DNA of 51,080 bases, from contig JACQFZ010000031.1 of assembly GCA_016199745.1 (NCBI GenBank), positions 1 through 51,080 on the forward strand, in the 5' to 3' direction. The stretch is from Gammaproteobacteria bacterium. Lineage in GTDB: Bacteria > Pseudomonadota > Gammaproteobacteria > Acidiferrobacterales > Sulfurifustaceae. Below, piece after piece: positions 1-51,080 of this stretch (position 1 is the stretch's first letter; every line of letters begins with the position of its first letter). The notes beneath the pieces were generated by a model that saw only the letters and a program-made list of their open reading frames with translations, was not told the origin of the DNA and did not search any database. The position numbers and the translations under genes are program-made.

Positions 1-551
1 AGGGCGATTCCGGGCATGGCGGTCAGCGTTCCGGACGAGACCCACAGTGGCCGCCATCGAATCGGAACGCTGACCGCCATGCGTCCGGAATGCTGACCGC
101 CATCAAATCGGAAAGGTGGCCGGCTTGGGCCGGTGCGCGCAATGTACGCGCCGGAGCAAAAATGTACCCCTGAAGCGGCCGAATTCCTCGGTCGCGCCGG
201 TGCAAAAGTGTACCGGCCAAACCGCCCTCATCTACGCTGGAGGATTCCAGAACGGACGGGGGTCGGAGGGTGTACAGCGTGGAAATATATCAACGCGTGC
301 GACGTGCGTGTCACGTCGAGGGCATGAGTGTTCGCGAAGCCGCCCGGCAGTTCGGGCTGCATCGTAAGACCGTCAAGAAGATTCTGCAGTTCTCCCTTCC
401 GCCGGGCTATCAGCGTTCTCGACCGGTTCGGTCGCCCAAGCTCGGCGGATTCACCGCGATCATCGACGCCATCCCGGCCGACGATAAACAGCGTCCGAAG
501 AAACAACACCACAGCGCCAAGCGCATCCGCGTGCCGACGAATCCTCGATAA
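1..551 (+). mobile_element. Remnant of an IS21-family element (end plus truncated istA)
   Basis: The stretch carries the repeated short motifs typical of IS21-family termini, followed by the start of an istA-like gene. An 18-bp motif reading CGGAACGCTGACCGCCAT lies at 63-80, is repeated with one change at 86-103, and occurs inverted at 16-33. A second motif, GCAAAAxTGTACC, lies at about 155-169 and 201-214. Two motif types side by side suggest parts of two related elements joined together. The element is cut off at the left by the window edge and at the right after about 93 codons of istA. No istB gene is present. Confidence 0.65.
270..551 (+). pseudogene. Truncated IS21-family transposase IstA (N-terminal fragment)
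   Basis: The reading frame starts at a GTG with GGAGG just upstream. It encodes the N-terminal helix-turn-helix of IstA: the stretch EGMSVREAARQFGLHRKTVK at about residues 17-36 is the usual DNA-binding segment. A full IstA is roughly 400-500 residues with a DDE catalytic core; here the frame ends after 93 residues, so the catalytic domain is missing and the product cannot transpose. The homology seems to fade near residue 85, which marks the deletion point. It is the only recognisable gene of the element. Confidence 0.7.
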
Positions 552-939
552 AGAGTACCGATTCTGTTCGAGGGCCGGATGCCGGTCCGATAACGAGATA
601 GCCGGTTACACGGAATTTTTTACACCCTCCGATTTAGGCGTGCCGGTTTCAGGAACTGATCACGCGTTGGATTTCGCTGTGCTCAACCCGACCTACCACT
701 GTCACGTTTATTAAGGTGCATCGTCATGACGTCGACAGCACGATCAACAATGAAACGTGCTGCTTGGATCGGTTCGCCGAGCGGCGTAGAGTTGATCGGT
801 TAAAGCGGAACTTGTGTGACGTCAGGGATGGTCTCCGTGTCGCGCGTCGCGTTCCTGTATTTACACTTCGTCCCGTCTTAGCAAGGCGAAGGTCGGTAGA
901 TCTCAGTGTTAGCGGTACGGTTTCGTGAGGTAAATAGTC
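552..939. other. Intergenic stretch, no gene recognised
   Basis: This AT-richer stretch lies between the istA fragment and the small NG-repeat gene. Short open frames on both strands have no recognisable family features. The last 40 bases contain the GTGAGG ribosome-binding site of the downstream gene. I see no terminator hairpin or clear promoter pair. It is probably decayed accessory DNA. Confidence 0.5.
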
Positions 940-1128
940 ATGCGCAATATTCTTACAGTTTGTGTTTTTTGTTCTTCGGTCGGTGTCGCTGCAACATCCG
1001 TCGCAGGCGAGACGGCAAATGGACTGTCCATAAACGGCATTACTTACAACGGCACCAATTGGAACGGCACGAGTCTTCAGCCCGTGCCCTCTACTGCAGC
1101 TGCCATCAGCGACGAAACGCCAGTTTAG
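940..1128 (+). CDS. Small secreted protein with Asn-Gly repeats, apparently cut short
   Basis: The 62-residue product has a signal-peptide-like start (residues 1-22, hydrophobic, ending VAG) followed by an NGLSINGITYNGTNWNGTSL tract in which NG recurs every five to six residues. Such NG-repeat tracts occur in larger exported proteins of unknown role. GTGAGG sits about nine bases before the ATG, so translation is plausible. The frame stops with TAG at 1126-1128, yet the same frame stays open for about 40 more codons and still looks protein-like (GFTLERAEVVGGQLF). I infer that a premature stop truncated a longer gene. Function is unknown. Confidence 0.4.
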   Translation: MRNILTVCVFCSSVGVAATSVAGETANGLSINGITYNGTNWNGTSLQPVPSTAAAISDETPV

Positions 1129-1165
1129 AGACAAAAGAGCGCGGTGGCTGAAGGCAGCACCGGGT

Positions 1166-1366
1166 TCACGCTCGAACGCGCAGAAGTTGTGGGAGGGCAG
1201 CTTTTTCGAGAGATGTTTTACCGGAGGAGGTTCGCCCAGCGATCACGATAAGCGAAGTGGGCTCCAACCCACCCGTTATGACATCTAAGCCAGTAAATCC
1301 GGTGGATGGCCCAGGAATACACTGTTCAGTGCGTACACGTTTATCTAGGTCTTCGATAAACTCCAT
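1166..1366 (-). pseudogene. Fragment of a DnaB-like replicative helicase
   Basis: The 66-residue frame matches the start of the RecA-like domain of DnaB helicases: STGFTGLDVITGGLEPTSL, then a Walker A motif GRTSSGKTS. A full DnaB is about 450 residues with an N-terminal primase-binding domain and a long C-terminal ATPase. Only about 50 residues around the P-loop are kept here, so no activity is expected. It is probably a leftover of a phage or plasmid replication gene in the decayed island. Confidence 0.6.
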
Positions 1367-1492
1367 AACGGAGTTGTAAAAGGCTCGGGGCTGGGATCCT
1401 CGGGTTCGGCGCTATTGCTGTCACCGTTGGAAATCATTCAACCCCCTGTCCATGATCCCAAGCTATTTAGCGGCCATCTCGGTTTCAGAAAA

Positions 1493-1813
1493 CTAAGCTG
1501 CCTTCACCACTGTCCGGATGTCCACATGGAGCGTCTTTTTAAGCGCCACCAAAATGGCCGACAAATTCTCCATCGTGGGGTTGCCGGACTTGGAGAGCAT
1601 GCGGTGCAGGCTCTTGCTTGATTTGTGAATCTTCTTAGAAAGTGCTTCAAATCCCACTGTGGCGTTTACGAGGTCACGTAGGATGAGCTTTGCTGTTTCC
1701 GGCTCACCGTTGAGAAAAAGCGTGAGCGCTTCATCGAGAAGCGCCTGCGCGAACGCTGGATCGCGATTCGCACGCGCGACCACCGATTCTTTAAAATCTC
1801 GGGTCAGTGCCAT
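1493..1813 (-). CDS. Antitoxin of a HigB/HigA-like type II module
   Basis: The 106-residue protein contains an XRE-type helix-turn-helix toward the C-terminus: residues about 57-96 include LSKKIHKSSKSLHRMLSKSG followed by NPTMENLSAILVAL. Proteins of this shape, encoded just downstream of a RelE/HigB-type toxin, act as antitoxins that bind both the toxin and their own promoter. The start codon lies three bases after the toxin stop, with GAGGTG inside the end of the toxin gene as ribosome-binding site. Toxin-first order is typical of higBA. The protein appears complete. Confidence 0.8.
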   Translation of the reverse strand: MALTRDFKESVVARANRDPAFAQALLDEALTLFLNGEPETAKLILRDLVNATVGFEALSKKIHKSSKSLHRMLSKSGNPTMENLSAILVALKKTLHVDIRTVVKAA

Positions 1814-1816
1814 ATA

Positions 1817-2155
1817 TCACCTCGGTTTCGTTTCCTTCACTTTCCGTCGCTTGTAATCTTCCCAAAGCGCAATAGCGCGCTCGATATCTTTCTGCTGCCC
1901 CTTCTTTGTGCCGCCACCCAACAGAACGATTATCTTGAGACCATCCTTCGCTAGGTAGATCCGATAGCCAGGCCCCCAATCAATTCGATACTCGCCGATT
2001 CCGCGAAACCATTTCATGTTCGACAGATTGCCTTGTGCCATGCGCAGGTTGGCGACCGTCACCTTGGCAGCTGCCGCGGCATCCAGTCTTCCGAACCATT
2101 CAGCATACGGGCTCGTTCCGTCTTCGCGGAGAAGCTCGAGGACTTGAAAGGTCAT
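1817..2155 (-). CDS. RelE/HigB-like toxin (phage-derived Gp49-like family)
   Basis: The 112-residue product matches the short RelE/ParE-superfamily killer proteins that pair with a downstream XRE antitoxin: [20 protein letters not shown] at the start, [20 protein letters not shown] in the middle, and a basic tail after [15 protein letters not shown]. Members of this superfamily usually cleave mRNA at the ribosome. The gene looks intact. There is no Shine-Dalgarno sequence before the ATG, and promoter-like AT-rich sequence and a palindrome begin only nine bases upstream. The mRNA may therefore be nearly leaderless. Confidence 0.8.
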
Positions 2156-2163
2156 AAATTTAT

Positions 2164-2181
2164 AGTAACTTATATGTTACT
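2164..2181 (-). promoter_or_regulatory. Candidate operator and promoter of the toxin-antitoxin module
   Basis: AGTAAC-TTATAT-GTTACT is an inverted repeat with perfect 6-bp arms and a 6-bp spacer, located 9-26 bases before the toxin start. On the minus strand it overlaps TATAAG and TATAAA boxes that could serve as the -10 element. Antitoxins of this class commonly repress their own promoter by binding such a palindrome. The assignment is inferred from position and symmetry. Confidence 0.5.
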
Positions 2182-2259
2182 TTTATTCAAGCGCAATGAA
2201 CTCCTCAGTTGCGCTACTCCACATCTTTTCTAACTGTGCCGTAGACACGCAGCCTCTCT

Positions 2260-2823
2260 ATGCCTAACACCGACCGACTAGGAGGGCACCATGTCAAAAA
2301 ACTCGCACGCCCGGCATCACGGATGGTTCTTTTTGCGATAAACACCGGACTGCGGGATAGCTGCGTGTGCGGATTAATGTGGCAGTGGGAAATTGCCGTA
2401 CCGGAAGTCGGCAGAAGCGTATTCGTGATACCACGAGAAGCGTTCAAGTCCAACCGATCGCACGTAGTGATACTGAACGACGTGGCATGGTCGATCGTGC
2501 GGACCCATCGCGGAAAGCATCCGATCTGGGTGTTTCCGTACCATGGGCGGCGAGTTAATCACATGAACAATACCGCGTGGAAGCTCATGCGCGCACACAC
2601 GGGCTTACATGCCGTTCGCATCCATGACTTTCGCCATACGTTTGCCACCCGCCTGCGCGCCGCCGGCGTATCGGCGGAAGATAGGAATGCGCTGCTTGGG
2701 CATTCGAACAACTCCATGGCGGATCACTACGCCAGTGTCGATATCGGACATCTGTTGATGCAGGCGAATCGGATTTTGAATCGAGCGGCAACACGTACGG
2801 TGTTACGTGTCGCTAATGGCTAG
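2260..2823 (+). pseudogene. Tyrosine recombinase (integrase), C-terminal catalytic part only
   Basis: The frame encodes the catalytic domain of a phage/island integrase. The first Arg is in NTGLRDSCVCGLMW, the HxxR box is HDFRHTFATRL, the GH pair is in LLGHSNNSMADHYA, and the Tyr nucleophile is in the same segment. The N-terminal arm-binding and core-binding domains (roughly 150-200 residues) are missing, so the gene is very probably inactive. It points toward and ends 72 bp from the 3' end of tRNA-Lys, the usual position of an integrase beside its attachment site. Confidence 0.75.
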
Positions 2824-2895
2824 TCGGACGAGCTGTGGATAAAGGGTCCCGCAGGCAGAAATTATGAATTTCTGTGGGTTGTAAGTCATTGAAAG

Positions 2896-2971
2896 TGGTG
2901 GGCCGTGCGTGAATCGAACACGCGACAAACTGGTTAAAAGCCAGCTGCTCTACCGACTGAGCTAACGGCCC
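2896..2971 (-). tRNA. tRNA-Lys (anticodon UUU)
   Basis: Read on the minus strand, the 76 bases fold into a standard cloverleaf. The acceptor stem is GGGCCGT paired with ACGGCCC, the D-arm contains AGCTCAGTCGGTAGAGC, the anticodon stem-loop is CTGGC-TTTTAAC-CAG with anticodon TTT, and the T-arm contains GTTCGATTC. The discriminator base is A, and the 3' CCA is encoded. The 3' half of this gene is a likely island attachment site, given the integrase remnant directly beyond it. Confidence 0.95.
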
Positions 2972-3260
2972 ATAGGGGATGGGCAACAAAAAGAGCGCGG
3001 ATTATCCAGGGGGCATTAAGGGCTGTCAAACGGTAATCCTTTGCCTTTCGACAGGCGCGGGGCCCGTTTATGGCATTACCTCCGTGGAGTGCCAAAAAAC
3101 CGCGATAATAGCGGCAAAAACAGCATCAGTGCCGAGCCGCCGCGCACCACAACACCTCCCTTCTTTGGGCCGGCAACTCATTGACTATTCCTCTCGATAA
3201 AAGAGCTCAGAGTACATGCCAGCGGGCCTGCCCCTCTTACTCCTCCTTCCAATACATTCG

Positions 3261-3288
3261 TTTTAAGGAAAACTACTCAGCGAAAAGC
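3261..3288 (+). repeat. Leader element copy 1 (diverged)
   Basis: The copy reads TTTTAAGGAAAA, then ACTACTCAGCGAAAAGC. It shares the TTAAGGAAA core and the AGCGAAAAGC box, at the same spacing, with the copies at 3513 and 5332. Confidence 0.5.
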
Positions 3289-3424
3289 AATAGAAACTTA
3301 GCGGTCAAGTCGCGAACATCAAGTACATCAGTATCAAGCGTGCCGCGTCCTGCCCTTAAAATTTTCTCCTTAACCAGCGGGTAACTTTAGTCAAGACCAG
3401 CACTACTGGCCCTTTTTTTCGCCT

Positions 3425-3460
3425 CCCTTAAGGAAACCACTAACGCAAAAAAGGCAGCGG
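3425..3460 (+). repeat. Leader element copy 2 (diverged)
   Basis: The copy reads CCCTTAAGGAAACCACTAAC, followed by GCAAAAAAGGCAGCGG. The CTTAAGGAAA core and the CACT box are conserved; the AGCGAAA box is altered. Confidence 0.5.
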
Positions 3461-3512
3461 TCTCGCAACACGTGTCGATCAAACTATGTCAAGGCACGAT
3501 CGTTCTAAGGCG

Positions 3513-3578
3513 TTTCCTTAAGGAAAGGCACTGAGCGAAATCAGGCTATAGCTGTTGTAGCATCGCGACGCTCTGACT
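3513..3578 (+). repeat. Leader element copy 3, with a perfect 14-bp palindrome
   Basis: TTTCCTTAAGGAAA at 3513-3526 is a perfect palindrome. It is followed by GGCACTGAGCGAAA, and after a gap by GTTGTAGCATCGCGACGCT. The copy at 5332 conserves both flanks over about 65 bases. It lies about 80-150 bp before the first CBM6 start codon, so a promoter, operator or 5' UTR role is plausible. Confidence 0.6.
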
Positions 3579-3660
3579 CATCAATACAACTGCCCTTCTC
3601 GTTGATGAGGTATCAATTTTTCCGTCCACAGTCTGTGCCATTACATGGAGGTCGTTTGTT

Positions 3661-5247
3661 ATGCCAAAAATATTAAGAACGTCTAGGGGGGTTGGGACTA
3701 CCGCGCTACTTGCGGTGCTTGCGAGTCTACCGTCAGCTGCGTTCGCAAACCCATACATACAGTTCAATAACTTTATTCCGGGGATTGTCGAGGCGGAACG
3801 GTTTGAAGACGGCGGCGAAGGTGCCGCCTATCACGACCTCACTCCCACCAACGAACCGGGGGCCTTCCGTCCTGGCGGCGTCGATATCGAACAGACGTCG
3901 GATGTCGGAGGAGGTTATGACATCGGTTGGGTGAAACCCGGCGAATGGCTTAACTACAGCGTGATGGCTCACGTCGACGGGCGCTTTTCGATCGGTGTTC
4001 GGTATGCCGCGCAAGGAGACGGCGGCAAGATGCACATCGAGCTCGATGGCGTGAATATCACCGGCACACTCAATCTAACCGACACCGGCGGCTGGCAGAA
4101 ATGGAAAACGTTGTGGGTTCACAATATTCCTATCACGACTTCTGCTAATTCCATGCGCCTCGTATTCGACAGCGGCAACACTCAAGGCTGGTTGGCGAAT
4201 ATTAATTACGTCGAGTTCCGTAATCCGAACGATCCGTATGTTCCCTATTCCGGCCACATACCTTTGGTTCCGGCCAGGGTACAAGCGGAAAACTTCACTC
4301 GAGGCGGCGAGGGCATCTCTTATCACGACAGCACGCGGAGAAACGAGCCGGGCCAATACCGCGTCAACGAAGGCGTGGATATCGAGCAGACAACCGACGC
4401 TGGTGGTGGTTACGACGTCGGCTGGGTGACTCCCGGTGAATGGCTACAGTACATCGTACGCCCGACTCGCTTTGGCTCTGTAACGGCCAAAATTCGTTAC
4501 GCCGCCAAAGGCTTCGGTGGAATCATGCATATCGAGCAAGGCGGAGTTGACATAAGCGGCCCCATCCAGCTTCCAGACACCGGCGGCTGGCAGACATGGC
4601 GAACGGTGGAGACAAAACCGATGACCGGCCCGTGGGGTCCCATGCACCCTGACTACCCACACGAATTTCGTCTCGTCTTCGATAGCGGCAATCCAGAAGG
4701 TTGGCTCGCCAATATCAATTGGGTGCAATTTAATGACGCCCGTGACAGTTATCAAGGGGGTGATCACTTCCCTTATCTTCAAGGGCAGCACGAAGCGGAG
4801 CACTTCGACTGGGGCGGCGAAGGTGTTGCTTATCACGACACGACGGAAGCAAACGAGCCGGCCGGATTTCGAATCGCTGAAGGGCCGGATATCGAGTTCA
4901 CGTCCGACGAGGGTGGCGGCTTCGATATCACTGGGATCAAACCTGGCGAGTGGCTGGAATACACCAAGCTCGTGTTTCCGACCAATAACTACGCCGGAAT
5001 TTACACCTTCGAAATCCGCTACGCGTCCCTTGGCGACGGCGGCACCATGCATATTGAGTTCGATCGCGCCGACAAAACCGGGCCGATCCAGCTGACCAAT
5101 ACCGGCGGCTGGCAGACCTGGAAGACCATCACCATCCGCGACGTACACCTCCCCGCAGGTGCCGAAAAAATGAGGCTTGCGTTCGATCGCGGTAACACGC
5201 AGGGCCGGCTCGCCAACATCAATTGGGTGCGGATAACTGAACAATAG
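3661..5247 (+). CDS. Secreted protein of three CBM6 carbohydrate-binding modules
   Basis: The 528-residue protein has a signal peptide (about 1-29, ending PSAAFA) and then three family 6 carbohydrate-binding modules at about 38-187, 206-357 and 376-524. Each repeats the same series of landmarks: an AE(R/N/H)F segment, GGEGxxYHD, DIExTxDxGGGxD, GxxxPGEWLxY, a TGGWQxW aromatic site and a terminal (W/R)LANIN(Y/W)V strand. CBM6 modules bind beta-glucans, xylans or related glycans. No glycosidase, anchor or dockerin is visible, so it would act as an exported lectin-like binder. The start at 3661 is supported by ATGGAGG upstream, a leader shared with its paralogue at 5484. The second module has a Pro-rich insertion near 320-335. 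Confidence 0.85.
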   Translation: MPKILRTSRGVGTTALLAVLASLPSAAFANPYIQFNNFIPGIVEAERFEDGGEGAAYHDLTPTNEPGAFRPGGVDIEQTSDVGGGYDIGWVKPGEWLNYSVMAHVDGRFSIGVRYAAQGDGGKMHIELDGVNITGTLNLTDTGGWQKWKTLWVHNIPITTSANSMRLVFDSGNTQGWLANINYVEFRNPNDPYVPYSGHIPLVPARVQAENFTRGGEGISYHDSTRRNEPGQYRVNEGVDIEQTTDAGGGYDVGWVTPGEWLQYIVRPTRFGSVTAKIRYAAKGFGGIMHIEQGGVDISGPIQLPDTGGWQTWRTVETKPMTGPWGPMHPDYPHEFRLVFDSGNPEGWLANINWVQFNDARDSYQGGDHFPYLQGQHEAEHFDWGGEGVAYHDTTEANEPAGFRIAEGPDIEFTSDEGGGFDITGIKPGEWLEYTKLVFPTNNYAGIYTFEIRYASLGDGGTMHIEFDRADKTGPIQLTNTGGWQTWKTITIRDVHLPAGAEKMRLAFDRGNTQGRLANINWVRITEQ

Positions 5248-5262
5248 TGAAATTGCTTTGCG

Positions 5263-5294
5263 AAAGGCCAGCTGAATACTGGCCTTTCTTTTTT
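5263..5294 (+). terminator. Intrinsic terminator of the first CBM6 gene
   Basis: The 9-bp stem AAAGGCCAG / CTGGCCTTT has a short loop and is followed by CTTTTTT. A nearly identical hairpin recurs at 7818-7851. Confidence 0.9.
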
Positions 5295-5331
5295 CGATCC
5301 GACAAGTACCCACAATATAAAGTGTGAGGAG

Positions 5332-5397
5332 TTTCCTTAAGGGAACCCACTAAGCGAAAAGCGGCGACAGTCGTTGTAATGTCGCGACGCTTGACGC
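5332..5397 (+). repeat. Leader element copy 4, upstream of the second CBM6 gene
   Basis: The copy starts TTTCCTTAAGGGAA and continues CCCACTAAGCGAAAAGC, then GTCGTTGTAATGTCGCGACG. Alignment by eye with copy 3 shows conservation over about 65 bases, including the downstream GTTGTA...TCGCGACGCT block. It sits about 90-150 bp before the 5484 start codon, the same offset as copy 3 has from its gene. Confidence 0.6.
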
Positions 5398-5483
5398 GGG
5401 GACGCAACCGTCCTTCTTGTCCACGCGCCATTTTCACACCCTTCTCTTAAATTTTCCGTGGCACTCACATGGAGGTTATTGTC

Positions 5484-7061
5484 ATGCCAGAGATTTCGAG
5501 AGCCGCCGGTCGAGTCGCGATTATCGCGCTACTTTTGACCGGCGTCCTTTCATCCACCGTTGCAATCGCTGCCCCTTATCTACGCCAACCCAATTACATT
5601 CCCGGGATTCTTCAAGCAGAACGATTCGATGAAGGTGGCGAAGGTGTCGCCTATCACGACAGCACGATCAAAAACGAACCCGGCCAATTTCGCGCAGAAA
5701 GCGTCGACATCGAGAAGACGGCGGATTGCGGTGGCGGTTACGACGTCGGCTGGGTAACGCCGGGTGAATGGTTGCAATACAGCGTGCGAATTGACGTCGA
5801 CGGACAGTATGCGATCGGCGTGCGCTATGCCGCGAAAGGATACGGCGGGCAGATTCATATCGAAGCGGACGGTGCAAACGTCACCGGCCCAATTGATTTG
5901 CCGGATACCGGCGGCTGGCAAAGATGGCAGACGTTATGGGTGAATGACATTCCATTATCGCAATATAACCAGACGCTACGCGTCGTGTTCGATAAAGGCA
6001 GTGCCGAAGGTTGGCTAGCGAATTTCAACTTCATCGAAATTCGCAACCTGCACGATCCACAACCACCCTTCAGCGGCTACGCGCCACTGCTGCCCGCCAA
6101 GGTGCAAGCAGAAAAATTCGACAAAGGCGGCGAAGGCGTCGCCTATCACGACAGCACGCCGCAAAACGAGCCGGGTAAATATCGCGTCAAGGAGGGCGTC
6201 GATATCGAGCGCACCGCCGATAGCGGTGGCGGTTACGATGTCGGCTGGGTCACGCCCGGCGAATGGCTCGAATATACGTTACGCAACAATCGCAACGGCT
6301 TTATCACCGCGCAGATACGGTACGCGGCAAAAGGTCCGGGCGGAACGATGCACATCGAGCTCGACGATACCGACATCACCGGTCCCATTGAGTTAGCGGA
6401 TACCGGCGGCTGGCAAACCTGGAAAACCGTCGAGGCCCGTTTGAATACCTTGTCACCGCTACACCCGGGCGGACTCATTACCCCGCGCCTGGTATTCGAC
6501 AACGGCAACCCAGAAGGCTGGCTCGCCAATATCAACTTCGTGCAGATCAACAACGTGCGTGAAAATTATCCGGAGAATGAAAACACGCCCTACTTAGAAG
6601 CGCAGTTCGAGGCCGAGCATTTCGACTGGGGCGGCGAAGGCGTCGCCTATCACGATACGACCGAGGCGAACGAGCCGGGCGCATTCCGATCGTCCGAAGG
6701 CCCGGATATCGAAGTCACGCAAGATGAAGGTGGCGGCTTCGACGTCGGTTGGATCAAGCCCGGCGAGTGGTTGTTGTTCACGACGTACCACCCATTCGAT
6801 GACGTTGAGCTTTATACCATCGAAGTCCGTTACGCCTGCCTTGGTGACGGCGGCACTATGCATATCGAATTCAATGGCGTTGATAAAACCGGACCCATCG
6901 AGCTGACGAACACCGGCAGTTGGAAAACATGGAAGACCATCACCATTCCAAACGTTCCGCTCGCCGTCGGTGCCGCCGACATGCGACTCGCTTTCGATCG
7001 CGGTAACGCGCAAGGCTTGTTGGCGAATATCAATTGGGTGCGGATAACCGGGCAACGATAA
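5484..7061 (+). CDS. Secreted triple-CBM6 protein, paralogue of the preceding gene
   Basis: The 525-residue product has a signal peptide (about 1-29, ending VAIAA) and three CBM6 modules with the same landmarks as its neighbour: GGEGVAYHD three times, GEWL three times, GGWQ twice (GSWK in module 3), and WLANIN or LLANIN at each module end. There is no catalytic or anchoring domain. A start 15 bases earlier is open, but the ATG at 5484 keeps the ATGGAGG leader as ribosome-binding site, exactly as in the upstream paralogue. The pair is clearly a tandem duplication that took its regulatory leader with it. The substrate cannot be told from sequence; secretion and glycan binding are inferred from the family. 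Confidence 0.85.
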   Translation: MPEISRAAGRVAIIALLLTGVLSSTVAIAAPYLRQPNYIPGILQAERFDEGGEGVAYHDSTIKNEPGQFRAESVDIEKTADCGGGYDVGWVTPGEWLQYSVRIDVDGQYAIGVRYAAKGYGGQIHIEADGANVTGPIDLPDTGGWQRWQTLWVNDIPLSQYNQTLRVVFDKGSAEGWLANFNFIEIRNLHDPQPPFSGYAPLLPAKVQAEKFDKGGEGVAYHDSTPQNEPGKYRVKEGVDIERTADSGGGYDVGWVTPGEWLEYTLRNNRNGFITAQIRYAAKGPGGTMHIELDDTDITGPIELADTGGWQTWKTVEARLNTLSPLHPGGLITPRLVFDNGNPEGWLANINFVQINNVRENYPENENTPYLEAQFEAEHFDWGGEGVAYHDTTEANEPGAFRSSEGPDIEVTQDEGGGFDVGWIKPGEWLLFTTYHPFDDVELYTIEVRYACLGDGGTMHIEFNGVDKTGPIELTNTGSWKTWKTITIPNVPLAVGAADMRLAFDRGNAQGLLANINWVRITGQR

Positions 7062-7121
7062 AAAATTTCGCGGCGCGTTAGCTCTTTCTTCGCCCGCCCT
7101 ACTTACAGGGGAGAGCTGAAG

Positions 7122-7247
7122 ATGGAAACGGTTGCAAGGATGGCTCATTGCGCCGATGTACCTCCTCACAAAGCAAAACCAATCTGCTTTGGCCACAAAA
7201 GGTGTGTGTACACGTGCGCAGTTTTGTATGCCGAGTCCACTCTCTGA
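7122..7247 (+). CDS. Possible small Cys-rich ORF of 41 residues
   Basis: A GGGGAGAG ribosome-binding site lies about seven bases before an ATG that opens 41 codons with four cysteines (MAHCADVPPHK, ICFGHKRCVYTC). I recognise no family. It stands alone in an otherwise gene-free stretch (7062-7410) upstream of a terminator, so it may be real, but length and context give weak support. The rest of that stretch shows nothing recognisable. Confidence 0.2.
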   Translation: METVARMAHCADVPPHKAKPICFGHKRCVYTCAVLYAESTL

Positions 7248-7410
7248 GCAGCCCGTCTCTAGGTAATTATCCTTAGGCTAAATGTCTTAACAGCAAAGAT
7301 GATTGATAGTTGTAGTTTGAATCCTGAGTATTCGCAGATAACGAAACATGACTCGAGTACTTAGCCTCGATTTCCGAAATAATACGGAGCAACAGAGTCA
7401 GCAATATTTA

Positions 7411-7439
7411 CCGGACCGCTGGATAGCGGCCCGTTTTTT
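7411..7439 (+). terminator. Probable intrinsic terminator
   Basis: CGGACCGCT pairs with AGCGGCCCG (one mismatch) around a GGAT loop and is followed by TTTTTT. No convincing gene directly precedes it; it may end the second CBM6 transcript or a lost gene. Confidence 0.65.
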
Positions 7440-7450
7440 GATGATGCATT

Positions 7451-7578
7451 AACACCGGCAGTTGGCAAACATGGAGGTAGTTATGTACGAAGCTTCGCAT
7501 ATTAACTTACCCGACGATCAATCGGTCGCCCCCGAGCAATCAACAACCGTGCGACATCGCCGGCAATTACAATGGTAG
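7451..7578 (+). pseudogene. Recombination scar: CBM6 coding fragment fused to a CBM6-type leader
   Basis: Bases 7451-7475 differ at one position from 6909-6933, the part of the second CBM6 gene that encodes NTGSWKTW. They run directly into ATGGAGGTAGTTATG, which resembles the ribosome-binding leader of both CBM6 genes. The ATG at 7483 opens only 31 codons (starting MYEASHINLPDDQS) and ends at 7578. I infer that a third related gene once stood here and was removed by deletion between short identical stretches (ACATGGA). Confidence 0.45.
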
Positions 7579-7799
7579 TAAGCGGTTTCTTTTATAACGA
7601 CAAAAAATTGATCACGCTTCAATATCCAGGCAGCAGATCCACCTACGTAACCGGCATTAACGACCATGGCACTATTGTCGGCTACGCGATTCTGTTCGAC
7701 GAGTCGGTACAGGGCTTCATTGGGAAACCGCGCAAGGGCGACGGCGTCGAATGGTTTCACCAACGACGCAGCGTCCAAGCCGAACGCCGTGCATCATGA
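7572..7799 (+). pseudogene. Fragment of a HAF-repeat exported protein
   Basis: The 75-residue frame begins with one and a half units of the HAF-type beta-propeller repeat: GFFYNDKKLITLQYPGSRST, then YVTGINDHGTIVGYAILFD and GFIG. Complete proteins of this kind have many such repeats and a signal peptide. Here there is no signal peptide, and after about residue 52 the frame loses similarity, so this is a remnant. A terminator nearly identical to that of the first CBM6 gene follows. Confidence 0.45.
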
Positions 7800-7817
7800 C
7801 CAAACTGTAATAAATCA

Positions 7818-7851
7818 AAAGGCCAGCTCAACGCTGGCCTTTCTTTTTCTA
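7818..7851 (+). terminator. Intrinsic terminator, copy of the 5263 hairpin
   Basis: AAAGGCCAGC pairs perfectly with GCTGGCCTTT around a TCAAC loop and is followed by CTTTTTCT. It separates the accessory block from queC, which runs the other way. Confidence 0.9.
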
Positions 7852-7878
7852 AACAATCACAACAATTTTAATTTCACG

Positions 7879-8568
7879 TCACTGATACGGCGTCGGGTCC
7901 GGCACACCGGCGGCGGCAAAACCCTGCGCGCGTAGACGGCAGGAGTCGCACACGCCGCAAGCGCGCGCCGATACATCCGGGTTGTAGCACGAGAGCGTAA
8001 GCGCGAAGTTCACCCCTAACCGCGCACCGCTACGAATGATGTCGGCCTTGGGCAGGCTGACCAGCGGCGCACGCACGGCGATGCCGCGACCCTCGATGCC
8101 GGCACGGGTCGCAAGCGTCGCCATTTGTTGAAACGCTTGCAGATATTCCGGCCGGCAATCGGGGTAACCGGAATAATCGACGGCATTGGCGCCGATATAG
8201 ATAGCCTCGGCATCGAGCACCTCGGCCCACGCCAACGCCAACGACAGAAAAATAGTATTGCGCGCCGGCACGTAGGTGACCGGAATACCGACACTCGGCG
8301 CATCGGGGACCGATATCGTCGGGTCGGTCAACGCCGAACCGCCGATCCACGACAAATCGAACCGCGCGACGCGATGCTCGACAGCACCGAGCGATTGCGC
8401 GGCGCGGCGCGCGGCGTCGAGCTCGAGGCGATGGCGTTGACCGTAATCGATTGTAAGCGCGAAACAGGCACCGACTTCCGCGCGGGCAATGGCCAAGGTC
8501 GTGGCGGAGTCGAGACCGCCGGACAACAGCACGACAGCACGACGATTGTCAGCGGCCACGTGCGTCAC
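7879..8568 (-). CDS. queC: 7-cyano-7-deazaguanine synthase QueC
   Basis: QueC converts 7-carboxy-7-deazaguanine to preQ0 with ATP and ammonia, in the queuosine pathway. The 229-residue protein has the ATP-pyrophosphatase loop [10 protein letters not shown] near the N-terminus and a C-terminal zinc-binding set, a Cys in LSCYNPD and then CGVCDSC. Length fits the family. The start is a GTG at 8568 inside the end of queE, a 20-bp overlap implying translational coupling. QueE, which makes its substrate, is the adjacent upstream gene. Confidence 0.95.
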
Positions 8569-9241
8569 CCCAGAGTATCTTGTGCAACTGCAACTGCATC
8601 CGTACCGACAATCGATCGGCCAATATCCAATCGGCGAGGTCGCCTGGTTTGATTTGCCCGTACGATGGCGAGAACAATACTTCGCTGCGTTCGCTCAGAT
8701 GATGCTGCTGTACCTGCGCGCGACTCCATTCGTAGTCGGCACGATCGCAAATGACGAACTTAACTTGGTCTTTGCGCTGCAACAGCGCGATATTGACGTA
8801 GCGATTGCGATCCTCTTCTTTCGAGCCCGGCGTTTTTAAATCCATGACGATGCTGACACGCGCATCGATGTCGGCGATGTCGAGCGCGCCGCTCGTTTCC
8901 AACGACACTTCGTAGCCCTGCGCCGCCAATTGCGCCAACAGCGGACGGCACGCGGGTTGCGCAAGCGGCTCGCCGCCGGTAACGGTCACGTATCGCGGTC
9001 CGTAGCTCGCGATTTGCGCCAGGATTTGGTCCAACGTCATCCACTCGCCGCCGTGAAAGGCGTACGCGGTATCGCAATATTGGCAACGCAACGGACACCC
9101 GGTGAGACGCACAAACACCGTCGGCAAGCCGACCGTACGCGCCTCGCCTTGTAGCGAGTAAAAAATTTCCGTGATACGCAACCGCGTATCGGCGGACGGC
9201 GCCGGTGAGTGGGTGGAATCAGCAGCGATCGTTGTCGTCAT
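8549..9241 (-). CDS. queE: 7-carboxy-7-deazaguanine synthase QueE
   Basis: QueE is a radical-SAM enzyme that contracts the ring of carboxytetrahydropterin to 7-carboxy-7-deazaguanine. The protein shows the cluster motif CPLRCQYC (Cys 49, 53 and 56, CX3CX2C) and the SAM-binding VTGGEPL. The 230-residue length is normal. It follows the cpoB end after about 100 bases and overlaps queC, making a two-gene unit at the end of the tol-pal cluster. The N-terminal 20 residues before [13 protein letters not shown] are variable. Confidence 0.95.
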
Positions 9242-9347
9242 GGGTGTGCGCCGGGAGGTCGAAAACGGCGATTGATTATACCGGACTAGTGCGAGTTGCC
9301 GCTGCCATCGGCGAAGAAGTTAACGGCGGGAGCGCATTACCTACTAA

Positions 9348-10154
9348 TTACCGACCCTCTTGGGTCAGCTTAGTGAGCCGAAGCTCGGCCGCTTTCGACG
9401 CGGTCGTATTGGGGTAGCGTTTGACCACGTCCTTCAGCGCCTCACGTGCCTTGCCATAAGCACCGAGCTCGTAATGCGTATACCCGATCTTGAGCAACGC
9501 ATCGGCCGCCTTTGGGCTTTGCGGAAAATCGCTGACGACCTTACCGAAGCCATCGAGCGCGCCACGGAAGTCGCGCATGACGTAGGCGGTCTCGCCGACC
9601 CAGTACTGAGCGTTGGCGGTCAAGGGGCCTTGCGGGAAACGGCTGACATATTCGCGAAAGCTCTTACCGGCCTGCTCGTACATGCCTTGCTTCATCTGCG
9701 CAAATGCGGCGTCGTACTGCTGCTGCTCGGCAGCGCTTGGTGGGCTAGCCGGCGCCCGTGTCGCCGGCGGCGGTGTGCCGGCCACGGGTGCTGTCGGTTC
9801 CGATGTGTTTGCTGGATCGCTGCCGCGGCGTTCGAGCTCGCGCAAGCGCTTATCGAAATCGGTTAGCGAATCGCGATAACGAATCTTCAACCGATCGAGC
9901 TCATGCTCGGTCGTCTCCTGCTGATCGCGCATTTCACGCAGCTGCGTCTGCAACGCCTCGACCTCGGTATAGAGCTCGACCAGCTCTTGCCGTTGGGTGC
10001 GAGGCGGTGCCGCAGCCGGCGCCGGCACGTTATCGGCCGGCGCTGTCGGTGCTGGCGCCGGACGCCGATCCGGAAGATCGGCGGCGACAGCGGCACCAGC
10101 AACGACAATTGCGAACGTTAGGACAGCAACGCGTTGGCAGCGAAGCAAAAACAT
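9348..10154 (-). CDS. cpoB: Cell division coordinator CpoB (YbgF)
   Basis: CpoB is a periplasmic partner of the Tol system that coordinates outer-membrane constriction with septal peptidoglycan synthesis. The 268-residue protein has a signal peptide (about 1-25, ending AAVAA), a Pro/Ala-rich linker, a coiled-coil trimerisation segment at about 50-95 and three TPR-like repeats at about 145-260 (YDAAFAQMKQGMYEQAGKSF, AQYWVGETAYVMRDFRGALD, ALLKIGYTHYELGAYGKARE). It begins directly after the pal stop codon. Confidence 0.93.
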   Translation of the reverse strand: MFLLRCQRVAVLTFAIVVAGAAVAADLPDRRPAPAPTAPADNVPAPAAAPPRTQRQELVELYTEVEALQTQLREMRDQQETTEHELDRLKIRYRDSLTDFDKRLRELERRGSDPANTSEPTAPVAGTPPPATRAPASPPSAAEQQQYDAAFAQMKQGMYEQAGKSFREYVSRFPQGPLTANAQYWVGETAYVMRDFRGALDGFGKVVSDFPQSPKAADALLKIGYTHYELGAYGKAREALKDVVKRYPNTTASKAAELRLTKLTQEGR

Positions 10155-10682
10155 TTACTGATATATGAATTCCACGCGACGGTTGAACGCCCACGCTTGT
10201 TCGTCATGATCGGCGTTGAGCGGCTTTTCTTCGCCGAACGACACGACGTTAACGCGATTGCCGGTAACACCGAGCACACGCAGCAACTTCTCGACCGACT
10301 GCGCACGACGCTCGCCGAGCGCTAAGTTGTACTCGCGCGTTCCACGCTCGTCGCAATGGCCTTCGAGCTGAACCTTGACATTCGGGTTGGCAACGAGATA
10401 ACGGCCATGGGCCTCGATGATCTTGCGCGCTTCTTCATCGAGCGTGCTGGAATCGAACGGGAAATGTACGCGCCACTCGGCCGGGCGCTCACTGCCGCCG
10501 GCCTGCGGAATCGATTCACCGACCGCTTCGTTCTGCGCTGGTGCAGAACCGGTATCGGCGCCGGAACCGGTGCTCCCGTCGGTGCCGTCCTGGCCCGGGG
10601 TGTCCGTCTTGGTACTGCTAGCGCAACCGCCGAGCCCGATCGCGGCCACCAATAAAACTACTAGTTCGAACTGTCGTTTCAT
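10155..10682 (-). CDS. pal: Peptidoglycan-associated lipoprotein Pal
   Basis: Pal anchors the outer membrane to peptidoglycan and binds TolB. The 175-residue product has a lipoprotein signal with lipobox LGGC (Cys at about 19), a Gly/Ser/Thr-rich linker and an OmpA-like domain. The peptidoglycan-binding stretch is EGHCDERGTREYNLALGERR. A GGAGG ribosome-binding site precedes the start. It lies between tolB and cpoB in the conserved order. Confidence 0.96.
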   Translation of the reverse strand: MKRQFELVVLLVAAIGLGGCASSTKTDTPGQDGTDGSTGSGADTGSAPAQNEAVGESIPQAGGSERPAEWRVHFPFDSSTLDEEARKIIEAHGRYLVANPNVKVQLEGHCDERGTREYNLALGERRAQSVEKLLRVLGVTGNRVNVVSFGEEKPLNADHDEQAWAFNRRVEFIYQ

Positions 10683-10703
10683 GCTTCCTCCTAAAAATTG
10701 AAA

Positions 10704-12005
10704 TTAACGGTTGTACGGTGACCATGCCGGCTCGCGGACGTCGGCCGTTTCGAGCCGAAAAGTTTGACGCACTCGACCGTCGATCGATACCGACGCGAGC
10801 GCCCCCTGCCCCCGGACTTCGGTAGCATACAGTATCATCCGGCCATTAGGCGCAAACGTTGGGGATTCGTCGAGCGGTGTGTCGGTCAAGACCTGCAGCG
10901 TCCGGTCGTCCAGGTTTAGGGTAGCAATATGAAACTTCCCTTGCACCCGGCTAACCAACGTCAGGCTGCGGCCGTCGACGGCATACGAGGGCCGCGCATT
11001 GTAATCGCCATCGAACGTCAGCCGCTGGACTTGACGACCGTCGGCGTTCATTCGGTAGATCTGCGGCCGGCCCGAGCGATCCGAGGTGAAAACGAGTTGG
11101 CGCCCGTCCGGCGACCACGACGGCTCGGTATCGATAGCCGGGTCGTTGGTCAGACGCGTCAGCTGTCGGGTGGCAAGGTCGAGCACGAAAATATCGGGAT
11201 TGCCTTCCTTCGACAACTGCAGCGCCAACCGCCGACCATCCGGCGACCAGGCCGGCGCGCTGTTGATGCCTTTGAATTCGGCCAGCAACTCGCGCCGCTG
11301 ATTGGCGACATTCTGCACGTAAACCTTCGAACGCTTATCCTCGAACGAGACATAAGCGATACGCTCGCCATCCGGCGCCCACGCCGGCGACATCAACGGC
11401 TCGGCCGAGCGAACGATGGAGATGGGATTGTAACCGTCGGAATCCGCCACCTGCAGCCGGTAGATCGACTTCTTCGGCCCGGCGTTCTCGCGCGTGATGT
11501 AGGCGATGCGCGTATTGAACGCGCCGGGTTCGCCGGTCAACTTTTCGTAGATGACGTCGGATATTTGATGACCGACGGTGCGCAGCATCGAGGCGTTGAC
11601 GGTGTACTGCAAACCGGCAAGCTCTTTCTGCTTGAACACGTCGAACAACTGGAACCGCACTAGATAACGCCCGGGCCCAGCGGGCGCGACGCTACCAATG
11701 ACTAACGCCTCAGCTTTGACAAAGCGCCAATCTTTATAGACAACTTCACGCTCTTCGATCGGACGCGAGGCGAACTCCTTGCGATCCAAGGTGGCGAACC
11801 GACCACTGCGTCCAAGATCGGCCTCGACCACATCCGACACGACCTGCGGCGGCGCGGTTAGACCGGCCCAACCGAATGGGACAATGGCGATCGGGATGCC
11901 GCTCTCTTCGCTCTTGGTGAGCTCAAGGGTAAGAATTGCATGCGCCGGCATCGAGCAAGCCAGCAGCAGCGCCATCGAAATTAAGACTCTAAATTTTTTC
12001 ATCAT
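10704..12005 (-). CDS. tolB: Tol-Pal system periplasmic protein TolB
   Basis: TolB links Pal to the inner-membrane TolQRA motor. The 433-residue protein has a signal peptide (about 1-23, ending MPAHA), an N-terminal alpha/beta domain and a six-bladed propeller whose blades repeat PxWSPDGxxIAY-like motifs (SPAWAPDGERIAYVS, APAWSPDGRRLAL, EPSWSPDGRQLVF). Length and start are typical. It lies 9 bp after tolA. Confidence 0.96.
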   Translation of the reverse strand: MMKKFRVLISMALLLACSMPAHAILTLELTKSEESGIPIAIVPFGWAGLTAPPQVVSDVVEADLGRSGRFATLDRKEFASRPIEEREVVYKDWRFVKAEALVIGSVAPAGPGRYLVRFQLFDVFKQKELAGLQYTVNASMLRTVGHQISDVIYEKLTGEPGAFNTRIAYITRENAGPKKSIYRLQVADSDGYNPISIVRSAEPLMSPAWAPDGERIAYVSFEDKRSKVYVQNVANQRRELLAEFKGINSAPAWSPDGRRLALQLSKEGNPDIFVLDLATRQLTRLTNDPAIDTEPSWSPDGRQLVFTSDRSGRPQIYRMNADGRQVQRLTFDGDYNARPSYAVDGRSLTLVSRVQGKFHIATLNLDDRTLQVLTDTPLDESPTFAPNGRMILYATEVRGQGALASVSIDGRVRQTFRLETADVREPAWSPYNR

Positions 12006-12014
12006 AGTGGCGTT

Positions 12015-12902
12015 CTACCGGTTTTTTGGTTTAACCATTTTCAATTTAAACTCGCGAAATTCGTTAAAAACTTTCACGTCCGAAGACACGGGCAGCGGTG
12101 AGGACTTTTTGATCGCCGATTCGGCCGAACGATCAAACACGGGATTGCCACTGGATTCAACCACAGTGGCGTCGACGACTTCGCCGTCCGGCAACAATTG
12201 GATTCTCACCACACAACTTGTGCCTTCTGGCGTACCAAACGGAACGTTCCAGCTCGTATGAATTCGCTTCTTCATTAGTGCCTGATAGCGATCGACCTCG
12301 GTTCCTACGCGAGCGGCATCTTCCTCCTCGGCGCGCTCCTTCTCTTCCGCTTCAAGTTGCTGTTTGAGCGAATCTTCCGCCACCTTCTGCCGCGCCGTAT
12401 CATCCTTCTTCTTCGCCTCGTCCTTGCGCCGCTTCTCGTCCTTTTCCTGCTTCGCTTTGAGGTCGGCCTGGCGTTTTCGTTCCGCTTCGGCCTTCTTGCT
12501 TTCCTCTTCCTTGCGTTTCTGCGCCTCGACGAGTTTCTTCTCGTCGAGCTTCTTTTGCTCCTCGAGTTTCTGCTGTTCGAGCTTCTGCTGCTCCTCTTTC
12601 TTGTGCTTCTCTTCCAGTTGATGGCGCTCTTCTTCTTGCTTGCGTTCTTGCTCGAGGCGTTCGCGTTCGACTTGTTGCTTGCGCTTCGTGTCCTCTTCAA
12701 CCTTCTTTTGTTGGTCTTCGTGCGCCTGTTGGTGGATCTTCGGATCTTCGACCACGACTGCCTTGATCATCGCCGGCGGCGGCGTCGGTGCTTTGCTGAA
12801 GCGCACGCCGATTACGAGCACTGCGACCACCGCCGCGTGCACAAAGATGGCATAGACGACCGCGCTAAAACGGCCAGGAGTTCGATGAGACTGCTTGTCC
12901 AC
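12015..12902 (-). CDS. tolA: Tol-Pal system protein TolA
   Basis: TolA spans the periplasm from the inner membrane to Pal/TolB. The 295-residue protein has a single N-terminal membrane helix (about 12-30), a long Lys/Glu/Gln-rich coiled-coil domain (about 50-200), and a compact C-terminal domain (about 205-295) with CVVRIQLLPDGEVVDATVVE, typical of TolA/TonB C-terminal folds. The start is GTG at 12902, preceded only by a weak ribosome-binding site, 6 bp after tolR. Confidence 0.93.
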   Translation of the reverse strand: MDKQSHRTPGRFSAVVYAIFVHAAVVAVLVIGVRFSKAPTPPPAMIKAVVVEDPKIHQQAHEDQQKKVEEDTKRKQQVERERLEQERKQEEERHQLEEKHKKEEQQKLEQQKLEEQKKLDEKKLVEAQKRKEEESKKAEAERKRQADLKAKQEKDEKRRKDEAKKKDDTARQKVAEDSLKQQLEAEEKERAEEEDAARVGTEVDRYQALMKKRIHTSWNVPFGTPEGTSCVVRIQLLPDGEVVDATVVESSGNPVFDRSAESAIKKSSPLPVSSDVKVFNEFREFKLKMVKPKNR

Positions 12903-12908
12903 TGCGGC

Positions 12909-13325
12909 TTAGCGTTTCGTCGGTGGTTCGGTGATCAGGCCTACGCTCGGGGCACCGGCCGACTGTAGCAACGTCATCGCCTTTACCACTTCGCCGTAGT
13001 CGACACTGCGATCGCCGCGGATCAACACCGGCGTCTGCGGACGCGCATGCAACAGCGACGACACTTTGTGCCGAAGCTCATCCGCCGAGATCTGACGATC
13101 GTCTAAAAAGTAGTGGCCGTTGCGATCGACGGTGACGATCAAGCTTTCGTTGTCGGTCGAGTCGATCGGTTTCGATGACGCTTGCGGCAAATCGACTTTT
13201 ACCCCCTGCTGCAATAACGGCGCGGTAATCATAAAGATGACAAGCAATACCAACATCACGTCGATGTACGGCACGACGTTGATCTCGCTCATTAAGGGTT
13301 TGCGCCGGCGGCGATACGACTCCAT
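12909..13325 (-). CDS. tolR: Tol-Pal system protein TolR
   Basis: TolR is the ExbD-like partner in the proton-driven TolQR motor. The 138-residue protein has one membrane helix (about 17-38) with the proton-path Asp in VVPYIDVMLVLLVIFMIT, then a periplasmic domain. I chose the ATG at 13325, which has CGGAG seven bases upstream and follows the tolQ stop by two bases; a TTG six bases earlier is also in frame. Confidence 0.95.
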   Translation of the reverse strand: MESYRRRRKPLMSEINVVPYIDVMLVLLVIFMITAPLLQQGVKVDLPQASSKPIDSTDNESLIVTVDRNGHYFLDDRQISADELRHKVSSLLHARPQTPVLIRGDRSVDYGEVVKAMTLLQSAGAPSVGLITEPPTKR

Positions 13326-13327
13326 CG

Positions 13328-14026
13328 TCAACTCCGAGCAGCGAATGCCTGCCGATGCAGGATACTAGAGAATTCGTCCATGAAAATTTCGTAACGCGTC
13401 ACCATCCGCTCGACATCGTGCGAAAAACGGTTGTAGGCGATCACCGCCGGAATCGCCGCGAATAAGCCGATGGCGGTTGCGATCAGCGCCTCGGCGATGC
13501 CGGGGGCGACGTGCCCGATCGTCGCTTGCTGAACCGTGCCGAGAGCGCGGAACGAATTCATGATGCCCCAGACCGTGCCGAACAGACCCACGTAAGGACT
13601 GGTCGAGCCGACGGTGGCGAGAAACGGCAAATGCATTTCCAAAAAATCGGTCTCGCGCGACAGCGCCACTCGCATCGCCCGCTGCACGCCTTCGAGGACT
13701 TCCGCCGGCTGAATATTGCCTTGCCCGTGCAACCGTTTGTATTCACGAAAGCCGACGACAAACAAGCTCTCCATCCCGGTCGGCGTCGTGTTCTTGGCGG
13801 CGAACTCGGCATGCATCTGCATCAGGCTGCCGCCGGACCAGAAGCGCTGTTCGAAGCGATCGGCCGTGCGCCGCGCCGCTTTCAGCGTCGCCCATTTACG
13901 GAAGATCATGACCCAAGAAATAAACGAGGCCAGCAACAGCATTCCCATAACCAACTGCACCGGCAAGCTGGCGTTGGCGATGAGCGACAACATGGCCAAG
14001 CCATCGTCAGAGGCAACAACATTCAT
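13328..14026 (-). CDS. tolQ: Tol-Pal system protein TolQ
   Basis: TolQ is the ExbB/MotA-type stator of the Tol motor. The 232-residue protein has a first membrane helix at about 20-40, a cytoplasmic loop, and two C-terminal helices: the segment ATVGSTSPYVGLFGTVWGIM is the family hallmark, followed by GIAEALIATAIGLFAAIPAV. The start is adjacent to the ybgC stop with no gap, as usual for the operon. Confidence 0.96.
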   Translation of the reverse strand: MNVVASDDGLAMLSLIANASLPVQLVMGMLLLASFISWVMIFRKWATLKAARRTADRFEQRFWSGGSLMQMHAEFAAKNTTPTGMESLFVVGFREYKRLHGQGNIQPAEVLEGVQRAMRVALSRETDFLEMHLPFLATVGSTSPYVGLFGTVWGIMNSFRALGTVQQATIGHVAPGIAEALIATAIGLFAAIPAVIAYNRFSHDVERMVTRYEIFMDEFSSILHRQAFAARS

Positions 14027-14455
14027 TTAGTTCGCTCCATCAAGGCGCGCCGCCACAGCATCGGGCAGCGGACGCGGGGTAAAACTAGAAACGTCGAGAC
14101 AGACGATGCGGATCTCGCCTTCGCATAACGGCTCATCGGCACGCCGAATTTGTTGCATGAGAGTAAAGCTAGCGCTACGACGCTTACTGAGCGTGACCGT
14201 TACGTTGACCAACTCGTTAAAGCGCGCCGGCCGCAGAAATTCGACATTGGCCGAACGCACGACGAAGAGCGCACCTTCACGCTGCGCTAATTCATCCAAC
14301 TCGAAGCCGAGCGAACGCAGCCACTCCGTTCGTGCACGCTCCATAAATTTGAGATAGTTCGAATGATAAACTACGCCGCCGGCATCGGTGTCTTCGTAAT
14401 AGACTCGGACCGGCAGTATAAACGCCGGCAATGTTATCGTTTTTAGGTCGAGCAT
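14027..14455 (-). CDS. ybgC: Tol-associated acyl-CoA thioesterase YbgC
   Basis: YbgC is a hot-dog-fold thioesterase at the head of tol operons. The 142-residue protein has the 4-hydroxybenzoyl-CoA thioesterase signature VYYEDTDAGGVVYHSNYLKF with its catalytic Asp, and a standard length. It starts the tol block, 13 bp after ruvB, so ruvB and tol may be cotranscribed. Confidence 0.94.
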   Translation of the reverse strand: MLDLKTITLPAFILPVRVYYEDTDAGGVVYHSNYLKFMERARTEWLRSLGFELDELAQREGALFVVRSANVEFLRPARFNELVNVTVTLSKRRSASFTLMQQIRRADEPLCEGEIRIVCLDVSSFTPRPLPDAVAARLDGAN

Positions 14456-14468
14456 CCTGTGCCGCTCA

Positions 14469-15515
14469 CTAACCTTCGAATATGCCGCGCTGCAGCGGCT
14501 CGCTACCCGGCGGCGGCGTTAAACCAAAATGGCGCCATGCCGTCGCCGTTGCCAAGCGACCGCGCGGCGTGCGCATCAGGAAGCCCTGCTGAATCAAGAA
14601 CGGCTCGATCACATCTTCCAACGTGCCGCGCTCTTCGCCGATAGCGGCGGCAAGGCTGTCGATACCGACCGGTCCGCCGCCAAATCTATCGAGCATCGCG
14701 CGCAATAATTTTCGGTCCATCACATCGAGACCGAGCGGATCTACCTCTAACATGCGCAACGCCCCTTCGACAACGTCAGCGGTCAGAATACCGTTGCCTT
14801 TGATCTCGGCGAAATCGCGCGCACGCCGCAATAATCGATTAGCAATGCGTGGCGTACCGCGCGAACGGCGAGCGATGGCGGCGATCGCTGCCGGCTCGCT
14901 CGGTACGCCGAGAATACCGGCGGAGCGAGTGACGATGCGCTCGAGCTCGGCGGCGGTATAGAACTCGAGCCGTAAAACGATGCCGAAACGATCGCGCAGC
15001 GGCGAGGTCAACAAACCGGCGCGCGTGGTCGCACCGACCAATGTGAACGGCGGCAAATCGAGCTTGATAGAGCGCGCCGCTGGCCCTTCGCCGATAACGA
15101 TATCGAGCTGATAATCCTCCAACGCCGGATACAACACTTCTTCCACCACCGGGCTTAAGCGATGGATCTCGTCGATGAACAGCACGTCGTTGGCCTGCAA
15201 ATTCGTCAACAGTGCCGCCAAATCGCCGGCGCGTTCCAGCACGGGACCCGAGGTTTGCCGCAGGCCGACGCCCATTTCGTGGGCGACGATGTGTGCCAGT
15301 GTGGTTTTGCCGAGGCCGGGCGGGCCGAACAGCAGCACATGATCCAACGCCTCGGCACGACCGCGGGCGGCCGCAATGAAGATATCGAGCTGACCGCGGA
15401 TCGGCTCTTGGCCGACGTATTCCGCCAGCCGCGTCGGCCGCAGCCGATTCGCCTCGACAACTTCTTCGGGCACATCGACAGCGGTAGCGGATACTAGTCG
15501 GTCGGTCTCGATCAT
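14469..15515 (-). CDS. ruvB: Holliday junction branch-migration ATPase RuvB
   Basis: RuvB is the hexameric motor that drives Holliday-junction branch migration with RuvA. The 348-residue protein has Walker [10 protein letters not shown] at about 64-72, Walker B FIDEIH, the sensor VGATTRAG, an arginine-finger region SPLRDRFGI, and a C-terminal winged helix ([18 protein letters not shown]). Full length. It is separated from ruvA by about 200 bases carrying a REP-like doublet. Confidence 0.97.
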
Positions 15516-15532
15516 ATATATAGATGTTGCCC

Positions 15533-15693
15533 TACTCTCCCTCTCCCTTCGGGAGAGAGATGGGGTGAGGGATGTTTAGTTCGCCTGTTGTAATAACAAA
15601 GCCAAGACAAGAGATAGCCCTTTTTGCAACGTGCTGCACCTGTTGCATCCCTCACCCTCATTCCCTCTCCCGGAGGGAGAGGGAGGCGAGTCG
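15533..15693. repeat. REP-like inverted doublet between ruvA and ruvB
   Basis: Two related palindromic units face each other. The left unit has CCCTCTCCCTTCGGGAGAG and then GGGGTGAGGGATG; the right unit has CATCCCTCACCC and then CCCTCTCCCGGAGGGAGAGG. They are inverted copies around a spacer of about 75 bp. The layout matches a MITE or REP doublet, and related units occur near 16865, 26863, 32003, 35267 and 47224. Confidence 0.7.
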
Positions 15694-15721
15694 TTGCGCG
15701 CCCCGAAGCGCGCATTTTGTT

Positions 15722-16315
15722 CTATCGTGCCATGGCCCGGAGCGCCTGGCGAATAATTTCCTCAGTACTAAGCCCCTGATTAGCGAGACCGCGAACCGCG
15801 CGGGACGCCTCCGGTGCTTTGTATCCCAGCGCAATCAAGGCGCTAACCGCCTCGCCGACCGGATCGCGCGGCGCACCGGCGGCCGCATTAAAAGCCGCGT
15901 TTCCCGTAGGCTCACTGGGCAATTTATCGCGCAATTCGACGATCAACCGCTCGGCGGTCTTGCGGCCGATACCGGGGACCTGCGTTAAACGGGCAATATC
16001 GTTATCGGCGATGCAACGGGCCAACTCGTCTTCCGTCAAGCCGGACAGAATGGCCAGCGCTACCCGCGGGCCGACGCCGTTGATTTTGAGCAAGGCGCGA
16101 AATTGTCGCCGCTGCGATTCGCGCACGAAGCCGAACAACAGATGCGCATCCTCGCGCACTACCAAATGCGTATGCAGGGTCACCGGCTCGCCGATCGCCG
16201 GCAGATCGTAGAACGTGGTCATCGGCGCTTCGAGCTCGTAACCGACGCCGCCGACCTCGACCAATAGCGCCGGCGGTTCTTTACGAATGAGTGTACCGCG
16301 CAGACGGCCGATCAT
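15722..16315 (-). CDS. ruvA: Holliday junction DNA-binding protein RuvA
   Basis: RuvA binds four-way junctions and loads RuvB. The 197-residue protein begins MIGRLRGTL; a longer upstream reading is Arg/Cys-rich and unlike the family, so I start at 16315. The two helix-hairpin-helix motifs are in [19 protein letters not shown] and [19 protein letters not shown]. The C-terminal RuvB-binding domain ([20 protein letters not shown]) is complete. The start codon overlaps the ruvC stop (ATGA). Confidence 0.96.
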
Positions 16316-16824
16316 GCGGCACCGCCGACAACGCGACCGCGACGCAAGGCGAGCAAACCGGCAGCATGATGCGCATGGCAAATCGCGCAGGCCAATGCAT
16401 CGGCCGCGTCTGCCGGCGGCGCGCGATTGAGATCGAGCAAGGTTTTCACCATATGTTGGACTTGTTCTTTAGCGGCGCCGCCACGACCGACAACGGCGCT
16501 CTTGATTTGCCGCGCCGAATATTCGCTGACATCGAGCCCGCCGTTAACGCCGGCGCAGATCGCAACGCCGCGCGCTTGCCCGAGCTTCAACGCCGAGTCG
16601 GCGTTGCGGGCGAGGAATACCTTTTCGGCGGCGAGCACGGTTGGCTGATAGGTCTCGATGATTTCGATCACGCCGTCGTAAATCGATTTCAAGCGGCCGG
16701 CCAGTTCGCCCGCCGGCGTGCGCACGCAGCCGCTGGCAATGTATTGCAGCTTGCCGTTGCGCAACACCTGCACCACGCCGAAGCCGGTAATGCGCGAACC
16801 GGGGTCGATACCTAATACTCGCAT
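16312..16824 (-). CDS. ruvC: Holliday junction resolvase RuvC
   Basis: RuvC cuts Holliday junctions symmetrically. The 170-residue protein keeps the four acidic catalytic residues: Asp in [11 protein letters not shown] (position 7), Glu in LAAEKVF, and two Asp in [16 protein letters not shown]. Normal length. It overlaps ruvA by four bases and follows yebC after a REP-like doublet. Confidence 0.97.
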
Positions 16825-16864
16825 CAGCGCACCGACTCCCGCATCCCTTCAAACAAAAATGCCG

Positions 16865-16971
16865 ACACTCCCCTCTCCCTCCGGGAGAGGGGTCGGGAGT
16901 GAGGGGAATTGACGCGGGGTGAACCTTCGCCTCCCTCACCCCATCCCTCTCCCGGGAGGAGAGGGGGAGTT
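16865..16971. repeat. REP-like inverted doublet between yebC and ruvC
   Basis: The left unit has CCCCTCTCCCTCCGGGAGAG followed by GGAGTGAGGGG; the right unit is its inverted relative, CCTCACCCCATCCCTCTCCC followed by GGGAGGAGAGGGGGAG. The spacer between them is about 25 bp. It belongs to the same family as the 15533 doublet. Confidence 0.7.
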
Positions 16972-17002
16972 GGTGCGCTGATGCGACTTATAAGAGCGCG
17001 CA

Positions 17003-17752
17003 TCAACTGGCGTGCTGCGCCAACACGGTTTCTGGAAAATCGGCGTTGGTGTAGACGTTCTGCACATCGTCGAGATCCTCCAACACCTCAAGCAGCTTGA
17101 GCACGTGCTCGGCGTCATCGCCGTCGAGCGACACCGCCGTCGCCGGCCGCTCGATTATTTCGGCACCTTCCGGTTTTAAACCGACCTTGGCCAACGCGTC
17201 GCGTACGCCGTGCAGCGCCTCGAAGCCGGTCAGCACGGTGAGTGAGCCGTCGGCTTCGGTAACGACATCGTCGGCACCGGCATCGAGCGCGGCTTCCACG
17301 ACCGCGTCTTCGTTGGTGCCGGGAGCATAACTGATGATGCCGACTTTCTTGAACAAGTAGGCGACCGAACCGTCCGTGCCGAGATTACCGCCGTATTTGG
17401 CGAAGGCATGGCGCACTTCACCGGCGGTGCGGTTGCGATTGTCGGTTTGGCAATCGACGATGACAGCGACACCGCTCGGCCCATAACCTTCATAGCGAAC
17501 TTCTTCGTAGTGTGCGCCTTCGAGCTCACCGGTGCCGCGTTGGATGGCGCGCTCGATGTTGTCCTTCGGCATGTTTTGCCCAAGCGCCTTATCGATGGCA
17601 TGGCGCAAACGCGCATTCATCGCCGGATCGCCGCCGCCCATGCGGGCGGCAACCATGATTTCACGAATAAATTTGGTAAAGGTTTTGCCGCGCTTGGCGT
17701 CCTGAGCGCCTTTGCGGATGCGAATGTTGGCCCATTTACTGTGTCCGGCCAT
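17003..17752 (-). CDS. yebC: YebC/PmpR-family transcriptional regulator
   Basis: YebC proteins are about 245-250 residues and act as DNA-binding regulators or, in newer work on one subgroup, in translation. The 249-residue product starts [20 protein letters not shown], the family's invariant start; an earlier in-frame ATG adds 18 atypical residues and is rejected. A central [19 protein letters not shown] and an acidic C-terminus are present. Its place upstream of ruvC is conserved in gammaproteobacteria. Confidence 0.95.
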
Positions 17753-17825
17753 GGGGACCTCGGTGTTAACAGGAACTCGATAACGGGGCAGTACCCGCGT
17801 TGGCAACCGAGTTTAGCATCCACCA

Positions 17826-17930
17826 CTAGGCTTCCCCAACCGCTAAAAAGCCTTCTTCCAGCAACTCGTTTACCGCCTCACTGGCGTTCTCGGTCGTATC
17901 AAACAAGCCTACTACCATCTTGTTGCTCAT
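17826..17930 (-). pseudogene. Fragment of a stress-protein 17M-like domain
   Basis: A 34-codon frame reads MSNKMVVGLFDTTENASEAV and then NELLEEGF, which is the first strand-helix unit of the general stress protein 17M-like domain often found beside DUF2382 genes. A TAG ends it at once, and no further similarity follows toward yebC. It directly follows the broken DUF2382-like frame below. Confidence 0.4.
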
Positions 17931-17944
17931 GTTGATGCACAACT

Positions 17945-18223
17945 TTATTGACGTGCACGACGGTCTCGAGCGCGCTTGCGCACTTCCAACGTTTCTTCAA
18001 TAGCGGGGACTGTGAGGGTTTGAACCGGGCGCACAGAAAAATCGCGAAAGCGGGCGCCCAGCAAATAAGAGACGTCGCCTTGTGGATGCAACGCGGCGCT
18101 CGGAATCAGTATGCGCCGCCCTTCGGGTAATAACACCGATGCCTGTGTTGATGATCGTGGATCGGATTCCAACGTAGCGCGCACGCCGTCGCTGTCGATC
18201 ACAATAAGTTTCGCTGTCTTCAT
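17945..18223 (-). pseudogene. DUF2382-like stress protein, frameshifted
   Basis: The 92-residue frame has an N-terminal part with a PRC-barrel-like segment (IPSAALHPQGDVSYLLGARF) and then TVPAIEETLEVRKRA, the beginning of a DUF2382 (YsnF-type) domain. Past that point the expected continuation is found in another frame (LETVVHVNKVVHQHEQ, read from about 17972), so a one-base shift has broken the gene. Proteins of this kind are linked to envelope or oxidative stress, but their role is unclear. The start has no strong ribosome-binding site. Confidence 0.45.
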
Positions 18224-18365
18224 TAATGATGCCCTCGCTCACGGTTCGACGAAAGCGCTTCCGTTAGGTTCAGAGACGTAGAGGGATTCCCCATTACGTT
18301 GAGCATGCCGATGGGCGGCTGTTATGCTTCGGCTCGACCCTAAAAATTATGGAGCTATCTACATT

Positions 18366-19079
18366 ATGAAGCGCTCGACACTGGCGTTTTGTCTCACCAC
18401 TCTTCCGCTGGTAGCAACGGCGGCCGATGACATCGAGCACATCGATAACCTCAATCAAACACAATTTCGGCAAATCACCGAAGACCTCGGCGCGGCCTTG
18501 AGCTACAAGGCGATCGCACCGGCAGAAGCGCTCGGCGTCACCGGATTCGATCTTGGCTTCGAAACGAGCGCCACTCGGGTAGAAAACTCAGCGGCGTGGG
18601 AAGTCGCGACGGGCGACTCCGTCAGCACACTTTATGTGTCGCGATTACATTTGCACAAAGGATTGCCTCTGGGGATCGACGTGGGCGCCTTCATCGGTCA
18701 AGTCCCAGGTAGCAACGTAAGCTTCGCCGGCGCGGAGCTGCGCTACGCCATCATTAAGGGCGGCATCGCCACACCGGCAGTTGGCGCACGCGCGACGTAT
18801 ACGAAATTATCGGGGGTTAACCAACTCGATTTTTCGACGACCGGCGTTGAGCTCACGGTGTCGAAGGGCTTCGCCGTGTTTACGCCGTATGCAGGTATTG
18901 GCGAAGTCTGGGCCAGCGCCGATCCGCAGAACGTGGCAAACGTCACGTCAGAAGATGTCAGCCTGACGAAGTACTACGTCGGTACGAATATCAACGTCGC
19001 CGTCATCAACGTCGCCATCGAAGCCGATCGCACCGGCGATGCCACGAGTTACAGCGCAAAATTTGGCTGGCGGTTTTAA
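18366..19079 (+). CDS. Outer-membrane beta-barrel protein, function unknown
   Basis: The 237-residue protein has a signal peptide (MKRSTLAFCLTTLPLVATAA) and then alternating amphipathic strands with Gly and aromatic residues (FDLGFETSATRV, GIDVGAFIGQVPG, VGARATYTKL, FAVFTPYAGIGEVW), ending SAKFGWRF. A terminal Phe is the usual BAM-recognised end of an outer-membrane barrel. I chose the ATG at 18366 because the extra 14 upstream residues would spoil the signal peptide. I do not recognise the family; eight to ten strands are likely. Confidence 0.75.
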   Translation: MKRSTLAFCLTTLPLVATAADDIEHIDNLNQTQFRQITEDLGAALSYKAIAPAEALGVTGFDLGFETSATRVENSAAWEVATGDSVSTLYVSRLHLHKGLPLGIDVGAFIGQVPGSNVSFAGAELRYAIIKGGIATPAVGARATYTKLSGVNQLDFSTTGVELTVSKGFAVFTPYAGIGEVWASADPQNVANVTSEDVSLTKYYVGTNINVAVINVAIEADRTGDATSYSAKFGWRF

Positions 19080-19085
19080 TTAAAC

Positions 19086-19115
19086 GCAGGGCGGGCAACT
19101 TATGGCCCGCCCTGC
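19086..19115 (+). terminator. Hairpin after the outer-membrane protein gene
   Basis: GCAGGGCGGGC pairs perfectly with GCCCGCCCTGC around an eight-base loop, seven bases after the stop codon. The following sequence has only a weak T-run, so efficiency is uncertain. It also faces the convergent hydrolase gene. Confidence 0.7.
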
Positions 19116-19141
19116 AGGTTTATTGCCACTGCACCAAATCC

Positions 19142-19810
19142 CTAACGTCGCTCCACAACAGTAGCAGCCGCTACAAAGCCACCGTGTCTCAAAAAATCGC
19201 CCACGCACTCCGCCGCCCGTGCCGATAGCAACATGCCGCTGTGCGCGACGTGCAGCGTAATTTCATCGGCGGCGCCGGGAAGATGCATTTCGTCGAACGT
19301 CAGCACGCCATCGTTCGGCCGGCGCAAATCGGGAAATAACACGCGTCCGAATCCCGCCGACATATCGCCCTTAATCACACCGACGCTCCGATCGCCGAGC
19401 TCGCCAATCGGCGGCTCGCCGTCGAGCAGACTGGCGATGCTGTGGCCGAGAATGCGCTTACCCCAACGCCGGCGCCACAATCGGCGAGCAATGCCACTAC
19501 CGCTATGCGGCGCTGCCAACGTTACGATACGGCCGGGACGCGGCGGCGGACAATAACTGAGCATCGCACAGATGAGCACACCGCCGAGGCTGTGACCGAC
19601 GTAATGCACGACATCGGCGTCAATCGCATCGCTGAATACGCGCAGTGCTGCGGCATTGTCGCGCAACGATTTACGTACCGTCGGATAAGAAAACAGATAG
19701 GTGCGAAAGCCGCGACGACGCAGTCGCCAAGCGATCAGCGCCATGCTCCAGCCACCGAGCCAAAGGCCGTTGACCAACACAACCGCCTCGGCGCGCGCCG
19801 CCGCGCTCAT
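19142..19810 (-). CDS. Alpha/beta hydrolase, lipase/PGAP1-like
   Basis: The 222-residue protein has an N-terminal strand with VVLVNGLWLGGWSM, the nucleophile elbow VGHSLGG (Ser), and a His in LHVAHSGML near the C-terminus that can complete the triad. Substrate is unknown; the fold covers esterases, lipases and acyltransferases. There is no signal peptide. The ATG at 19810 overlaps the nudB stop as ATGA; an ATG at 19822 is also possible. It is the last gene of the yjiR-like/nudB/hydrolase unit. Confidence 0.75.
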   Translation of the reverse strand: MSAAARAEAVVLVNGLWLGGWSMALIAWRLRRRGFRTYLFSYPTVRKSLRDNAAALRVFSDAIDADVVHYVGHSLGGVLICAMLSYCPPPRPGRIVTLAAPHSGSGIARRLWRRRWGKRILGHSIASLLDGEPPIGELGDRSVGVIKGDMSAGFGRVLFPDLRRPNDGVLTFDEMHLPGAADEITLHVAHSGMLLSARAAECVGDFLRHGGFVAAATVVERR

Positions 19811-20259
19811 GCGGCCGGCCATTCTTTATATATGCGCTCGATCGCTACTCGATTGGTCCAGGAGGTGACCCTGGCTATGCCTTCGGCAAAATCGACCCAG
19901 ACGTATTCGGTATGCTCTTTCGGCGCCAACATCGGCGGCACTTCGGCAGCAAGCTCAAAGGCAAACGCGCGCTCGACGTTTTCCGCAACACCGGGCGCGT
20001 AACGATGACGCCAGTGCGGCAGGATCGTGTAAGTCTGGGTCAGCTCGAGATCGCGCAACGTCGGCAGCATGGCCACAAAGCCGGTCTCTTCGCCGAGCTC
20101 GCGCGCCGCTGTCACCCGTGGATCGGTCTCGTGCCAATCCATCGCGCCGGTCACGGATTGCCAGAAATCCGGGTGATCGGCGCGCTTCATGAGCAACACT
20201 TTGCCGGTGCGCGCATAGATCACGATCAACACCGATTCCGGACGCTTATATGGCTTCAC
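19807..20259 (-). CDS. nudB: Dihydroneopterin triphosphate diphosphatase NudB
   Basis: NudB removes pyrophosphate from dihydroneopterin triphosphate in folate synthesis. The 150-residue protein carries a complete Nudix box, GAMDWHETDPRVTAARELGE plus ETGF, and a C-terminus typical of NudB (TEYVWVDFAEG). I chose the GTG at 20259, which has AAAGGAGA seven bases upstream and overlaps the preceding gene's stop (GTGA). In many gammaproteobacteria nudB sits between aspS and yebC; here aspS is 15 kb away. Confidence 0.88.
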   Translation of the reverse strand: MKPYKRPESVLIVIYARTGKVLLMKRADHPDFWQSVTGAMDWHETDPRVTAARELGEETGFVAMLPTLRDLELTQTYTILPHWRHRYAPGVAENVERAFAFELAAEVPPMLAPKEHTEYVWVDFAEGIARVTSWTNRVAIERIYKEWPAA

Positions 20260-21716
20260 GCCATCTCCTTTGCTAAATGACCGAGTGCGAACAAACCTTG
20301 CTCGACACGATCGTTCCAACTCAGAGCGAATGTTAATCGGATAAAATTTTTGTATTTTTGCTTGGCTGAAAACAGCGCGCCCGGCGCGACACTGATACCA
20401 CGATCCAGCGCGCGTTTATAGAGCTCGAGGCCGTTAACCTTCGCCGGCAACTCGAGCCACAAGACGATGCCGCCGGACGGTTGAGCGACGCGCGTACCTT
20501 CGGGAAAATAGCGCGCGATCGCCTGCACCATACGCTCGGCGTTTTGCGCATAAATCGGCCGGACGTTGCGCAGATGGCGCTCGTAACCGCCGTGCTCGAG
20601 AAATTCGGCAATCGCCATTTCCGACAGCGTCGCCGTCGCCTGTGTGTTGACGTACTTCAGATGTTCGATCTGCTCCTGAAAACGCCCGGGCACGGTCCAA
20701 CCGACGCGCAATCCCGGCGAAATCGTCTTCGAGAACGACGAGCAGTAAAACACCAACCCCTTACGATCGAACGCCTTCGCCGCCTTCGGCCGCGGCGCGT
20801 TGAACGCGAGGTCGGCGTAGATATCGTCCTCGATCAACGGAATGCCGTGCTCCGCCAACAATCGCACCAACCGCCGCTTACTGTCGTCGGACATGCAAGC
20901 ACCGAGCGGATTGCTGAAGCTCGGGCCAACGACGCAAGCACGCACACTGTAACGATCGAGCGCCAACTCCAACGCTTCGACGCTGATGCCATCGCGCGGA
21001 TGCGTCGGAATCTCGAGCACTTTCATGCCGAGCGTTTCGATCAATTGCAGCGCGCCATAGTACGTCGGCGACTCGACGGCAATGACATCGCCCGGACGCG
21101 CAACCGCACGTAGACAAAGATTCAACGCTTCCTGGCAACCGCTGGTGATGACGATTTCGTCTGGTGAAATTTCGCAGCCGGTCTCGACCATGCGCCGGGC
21201 AATCTGCTGGCGCAACGCCGGCAACCCCGGTGGAAAATCGTAACGATGCGCTACGCCTTGGTCGTCGCGCAAAATGGCGGTGGTAATGCGATTCAATTTA
21301 CGCGTCGGCAGAAAGCCCGCTTGCGGTGAAGCAACGCCGAACTGAACGATGTCGGCGCTGCGCGTGTTCTTCAACACTTTCATCGCCAGCTCAGTAACGC
21401 TCACCGTCGTTGGCGAACCTTCGGGTCGCGACACCTCCGGTTCCGCCGGCGGTTGCCAACGCTGTTGCCGCACGTAATAGCCCGATTGCGGCCGTGCTTC
21501 GAGCACGCCTTCGTCTTCGAGTCGACGATAAGCTTCGATGACAGTGGCAACACTGACCTTGAGCTGATCACTCAGTTGCCGCACCGACGGTACGCGCTGG
21601 CCCGGACGATAAATTCCCTTATTTACTTGTTCGGCAATCCGCTGAGCGACGCGTTCGTATAGATTGCCGGTAATAGACTCGGTTCGTACGCGTGATTTCG
21701 TCTTCGATACCTGCAC
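20256..21716 (-). CDS. MocR-type (GntR/aminotransferase) regulator, YjiR-like
   Basis: The 486-residue protein fuses an N-terminal GntR winged helix (about 15-80: LYERVAQRIAEQVNKGIYRP, VPSVRQLSDQLKVSVATVIE) to a class I aminotransferase fold whose PLP lysine is in YCSSFSKTISPGLRVGW. MocR proteins use the bound PLP or an amino ligand to switch transcription of nearby genes. I chose the GTG at 21716 with GGGAGGG about eight bases upstream. A divergent DUF1127 gene follows, the same pairing as yjiR/yjiS in E. coli. The stop overlaps nudB. Confidence 0.85.
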   Translation of the reverse strand: MQVSKTKSRVRTESITGNLYERVAQRIAEQVNKGIYRPGQRVPSVRQLSDQLKVSVATVIEAYRRLEDEGVLEARPQSGYYVRQQRWQPPAEPEVSRPEGSPTTVSVTELAMKVLKNTRSADIVQFGVASPQAGFLPTRKLNRITTAILRDDQGVAHRYDFPPGLPALRQQIARRMVETGCEISPDEIVITSGCQEALNLCLRAVARPGDVIAVESPTYYGALQLIETLGMKVLEIPTHPRDGISVEALELALDRYSVRACVVGPSFSNPLGACMSDDSKRRLVRLLAEHGIPLIEDDIYADLAFNAPRPKAAKAFDRKGLVFYCSSFSKTISPGLRVGWTVPGRFQEQIEHLKYVNTQATATLSEMAIAEFLEHGGYERHLRNVRPIYAQNAERMVQAIARYFPEGTRVAQPSGGIVLWLELPAKVNGLELYKRALDRGISVAPGALFSAKQKYKNFIRLTFALSWNDRVEQGLFALGHLAKEMA

Positions 21717-21733
21717 AGCTGCCCTCCCGTTTA

Positions 21734-21799
21734 CCAGTACAGATAGCCTGTGCTGGAAACTGTTACGCCTCAATTTAACGTATTCTGAATCTGTACTGG
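21734..21799. promoter_or_regulatory. Candidate MocR operator, three CTGTACTGG half-sites
   Basis: CCAGTACAG at 21734-21742 faces CTGTGCTGG at 21748-21756 (inverted, one mismatch), and CTGTACTGG recurs at 21791-21799, 43 bp further on in the same direction. The sites lie between the divergent MocR and DUF1127 genes. Multiple half-sites at helical spacing are usual for MocR regulators. The role is inferred. Confidence 0.55.
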
Positions 21800-21866
21800 T
21801 CGAAGTATCCGGGATAGGCTTCGTAGCGTCAATCAACGAGAAAAGAGAGAGAAAAGGAGTACTGCT

Positions 21867-22250
21867 ATGACGACTGGACAACAACGAATCCGTGATACCC
21901 AGAAGCTGCGTGTGTGGCCGGTTCGGCCCAACGGGCCGGCGGCGCCGCAAACACTGACGCGCGCTATTAGCCGGTTCGTCCGCCAAAGCTTCAACAGCGT
22001 CGCCACTTATTTGCAACGGCAAAGCGTCTATGAAGAGCTCGCTACTCTAAGCGATCGCGAGCTGCGCGACATCGGCATCTCGCCGGCCGACTTCAACGCC
22101 ATTGCCAACGGCACCATTGCCGACGACATCAGCCGCCGGCCGCGGTATTGGCGAGCGCCGGAAGAAGCGCGCTTGGTGCTAGAAGCGCGTAATTACGCGC
22201 AGCAAGCGGAGCGTAAACCGTGGATGCGGGTGACCGCGAACCACTCGTAA
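21867..22250 (+). CDS. DUF1127 domain protein (YjiS-like)
   Basis: The 127-residue protein has the DUF1127 core YEELATLSDRELRDIGISPA at about residues 56-75, within a longer protein than the usual 50-70 residue members. DUF1127 is small, often Arg-rich and linked in some bacteria to RNA or metabolic stress control; its function here is unknown. AAAGGAG precedes the ATG. It is divergent from a MocR regulator, which probably controls it, and is followed after one base by an aminotransferase gene. Confidence 0.8.
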   Translation: MTTGQQRIRDTQKLRVWPVRPNGPAAPQTLTRAISRFVRQSFNSVATYLQRQSVYEELATLSDRELRDIGISPADFNAIANGTIADDISRRPRYWRAPEEARLVLEARNYAQQAERKPWMRVTANHS

Positions 22251-22251
22251 T

Positions 22252-23172
22252 ATGGGTCCATTAACGCAACAACGTCAGACAACAACGCCGGGGCAAAATG
22301 CCCCGGCCCAAGGACCGGTGTGTTGGCTGAACGGCGACATTATGCCGCTGGCCGACGCGAAAATTCCCGTGCTCGATCACGGTCTGTTGTACGGTGATGG
22401 CGTATTCGAGGGTATTCGTTTTTATCATGGCCGGGCGTTTCGCCTGGACATTCATTTGGCGCGGCTGGCGGCATCGGCCGCCGCTATTCGTTTGACGTTG
22501 CCGTACGACCTCGCGGCGTTCACGCAGGCGGTACAAACAACGATCGCCGCTTTCGGCCGTGCCGACGGTTATTTGCGCCTAGTTGTCACCCGCGGTGTCG
22601 GCAAGCTCGGCATCGATCCGAGCTCGTGCGCTCGGCCTAACGTGTTCATCGTCGCCGACGACATCTCCGTCGTTCCGGAGCGCGTTCGCGAACAAGGCGC
22701 ACGCGTCATCATCGCCGCTACCCGGCGCTTACCGGCCGACGGCCTCGATCCACGCGTCAAATCACTTAACTACCTCAACCATGTGCTCGCGCGCCTGGAA
22801 GCGGTGAATGCCGCCGCCGACGAGGCGATCTTGCTGAACGCCGCCGGTCGCGTAACCGAAGGCTCGGTCGACAACGTCTTCATCGTCCGCGCCGGCGAGC
22901 TGCTGACACCGCCGGTGAGCGACGGTGCACTCGACGGCGTGACCCGCGATGCTGTGCTCAAACTTGCACCAAGTCTTGGGCTGCCGGCGCGCGCCACGTC
23001 GCTCACGCCGTACGATCTCTACACCGCCGACGAATGTTTTCTTACCGGTACGGCCGCCGAATTGATACCGGTGCGCGAAATCGACGCACGACCGTTGCGG
23101 GCATGCCCGGGACCGGTGTACGAGCAAATCGGCGCCGCTTTCAAAAAATTGGTCGAGCAGGAAACCGCCTAA
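22252..23172 (+). CDS. Class IV aminotransferase, branched-chain type
   Basis: The 306-residue protein is a fold-type IV PLP enzyme like IlvE, with the Schiff-base lysine in RVKSLNYLNHV (about 170), the phosphate loop EGSVDNVFIV, and FLTGTAAELIPV. DHGLLYGDGVFEGIRFY is the IlvE-like N-terminal segment. It likely interconverts branched-chain amino acids and their keto acids; D-amino-acid or aminodeoxychorismate-lyase activity cannot be ruled out. The start lies one base after the DUF1127 stop and has no ribosome-binding site of its own, so coupled translation is likely. Confidence 0.82.
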   Translation: MGPLTQQRQTTTPGQNAPAQGPVCWLNGDIMPLADAKIPVLDHGLLYGDGVFEGIRFYHGRAFRLDIHLARLAASAAAIRLTLPYDLAAFTQAVQTTIAAFGRADGYLRLVVTRGVGKLGIDPSSCARPNVFIVADDISVVPERVREQGARVIIAATRRLPADGLDPRVKSLNYLNHVLARLEAVNAAADEAILLNAAGRVTEGSVDNVFIVRAGELLTPPVSDGALDGVTRDAVLKLAPSLGLPARATSLTPYDLYTADECFLTGTAAELIPVREIDARPLRACPGPVYEQIGAAFKKLVEQETA

Positions 23173-23256
23173 CCGAACCCCAAGAACCAGCGCGTCGGCT
23201 CGCGGCACTAATGTTATAGTCAGCGCGCTCACCAACTAATTAAAAGGATTTTGCCC

Positions 23257-24168
23257 ATGCCACTTCATCGTTCCTGGATTGGTACCGTTGCCGTAGTGAC
23301 ACTACTGGTCGCTGCCTGCCAAACGACACCGACGACGACCACAACGAGCGCACTCACCGCGCCAATTGCGGCGGCTGATAGCGTCGCCTCAATCGATGGC
23401 ACCACGATCAAATACGACGTCGCCGGCCAGGGTGACACGGCGCTGGTATTCGTGCACTGCTGGACCTGCAATCGTAGTTTCTGGGATGCGCAGGTGCCGT
23501 ACTTCGCGCCGAACTATAAAGTCGTGCGCGTCGATCTCGCCGGTCACGGCGAATCCGGCAAACAACGCAAGACCTACAGCATTCCAGCCTTCGGCGCCGA
23601 CGTCGCCGCCGTCGTCGATAAGCTCGATCTCAAGCACGTGATCCTGGTTGGTCACTCCATGGGCGGGCCGGTGGCGTTGGAAGCCGCCAAGCGACTCGGC
23701 GATCGAGTGATCGGCGTGGTCGGTATCGATACGTTCTATACGGCTTTTAGCTTTCCTAAGGAAAAGCAGGCGTCGAACGAAATGGCGGCTAAATTTATTC
23801 AGCCGCTGGAAGAAAATTTCCCCGCCAACGCCGACAAACTCATGCGCTCGATCTTCGCGCCGGGCGCCGATCCGGCATTGGTCGATCGCATCGCCAAAAA
23901 TGCCGGCGCGGCCGACAAAGCCGTAGCGCTGAGTGCCATGCGCAAGATGTTCGACTGGTACGTACAGGACGCCAACATGGCGTTCCTAAACATCGACGGC
24001 CGCCTGCGCAATATTAACGGCGATCCCAAGGGCGAGAACAAGCCGTTGCATGAGAGCGTGGTGTTGATTGCCGGCGCCGGCCACTTCCCAGCGCAGGAAA
24101 AGCCGACAGCGTTCAATCAGACGCTCGGGCAAATTGCTCGACAGTTGGTCGACAACGCTAAAAAATAA
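23257..24168 (+). CDS. Lipoprotein alpha/beta hydrolase
   Basis: The 303-residue protein begins with a lipoprotein signal and lipobox (VTLLVAACQ), a Thr-rich linker, and an alpha/beta hydrolase domain: VFVHCWTCNRSFWD (oxyanion loop), DLAGHGESG, nucleophile elbow LVGHSMGG and a late His in AGAGHFPAQEKP. Substrate unknown. AAAAGGA lies upstream of the ATG at 23257; an earlier in-frame TTG is less likely. Membrane anchoring is inferred from the lipobox. Confidence 0.8.
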   Translation: MPLHRSWIGTVAVVTLLVAACQTTPTTTTTSALTAPIAAADSVASIDGTTIKYDVAGQGDTALVFVHCWTCNRSFWDAQVPYFAPNYKVVRVDLAGHGESGKQRKTYSIPAFGADVAAVVDKLDLKHVILVGHSMGGPVALEAAKRLGDRVIGVVGIDTFYTAFSFPKEKQASNEMAAKFIQPLEENFPANADKLMRSIFAPGADPALVDRIAKNAGAADKAVALSAMRKMFDWYVQDANMAFLNIDGRLRNINGDPKGENKPLHESVVLIAGAGHFPAQEKPTAFNQTLGQIARQLVDNAKK

Positions 24169-24268
24169 CTGGCGCCAACGGCGCCCGCCGCCCGGCGGGC
24201 GCCGCATCCAACGGCTGGCTCGGTTGCGTATAGACTGACGCAACCACCCACTCGGAGGGATCGCGCCG

Positions 24269-24745
24269 ATGACGCAATTCGAACTGCTCACCCGCTGGCT
24301 CGTCCCTGCCCCGATCAATGTCGTCTGGGACGCGCTGCACGACGTCGGTAAATGGCCGAGCTGGTGGCGTTATGTTAAGCAAGTACAACAAATTGAAGCC
24401 GGCGATACCGACGGCATCGGTTCGATTCAACGTTTCGTTTGGGCAACGCGTCTGCCGTATCGCGTTAGCTTTGACATGCGCACTACCCAGCTACAACGAC
24501 CGTTCTTGATCGAAGGCCATGCCAACGGTGATCTCGACGGAACCGGGCGCTGGCAACTGCGCACGGTAGAAGGCAGCACGCTAGTGCGCTACGAATGGCG
24601 GGTGAAGGCGGATAAAGCGTGGATGAAGGCATTGGCGCCGTTGCTGCGACCGCTCTACGTTTGGAACCACAATGGCGTAATGGCGGCGGGCGAGGAAGGT
24701 TTGCGGAATTATCTTCGAAGTCGTCGTGCTAGCGGCGCACGCTAA
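24269..24745 (+). CDS. SRPBCC-family (START-like) protein
   Basis: The 158-residue product has the helix-grip START fold pattern: PAPINVVWDALHDVGKWPSW near the N-terminus, central beta strands (RYEWRVKADKAWMKALAPLL) and a C-terminal helix. Such proteins bind hydrophobic ligands or act as polyketide cyclases; no ligand can be assigned. CGGAGGG lies upstream of the start. It converges with the following gene, overlapping by four bases. Confidence 0.7.
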   Translation: MTQFELLTRWLVPAPINVVWDALHDVGKWPSWWRYVKQVQQIEAGDTDGIGSIQRFVWATRLPYRVSFDMRTTQLQRPFLIEGHANGDLDGTGRWQLRTVEGSTLVRYEWRVKADKAWMKALAPLLRPLYVWNHNGVMAAGEEGLRNYLRSRRASGAR

Positions 24746-25194
24746 CAACGCCCGATCAGCGCGCGCTCGCACCATACTTGCTTAGCGCCGATGGCGTAGC
24801 ACAACCCGTAAACCAGACAGATCAACGAACTCCATAGCAAGAACGGGTCGGCATCATCCGCTGTCGCGAACCATGCCGGAATAATCGCCAAGCCGCGCAA
24901 CAGATAGATAAACGCGATGCCGACCAACGCCGTTCGGAGCAACGGTAACCGACGAATCAAACCGGCGCCGGAAAAAGCGTACAACGCCCAAACGAATAAC
25001 AAGAGGGCGATCGCAAAGGTAACGATATTAGGAATCGCCGAGCCTTCCTCGGCAAGCGCAATCAACTGCTCGCCGGCACCGAAGAAGCGATACCAAGCGG
25101 GACCGCCGACGATGATGCCGATATGGAGCAGGCTGCCGATCAGGCTCAACACGCCGCCGATCACAAGAAATGGATTGCGCTTTTTTTGGCTCAC
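24742..25194 (-). CDS. Hypothetical inner-membrane protein, four helices
   Basis: The 150-residue protein has four predicted membrane segments at about 9-30, 54-74, 85-107 and 118-138. I recognise no family. It has a short charged N-terminus (MSQKKRNP). It is the gene nearest oxyR but on the same strand, so it could be cotranscribed from the oxyR side; no function is suggested. Confidence 0.65.
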   Translation of the reverse strand: MSQKKRNPFLVIGGVLSLIGSLLHIGIIVGGPAWYRFFGAGEQLIALAEEGSAIPNIVTFAIALLLFVWALYAFSGAGLIRRLPLLRTALVGIAFIYLLRGLAIIPAWFATADDADPFLLWSSLICLVYGLCYAIGAKQVWCERALIGRC

Positions 25195-25239
25195 GCGTTA
25201 CTCCCTTCCTTAATTCGCGGCTGGCAGTGTAGCGCAAAC

Positions 25240-26181
25240 TCACGAAGCCGCGGTCACCGTCAATTTTTCGATCGACGTTTTCGGTAGATGCCGGCGGATG
25301 AAATCGGCCAGCGCCAACACATCGCGTTTGCGCGAAAAGCGTTCGCGGCAAACGAGCACGATCGTACGGCCGGCCTCTTTACCGCCGAGCCGACGATAAC
25401 GCACCAATCCCTTGAGACGTTCATCCTGGTTCACCGCCAGCATCGGCATGAGCGTATAGCCGGCGCCAGACGCGACCAAATGGCGCAGCGTTTCCAAGCT
25501 AGTCGCATGGAATTCCTTAATATGTCCGCGACTATTTGCCGGACAAAACGCGAGTGTTTCATCGCGTAAACAATGACCATCCTCAAGCAGAACCATATCG
25601 GCAGCGCGCAGGTCGTGCACGGTCAGCGGGTTCTTGCCGGCCAATGGATGATTCTTCGGTGCGGTTAACAGAAACGGCTCTTTGAACAACGGGATGACCG
25701 TCAGCCCGTCTTCGTCGAACGTGCGCGCCGCCAGCATGGCATCGAGGTTGCCGGCGCGCAGCTGCGCCAGTAGCCCATCAGTCAGCCCCTCCTTCAAAAT
25801 TAGCTCCAACTGCGGAAACGCCTGGCGCAATGGGCTAAGCAGGTACGGCATAAGATACGGCCCGAGCGTGGCAATGGCACCGAGCCGAAGCGGACCGGCC
25901 AACGGCTCGGTCGTCGTCTTAGCGAGACTGAAAATCTTCTCCGCTTCTTCAAGCACGATGCGCGCCTGTTGCACGATCGCATGGCCGACATCGCTGACGG
26001 CGACGCTGCGATTGCTGCGCTCGAAGATCGTCACGCCGAGCAGCTCCTCGATCTTCTTGATCTGACTGCTCAGCGCCGGCTGGCTGACGTAACAAGCTTT
26101 GGCCGCTTTACCAAAGTGACCGTGCTGCGCTACCGCAACGACGTAGGTTAAATCCCGTAAATTGAGTCCGGCGATATTCAT
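25240..26181 (-). CDS. oxyR: Hydrogen peroxide sensor OxyR
   Basis: OxyR is the LysR-type activator of peroxide defence. The 313-residue protein has an N-terminal winged helix (DLTYVVAVAQHGHFGKAAKA, SQPALSSQIKKIEE) and a regulatory domain in which Cys 204 and Cys 213 lie in DGHCLRDETLAFC, matching the reactive C199/C208 pair of E. coli OxyR. It is divergent from ahpC, with an operator-like site at the start codon, so autorepression is likely. Confidence 0.93.
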   Translation of the reverse strand: MNIAGLNLRDLTYVVAVAQHGHFGKAAKACYVSQPALSSQIKKIEELLGVTIFERSNRSVAVSDVGHAIVQQARIVLEEAEKIFSLAKTTTEPLAGPLRLGAIATLGPYLMPYLLSPLRQAFPQLELILKEGLTDGLLAQLRAGNLDAMLAARTFDEDGLTVIPLFKEPFLLTAPKNHPLAGKNPLTVHDLRAADMVLLEDGHCLRDETLAFCPANSRGHIKEFHATSLETLRHLVASGAGYTLMPMLAVNQDERLKGLVRYRRLGGKEAGRTIVLVCRERFSRKRDVLALADFIRRHLPKTSIEKLTVTAAS

Positions 26182-26216
26182 AAGCAGTTCCTATCAATCT
26201 TATAGCTTTAATCACT
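26180..26216. promoter_or_regulatory. Candidate OxyR operator
   Basis: CTAT-N7-ATAG (26191-26205) matches the central part of the OxyR consensus exactly, and the outer tetrads (ATAA at 26180, CACT at 26213) match partly with correct spacing. It overlaps the oxyR start codon and lies about 75-110 bp before ahpC, fitting both autorepression and ahpC activation. Confidence 0.65.
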
Positions 26217-26290
26217 TGGATTAATCAAGCGCCGTAGCCCATGATTCAGGCGTCAATGCTAATCAACCTCAGTCAGTAAGGAGCTTATCG

Positions 26291-26839
26291 ATGTCACGTA
26301 TTCTTGGAGTTGGAGCGAAGTTTCCCGAGTTCTCGGTGCCGGCCTGCGTCTCGATCGAGAGCGGCAAGGAATTCAAAACCATCGGCAGTGCCGATCTCGC
26401 CGGCAAGTGGGCGGTCGTGTTCTTCTGGCCGCTGGATTTCACTTTCGTTTGCCCGACCGAAATCGCCGAATTCAACAAAGAACTGAAGGCATTCCGCGAA
26501 CGCGATACCGAAGTTTATGGCGTCAGTACCGATAGCCAATACGTCCATTTGGCATGGCGGCAACACCATCCGGACCTGAAGTCGCTGGGCTACCCGATGT
26601 TGGCCGACAACAAAAAGGAATTGAGCGAGGCGCTCGGCGTGCTGCACCCGACCGACAAGATCCCGTTGCGTGCGACCTACATCGTCGATCCGGACGGCGT
26701 GATCCGCTGGGTTAGCGTCAACGATCTGAGTGTCGGCCGCAACGTTAAAGAAGTATTGCGCACGCTGGATGCGCTACAGACCGACGAGCTGTGCCCGTGC
26801 AATTGGCAGAAAGGGCAAGACACGTTGAAGGTCGCTTAA
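26291..26839 (+). CDS. ahpC: Alkyl hydroperoxide reductase AhpC (peroxiredoxin)
   Basis: AhpC reduces H2O2 and organic peroxides. The 182-residue protein has the peroxidatic Cys 54 in DFTFVCPTE and C-terminal cysteines at 168 and 170 in LCPCNWQKG, the arrangement of AhpC types that are recycled by AhpD rather than AhpF. AAGGAG precedes the ATG. The following gene is ahpD. Confidence 0.95.
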   Translation: MSRILGVGAKFPEFSVPACVSIESGKEFKTIGSADLAGKWAVVFFWPLDFTFVCPTEIAEFNKELKAFRERDTEVYGVSTDSQYVHLAWRQHHPDLKSLGYPMLADNKKELSEALGVLHPTDKIPLRATYIVDPDGVIRWVSVNDLSVGRNVKEVLRTLDALQTDELCPCNWQKGQDTLKVA

Positions 26840-26862
26840 TAAAAATTCTTTTCTTCCAACTT

Positions 26863-26885
26863 CCCCTCCCCCTCAGGGGGAGGGG
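26863..26885. repeat. REP-like palindrome between ahpC and ahpD
   Basis: CCCCTCCCCCT pairs with AGGGGGAGGGG around one C. It lies in the 78-bp gap between ahpC and ahpD and may limit read-through or stabilise the ahpC message. It resembles the other CCTCTCCC-type units in the window. Confidence 0.55.
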
Positions 26886-26917
26886 AAAGGGTGGGGGTGG
26901 GTTCAAACGGAGCGAAA

Positions 26918-27454
26918 ATGGAAACGGCCACGCAAAGTTACGACTTAGACACGGTGCTACCCGCATCGCAAACCACGATCGCGCGCGATCTAAAGCTGAA
27001 CCTTAAACGCCTCCTCGAAGAAGGCGCGTTGACACGCGAAGAGGTGTTGCTGGCACTGCTCGCCACCGCCAGCTCGGTACAAGACGCGTTGCTCATCGGC
27101 TTCGCCCGCGAGCAATTGCGGCAACTCGAACTGACGCCGGAGCAGATACAGGAAGCGGCCGAAAGCGCCGCCATCATGGCGATGCTCAACACGTACTACC
27201 GCTTCCGCCATATGCTCGGCAAGGACGACGACTACCGCACCGCCGGCCTGCGCATGACGTCGTTGTCGAAGCCGGTACTCGGCAAGGAACGTTTTGAAAT
27301 GCTGGCATTCGCCGTATCGGTGTTGAACGGCTGCGAAAATTGCATCCGCTCGCACGAGCAAGTGTTGCGCAACGCCGGCGTCAGCGCCGACAAAATTCAC
27401 GACCTGGCGCGCTTAGCGGCGACCGTGAAGGGCCTCGGCACATTAGCCGGCTAA
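26918..27454 (+). CDS. ahpD: AhpD-family alkylhydroperoxidase
   Basis: AhpD is the thioredoxin-like recycling partner of AhpC. The 178-residue protein has the CXXC motif in LNGCENCIRSHEQVL (Cys 139 and 142) with the following His, and the all-helical CMD fold length. I chose the ATG at 26918 because GGAG lies six bases upstream; an earlier GTG lies inside the repeat tail. It completes the ahpC reducing system. Confidence 0.9.
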   Translation: METATQSYDLDTVLPASQTTIARDLKLNLKRLLEEGALTREEVLLALLATASSVQDALLIGFAREQLRQLELTPEQIQEAAESAAIMAMLNTYYRFRHMLGKDDDYRTAGLRMTSLSKPVLGKERFEMLAFAVSVLNGCENCIRSHEQVLRNAGVSADKIHDLARLAATVKGLGTLAG

Positions 27455-27487
27455 TCGAGTGATCTCCCGAGTGGGAAGGAGGCAGTA

Positions 27488-27955
27488 ATGGATATCAACA
27501 TCGGCATCAATGAAAACGACCGTCGCCAAATCGCCGACGGCCTCGGTAAGTTACTGGCGGATACGTACACGCTTTACTTGAAGACGCACAACTTTCACTG
27601 GAACGTGACCGGTCCGATGTTCGAAACATTGCACCTCATGTTCGAAAAGCAGTACACCGAGTTGGCACTGGCGGTGGATCAAATCGCCGAACGCATTCGC
27701 GCTCTCGGCTTCCCGGCGCCCGGGACCTACGGTGAGTTCGCGCGGCTAAGCTCAATCAAGGAAGAAACCGGCGTACCGAACGCGGACACGATGATTCGCA
27801 AGTTGGTCGAAGGCCAAGAGGCGGTAGTGCGGACCGCGCGCTCGCTGTTCCCGGCGGTAGATCGAGTCAGCGATGAACCGACGGCGGATTTGTTGACGCA
27901 GCGCATGCAAGTGCACGAAAAAACGGCGTGGATGTTGCGCAGTTTATTAGGATAA
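27488..27955 (+). CDS. dps: Dps-family ferritin-like DNA-protecting protein
   Basis: Dps forms a 12-subunit cage that oxidises Fe2+ with H2O2 and protects DNA. The 155-residue protein has the family signature [20 protein letters not shown] (ferroxidase ligands) and a C-terminal [17 protein letters not shown] helix. GGAAGGAGG precedes the ATG. Its place after ahpCD suggests a single OxyR-controlled unit. Confidence 0.93.
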
Positions 27956-27962
27956 CGAAGGT

Positions 27963-27986
27963 CCCCGCTCCCGTGCGGGAGCGGGG
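27963..27986. terminator. Hairpin between dps and the AraC-type gene
   Basis: CCCCGCTCCCG pairs with CGGGAGCGGGG around TG, directly after dps and just before the end of the convergent AraC-family gene. It is followed by AATTTGTT, a weak T-tract. It may serve both strands. Confidence 0.65.
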
Positions 27987-27992
27987 AATTTG

Positions 27993-28904
27993 TTAATTGC
28001 TGTTGCGCCGATATTCGCCTGGCGTCACTCCTAACACCCGCTTGAACGCTTTATTGAACGCACCCTCGGAGTCATAACCCACCGCGTTCGCTACGCGGGC
28101 GAGTTTCATATCGCTCTCGTGCAACAACCGCCCCGCTTTATACATACGCCAACGCGTTAAGTATTCGATCGGTGCTTCGCCGACCCATTGCTTGAAGCGC
28201 AAGGCGAACGCCGAGCGCGACATGCCGACGGCGGCAGCCAGCGACTCCATGGTCCACGGCTGCTCGGTTTGTTCGTGCAACAGCCGCAGCGCCGCACCGA
28301 TGTGGTGATCGGCCAAGGCGCCGAGCCAACCGCTATCCTCACGCTCATCGGACTCGACATACGCTCGAATCGCTTGCACGAACAGAATATCCGCCAAGCG
28401 GTTGATCACCAGCTTCGATCCGAGTGTCGGTGCCCGCGCCTCTATTTCTAAAAATTGCAGCGTCGTTGCCAAGGCGCGCGTACGGCGCTCGCTCGCGCGG
28501 ATGTGAATCAACGGCGGCAGCAAGCTCGTCACCGATTTGCTGCTTGGGCCTTCCAGAATAAAACGGCCACCGATAATTACCGTCGGCGCACCACCGCCGC
28601 CGCAGCGAACTACCTCGCCGGTGTTCTGCCGTAGCACGTCGCCAAAGCGACGGGTGCGTGTACGCGGTTGATCGCGCAAAGTGAAAGCGTTACCGCGCGT
28701 CAACAAATAGCAATCGCCTTGCACCAACTGCACCGGCTGCGCCACACCATCCACCGCCAGCCAACAACTTCCCTGCAATACCAAACCAAACTTCGCATGC
28801 TGAAACGCAATGAAACTCAAGCCCCAAGGCGCGCTCGCTTCGACACGCGCGTAGCCAGCGGACTCGACGCGCAAAGCGGTAAAGAGATCGGTCAGTGGAT
28901 CCAT
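27993..28904 (-). CDS. AraC-family transcriptional regulator (cupin_6 sensor)
   Basis: The 303-residue protein has an N-terminal cupin-type sensor (LQGSCWLAVDGVAQPVQLVQ and GDCYLLTRG) and two C-terminal helix-turn-helix motifs: WTMESLAAAVGMSRSAFALR and LARVANAVGYDSEGAFNKAF, ending GVTPGEYRRNSN. It is divergent from an SDR gene, the usual arrangement for this subgroup with its target dehydrogenase. The inducer is unknown. Confidence 0.85.
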   Translation of the reverse strand: MDPLTDLFTALRVESAGYARVEASAPWGLSFIAFQHAKFGLVLQGSCWLAVDGVAQPVQLVQGDCYLLTRGNAFTLRDQPRTRTRRFGDVLRQNTGEVVRCGGGGAPTVIIGGRFILEGPSSKSVTSLLPPLIHIRASERRTRALATTLQFLEIEARAPTLGSKLVINRLADILFVQAIRAYVESDEREDSGWLGALADHHIGAALRLLHEQTEQPWTMESLAAAVGMSRSAFALRFKQWVGEAPIEYLTRWRMYKAGRLLHESDMKLARVANAVGYDSEGAFNKAFKRVLGVTPGEYRRNSN

Positions 28905-29061
28905 GCACGTTTCAGCTCTGTGGACGGATAGACCATAAACATGGACGGTGCGTCATTGTGTGTGCTCGCGCTTATTTCTATTGTCGTTGGCGTGCGCGAC
29001 AACGGCTTTCAGTGAGCGTGCCGCGGAGCAAATTAAATTGCAACTCAAAAAAGGATAAACC

Positions 29062-29832
29062 ATGAATCTCAAGCTCAAGGGCAAGAAGGCAATCGTCACC
29101 GGCGCGACCCGCGGCATCGGCCGCGCCATTGCCGAAACACTGGCGGCCGAAGGCGCGAGCGTCGGCATCTGCGCGCGCGATCCGAATCAAGTCGGCGAAA
29201 CGGTGGCCGCGCTGAAACGCACAGGTGTTGACGCCGTCGGCGGCGTTATCGACGTCGCCGACGGTGCCGCACTGACGGGCTGGATCACCAGCGCCGGCGA
29301 GGCGCTCGGTGGTATCGACATCCTGGTGGCCAACGCCACCGCGTTCGGGGTATTGAATAGCGAACAAGATTGGCAGGGCAGCATCGACGTCGATCTCATG
29401 GGCACGGTACGGTCGGTCGAGGCGGCGACACCGTTCCTCGAACGTGCCGCCAGCGCATCGGGCGATGCCGCGATCGTGATCATTTCCTCGGCGGCGGCCA
29501 GCTATGCCGAACATGAGTCGGCCTATGGCGCGTTGAAGGCGGCGCTGGTTCATTACGCTAAAGGCGTCGCCCGCCGCCAAGCGGCAAAACATATCCGCGC
29601 CAACGTGATTTCACCGGGGACGATTTACTTCAAAGAAGGTTTTTGGCACAACGTCGAGCGTTATATGCCGGACATGTACGCGAAATACTTCGCGCAGAAT
29701 CCGACCGGACGCATGGGCACGGCGCAAGAGATCGCCGATGCTGCCGTATTCTTGGCGAGCCCGGCATCGTCGTTTACGACCGGCGCTAACTTAGTGGTCG
29801 ACGGGGCGTTTACTGGGCGGGTAAATTTTTAA
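29062..29832 (+). CDS. Short-chain dehydrogenase/reductase
   Basis: The 256-residue protein is a classical SDR with the cofactor loop TGATRGIG, the LVANAT segment, the Ser in IISSAAASYAEHESAYGALK and the catalytic YxxxK (Tyr-Gly-Ala-Leu-Lys). The fold reduces or oxidises an alcohol or ketone with NAD(P)H; substrate unknown. AAAAGGA precedes the start. It is likely controlled by the divergent AraC-type gene. Confidence 0.87.
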   Translation: MNLKLKGKKAIVTGATRGIGRAIAETLAAEGASVGICARDPNQVGETVAALKRTGVDAVGGVIDVADGAALTGWITSAGEALGGIDILVANATAFGVLNSEQDWQGSIDVDLMGTVRSVEAATPFLERAASASGDAAIVIISSAAASYAEHESAYGALKAALVHYAKGVARRQAAKHIRANVISPGTIYFKEGFWHNVERYMPDMYAKYFAQNPTGRMGTAQEIADAAVFLASPASSFTTGANLVVDGAFTGRVNF

Positions 29833-29876
29833 TCGGTAAAAGTTCCCAATAGATCTGTTGTATTCGGCATGTGGCA

Positions 29877-31229
29877 TTACTGGCGACTACCAGCAACTCG
29901 CCGTACCACATTGCCGACCGCATCGCAGCGCCAGTGCGCCGGTTCGCGCGGATCTATCTTGATACCACCGACCCAGCACTGCACCGGATTGAGCGCGAGC
30001 CAATCGGCGCGATGATGCAAGAGATCTTGTGCCAGCGGCGTCAATTCCACTTGCCAATTTTTCGGCCCGTCGCCCTGCTCGTCGATGATCAACGCCGGCT
30101 GCGGTGCTTTGGCCAAACCGGAAATCACTCGCCAGTAACTCGTATCGCCCATGAACGGCAGTGGCTCATAGTGATTGCAGTACCAACCGAACAAGCGGGC
30201 GGCGTTCATCGCGCCCTTGTCGGCCACTATTTGCAGCGTCAATTGTTCGGTCAAGTTCAAACCGTTTTCAACCGAGGGCAATTGCCGAAGATGACGAACG
30301 AGCGCCTTGGCCATGGTCGGTAGTGCCGGCGTGCCGGTGTTGATCAGCGCCGCCAACAGCTCCGGCGTCGGCGATGTGATGGCGTCCCAGGCGCGGCGTC
30401 CCAACTCGAACTGGGCATCGGTGACGTCGGTGAACTGATCCCAAAGCACGCGCAGGGCTTCCGGCGGCAGCTGACCGATACCGTTGAATATTCTGACGCC
30501 GGGAAAATGCGTAACGCTGATAAGCCGCAGCCGCGGCGGCCGGCGATCGATCTCGCTGAAATAATCGAGCAGCCGCGCGAGGATGAGTTGATCGTACGAG
30601 TCGTGCTCGAACCACAAGTTCACAAACGAATACTCCTTCGCCCGATCGAGTACGGTGAAGTCGGCATTAATACGATCGAAGAAATACTCCGCGGACTCGC
30701 TGGCGAATTCCGCCAAATACTGCGATCGAACGCGCACGAATACCTCGCGCGATTCCGTCTTCGGTACCGGTCCTTCGATATAGGGATCCGGAAAAGCGAG
30801 AAAGTCGCCGGAGAACCCGCCGATCGCCAGCGCGTGCGTGATATCGCTGCCGCAACGAATGTGGAGCGTGCGCTCGTCATCGAGCGAGGTTGGCGTACCG
30901 GTTGCTACCGCCGCGCGCGCGATCTGCGTTTGTTCGATGTGCGCCTTGAATCCGGTCCATTGGCTGAAACCATGCTCGCGGGCGATGACGAGCTGCGCGT
31001 CGCTCAATCGAGCACGCTCGGCGTTGGCTTGCGCTCCTAATACGCCGGCGGCGCGTACCAGCGCCGGCGGATCGCCGGCATGCAGCTGGCGCAGCAATTC
31101 CTTAGCGCGTTTCTTCTGTTGCTCGAGCGAAAGATGATCCAACCGCCGCGGATCGTCCGCGGCAAATTCATAGAAAAACTGGGATAACGACGTGCGCTGC
31201 TCGCGCAGCGCGGCAAGATTGAACAACAT
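29877..31229 (-). CDS. DUF1835 domain protein with N-terminal helical repeat
   Basis: The 450-residue protein starts at the ATG at 31229, with AAGGAGG five bases before it; an upstream extension to 31376 is Arg/Pro-rich and rejected. Residues about 1-105 form a helical segment with the AREHGFSQWTGFKAHIE motif seen in ankyrin-like fusions. DUF1835 follows (LHIRCGSDITHALAIGGFSG, then DPYIEGPVP), and a C-terminal WxLxxPxWxGG-type region. Function of DUF1835 is unknown. The gene stands alone. Confidence 0.75.
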   Translation of the reverse strand: MLFNLAALREQRTSLSQFFYEFAADDPRRLDHLSLEQQKKRAKELLRQLHAGDPPALVRAAGVLGAQANAERARLSDAQLVIAREHGFSQWTGFKAHIEQTQIARAAVATGTPTSLDDERTLHIRCGSDITHALAIGGFSGDFLAFPDPYIEGPVPKTESREVFVRVRSQYLAEFASESAEYFFDRINADFTVLDRAKEYSFVNLWFEHDSYDQLILARLLDYFSEIDRRPPRLRLISVTHFPGVRIFNGIGQLPPEALRVLWDQFTDVTDAQFELGRRAWDAITSPTPELLAALINTGTPALPTMAKALVRHLRQLPSVENGLNLTEQLTLQIVADKGAMNAARLFGWYCNHYEPLPFMGDTSYWRVISGLAKAPQPALIIDEQGDGPKNWQVELTPLAQDLLHHRADWLALNPVQCWVGGIKIDPREPAHWRCDAVGNVVRRVAGSRQ

Positions 31230-31509
31230 ACGACCTCCTTGAGGATCCCGAGCCCGCTCTTCAGGATGCAAGGAAATCGTTCGATTGCAGCGACGTTTGT
31301 TGGGCGCAGCCCTTCCCGCGGGCGGGACGCTGACAAACCAGCGTGGCGTACAGAATAAACCGGGCCGCACCCACAAGGCAATCGTTGCGGTTTGCGCTCA
31401 ACCGATGGCGGCGCTCCCCTTAGTCTTCTGCGGACATTAAGTTGAATCCTTTTGCCACGGTACTTCGTATGTTCGGTTGTCACTCACTGAAACCCAACCT
31501 GGAGGATTT

Positions 31510-31983
31510 ATGTCTATCGTTACTCGCTCTACCGTTGTTGCCCTGGCCATGGGACTTACGTTGCTCGCACCGATACTGGCGACAGCTTCCAGCGGCGAAG
31601 GAAAATATGACGCGCAGCCGTCCGACCCGGATTACGCCAATGCCTTGAAAGCGATCCAAGTCAAAGATTGGGACAAGGCCGTAACGCTGCTCAATACCGC
31701 CGTCGCCAAAGACGAAAAGAATGCCGACATCCACAACCTGCTCGGGTATAGCGAACGCAACCGTAAAAATATGGATGCCGCCTTCAAACACTACGATCGC
31801 GCATTGGCGCTTAATCCCAAACACCGCGGCGCGCACGAATACGTCGGCGAAGCCTATTTAATGGTTGGCAACGTGGCAAAGGCGGAGGAGCAACTGGCGG
31901 CGCTGGATAAACTTTGCTTCTTTCCATGCAACGAATATTCCGAGCTGAAAGAAAAGATTGCGGAGTACAAGAACAGGCCGTAA
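31510..31983 (+). CDS. Periplasmic TPR protein
   Basis: The 157-residue protein has a signal peptide (about 1-26, ending LATAS) and three TPR-like helical pairs (DYANALKAIQVKDWDKAVTL, ADIHNLLGYSERNRKNMDAA, HRGAHEYVGEAYLMVGNVAK). The C-terminus has two Cys in LCFFPCNEY that could form a disulfide or bind a metal. It starts at 31510 with GGAGG upstream. TPR proteins are scaffolds, and no partner can be named from the neighbours. Confidence 0.75.
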   Translation: MSIVTRSTVVALAMGLTLLAPILATASSGEGKYDAQPSDPDYANALKAIQVKDWDKAVTLLNTAVAKDEKNADIHNLLGYSERNRKNMDAAFKHYDRALALNPKHRGAHEYVGEAYLMVGNVAKAEEQLAALDKLCFFPCNEYSELKEKIAEYKNRP

Positions 31984-32002
31984 TTGTTGCGCCCACCTTG
32001 AC

Positions 32003-32025
32003 CTCTCCCCGTTCGGCGGGGAGAG
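32003..32025. repeat. REP-like palindrome after the TPR gene
   Basis: CTCTCCCCG pairs with CGGGGAGAG around TTCGG, 20 bases after the stop codon. Composition matches the other CCTCTCCC units; it could also end the transcript. Confidence 0.5.
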
Positions 32026-32141
32026 ACTTTCCCACCTCCACCGCGTCGCAAAACCGTCACCTAGACCTCGGAATGGAAGCATTCGCAGTAATCGGCTTGA
32101 CCGCCCATAGATTCGGGTTAGTTGTTATTAATTAAGGAGCG

Positions 32142-32567
32142 ATGCGCGTGCACCCAGACATATATATGGCGTTACGCCCGCAACTGCGCGCGGCTGTGCT
32201 GAGCTGGTTCAGCCTCGGCGCGTCGGCACTTGCTATGTTTGCTTACGCCCTGCCGACATTGCTCGATATGCTCGGATTCTCCACCCAAGCTACGTCGCTG
32301 TCATCGACGTTGCCGCTACTCAAACCTTCGCGTATCGACAAGAACGCCGCCTTCATCAGTTCCGGCGCACTACTCGCCGTGGCGACATGGCTGGTCTGGT
32401 GCGCCCGCCGACCACGGGCGCTGGATCCGGCACTAGCCCGTCGTTGCCGGCGAATTCGTTTTTGGAACCGGCGAGCGCTGCGCGCTTCCGCTGGTTTTTG
32501 GTTTGCGGCAGTCCTGATCGCCTACATCGGCTTGTCGATTTACATCGGTTGCGGGTTTTACGGATAA
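32142..32567 (+). CDS. Hypothetical membrane protein of 141 residues
   Basis: Two to three membrane segments are visible (about 17-45, 70-88 and 114-138), with an Arg-rich cytoplasmic stretch between the last two. No family is recognised. TAAGGAG lies two bases before the ATG at 32142 and eight before a GTG at 32148; the latter gives better spacing, so the true start may be 32148. The 3' end overlaps the convergent gene by ten bases. Confidence 0.55.
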   Translation: MRVHPDIYMALRPQLRAAVLSWFSLGASALAMFAYALPTLLDMLGFSTQATSLSSTLPLLKPSRIDKNAAFISSGALLAVATWLVWCARRPRALDPALARRCRRIRFWNRRALRASAGFWFAAVLIAYIGLSIYIGCGFYG

Positions 32568-33109
32568 CTCGGCGTTGCCGATGCCGGTTGTCGTGCCGCC
32601 GATTTCGCGGTCAACCGACGGCGCCAGTTTGGATCGGTGGCTTTGATGTTGACCGAAAAACGATCGCCGACCGCTCCGTTCTCTATCGGCTTCACTTCCA
32701 CCGGCACATCGGCTCTAGGATAAAACACGATGGTGCCGTCCTTGCGCTCGAACGGCATGACCTGTCGCAGGTCTTCCCAATTCTTGGCCGCCATTATCTG
32801 CTCGCGTGCACTAGTGACCGCCTCCTGCCCTTTCTTGGCGGTAACCGCCTCGGCGATCGCCGGTTCTTTCTCGACCGCTTCGGCCGCCGCCGCCTTGGCG
32901 ACGCCGAGATCGAACTGAAAACCTTCGGCGCTGACTTTTAAAGCCGTGAGATTGGGCGCAAACAGTGCCGCCAACATCAAAATGATCGGCGGGAACAACA
33001 TCGCCGTAATCTGCGGGGCGGTCGCGCCTTGAATGCGCTTGAACACGAAGAACAGCAGCATACCTGCGCCGACCGCAAATACCGCCCAGCTCATTACCAG
33101 AAAGTTCAT
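32558..33109 (-). CDS. Hypothetical inner-membrane protein with Ala-rich helix
   Basis: The 183-residue protein has two N-terminal membrane helices (about 3-22 and 33-55) and then a soluble domain with an Ala/Glu-rich helix (AKAAAAEAVEKEPAIAEAV) and a beta-rich tail (ERKDGTIVFYPRADVPVEVK). AAGGAGG precedes the ATG at 33109. I recognise no family; the domain order suggests a membrane-anchored cytoplasmic protein. Confidence 0.6.
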   Translation of the reverse strand: MNFLVMSWAVFAVGAGMLLFFVFKRIQGATAPQITAMLFPPIILMLAALFAPNLTALKVSAEGFQFDLGVAKAAAAEAVEKEPAIAEAVTAKKGQEAVTSAREQIMAAKNWEDLRQVMPFERKDGTIVFYPRADVPVEVKPIENGAVGDRFSVNIKATDPNWRRRLTAKSAARQPASATPSYP

Positions 33110-33275
33110 TCCCTTCCTCCTTGTGTTGTCGGCGTTAGCATCGCCCGGTAACGGCGCCGGAAGCAATAGTCGGTAAGTATGTTTGCGAGGACGTCTATAT
33201 GGCCGGTCTAACGGGCGCCTCGGCGAGATATCACCTTTGCCTCGAGGCGACGGCCATGCAATGCTCGACGGTGCT

Positions 33276-33971
33276 ATGCGTCGCGCTGACCGCCTGTTTC
33301 AAATCGTGACCTACCTCCGTGGCCGGCGGTTGGCGACGGCACGGCAATTGGCCGAATGGCTGGAGGTGTCCGAACGTACGATCTATCGCGACATCCAGGA
33401 CTTATCGCTCTCGGGGGTACCGATCTTGGGTGAAGCCGGCGTCGGTTATACGCTGAAGCGTGGCTTCGATATGCCGCCGCTGATGTTTACCCATCCGGAA
33501 ATCGAAGCGCTGGTGTTCGGCGCGCGCATGGTCGAAGCCTGGGTCGGTGGTGCGCTCGGCGATTCAGCGCGCGATGCATTGGCACGCATCGCCGCCGCGC
33601 TACCAGCGACAATGCAGCGAACGCTCGAGCATACACCGCTGTTCGTCCCCGATTTCCACTTCGACCCAAGCACATTGCAACGGCTCGACGAGCTCCGCCG
33701 CGCCATTGCCGATCAGCGCCTGCTGCGTATGGACTACCTCGACGTCGAACAAAAAACCAGTACCCGTAAAATACGGCCGCTCGGCCTGTGTTACTGGGGC
33801 AAGGTGTGGTCGCTGATCGCCTGGTGCGAGTTACGTAATGACTTCCGCAACTTTCGCATCGATCGCATTCAGAACCTCCAGGCCGAAGATCAACGCTTTG
33901 CGCCGGAAGTGGGCAAACGCTTGAACGATTTTTTTGAAACCGTCGGCACACCGCAATACGCCCAACCTTAG
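33276..33971 (+). CDS. YafY-type regulator (HTH plus WYL domain)
   Basis: The product has an N-terminal HTH_11 domain (MRRADRLFQIVTYLRGRRLA, VSERTIYRDIQDL) and a WYL domain (RLLRMDYLDVEQKTSTRKIR, then the GKVWSLIAWCELRNDFRNFR signature). WYL proteins sense small molecules or nucleic acids and are common regulators near defence or metabolic genes. Start choice is uncertain: ATG at 33276 gives the typical N-terminus, and ATG at 33261 is also open. It ends overlapping the convergent transporter by four bases. Confidence 0.8.
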   Translation: MRRADRLFQIVTYLRGRRLATARQLAEWLEVSERTIYRDIQDLSLSGVPILGEAGVGYTLKRGFDMPPLMFTHPEIEALVFGARMVEAWVGGALGDSARDALARIAAALPATMQRTLEHTPLFVPDFHFDPSTLQRLDELRRAIADQRLLRMDYLDVEQKTSTRKIRPLGLCYWGKVWSLIAWCELRNDFRNFRIDRIQNLQAEDQRFAPEVGKRLNDFFETVGTPQYAQP

Positions 33972-34927
33972 GTCGCCACTTCCTTCGGCAACTTTACGCG
34001 CTCGTCGCGCTTCATGCTCGACACCACCACCCCACTCAGTACTAACACCGCACCGATAAGCTGCAACAGCGTTAACGCCTCGTCGAGCAACCAATGCGCG
34101 AACACTAAAGCAGCGATCGGGCCGACAGCACCGACGATTGACGTACGCGCGGCGCCCAACCGCCGAATTCCAGCGGTCATAAAAAACACCGGCAATACTG
34201 TCGAGAACAACGCCATCGTCGCCAGCACTCCGTACACGTACGCATCGACATGCATCAGCACGGCGACGTCATGCGCCACAGCAAAATGCGCCAATGTTGC
34301 ACCGCAAGCGGCGATCATTGCGTACGCGGTATAACGCAACGAACCAAGGCGCACGATCAATCGGCCACTGCGTACCATAAATACGGCGAAGGTAGCCGCG
34401 CTGGCTAATACCAATGCCGTTCCTAGCAGGAGATGACGGCTCGCGAGCGTCACTTCACCGCCGACGGCAACACCGATGCCGGCATAGCTCAGCACCAACG
34501 CACCGACATCGGCACCCCGTATCGGCCGGCGCTCGAGCAGCGCCGATAACAGCACCACCATGGTCGGATAGAGATACAACACCAACCGCTCCAAGCTTGC
34601 CGACAAATACCGCAAGCCCCAAAAATCGAGGAATGAAGCAACGTAGTAACCGAGCATGCCAAGCACGATGACTCGAATCCATTCGCCGCCGGTCAACGTC
34701 ATCGCCCGCTGCCCACGGCCGACATACCAAGCGATCACCACGAACAGCGGCAATGAGAACAACATGCGCAGGCTGATGACGGTAATGGCATCGATCGCCG
34801 GATCGTGCGCATAAATCAGCTTGGCCAATATACCCTTGGCCGAGAAACCGACGGCCGCAAACGCTGCCAGCGCTACGCCCAGGGTAATGTCACGCGAAGT
34901 TGTTCGATGTCGGTCAGGTGATGTCAC
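33968..34927 (-). CDS. EamA/DMT-family transporter
   Basis: The 319-residue protein has ten membrane helices as two EamA repeats; the second ends with a small helical SSMKRDERV tail. DMT transporters move metabolites or drugs; substrate unknown. I chose the GTG at 34927, with GGAGG five bases before it; an earlier ATG would add a polar 17-residue extension. It converges with the WYL gene. Confidence 0.8.
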   Translation of the reverse strand: MTSPDRHRTTSRDITLGVALAAFAAVGFSAKGILAKLIYAHDPAIDAITVISLRMLFSLPLFVVIAWYVGRGQRAMTLTGGEWIRVIVLGMLGYYVASFLDFWGLRYLSASLERLVLYLYPTMVVLLSALLERRPIRGADVGALVLSYAGIGVAVGGEVTLASRHLLLGTALVLASAATFAVFMVRSGRLIVRLGSLRYTAYAMIAACGATLAHFAVAHDVAVLMHVDAYVYGVLATMALFSTVLPVFFMTAGIRRLGAARTSIVGAVGPIAALVFAHWLLDEALTLLQLIGAVLVLSGVVVSSMKRDERVKLPKEVAT

Positions 34928-35384
34928 GGAATCCTCCGGTTTTGTAGGCGGATCCCGAACATCGGCAACACAGTGCACCGCGCGAGATCCGCGGTTGCTC
35001 TGGTTGATGGTTGAAAAACTAAATCAGCACAGACAGCCGCGGCCGAAGAATTTTCAGCCACAGCCACGAGGAATTAATAAATGCGGAATAATCGGGCAAC
35101 ATGACCGCACTGTGCCCGGCGCCATTGAGGGTGTCAAGCATTTCGCCGCTCGGTTCGTTACAACTGCATTGCCTTTAGTCGTACTCGCCTTGATAGCACC
35201 AACAACGGCTTCATCGCAACCAGCGGCCATGAATATGCAAGTTCTCGGCGCACTTACGTAAAGCGCATTCCCTCCCCCGCCCTAGCGGGGAGGGTTAGGG
35301 TGGGGGGTGAGTGAAATGGGCTTTTGCCGTTGTAGTTGTAGTTGCGGTTGCCGTTGCCGTTGCTGTTAATCCCCGTGTGGCGCA
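34928..35384. other. Gene-poor stretch before the structured element
   Basis: No complete gene is visible. One frame on the plus strand ends at 35261 with a signal-peptide-like segment (FVTTALPLVVLALIAPTTAS) but lacks a proper start and is probably a decayed gene. A REP-like palindrome (CCTCCCCCGCCCTAGCGGGG, followed by AGGG) lies at about 35270-35291, and a short run of GTTGCC/GTTGTA hexamers at 35327-35366. Confidence 0.5.
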
Positions 35385-35600
35385 TTCCGAGCATCGGAGC
35401 TTTTGGCCTCGAGCGCGCAGGAGGCGCGCGTCTGGCTCAACACAGGGATGTGTTGTGCCAGACATAGTTAGCCGCCAAAAGTGAGAAGCGCAGGAAGGTT
35501 TTGCGCCACCCCGGGGGGTGCTTTCTTTTGGTTCCTTTTCTTTGCACAAGCAAAGAAAAGTCACCCTGGGCTGCGGGGCGGAGCATCCCGCTGATTGGAA
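35385..35600. repeat. Composite structured intergenic element (several hairpins)
   Basis: The stretch folds into successive hairpins: TCTGGC with GCCAGA enclosing CAACACA with TGTTG near 35430-35463, CACCCC with GGGGTG at about 35509-35522, and TTTTCTTTGC with GCAAAGAAAA at 35536-35559 around ACAA. Flanking text (ACAGGGATGT, then TTTCTTTTGGTTCC) recalls a type of dispersed intergenic element I associate with Xanthomonas and relatives; this is from memory and unchecked. No coding frame is credible. Function is unknown. Confidence 0.55.
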
Positions 35601-35618
35601 TTTATTACATCGACCAGC

Positions 35619-35637
35619 ATCGCCCCTACGGGGCGAT
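35619..35637 (-). terminator. Hairpin just downstream of aspS
   Basis: ATCGCCCC pairs with GGGGCGAT around TAC, a few bases beyond the aspS stop codon. It lacks a clear T-run on the minus strand, so it could be a Rho-dependent or weak terminator. Confidence 0.5.
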
Positions 35638-35641
35638 TCAT

Positions 35642-37429
35642 CTACGACGCCGGCTTGTCCCCCACCGGCAACCGCGTCCGAATATGCAACTCACGCAACT
35701 GCACATCGTCGACCACACTCGGCGCCGACGTCATCAAGCATGACGCCTTCTGCGTCTTCGGGAACGCAATCACATCGCGAATCGATTCGACGCCCGCCAT
35801 CAGCGCAACGATGCGATCGATACCGAAAGCGATACCGCCATGCGGCGGCGCGCCGAACTTGAGCGCCTCGAGCAAGAAGCCGAACTTGGCATGCGCCTCT
35901 TCCGAGCCGATACCGAGCGCGGCGAACACGCGCTCTTGCAGATCGGTGCGGTGAATACGAATAGACCCGCCACCGATCTCCGAACCGTTCAGCACCATGT
36001 CATAAGCACGCGCGATCATGGCACCGGGATTTTGCTCGAGCAGCGCTTCGTCGTCAGCCTTCGGCGCGGTGAATGGATGGTGCAACGCCACCCAGCGCTT
36101 GGCATCGGCGTCGTACTCGAACATCGGGAAATCGACGACCCACAACGGCCGCCAACCGGCCTCGACCAGGCCGAGATCTTGACCGAGCTTCAAGCGCAAC
36201 GCGCCGAGCGCATCGTTCACCACCTTGGCGGTATCGGCGCCGAAGAAAATAAGATCGCCGTTGGCGGCGGCGGTGCGCTGCAGAATACCGGCGACGGCGT
36301 CATCCGACAGAAACTTGATGATCGGCGATTGCAGACCATCGCGACCCTTGGCAATTTCGTTGACCTTGATATACGCCAACCCCTTCGCGCCGTATTGAGC
36401 GACGAAGGCGGTATAGCCGTCGATCTGACTACGCGGCAACTCGCCGCCTTTCGGTAGGCGCAACGCCGCCACGCGACCGGTCGGTGAATTCGCCGGACCG
36501 GCAAAGACTTTGAAGTCACAACCTTTGACGAGATCGGCGACGTCGACCAGCTCCAATGGAATGCGCAGGTCGGGCTTGTCGGAAGCAAAGCGCCGCATCG
36601 CCTCGGCATACGGCAACCGCAGAAACGGCTTCGGTAACTCGACGCCCAATGCACTCTTGAAGAGCTGTCGAATCATCTCTTCCATCAACTCAGTCACGCC
36701 CTGCTCGTCGAGGAACGACGTCTCGATATCGAGCTGGGTGAATTCCGGCTGGCGATCGGCGCGCAAGTCTTCATCGCGGAAGCAACGCGCGAACTGATAG
36801 TAACGCTCGAAGCCGGCCATCATCAGAATCTGTTTGAACAATTGCGGCGACTGCGGCAACGCGAAGAAATGGCCGGGATGCGTGCGCGACGGTACCAAAT
36901 AGTCGCGCGCGCCTTCGGGCGTGGACTTGGTGAGCATCGGCGTTTCCATTTCCGTGAAGTCGCGCGCTTCCAGATACTGGCGCAACGTGCGCACAACCTT
37001 GGCGCGCAGCAGCAAGTTCTTTTGCATGAACTCGCGCCGCAGATCGAGGTAGCGATAACGCAACCGCACTTGCTCGCCGACATCGGTTTCATCGAGCTGG
37101 AACGGCAACGCCTCGGAGCGATTGAGGATCTCGATCGAGCTCACCGCCACTTCGATCTGACCGGTGCGCAAATTCGTATTTTCGGTGCCGGCCGGCCGCT
37201 TGCGCACCGTACCCACGACCCGCAATACGTACTCGCTACGCACGCCTTCGGCGCTGGCGAATACCGGCGCATTTTCGGGATTGAATACCGACTGGACCAA
37301 ACCGGTACGATCACGTAGGTCGATAAAAATCACGCCACCGTGATCGCGACGACGATGGGTCCAACCACACAGAGCCACTTGTTGGCCGATGAGCGACTGG
37401 TCGATTTCTCCACAAAAATGAGTGCGCAT
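35642..37429 (-). CDS. aspS: Aspartyl-tRNA synthetase
   Basis: AspS charges tRNA-Asp. The 595-residue protein has an N-terminal OB-fold anticodon domain ([40 protein letters not shown]), the class II catalytic core with motif 2 ([19 protein letters not shown]), the bacterial GAD insertion, and motif 3 ([15 protein letters not shown]). Length is standard. The start at 37429 matches the family; a start 18 bases earlier is not supported, and no strong ribosome-binding site is visible. Confidence 0.96.
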
Positions 37430-37483
37430 GGGTAAATGTAATGACAATGATAAAATACGTTGAAAGGAAAGGCGCCTAAACGA

Positions 37484-38104
37484 TTAAACGATGGCGTCGG
37501 CGCGCTTATTATCCGGCGTGACCACACCGATCGACAGGATCAGTTTTAAGCCTTCGTCTACCGACATGTCGAGCTCGATGACTTCCTCGAGCGGTACTAC
37601 CAATACAAAACCGGAGGTGGGGTTAGGCGTGGTCGGAATGAACACGTTCACCATCTGTTTGCCGGTCAAGCGTTCCAACTCCTGAACGCCGGGACCGGTT
37701 TGGAACGCGAAGCTCCACATGCCCTTACGCGGATATTCGACCAACACCACCTTGCGAAACGACTTGCCGCTGCCGCTGAACAGCGTCTCGGTCAGCTTCT
37801 TCACCGACCCGTAAATAGTACGCACCAGCGGAATGCGACCCAACAGGGTCTCGCCCCAATCGAGCATCTGCTTGCCGAACAGATTGGCAACGATCACGCC
37901 AGTGCCGATGATAACGAATGCTGCCAACACGATACCCAGCCCGGGGATGTGAACCCCGAGCAACGCCGCTGGCCGTAGATGCTCCGGCAACAGCAGCAAC
38001 GTCTGGTCCATCGTGTCGACCAGCAACTTAATGATGAGGAGTGTAACCCCCAATGGCACCCAAATTAGCAGGCCGGCGATCAGATACCGCCGCAGCGCCT
38101 GCAT
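37484..38104 (-). CDS. DUF502 inner-membrane protein
   Basis: The 206-residue protein starts MQALRRYLIAGLLIWVPLGV, with two membrane helices (about 9-31 and 51-75), and has the family segments GRIPLVRTIYGSVKKLTETL and VNVFIPTTPNPTSGFVLVVP. DUF502 proteins are widespread and of unknown function. The ATG overlaps the fmdB stop (ATGA), and aspS follows after about 55 bases. The fmdB-DUF502-aspS order is common in beta- and gammaproteobacteria. Confidence 0.9.
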   Translation of the reverse strand: MQALRRYLIAGLLIWVPLGVTLLIIKLLVDTMDQTLLLLPEHLRPAALLGVHIPGLGIVLAAFVIIGTGVIVANLFGKQMLDWGETLLGRIPLVRTIYGSVKKLTETLFSGSGKSFRKVVLVEYPRKGMWSFAFQTGPGVQELERLTGKQMVNVFIPTTPNPTSGFVLVVPLEEVIELDMSVDEGLKLILSIGVVTPDNKRADAIV

Positions 38105-38415
38105 CAAGGGGACTCGCCGCCACCGCCGCATGCCTTCTTCTCCGGGGCGCTACTGCCGCCCTCGCTCGAGGATGAAGAAGACGATTCGTCTTTTTTCTTG
38201 TCGGCCTTCTGTTCCTTCTTACCGCTCTTACCACTATTCTTGAAATCGGTCGCGTACCAACCGCTGCCCTTCAATTGAAATCCAGCGGCCGATAGCAACC
38301 GCTTCAGCGCCGGCTTGCCACACTCGGGGCAATCCGTCAGCGGTTCATCACTAATCTTTTGGATGGACTCGAGTTGGTGGCCACAGTCGGCACATTTGTA
38401 CTCATAGATCGGCAT
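38104..38415 (-). CDS. FmdB-family zinc-ribbon protein
   Basis: The 103-residue protein starts MPIYEYKCADCGHQLE and has two CXXC pairs (Cys 8/11 and 29/32) that form a zinc ribbon, followed by a Lys-rich then Ser-rich low-complexity tail ending in Gly-rich sequence. I chose the ATG at 38415 because it gives the family's invariant start; an upstream frame adds 20 atypical residues. Role is unknown, often regulatory. Confidence 0.88.
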   Translation of the reverse strand: MPIYEYKCADCGHQLESIQKISDEPLTDCPECGKPALKRLLSAAGFQLKGSGWYATDFKNSGKSGKKEQKADKKKDESSSSSSSEGGSSAPEKKACGGGGESP

Positions 38416-38801
38416 AAATTTGGTACTCCCGAAAGCTTCTGGGATTGGGCTCGTCGAGCCCAAAGCAGCGCGCATTATAGCGGTTCCCGTATAAAACTAG
38501 TGTATATCGCCTAAAATCGTCGGCGACCGTCGTCGCCAAATATACGTCGGTCGGTTCCTGGACCGGCATCACACCACACCTCCGTCCGTGTTCTAACAGG
38601 GAGCCCATCCGGGAGAAATTTTTTTTAATTCCGCGAATTAGTTTCGTTCGAGCACCCTTCGATCGGCACCCTAGCAACCGGTCGGACGACTCGTAGCCGC
38701 TCTTGTAAAACGAGGCATACACCTTAAAAGACGCTATTTTTTTCGGTAAATTACTGCTAGGTTAATGCACCTTTTCCAACTGCCACTTAGGAGTGCAATA
38801 C
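38416..38801. other. Divergent promoter region between fmdB and the HU-like gene
   Basis: About 385 bases with no convincing gene; a 106-codon minus-strand frame (38402-38722) has no family features and overlaps the fmdB start. The region is AT-rich near 38610-38640 and 38730-38760 (TTTTTTT runs), as expected for promoters. TAGGAG is the ribosome-binding site of the HU-like gene. I see no clear operator. Confidence 0.5.
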
Positions 38802-39116
38802 ATGGCAACAGCCGGACAAAAGCCAACCACCAAATCTGAGATCTTGAACTACATCTCCGAGAAGACCAGTCTTAAGCGCAAAGACGTCGCCGCCGTCTTC
38901 GATTCGCTGGCCGATTTGATGGCACGCGATCTGAAAAAAGGCCCGGGCATCGTCAATGTCGTCGGTCTGATGAAAGTCAAGGTTGTCAGAAAGCCTGCGG
39001 TTCCCGCACGCAAGGGCATCAACCCTTTCACCAAAGAAGAAGTCATGTTCAAGGCCAAACCGGCGCGTAACGTCGTGAAGGTACAGCCGCTCAAGACATT
39101 GAAGGATATGGTCTGA
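38802..39116 (+). CDS. HU-family DNA-binding protein
   Basis: The 104-residue protein has the HU/IHF fold: N-terminal helices (TTKSEILNYISEKTSLKRKD), and a beta arm with the DNA-intercalating region (RKGINPFTKEEVMFKAKPAR). A longer N-terminus and basic arm distinguish it from canonical HU. It is preceded by TAGGAG. HU proteins bend DNA and shape the nucleoid; a specialised role is possible but not shown. Confidence 0.85.
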   Translation: MATAGQKPTTKSEILNYISEKTSLKRKDVAAVFDSLADLMARDLKKGPGIVNVVGLMKVKVVRKPAVPARKGINPFTKEEVMFKAKPARNVVKVQPLKTLKDMV

Positions 39117-39131
39117 CCAACTGGATTTAGC

Positions 39132-39157
39132 GGGGAGGAGGCGGCTCGCTCCTCCCC
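39132..39157 (+). terminator. Hairpin after the HU-like gene
   Basis: GGGGAGGAG pairs perfectly with CTCCTCCCC around eight bases, 15 bases after the stop codon. It is not followed by a T-run. A second hairpin, CCCGCCGCC with GGCGGCGGG, lies at 39214-39232 and may serve the convergent gene. Confidence 0.6.
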
Positions 39158-39252
39158 AGTCAGAATTTCCCCGTCGTACTTTTCGTTTTTTTTATATACC
39201 CGGTACTTGCTGTCCCGCCGCCTGGCGGCGGGCGCGTTGTGACTAGCGATCC

Positions 39253-39576
39253 TTACTCCTGCTCACCGTTTTCGTTGTCGGTATCCTCATCGAAGTCGTC
39301 GTCATCATCTTCGTCTTCGGCCTTTCCGCGCGCCGGCTTTTCCTCTTCCTCCTCCTCTTCTTCCGCTTCGTCCTCGTCGGCGTTCTTCCAAGCACCGGGC
39401 TTCAACGGCTCTAGATCCAACTCATACCAGGCATCGATATCGATCTCATCGACATCGCCGTCTTCGTACTGAATTTCGATCAAGCCTTCATCTTCATTAA
39501 ACGACAGAATCTCGAAGGCGAGGCCTTCCGAATCTTGATACATCGCCCCCACTACGGGGTCTTCTTCCATCGGCAT
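39253..39576 (-). CDS. Acidic protein of unknown function
   Basis: The 107-residue protein has a conserved-looking N-terminal half (DPVVGAMYQDSEGLAFEILS, EIQYEDGDVDEIDIDAWYEL, then LEPLKPGAW) and a C-terminal tail made almost wholly of Glu and Asp. The pattern fits a small family of proteobacterial hypothetical proteins (DUF6763-like by memory, unverified). I chose the ATG at 39576, eight bases after GGAGG. The acidic tail may mimic DNA or bind basic proteins. Confidence 0.65.
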   Translation of the reverse strand: MPMEEDPVVGAMYQDSEGLAFEILSFNEDEGLIEIQYEDGDVDEIDIDAWYELDLEPLKPGAWKNADEDEAEEEEEEEEKPARGKAEDEDDDDDFDEDTDNENGEQE

Positions 39577-39722
39577 CTCTACAACCTCCAACTCGTTTTT
39601 TAGGAATGGCCTCGCCCTATTTTAAACCACGATCGTCGGAATGACGCCTCCGGCTTCCACGTCCACCGCCGAGGCACTATCCTCTCGGCAACCCGTTCTG
39701 CCGGTCCAACGAGGAGCCTACT

Positions 39723-40070
39723 ATGGCCAACGATTGCCTCTTTTGTAAGATGGTTTCCGGTGCCATTAAACCGGACATCGTTTACCAAGACGATGCCATG
39801 CTAGCGTTTCGCGACATCAATCCGCAGGCGCCGGTCCATGTGCTTGTTATTCCCAAGCGCCATGTCGCTACGTTGAACGATCTACAGCCGCAAGACGCGG
39901 CGCTCATCGGCCAATTAACCTTGACCGCGCAGCGCCTCGCCCGTGAGCTCGGCGTGGCCGACGGCGGATACCGTACCGTCATGAACTGCAATCTCGACGC
40001 CGGCCAATCCGTATTCCACATTCATCTACACCTGCTCGGCGGACGCCGCTTGCAATGGCCGCCGGGATAA
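39723..40070 (+). CDS. hinT: HIT-family nucleotide phosphoramidase HinT
   Basis: HinT cleaves purine nucleoside phosphoramidates. The 115-residue protein has the histidine triad HIHLHLLGG (His 99, 101 and 103), an N-terminal CLFCKM zinc-like pair, and the AFRDINPQAPVHVLVIPKRH segment. GAGGAG precedes the start. The following ABC ATPase gene starts 18 bases later. Confidence 0.93.
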   Translation: MANDCLFCKMVSGAIKPDIVYQDDAMLAFRDINPQAPVHVLVIPKRHVATLNDLQPQDAALIGQLTLTAQRLARELGVADGGYRTVMNCNLDAGQSVFHIHLHLLGGRRLQWPPG

Positions 40071-40088
40071 CGCGGTCGTATATCCATC

Positions 40089-40886
40089 GTGCAAAAAATC
40101 ATCGAATTCAAAAACGTCTCGGCCTATCGCGACGAGACGCAGGTGTTCGACAAACTGTCGCTGGAAATGGTTCGGGGGCGCAATACCGTCATCCTCGGCC
40201 CCAACGGGGCCGGCAAGACAACGCTGTTGAAGTTATTGGCACGCGAGCTTTATCCACGACCGAACGAGGACAGTTATATCCGACTGTTCGGACAAGAGAC
40301 CTGGAACGTCTGGGAACTGCGCGCGCATCTCGGCATCGTCTCGCACGATCTCCAGCAGCACTACGCCGGACATGCACGCGGCATCAATGTGATCTTGTCC
40401 GGCTACTACGCCAGCATTGATACCTGGCCGCATCAACAATTCAGCCCTGACCAGCGCGCCCGTGCGGAACACGTCATGCGCATGCTCGGTATCGATGCGC
40501 TCAAGGATAAATTTTTTGCAACGATGTCGACCGGCGAGCAGCGCCGGTTCCTGCTCGGTCGGGCACTGGTGAACGATCCGGAAACGCTGCTACTGGACGA
40601 ACCTACTAGCGGCCTCGACATCAAAGGATGTTTTCAATATCTGCAGATCATTCGCGATCTGATGCGCGCCGGCAAAACACTGATTCTCGTCACGCACCAT
40701 ATCCACGAGATACCGCCGGAAGTAACGCACGTGCTGATGTTGAAGCGCGGCGTGATTATTGGCGAAGGCGCGAAGCAGGAAATTCTGACTCGCAAAAATC
40801 TCAGCGAGTTATTCGATACGCCGATTGAGTTAGTACAGGCAAACGGCTTTTATCAAGTCATCCCCGGCACCGTGCGCGCGCCTTAG
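40089..40886 (+). CDS. ABC transporter ATP-binding protein, stand-alone
   Basis: The 265-residue protein has Walker A GPNGAGKTT, Q-loop GIVSHDLQQ, signature MSTGEQRRFLLGRAL (LSGGQ-like, changed to MSTGE), Walker B LLLDEPTSGLD and switch His in LVTHHIHEI. It resembles ATPases of the ModF/iron-siderophore type. No permease gene is adjacent, so the partner is unknown. The start is GTG at 40089. Its end overlaps the convergent uup gene by four bases. Confidence 0.82.
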   Translation: MQKIIEFKNVSAYRDETQVFDKLSLEMVRGRNTVILGPNGAGKTTLLKLLARELYPRPNEDSYIRLFGQETWNVWELRAHLGIVSHDLQQHYAGHARGINVILSGYYASIDTWPHQQFSPDQRARAEHVMRMLGIDALKDKFFATMSTGEQRRFLLGRALVNDPETLLLDEPTSGLDIKGCFQYLQIIRDLMRAGKTLILVTHHIHEIPPEVTHVLMLKRGVIIGEGAKQEILTRKNLSELFDTPIELVQANGFYQVIPGTVRAP

Positions 40887-42790
40887 CTGCCGGGCGCGGC
40901 AATCTGCGATTCTAAAATTTCCCAACGGCTATAGCAGAACTCCAGCTCGCTGGTAATCGCCTCTAGCCGTGTCAATGTCGCTGCAATTTTTTCGCCGGAC
41001 TGTTGATAAAACCCGGCATCAGCGACCGCCGCGTGCAGCCGAACCTGCTCGGCTTCGAGCGACTCGATTTTCGCCGGCAAGGTCTCCAACTCGCGCTGTT
41101 CTTTGTAAGACAGCTTGCGCGGCTTGCTCGGTGATGCCGATGCGGTAACCACCGCGGTAACACTCGCCGACCGTGGCGCTTGTGCGCGCGCCGATGGACG
41201 CGACGCCTTGTAACGCTGCCAATCTTCGTAACCGCCGACGTATTCGCCAACGCGGCCGTCACCCTCAAAAACTAGGGTGCTGGTGACGACATTGTCGAGA
41301 AACGTACGATCATGACTCACCAACAGCAACGTACCCTCGTAGTCCGCCAACAAATCTTCCAACAGCTCGAGCGTATCGACATCCAGATCGTTGGTCGGCT
41401 CGTCCAGCACCATCATGTTGGCCGATTGGGTAAAAATCTTTGCCAACAGCAAACGGTTGCGCTCACCGCCGGACAGCGCCTTCACCGGCGAATCGATGCG
41501 CTCCGGCGGGAATAAAAAGTCCTTGAGATAGCCGACCACATGACGCGAGCGGCCCTTGACCGAGATGTAATCCTGCCCCTCGCTCAAGTTTTGCCGTACC
41601 GTTTTATTCGGGTCGAGCTGGCCGCGGTGCTGATCAAAATAAGCCAGCTGTAAGCGCGTCCCCATCACCACTTCGCCGGCGGTCGGCGCTAAATCACCTA
41701 GGATGAGTTTCAATAACGTACTCTTACCGGAACCGTTCGGACCGACGATGCCGATGCGATCGCCGCGCAGGATGTGGGTCGAAAAGTCCCCAATGATGTG
41801 GTGATCGTTGTAGCGAAAACTGACATTACGCAAATCCACTACCAGCTTGCCGGATTGCGCGCCGCTATCGAGCTCGAAGCTAGCCTTACCCTGGACATCG
41901 AGACGCTGACTGCGCGCACGTCGCAGTGCTTGCAACGCCCGTACCCGACCTTCGTTACGCGTGCGCCGCGCCTTGACGCCGCGCCGGATCCATACCTCTT
42001 CGTCCGCCAGCTTCTTGTCGAACTTGGCGAACGCGCGCGCCTCGATCTCCAGCATCTCTTCTTTCTTGCGCAAGTAATGATCGAAGTCGCCGGGGAACGA
42101 GCTGAGGTTGCCGCGATCGAGCTCGATGATACGAGTCGCCAGGTTCTTTAAGAAAGTACGATCGTGGGTAATGAAGATCAGTGCGCCGTGATACGACAGC
42201 AGAAATTCTTCGAGCCAGGTAATCGCGGCGATATCTAAATGGTTGGTCGGCTCGTCCAGCAACAACAAGTCGGGCTCGAACACCAACGCCCGTGCCAACA
42301 TCACCTGCCGACGAATGCCGCCGGAGCAATCGGCCAGGCGCTTGTCGGCCGGCAAGTTCAGTCGGCTCAGCACGGTTTCCACTTTCTGGCTGATGTTCCA
42401 ACCGTCGAGCGCCTCGATGCGCGTTTGCAACGTCGCCAGGTGATCGAGCGACGCGCTAGTGCTGCCGACGTGATGGGTCGCATTGTGGTACTCGGTCAAT
42501 AGCGTGCCGAGCTCGCCCAAGCCGGTGGCCACCACTTGATACACGGTTTGATCGGTATCAGGCGGTACCTCCTGCTCGAGATGGGCCACCCGCAACGGAT
42601 CGCGTCGCCAAATCTCGCCGTCGTCGGGCGTGGCGATGCCGGTGATGGCGCGAAACAACGTGGACTTGCCGGTGCCATTACGGCCGACCAAACAAACCCG
42701 CTCGCCGGCGTCGATTTGAAAATCGACGTGCGCCAGCAGCGGATGATGGCCATAAGCCAGCGAGACCTTAGTCAGTGAAAGCAGTGTCAT
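40883..42790 (-). CDS. uup: ABC-F ATPase Uup
   Basis: The 635-residue protein has two ATP-binding domains in one chain: Walker A at about 36-44 (GRNGTGKST) and again in GPNGSGKST, Walker B LLLDEPTNHLD and MVLDEPTNDLD, signatures CSGGIRRQV and LSGGERNRL, and the C-terminal coiled coil typical of Uup (ETLPAKIESLEAEQVRLHAA). ABC-F proteins act on ribosomes; Uup is linked to translation and transposon excision. The first signature has Cys in place of the usual Leu, as in other Uup proteins to my recollection. Confidence 0.9.
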   Translation of the reverse strand: MTLLSLTKVSLAYGHHPLLAHVDFQIDAGERVCLVGRNGTGKSTLFRAITGIATPDDGEIWRRDPLRVAHLEQEVPPDTDQTVYQVVATGLGELGTLLTEYHNATHHVGSTSASLDHLATLQTRIEALDGWNISQKVETVLSRLNLPADKRLADCSGGIRRQVMLARALVFEPDLLLLDEPTNHLDIAAITWLEEFLLSYHGALIFITHDRTFLKNLATRIIELDRGNLSSFPGDFDHYLRKKEEMLEIEARAFAKFDKKLADEEVWIRRGVKARRTRNEGRVRALQALRRARSQRLDVQGKASFELDSGAQSGKLVVDLRNVSFRYNDHHIIGDFSTHILRGDRIGIVGPNGSGKSTLLKLILGDLAPTAGEVVMGTRLQLAYFDQHRGQLDPNKTVRQNLSEGQDYISVKGRSRHVVGYLKDFLFPPERIDSPVKALSGGERNRLLLAKIFTQSANMMVLDEPTNDLDVDTLELLEDLLADYEGTLLLVSHDRTFLDNVVTSTLVFEGDGRVGEYVGGYEDWQRYKASRPSARAQAPRSASVTAVVTASASPSKPRKLSYKEQRELETLPAKIESLEAEQVRLHAAVADAGFYQQSGEKIAATLTRLEAITSELEFCYSRWEILESQIAAPGS

Positions 42791-42883
42791 GAATGGCGTG
42801 CGGTGTGGCGGCCGGTGATCGACGAGCCGCGCATTGTAGCGCTGCTGGAAAATAACCGCAGGAGCGGCAGACTGCCCTACCCG

Positions 42884-43726
42884 CTAGGCAGCGCGTTCGG
42901 TGGAGGAAGTGCGTGCCTGCCGGCGCGCCGAGCCGCCGAATAGACGCGTAAGCACCAGGATAGTGAATAACGTAACGATATAGAAAACCAGCTGAATACC
43001 CGACGGCCGATCGTTGTAACCGATCAGCACATGCAGGAACTGACCGACGACACTGTCCTGGCTCAGGATGTGCGAGGTGTCCCACACTTCCGGGGCCAGC
43101 ACCGGTAACACGTCTGCCTGTGCGAGAAAGCCGGCCGCGTTGAGCGCCAACCCGGCGGCAAGCAATAACACGATCCAGCCGGTGACGCTAAAGAAGTGCC
43201 GCAACGGCACGTGCAACAAACCGCGATAAATCATTACACCGAGGATCGCACCGGCGACCAGACCGAGCATACCGCCGATAAAGAGCGAGGTGCCGCCAGT
43301 GCCGCTGGCAAGCAGGCCGTAAAGAAACAACACCGTCTCCGACCCCTCGCGCAATACCGCCAGCGCCGTCACGATCAGCATTGCCGATAGCGGTTTCACG
43401 CCGACGCTAACATCATGCCCTAAACGCCGCATATCGCCGGCGAGCTGGCGGGCATGGGCGCTCATCCAAACGTTGTGCCACGCCAACATCGCGACCGCTA
43501 CCAGCAACACCACACCGTTGAAGATTTCCTGACCGCTGCCTTCGACCGCTTCGGAAATCGCACCGGCGAATATCGCCACCACCACCGCACCGGCAAGACC
43601 TAAGCCGATGCCGCCGCCGACCCAACGACCACGATGGGCAACGCCGCGGCTGGCACCCATCACAATAGCGATGATGAGCGCCGCCTCGAGCACTTCACGG
43701 AAAACGATGATGGCGGAACCGAACAT
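42884..43726 (-). CDS. efeU: FTR1/EfeU-family iron permease
   Basis: The 280-residue protein has about seven membrane helices and the two iron-binding REXXE motifs, Arg10-Glu14 in FREVLEAALI and Arg126-Glu130 in LREGSETVLF. FTR1/EfeU permeases import oxidised iron. The gene lies 11 bp after a cupredoxin gene on the same strand, the pair being controlled by a Fur-like box. EfeB is absent from the window. Confidence 0.87.
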   Translation of the reverse strand: MFGSAIIVFREVLEAALIIAIVMGASRGVAHRGRWVGGGIGLGLAGAVVVAIFAGAISEAVEGSGQEIFNGVVLLVAVAMLAWHNVWMSAHARQLAGDMRRLGHDVSVGVKPLSAMLIVTALAVLREGSETVLFLYGLLASGTGGTSLFIGGMLGLVAGAILGVMIYRGLLHVPLRHFFSVTGWIVLLLAAGLALNAAGFLAQADVLPVLAPEVWDTSHILSQDSVVGQFLHVLIGYNDRPSGIQLVFYIVTLFTILVLTRLFGGSARRQARTSSTERAA

Positions 43727-43737
43727 GGCGGACTCGC

Positions 43738-44073
43738 TTATTGCGCGACGATCTTGCCCTTGGCGGTATCTTCGTTGTACTCACCGACGAAGTCGTAGCT
43801 GCCGGCTTTGAGCGGGCCAATGGCGATGGTTGCCTTGGTGTTGCCGGCGATCACCTTCTCGCGCTTCAGATCGTGGCTCTCGAATTCTTCCGGGGTGGCG
43901 TCTTGGTTATCGACAACCAGCTTCACTTTCTTGCCGGCCGGCACGGTGACTTCAGCAGGCTCGAAGCGGTGATTCTTGATGACAATCGTGAACTCGGTCG
44001 CCGGCGCATCCGCCGCGGACACCGACAGGCTCAAGGCAAATCCGGCAAACAACACAGCAAGCTTCGACTTCAT
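43738..44073 (-). CDS. Periplasmic cupredoxin-like protein, partner of the iron permease
   Basis: The 111-residue protein has a signal peptide (about 1-20, ending SVSAA) and a cupredoxin-type domain (EFTIVIKNHRFEPAEVTVPA, LKREKVIAGNTKATIAIGPL). It resembles the N-terminal cupredoxin-like domain of EfeO, but lacks the M75 peptidase-like part. A copper or iron site is not clearly visible; it may hand iron to the permease. Next to efeU and under a Fur-like box. Confidence 0.78.
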   Translation of the reverse strand: MKSKLAVLFAGFALSLSVSAADAPATEFTIVIKNHRFEPAEVTVPAGKKVKLVVDNQDATPEEFESHDLKREKVIAGNTKATIAIGPLKAGSYDFVGEYNEDTAKGKIVAQ

Positions 44074-44122
44074 GAGAACTCCTCTTTTGTAATCAGGACG
44101 GCCTCGGCGACCGAGGAGGGTA

Positions 44123-44141
44123 AATGATAATAGTTCTCATT
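44123..44141. promoter_or_regulatory. Candidate Fur box
   Basis: AATGATAATAGTTCTCATT is a 19-bp near-palindrome (seven of nine pairs match around a central A) resembling the Fur consensus GATAATGATAATCATTATC. It lies about 50 bp before the cupredoxin start and about 120 bp before the divergent membrane-protein gene, so it may control both directions. Confidence 0.65.
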
Positions 44142-44262
44142 TCGGAACTCAATAGTCCTGCTTTCTCGGCGATTTATCGGCCGATAGCCATAAGTTTAGC
44201 GATTGGTGGCGCCCTATTTCGCTTCGGATAATACGTTTGGACCTCTTCGAACCGGAATCGAT

Positions 44263-44862
44263 ATGCGCGTCATTAACCGCCGTTTCCTCGCCGTCGTCGC
44301 TCTGCTGATAGCAGCACCGATAACGACCCAGGAGTCCGGCGACGCGGTCGTGGTCCATGGGACGGTCCATGAAGATACTTACCTCGCCGGCGGCACGGTA
44401 ACGATCGCGCAACAAATCGCATCGATCCATGCCGCTCGCGTCATTGATGGCAATGTTTGGAAATCGATCGGTCTCGGCACGGCGCTATTCGCCGCAACAC
44501 CGTTGGTGATTGCCTTGCTGTTCGCCACGCTGTTCGGCGTCTGGCTAGCGCTGACCGTACTCGCGCTTTATCTGGTATTGCTGTTGTTCGGTTTCTTGAT
44601 AGGGATTTTTTATATCAGCGAGCTGGCGTTGAAAGCCATCGGCAAGCACCGTGTGGCCACGACCGGCTGGCGTATTGCCGCCGTCGCTGTCGCGGTAGTC
44701 GCACTCTGGGTTATCACATTTATTCCCGTGCTCGGCCGGCTGGTAATAGTTGCGCTGTTGCTACTCGGCGTCGGTGCGCTCGCGCTTTATCTCTGGCGCC
44801 GGTACGCCGCAACGAGCCGTTTCGAAAAAAGTTGGGCGGTCCCGACGATCCAGGTAACCTAA
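44263..44862 (+). CDS. Membrane protein with a short bactofilin-like N-terminus
   Basis: The 199-residue protein has a signal or membrane helix (about 6-22), one unit of the polymer-forming repeat (VVVHGTVHEDTYLAGGTVTI), and then three to four membrane helices ending in a basic tail. Related proteins have many more such beta-helix repeats before the membrane part, so this copy appears reduced. No function can be assigned. It starts at 44263 and is followed after 30 bases by a cytochrome b561 gene. Confidence 0.55.
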   Translation: MRVINRRFLAVVALLIAAPITTQESGDAVVVHGTVHEDTYLAGGTVTIAQQIASIHAARVIDGNVWKSIGLGTALFAATPLVIALLFATLFGVWLALTVLALYLVLLLFGFLIGIFYISELALKAIGKHRVATTGWRIAAVAVAVVALWVITFIPVLGRLVIVALLLLGVGALALYLWRRYAATSRFEKSWAVPTIQVT

Positions 44863-44892
44863 CGGGACAATAACATCGAGCGTAACCGTCGC

Positions 44893-45447
44893 ATGCTACG
44901 CAATACCCGCTACTCTTGGGGAGCGATCGCCAAACTGTTGCATTGGTCGATGGCAGCGTTGATCTTCGCGCAATTCGCTCTCGGCTGGCTCGCCGTCAGC
45001 TGGCGACTGTCGCCGACCAAACTCGACCTCTACGTCTGGCACAAGTCGCTCGGCATTCTGTTACTCGTACTCGTCGTGCTACGCCTACTTTGGCGCTGGC
45101 TCAATCCGACACCGGCCGCCCCGGCTTTCGCGCCGCGCTGGGAACATGCGGCGGCGAGTGCCAATCATTTCCTGCTGTACGCGTTGATGCTGGCATTACC
45201 CGTCACCGGCTGGATCATCAACTCCGCCGCTAACGTTCCCTTTCGTATCTTCTGGCAATGGCCGCTGCCGGCCATTGTCGCCCCCGACAAAGCACTCGAG
45301 CACTTGGCCAAACAAGCGCACCTGACGCTATTTATCGCGATATCGATCGTGCTCGTGCTACACATCGCCGCCGCCCTGCGGCATCATTTTGTGAAGCACA
45401 ACGATATTCTCCTGCGCATGTCGCCGTTCCGAGGACGAAAACTATGA
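44893..45447 (+). CDS. Cytochrome b561 (di-haem membrane protein)
   Basis: The 184-residue protein has four membrane helices and candidate haem-ligand His residues at 17 (LLHWSM), 50 (VWHKSLG), and 143 and 157 (AHLTLF, LHIAAAL). Prokaryotic b561 proteins pass electrons from quinol. The stop overlaps the following yceI start (ATGA); the b561-yceI pairing is common in proteobacteria. Proximity to the iron permease suggests, but does not prove, a link to iron. Confidence 0.87.
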   Translation: MLRNTRYSWGAIAKLLHWSMAALIFAQFALGWLAVSWRLSPTKLDLYVWHKSLGILLLVLVVLRLLWRWLNPTPAAPAFAPRWEHAAASANHFLLYALMLALPVTGWIINSAANVPFRIFWQWPLPAIVAPDKALEHLAKQAHLTLFIAISIVLVLHIAAALRHHFVKHNDILLRMSPFRGRKL

Positions 45448-46007
45448 AGCACCAAGCCCGTTGGTTGTGCCTATTTCTAGTAATGGCGGCGGCAACGACC
45501 GAGGCCGCCGATTGGAACATGGATCCGGCAACCAGCCGGCTGGAATTCATTCCGACTTATGAAAGCCAACCGGCACCGGGTGTGTTCAAACAATTCGACA
45601 CGCAATTGACCCAGTTCGAACCTGAGCAGCCGGCGGGCGGACAACTCCAAGTCAACGTCACCATCGGCAGTGCCGACATGGCGAGTGGCGAAGTGAACGA
45701 AGCGGTCCAGGGAACGGAATGGTTCGATAGCAAGCGCTTCCCGCAGGCACAGTTCAAGAGCCGGCAAGTGCGCCGAGTGGCGCCGGGACGTTATGTCGCA
45801 AAAGGCACGTTGAATCTCAAAGGCGTGCAAAAAGACGTGGAGGTACCGTTCAATTGGAAAGCGACTGCCGACGGCGCAACGATGGATGGCGAGTTGACGC
45901 TCAATCGCAACGCCTTCAACGTCGGTACCGGCGAATGGGCCGCGGGCGATGTGATCGGCCAGAACATCAAGCTCAAGTTTAAAATAGGGCTGCGCAAACA
46001 TGGTTGA
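45444..46007 (+). CDS. YceI-family periplasmic protein
   Basis: YceI proteins are lipocalin-like beta barrels that bind isoprenoid lipids. The 187-residue product has a signal peptide (about 1-21, ending TTEAA), the family segments SRLEFIPTYE and LNLKGVQKDVEVPFNW, and ends IKLKFKIGLRKHG. It is translationally coupled to cytochrome b561 and overlaps the next gene by eight bases. Confidence 0.88.
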   Translation: MKHQARWLCLFLVMAAATTEAADWNMDPATSRLEFIPTYESQPAPGVFKQFDTQLTQFEPEQPAGGQLQVNVTIGSADMASGEVNEAVQGTEWFDSKRFPQAQFKSRQVRRVAPGRYVAKGTLNLKGVQKDVEVPFNWKATADGATMDGELTLNRNAFNVGTGEWAAGDVIGQNIKLKFKIGLRKHG

Positions 46008-46692
46008 CCGGCGCAAAGCGGGCGCGATCGTACTGTTCGCAACGCTAGCCGCGGCCTGCGCCAAGCCGACGGTCGTACCGATCGAGCAGCCGGCAACCGC
46101 ACCGCTGCCGGAAGCGTTTTATCAAGAAGCGATCGCCCGCGGCGAACCGGTACTGGCGATCGACAGCGCGCAGTCGCAGGCCGTGGTCCACGTGTATCGC
46201 GGCGGTTCACTCGCGCGCTTCGGCCACAACCACGTTGTCGCCAGTCGCGATCTGCACGGTTATGTGTTGCTGCGTAATTCCAATCCGCAGCAAGCCGATC
46301 TGTATCTGCCGCTGGCATCGCTGACCGTCGACGAGCCGGCATTGCGCGCGGAAGCGGGCTTCGACTCTACCCCATCGCAAAACGATATCGACGGTACGCG
46401 ACGTAACATGTTGGACAAGGTACTGGAAGCGGATCGCTATCCGTACCTGAGCTTTCACGTCACGCCGAATGACGATCGCACGTTAAATGCGGAAATCACC
46501 TTGCATGGCGTCACCCGAACGTTACAAATTCCCGTCGAGATTGAAACAACCACCGGCCACCTGCGTGTCAGCGGCCATTTCTCCGTCAATCAAACCGACT
46601 TCGGCATTACACCGTTCAGCGCGGTTGGCGGCGCCTTGAAGGTGCAAGACCGTATCGATCTGCAATTCGTCGTCTACGCGCGACGGCCCTAA
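46000..46692 (+). CDS. YceI-family lipoprotein
   Basis: The 230-residue protein has a lipoprotein signal with lipobox LAAAC (Cys about 20), a Pro-rich linker, and a YceI domain: SQAVVHVYRGGSLARFGHNH, EADRYPYLSFHVTPNDDRTL, ITLHGVTRTLQIPVEI, VNQTDFGITPFSAVGGALKV. It differs from the preceding YceI protein enough to be a separate lineage. Anchoring in the membrane with a soluble YceI partner is inferred from the lipobox. Confidence 0.85.
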   Translation: MVDRRKAGAIVLFATLAAACAKPTVVPIEQPATAPLPEAFYQEAIARGEPVLAIDSAQSQAVVHVYRGGSLARFGHNHVVASRDLHGYVLLRNSNPQQADLYLPLASLTVDEPALRAEAGFDSTPSQNDIDGTRRNMLDKVLEADRYPYLSFHVTPNDDRTLNAEITLHGVTRTLQIPVEIETTTGHLRVSGHFSVNQTDFGITPFSAVGGALKVQDRIDLQFVVYARRP

Positions 46693-46698
46693 AAAATA

Positions 46699-46731
46699 CG
46701 GAGCGGTCCGGCACGACGCCGGACCGCTCCG
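46699..46731. terminator. Strong hairpin after the second yceI gene
   Basis: CGGAGCGGTCCGGC pairs perfectly over 14 bases with GCCGGACCGCTCCG around ACGAC. It has AAAAAA on the left, giving a T-run on the minus strand, so it may terminate the broken minus-strand gene beyond it as well as the yceI transcript. Confidence 0.75.
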
Positions 46732-46744
46732 CATGCCTACTTCG

Positions 46745-47008
46745 CGGTCTACAACAACCGGCCTGCCCTTGTGCCCAACACGCGCGCCATAGGCCGTTAC
46801 CCTCGACCACGTACACCGGTTTACGGCGGTAGGCATCGATCGTCGCTTGATAATGCGACGCCGAATCGACCGCCACAGCGCCGCCGCGATTGCCGAAATA
46901 ACCGTGATTCTCGATGCCGGCGAAACTGAACTTGGCATCGTCGTAGTAATGCTGCTGCGGGTACTCATCGTGGTACGTGGTTAGCCACTCTGTGAAAGTG
47001 GGTGCATG
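46745..47008 (-). pseudogene. Remnant of an unidentified exported or secreted protein gene
   Basis: On the minus strand an open frame with no proper start reads HAPTFTEWLTTYHDEYPQQH, then YYDDAKFSFAGIENHGYFGN and later YRRKPVYVVEGNGLW. It has a natural amino-acid composition for about 75 residues, then loses sense near the terminator at 46699. A TAG precedes it in frame. I do not recognise the family. It looks like the C-terminal half of a lost gene. Confidence 0.35.
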
Positions 47009-47011
47009 CTA

Positions 47012-47223
47012 ATGGCGACAAAGACCACGGTGATTACAGTTGATAAGAGCACAGCCACCGCGTGTCCGCGTCGAATGGAAGCTGGCAACAGACGAGCGGG
47101 CCAAAGCGGAAGGAACGAATAAGCTGTTGGTTTTGGTCGATGAACGCGATAAAAAAGGCGGACCGCATCGCTATAGCGGCGGGCTAGTATCTCCTCGTTA
47201 CTTCGCCCATGAACTCATCCAAC
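47012..47223. other. Intergenic stretch, no gene recognised
   Basis: A plus-strand frame has a reasonable composition over about 40 residues (VEWKLATDERAKAEGTNKLL) but no start, signal or family features; it may be another gene remnant. No hairpin or promoter is evident. Confidence 0.35.
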
Positions 47224-47338
47224 ACGTCTCCCTCTCCCCTTGCGGAAGAAGAAACAAGGAGAGGGGAACACCATACAGACTGTTTTGTATGACCACCCCT
47301 CTCCCCCGGCCCCTCTCCCGCAAGGGGAGAGGGGAGTG
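47224..47338. repeat. REP-like repeat units
   Basis: Units with CCTCTCCCCTTGCGG, then GGAGAGGGG near 47230-47265, and CCCCTCTCCCCCGGCCCCTC, then CCGCAAGGGGAGAGGGG near 47295-47334. They belong to the dispersed CCTCTCCC family seen elsewhere in the window. Confidence 0.65.
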
Positions 47339-47394
47339 GCTTAGGGTTACGTTATTCACCAATTAACGGGGAAACATTAGCGTCCGCCGCATCG

Positions 47395-49377
47395 TTAAGG
47401 TTGATAGCTCGGCAACTCGATGACATAGCTATCGACACTCTGACCTCCGCCCCAATCGCTACCGAACAACAGACGCGTACCGCGTGGGCTAATGACAACG
47501 TGTGGCTCAGCCCAATAATCGCGCGGCCCAGCCTTGCCGTACGACCGATGATGCGCCACGCGACACACTTGCCCGCCGGCATTGGTATTGGCGAGCAAGA
47601 TCTCATTGTTGAGCGCCGTCTGGCCGTTGGTATTGCCGACGATGGAAACACCGACCCAACCCGGGTTCTTAAACGCTATCGCCGAGATGTGATGCCCGCT
47701 CGGTGGATACGGATACCCGGTCGCCGGTCCGACAATGACGCGCGCCGCGCCGTTGGTCATATCGCTCGTCACCAGCGAACCGACATAGCTGCCGTCGAAC
47801 GAAACGCCGTTGTGCGTATCCATCCCGCTCGCCAACCGACCGAGCGACGCATGATCTTCGCCGCTGACGGGCAAGCCGCGCAGGTAGTTCATGTTGAGAT
47901 CGCGCACTTCAGCGCTGCCATTGCTAAAGAACGTCAGCGCGCCGCTGGCAGATGCCTGCGGTGCGGTGTCGCCGCCGTTACTCAGTGCAGTACCGACCGT
48001 ATTGGTGCTGATGCGATAGGTAAACACATAGCCACTGCTGCAACGCAGCGCGATCACATCGGAGTTCCACGACATGAACATTGGATCGGAACCGCCGCTG
48101 ACACTGCCGCCGCACGCGAATGTCTTGACGACGTCTTTCGCACCGCTGCTGACGTGGTACCGAATCAGCGAGTTGCCGTTGACGTAGAACAACACATCCG
48201 GGTCGGTCGTATGCCAATAGAATTGTTCGAGGTCGGCCGGCGAAATATCGAGCGGCTTGATGTGTTGGTAGGTCTTGCCGTTGTACAGATGATGGCCGCT
48301 GTCGCTCGTACCCGTGTGGTACAAGATCAGGTACGACTCATCCGCGTTCCACGCCGGAATCGTCGAGTACGCCGGCTTGATAACGCCGGAGCCGCTGACA
48401 GCGGTAATACGACGGATCGTTGTACCGAATTGCGGATCGACCACCGTTTGTCCCAGCGCCGGTTTGGTCAGGGCTGTCATCGGATGGTTACTCTTGTCGA
48501 TGACGAGACCGTCGCAGAGATTGGCCGAACTACTGGTCGATGTGAACGTCGCCGTAACACTGCGGGCGGCGCTCATTGCCATTGCGCAAGTACCGGTGCC
48601 CAGGCACGAAATACCATTGCCGTTCCAACCGCTGAAGGTGGAACCCGTTGCTGGTGTCGCCGTTAGCGTGACCGAGGTACCAGGCGCATACAATTCGCTA
48701 CAATCGCTGCCACAATTAATTCCCACCGGCGCTGACGTGACCGTACCCGATCCGGTCTTGCTGACCGAGAGCAAGTAACTGGTCGGCGTGCCTTGGCTGA
48801 AGGTGGCGGTGACCGAACGTGCGGCCGACATCGTCACGACACAGCTGCCGGTGCCGCTGCACGAGCCACTCCAACCGGCGAAGGTATAGCCCGTTGCCGG
48901 TGCCGGCGTTAGGGTTACCGCGGTGCCCGACGCGTAGGCTTCAGAACAATCGGTGCCGCAGCTAATGCCGGCGGGACTTGATGTCACCGTACCGGTGCCG
49001 GTCACGGCAACCGTCAATGTGTACGTCGTCGTCGGGATCCGCTCAAACACCGCGCCGATCGTAGCGGAGCTATTTAGCGTTCGCGTACAGGTTGCGGTCG
49101 TACATGACGTGCCGGTCCAACGCGCGAAGCGATAACCGGCGGCGGCTGTCGCCGTTCCCGTGATCGGCGTACCGGCCGGATAGGATTCGGTACAGTCGGG
49201 TTGGCAATTAATGCCGGGAGGGCTCGTAGTGACTTTGCCCGAGCCGGTCGTGGTAACCGTCAATTGATAATTGACAGCATGCGCTACACCGCCCATTGCG
49301 AACAACAAAACGCCAACCATCAATGACGGCAGCGATCGGCTGAACTTGCCGAGAAAATTCCTTTTCGGCTTTTGCAT
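47395..49377 (-). CDS. Secreted protein: three InlB B-type repeats plus a beta-propeller
   Basis: The 660-residue protein has a signal peptide (about 1-34, ending GVAHA), three InlB B-type repeats at about 36-112, 117-195 and 200-280 (each with GSGxVTSxPxGINCxxDCxE, GTxVTLTxxPAxGxxFxGW and SxxRSVTATF landmarks and conserved Cys), and a C-terminal propeller-like region (about 300-655) with repeating W(N/S)xD and GHH-type segments (PAWNADESYLILYH, SGHHISAIAFKN, VVISPRGTRLLFGSDWGG). No enzyme motif or anchor is seen. Probably an extracellular adhesin or binder. AGGAGG precedes the start. Confidence 0.8.
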   Translation of the reverse strand: MQKPKRNFLGKFSRSLPSLMVGVLLFAMGGVAHAVNYQLTVTTTGSGKVTTSPPGINCQPDCTESYPAGTPITGTATAAAGYRFARWTGTSCTTATCTRTLNSSATIGAVFERIPTTTYTLTVAVTGTGTVTSSPAGISCGTDCSEAYASGTAVTLTPAPATGYTFAGWSGSCSGTGSCVVTMSAARSVTATFSQGTPTSYLLSVSKTGSGTVTSAPVGINCGSDCSELYAPGTSVTLTATPATGSTFSGWNGNGISCLGTGTCAMAMSAARSVTATFTSTSSSANLCDGLVIDKSNHPMTALTKPALGQTVVDPQFGTTIRRITAVSGSGVIKPAYSTIPAWNADESYLILYHTGTSDSGHHLYNGKTYQHIKPLDISPADLEQFYWHTTDPDVLFYVNGNSLIRYHVSSGAKDVVKTFACGGSVSGGSDPMFMSWNSDVIALRCSSGYVFTYRISTNTVGTALSNGGDTAPQASASGALTFFSNGSAEVRDLNMNYLRGLPVSGEDHASLGRLASGMDTHNGVSFDGSYVGSLVTSDMTNGAARVIVGPATGYPYPPSGHHISAIAFKNPGWVGVSIVGNTNGQTALNNEILLANTNAGGQVCRVAHHRSYGKAGPRDYWAEPHVVISPRGTRLLFGSDWGGGQSVDSYVIELPSYQP

Positions 49378-49707
49378 GTCGAGCCTCCTAACGCAAAATA
49401 GAATTGACCCCTGTCGTAGCTCCCTATGAATTTGCTGTAATGGCTACTGCAGATTGTTGTGCGCGGCGTCGGTGAGGCTTAGCGGTAGGATGGTAATGAG
49501 TAAGACTTTTCGCGCCGCTCGTGACTATAGAAGCGGTTTGCGCGTGGCTAAATCCGTTAAAGCATGGTAGTTACCGCGGGTGTTGCTGTAGTGCAACGAC
49601 CGCGTGTCGGCTAGGCGCGCAGGGCGAACTCAGGTGATACCCCGGCCACAAGCTGGTTAAGTAGGGGTTCTGCGCTTATTGCCTGTATAACTAGAGGATA
49701 ATTTTAA
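49378..49707. other. Intergenic region between two divergent genes
   Basis: This 330-base stretch separates the secreted repeat protein from the acetyltransferase and should hold both promoters. I see no hairpin, operator or small gene that stands out. AGAGGATAA serves the downstream GTG start. Confidence 0.45.
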
Positions 49708-50226
49708 GTGACCAAAACGTTACACACCGCATTCCGGGTTCGCTCGGCCGGCGATGACGACATGATAGGCATCAGCGCCATCTACACACATCATGTCCTC
49801 AACGGCACTGCCTCTTTTGAAGAATCACCTCCCGACGTCGCAGAGATGCGTCAACGTTATCGCGTGATCGTCGACGCTGGCCTGCCTTATCTGGTAGCGG
49901 AAAAGGACGGGCGTATTGTCGGTTACAGTTATGTTGGACCGTATCGAACCCGTTCCGCCTACCGATATACCGTCGAGGATTCGGTCTATGTCGATCCGGC
50001 GCAGGTAGGTAACGGCATCGGCACGGCGCTGATCACAGCCCTGTTCGAGCCGACCAGACGCCTAGGAATGAAACAGATAATCGCCGTGATCGGTGGCAGT
50101 ACCAACATTGCTTCTCAGCGCCTGCATGAACGCCAAGGCTTTGTCCATGTGGGTACGCTGACAGCAGTCGGATTTAAGTTTGGTCGCTGGGTCGATTCGG
50201 TAGTGATGCAGAAGGCGCTCGACTAG
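49708..50226 (+). CDS. GNAT acetyltransferase, phosphinothricin-type, 3' end formed by an IS
   Basis: The 172-residue protein resembles PAT-family N-acetyltransferases: ISAIYTHHVLNGTASFEES near the N-terminus, the acetyl-CoA loop VYVDPAQVGNGIGTALI, and IGGSTNIASQRLHERQGFVH with a late GFKFGRWVDSVVMQKALD. Substrate could be phosphinothricin or an amino acid. The start is GTG at 49708. The stop TAG takes its last base from the IS element's inverted repeat, so the original C-terminus may have been slightly longer. Confidence 0.8.
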   Translation: MTKTLHTAFRVRSAGDDDMIGISAIYTHHVLNGTASFEESPPDVAEMRQRYRVIVDAGLPYLVAEKDGRIVGYSYVGPYRTRSAYRYTVEDSVYVDPAQVGNGIGTALITALFEPTRRLGMKQIIAVIGGSTNIASQRLHERQGFVHVGTLTAVGFKFGRWVDSVVMQKALD

Positions 50227-50235
50227 GGCGTGTCC

Positions 50236-50793
50236 TCATTTCAGTTTGAGCCAAATAAAAGAGCAAGCGAGAAAGACCATGGCCCTGAAGTTGCGGGCCA
50301 GCTTCTCGAAGCGAGTAGCAATGCTTCGAAAGTGCTTGAGCCTGGCAAATAAATTCTCGACCAAGTGACGAAGCTTGTAGAGATGCGCATCAAACTCCGG
50401 ATTGGGCCTCTTGCTGTTTGATTTTCGCGGGATCACCGGCGTCATGCCAGCTTCTCTGGCCCGCTCTCGAATGGCTTCAGAATCGTAGGCCTTGTCAGCA
50501 ATAAAATTATCCGCCTCGCCGACCTTCTCAATTATCTGGTTTGCAACTTGAGAGTCGTGAACTTCACCCCCAGTGATTTCAAAATCAATCGGATTTCCAT
50601 GCGCATCGGCGGCAAGATGAAGCTTGGTGGTAGGGCCTCCTCGGGAGGTACCGATGGCTCGCTCGTGACCCTGCCTAGCTCCGCTTGCATGCTGATGCAC
50701 GCGGACGTAGCTTCCATCGGTGAATACCCACTCTGAATCAATTTCGCCTCGTAGCTCAAAAAAAATTCCGCCCACAGACCTTTCAAGGCCCAA
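50236..50793 (-). CDS. IS5-type transposase, second frame (OrfB, catalytic)
   Basis: The 185-residue frame carries the DDE catalytic core: the first Asp in WVFTDGSYVRVHQH, the second in NFIADKAYDSEAI, and the Glu in LRHLVENLFARLKHFR. It has no good start of its own and is probably made by ribosomal frameshifting from OrfA at the run of eight U, giving a fusion of about 250 residues. Confidence 0.85.
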   Translation of the reverse strand: MGLERSVGGIFFELRGEIDSEWVFTDGSYVRVHQHASGARQGHERAIGTSRGGPTTKLHLAADAHGNPIDFEITGGEVHDSQVANQIIEKVGEADNFIADKAYDSEAIRERAREAGMTPVIPRKSNSKRPNPEFDAHLYKLRHLVENLFARLKHFRSIATRFEKLARNFRAMVFLACSFIWLKLK

Positions 50794-50987
50794 CGATTAA
50801 AACGGTTGTACGCGGTCTTCCAGGGACAAAATTCGTTAGGAACATCACGCCACGGCGCACCGGTACGCAGCTTCCATAAAATCGCTTCCATCACGGCACG
50901 ATCATTTTTCCAGCGATGACAACCTTTGGATTTTAAGGTGACTTGAAGTTGATCCCACAATCCATCGTCCAATACTTTTCTGACCAT
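50532..50987 (-). CDS. IS5-type transposase, first frame (OrfA)
   Basis: The 151-residue frame has the N-terminal DUF4096-type domain of IS427 transposases: MVRKVLDDGLWDQLQVTLKS, ILWKLRTGAPWRDVPNEFCP. Near residue 75 the mRNA has eight U (50758-50765 on the plus strand as A8), a likely frameshift site; beyond it this frame no longer resembles the family. The full enzyme needs a switch into OrfB. Confidence 0.85.
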   Translation of the reverse strand: MVRKVLDDGLWDQLQVTLKSKGCHRWKNDRAVMEAILWKLRTGAPWRDVPNEFCPWKTAYNRFNRWALKGLWAEFFLSYEAKLIQSGYSPMEATSACISMQAELGRVTSEPSVPPEEALPPSFILPPMRMEIRLILKSLGVKFTTLKLQTR

Positions 50988-51080
50988 TTACAAAATCCCT
51001 CCATCTCAAGCAAAGGGTCTCATAAATCGACCAGAAATCAGCTAAAACAGAGCGCTAACGCAGAATGAGGACACGCCCTA

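Follow-up and report, generated by a model that had tools for sequence, protein, structure and literature searches.

We identified four related copies of a leader core, all on the + strand, at positions 3262, 3427, 3517 and 5336 of a 51,080-nucleotide stretch of Gammaproteobacteria bacterium DNA (hereafter, the window). Copies 3 and 4 precede two CBM6/CBM35 genes, together with which they were duplicated; they are conserved above the level of fourfold-degenerate sites and show compensating changes in one hairpin, and copies 1 and 2 are degenerate (Table 1). The explanation that we favor, with moderate confidence, is a structured 5' leader that acts near the ribosome site and is found in a partly decayed tandem array.

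Under this explanation, the repeated unit would consist of a leader, a CBM6/CBM35 gene and a terminator, with copies 3 and 4 as structured 5' leaders of the two genes that survive. Each leader is predicted to contain a short palindromic hairpin (H1), a larger stem (H2) and a 9-bp hairpin (H3) with a conserved 15-base loop, followed by a weak hairpin covering the Shine-Dalgarno site, whereas copies 1 and 2 would be leaders left behind by the loss of putative former genes. The leader segment is presumably transcribed and could set mRNA stability or ribosome access, for example, through opening or closing of the Shine-Dalgarno hairpin, with a small RNA (sRNA) or protein bound to the H3 loop.

Table 1. 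Features of the leader-gene locus, with positions counted from the first nucleotide of the window
Feature	Position	Strand	Remarks
Copy 1, degenerate leader core, no gene behind	3262..3285	+	pattern match
Terminator-like relic between copies 1 and 2	3393..3421	+	resembles gene 1 terminator
Copy 2, degenerate leader core, spacing broken, no gene behind	3427..3477	+	gapped pattern
Leader of gene 1 (copy 3)	3507..3660	+	
Copy 3 proposed stems	H1 3513-3517/3522-3526; H2 3533-3537/3569-3573; H3 3577-3585/3601-3609	+	
Copy 3 proposed RBS hairpin	3632-3637/3644-3649	+	
Gene 1	3661..5247	+	528 aa, three CBM6/CBM35 stretches
Intrinsic-terminator-like site 3' of gene 1	5262..5293	+	
Leader of gene 2 (copy 4)	5326..5483	+	
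Copy 4 proposed stems	H1 5332-5336/5341-5345; H2 5352-5356/5388-5392; H3 5395-5403/5419-5427	+	
Copy 4 proposed RBS hairpin	5455-5460/5468-5473	+	
Gene 2, paralogue of gene 1	5484..7061	+	525 aa, three CBM6/CBM35 stretches
Relic: CBM6 coding fragment joined to leader end (ACATGGAGGTAGTTATG)	7451..7485	+	
Second terminator-like site	7818..7848	+	90% identical over 31 bases to gene 1 terminator

The original prediction described four copies sharing a core, with a box at fixed spacing behind it. The four copies, TTTAAGGAAAACTACTCAGCGAAA (copy 1, two mismatches to the 24-base pattern), CTTAAGGAAACCACTAACGCAAA (copy 2), CTTAAGGAAAGGCACTGAGCGAAA (copy 3) and CTTAAGGGAACCCACTAAGCGAAA (copy 4), are indeed related, but the exact CTTAAGGAAA is limited to copies 2 and 3, the equivalent being TTTAAGGAAA in copy 1 and CTTAAGGGAA in copy 4. 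Likewise, the fixed core-to-box spacing holds in three of the four copies but not in copy 2, where the spacer is shorter by one base and the box reads ACGCAAA instead of AGCGAAA. The perfect palindrome ascribed to copy 3 is present (TTTCCTTAAGGAAA, 3513-3526); none of the other three copies has all 14 bases of it intact, and copies 2 and 4 still keep CCTTAAGG. The distance from the core to the start codon is 144 bases in copy 3 (ATG at 3661) and 148 bases in copy 4 (ATG at 5484). At up to three mismatches, the 24-base pattern matches the window three times, compared with no match in 100 shuffles.

The products of genes 1 and 2 are 64% identical and are probably exported sugar-binding proteins; by eye, the hydrophobic N-terminal stretch of the gene 1 product resembles a signal peptide. 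The start of gene 2 is placed at 5469 in the open reading frame (ORF) list, and the gene 2 start that corresponds to that of gene 1 is 5484. A single alignment of 3508-5244 with 5327-7055, at 69% identity, takes in both leader and gene; copies 3 and 4 and the genes behind them are the result of tandem duplication as one piece. Between the two genes, dS is 1.42 to 1.63 and dN is 0.25, indicating that the proteins are under selection and that silent sites are near saturation, and 86 of the 168 fourfold-degenerate sites (51%) are identical.

Against this level, the leaders stand out in blocks. The long block common to the copies nearest the genes, as originally predicted, is borne out, with 52 of 69 ungapped columns identical in leader columns 1-70 (75%, compared with 51% at fourfold sites; Fisher p 4e-4, uncorrected, with block boundaries picked by eye). 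The block begins abruptly, with only AGG-GTTTC aligning 5' of it. The Shine-Dalgarno patch is identical at 12 of 13 positions, whereas the spacer in columns 104-138, at 15 of 30 (50%), behaves like silent sites. Thus, columns 1-70 and the Shine-Dalgarno patch, both above the fourfold level, point to selection holding the leader in blocks, unless gene conversion hit the leader alone.

The clearest indication of a fold comes from H3, which lies 3' of the block described in the original prediction. Its arms are identical at 3/9 and 5/9 positions between the copies and its loop at 11/15, and despite the divergence of the arms, eight of the nine pairs are kept, four of them by double changes affecting both sides, with the one broken pair in copy 4. 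In the MAFFT alignment, five pairs have changes on both sides (four in H3 and one in the inner H2 stem), a count matched in 18 of 500 shuffles. RNAalifold assigned the two leaders a consensus energy of -29.5 kcal/mol, against a column-shuffle mean of -14.3 (sd 3.6), and 1 of 1000 shuffles was as low. The other fold tests gave values from 0 to 60 per thousand, and the conservative ones among them, including the 18 of 500 above, are modest. Specifically, permutation of the substitution targets over the full leader reached the observed value in 1/500 cases with copy 3 fixed and 30/500 with copy 4 fixed, and over the first 108 columns, in 7/500 and 9/500, respectively; permuted positions did so in 0, 0, 4 and 2 of 500, and permutation of the H3 pairs alone in 300 to 1081 of 20000. 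Paired cells amount to 95.7%, compared with 33 to 52% in six slid registers, for a structure derived from the same two sequences. Pairing retained despite two-sided changes, the mark of a structured 5' leader RNA, is accordingly seen in a pair of sequences, and this apparent covariation comes mainly from H3.

The remaining stems vary less or agree less. H1 shows a single, one-sided change, and the outer H2 stem is invariant in the MAFFT alignment, with one double change if a gap is shifted by one column. In the inner H2 stem, part of the covariance model that we built from copies 3 and 4 (R1), one pair is broken in copy 3, and neither consensus fold includes this stem. The full-length consensus fold has H3 and the Shine-Dalgarno hairpin, without H1, and the consensus of the first 108 columns includes H1. 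Folded alone, copy 3 has H1, the outer H2 stem and H3 at its lowest energy; copy 4 lacks H3 and forms H1 together with the inner H2 stem and an outer stem in shifted position, whose CGCTT arm pairs with a second AAGCG further on. For the Shine-Dalgarno hairpin, the energy is -3.7 kcal/mol in copy 3, a weak value, and -7.6 kcal/mol in copy 4.

Inspection by eye further suggests that the CCUUC of the H3 loop could pair with GGAGG in both copies. By a hand estimate, about one in six random 15-base loops offers pairing of this type, so the anti-Shine-Dalgarno role is only an idea. We therefore advance tentatively, as a rather unlikely elaboration, a lineage-specific cis-regulatory RNA that would control translation of exported sugar-binding proteins, in which the H3 loop, CAAC-N-G-N-CCUUCU, would serve for recognition or anti-Shine-Dalgarno pairing, and which would have been copied with its genes as the array expanded and shrank.

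Alignment of the two leaders to the copy 1 stretch gave scores reached by 1 and 2 of 2000 dinucleotide shuffles, and to the copy 2 stretch by 0 and 0 of 2000. With leader 4, both copies score 40, compared with 38 for the best off-locus stretch of the window, and with leader 3, both score 36, compared with 37. Because off-locus stretches score about equally, the assignment of copies 1 and 2 is based on the short core and its position, not on longer similarity. The rest of leader 4 aligned to 3286-3400 no better than shuffled sequences (271/2000). With filters off, R1 gave 13 matches in 2820-8000 up to E 10, with copies 3 and 4 at the top; copy 2 matched in the sense direction at 2.8 bits, and copy 1 did not appear on the + strand. 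The best match after copies 3 and 4 was antisense over copy 2 (3362-3442, 11.9 bits, E 0.046), which we take for the palindrome read backwards.

The sequence between the copies nevertheless resembles parts of the repeated unit. The stretch at 3393-3421 aligns to the gene 1 terminator with a score reached by 0 of 2000 shuffles (36, compared with 30 for the best off-locus stretch), and in the relic downstream of gene 2, the CBM6 fragment shares 24 of 25 bases with the sequence at 6909. With a terminator-like relic between copies 1 and 2 and a terminator-like copy after the downstream relic, the order leader-terminator-leader is the same as that from gene 1 to gene 2. From this order we infer that the locus may be an array of leader-gene-terminator units that have lost genes, with the proviso that terminators are alike by nature. 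A fixed-form terminator pattern had no matches because the loop lengths differ. No coding remains of gene 1 were detected in 3286-3425, 3445-3510 or 7062-7450 (120, 199 and 187 of 300 shuffles, respectively), and the end of the gene matched 3290-3400 weakly (53/2000 shuffles). The idea of a regulator array of three stacked copies before gene 1 is thus not upheld, because copies 1 and 2 are degenerate, do not show the fold and flank a terminator-like relic, as expected of a decayed gene array; the companion proposal of a repeated 5' UTR structure survives for copies 3 and 4, on two sequences with paired changes in H3, but not for copies 1 and 2.

We then consider the core as a DNA element. In the 4.26 Mb genome, the 24-base pattern (up to three mismatches) found the same three matches at the locus and nothing else, and a gapped pattern covering copy 2 likewise gave three matches, all at the locus; the reversed-pattern controls gave 0 in both cases. 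One looser pattern had 19 matches in the genome, three of them at the locus, compared with 27 for its reversed control, and a second had 52 compared with 56; this second pattern fitted both leaders without a mismatch and a single further place with two. R1 recovered copies 3 and 4 alone in the genome up to E 10, and blastn of leader 4 up to E 10 gave 11 matches, the best off-locus one being 29 bases at E 0.33. A genome-wide regulon is unsupported, given that the core patterns are absent outside the locus, and the suggestion that the core might precede other exported-protein genes found no site beyond the locus. Promoter prediction over 2820-7900 yielded no sigma-70-like call on the + strand and four on the opposite one, a number equal to the mean of shuffled sequences. 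Resemblances to sigma-54 and ECF promoters and to integron attC sites, judged by eye, were a poor fit.

A DNA operator or promoter, in which CTTAAGGAAA-N2-CACT-N-AGCGAAA is bound by an unusual sigma factor or a regulator of local range, with copies 1-3 cooperating 5' of gene 1, would fit the position of the core within the abruptly beginning, best conserved long block, its being the part that copies 1 and 2 retain, the palindrome that is perfect in copy 3 and persists in part in copies 2 and 4, and the lack of a sigma-70-like call. We nevertheless consider it unlikely: an operator of a transcription-factor regulon would be expected before other genes, and no such site was found in the genome; the palindrome is imperfect in three of the four copies; and the conservation that extends across H2, the loop of H3 and the ribosome site, as well as the paired changes in H3, would be left unexplained. 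DNA operator and RNA leader roles could, in addition, exist side by side. Still less probable, in our assessment, is that the similarity is a functionless remnant of gene duplication that will fade. Copies 3 and 4 do derive from such a duplication, the rest of the array has decayed, and R1 detected no leader in relatives (see below), but a mere remnant, the outcome that the original prediction had named as its refutation, would not account for columns 1-70 exceeding both the fourfold sites and the adjacent spacer, nor for pairing kept in H3 while its arms diverged. Gene conversion confined to the leader could produce the 75% identity, though not the H3 pairing.

The structured-leader explanation has precedents. 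Riboswitches, RNA thermometers and sRNA targets include structured 5' leaders by which the ribosome site is concealed or made accessible. The leaders described here are similar in having proposed hairpins ahead of a gene, a conserved loop and a Shine-Dalgarno hairpin; they differ in matching no Rfam family at threshold and in being known here from a single locus. The ompA mRNA is stabilized by a 5' hairpin leader, and the present leaders can be likened to it, by description, in having a hairpin that may lie near the mRNA 5' end and in preceding a gene for a probably exported protein. In a search with Rfam covariance models, tRNA-Lys alone reached threshold and the leader gave no such match (for example, suhB at 12 bits compared with 41), in agreement with the original statement that no named element matches. 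The leader is therefore best read as a known kind of element, a structured 5' leader RNA, without an Rfam family at the gathering threshold. If it is a working RNA element, it would illustrate how a regulatory RNA can arise and be multiplied alongside its gene within one lineage, and would offer a small system for observing selection on a fold within a single genome; otherwise, the locus would be a decayed gene array of the ordinary type, in which the upstream region is conserved.

At E 0.01, R1 detected no leader in overlapping samples that comprised 56 further genomes from the order, 368 from the class and 397 from the phylum; stricter filters applied above 40 genomes. An exact pattern scan of viral contigs and blastn against phage and plasmid records (E 0.1) likewise detected no leader, and a literature search, covering its sources in part, returned no paper with the palindrome. 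Relatives of the array proteins were found in 2 of 59 other genomes (E 0.001) and in 3 of 368 others (E 1e-30), in 25 plasmid records (from Haloarcula and others, with identities of 28 to 38% among the ten matches listed) and at one actinobacterial locus (30%); none was confirmed in viral contigs. A 1165-aa ORF with three CBM6 stretches on contig 71 of G000 (L012 2963-6460) shares 39 to 40% identity with the array proteins, and R1 found no leader there.

The array lies at 3035-7889, between tRNA-Lys (2899-2971) and queC. In a genome of the same genus (G001) and one of the same family (G004), both flanks lie next to each other, 1.2 to 1.4 kb apart, with no array match; in window coordinates, the tRNA-Lys flank runs up to 3034 or 3031 and the queC flank from 7890 or 7874. 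Thus, as far as sampled, the array is lineage-specific. In G001, the gap is filled by an ORF of 383 codons, which by eye we take to encode a YeeE/YedE-type membrane protein. A tyrosine-integrase-like ORF of 187 aa (2260-2823) adjoins the 3' end of tRNA-Lys, and G001 has an integrase-like ORF, identified by eye, at the same place (L073 4146-5315), suggesting a shared integration site. GC content in 1-kb windows is 0.50 to 0.57 in 2501-8000, 0.59 to 0.62 in 8001-11500 and 0.55 to 0.58 beyond. Finally, a short ORF at 7572-7799 carries a GINDHGTIVGY motif reminiscent of HAF-type extracellular repeats, and is perhaps a gene fragment.
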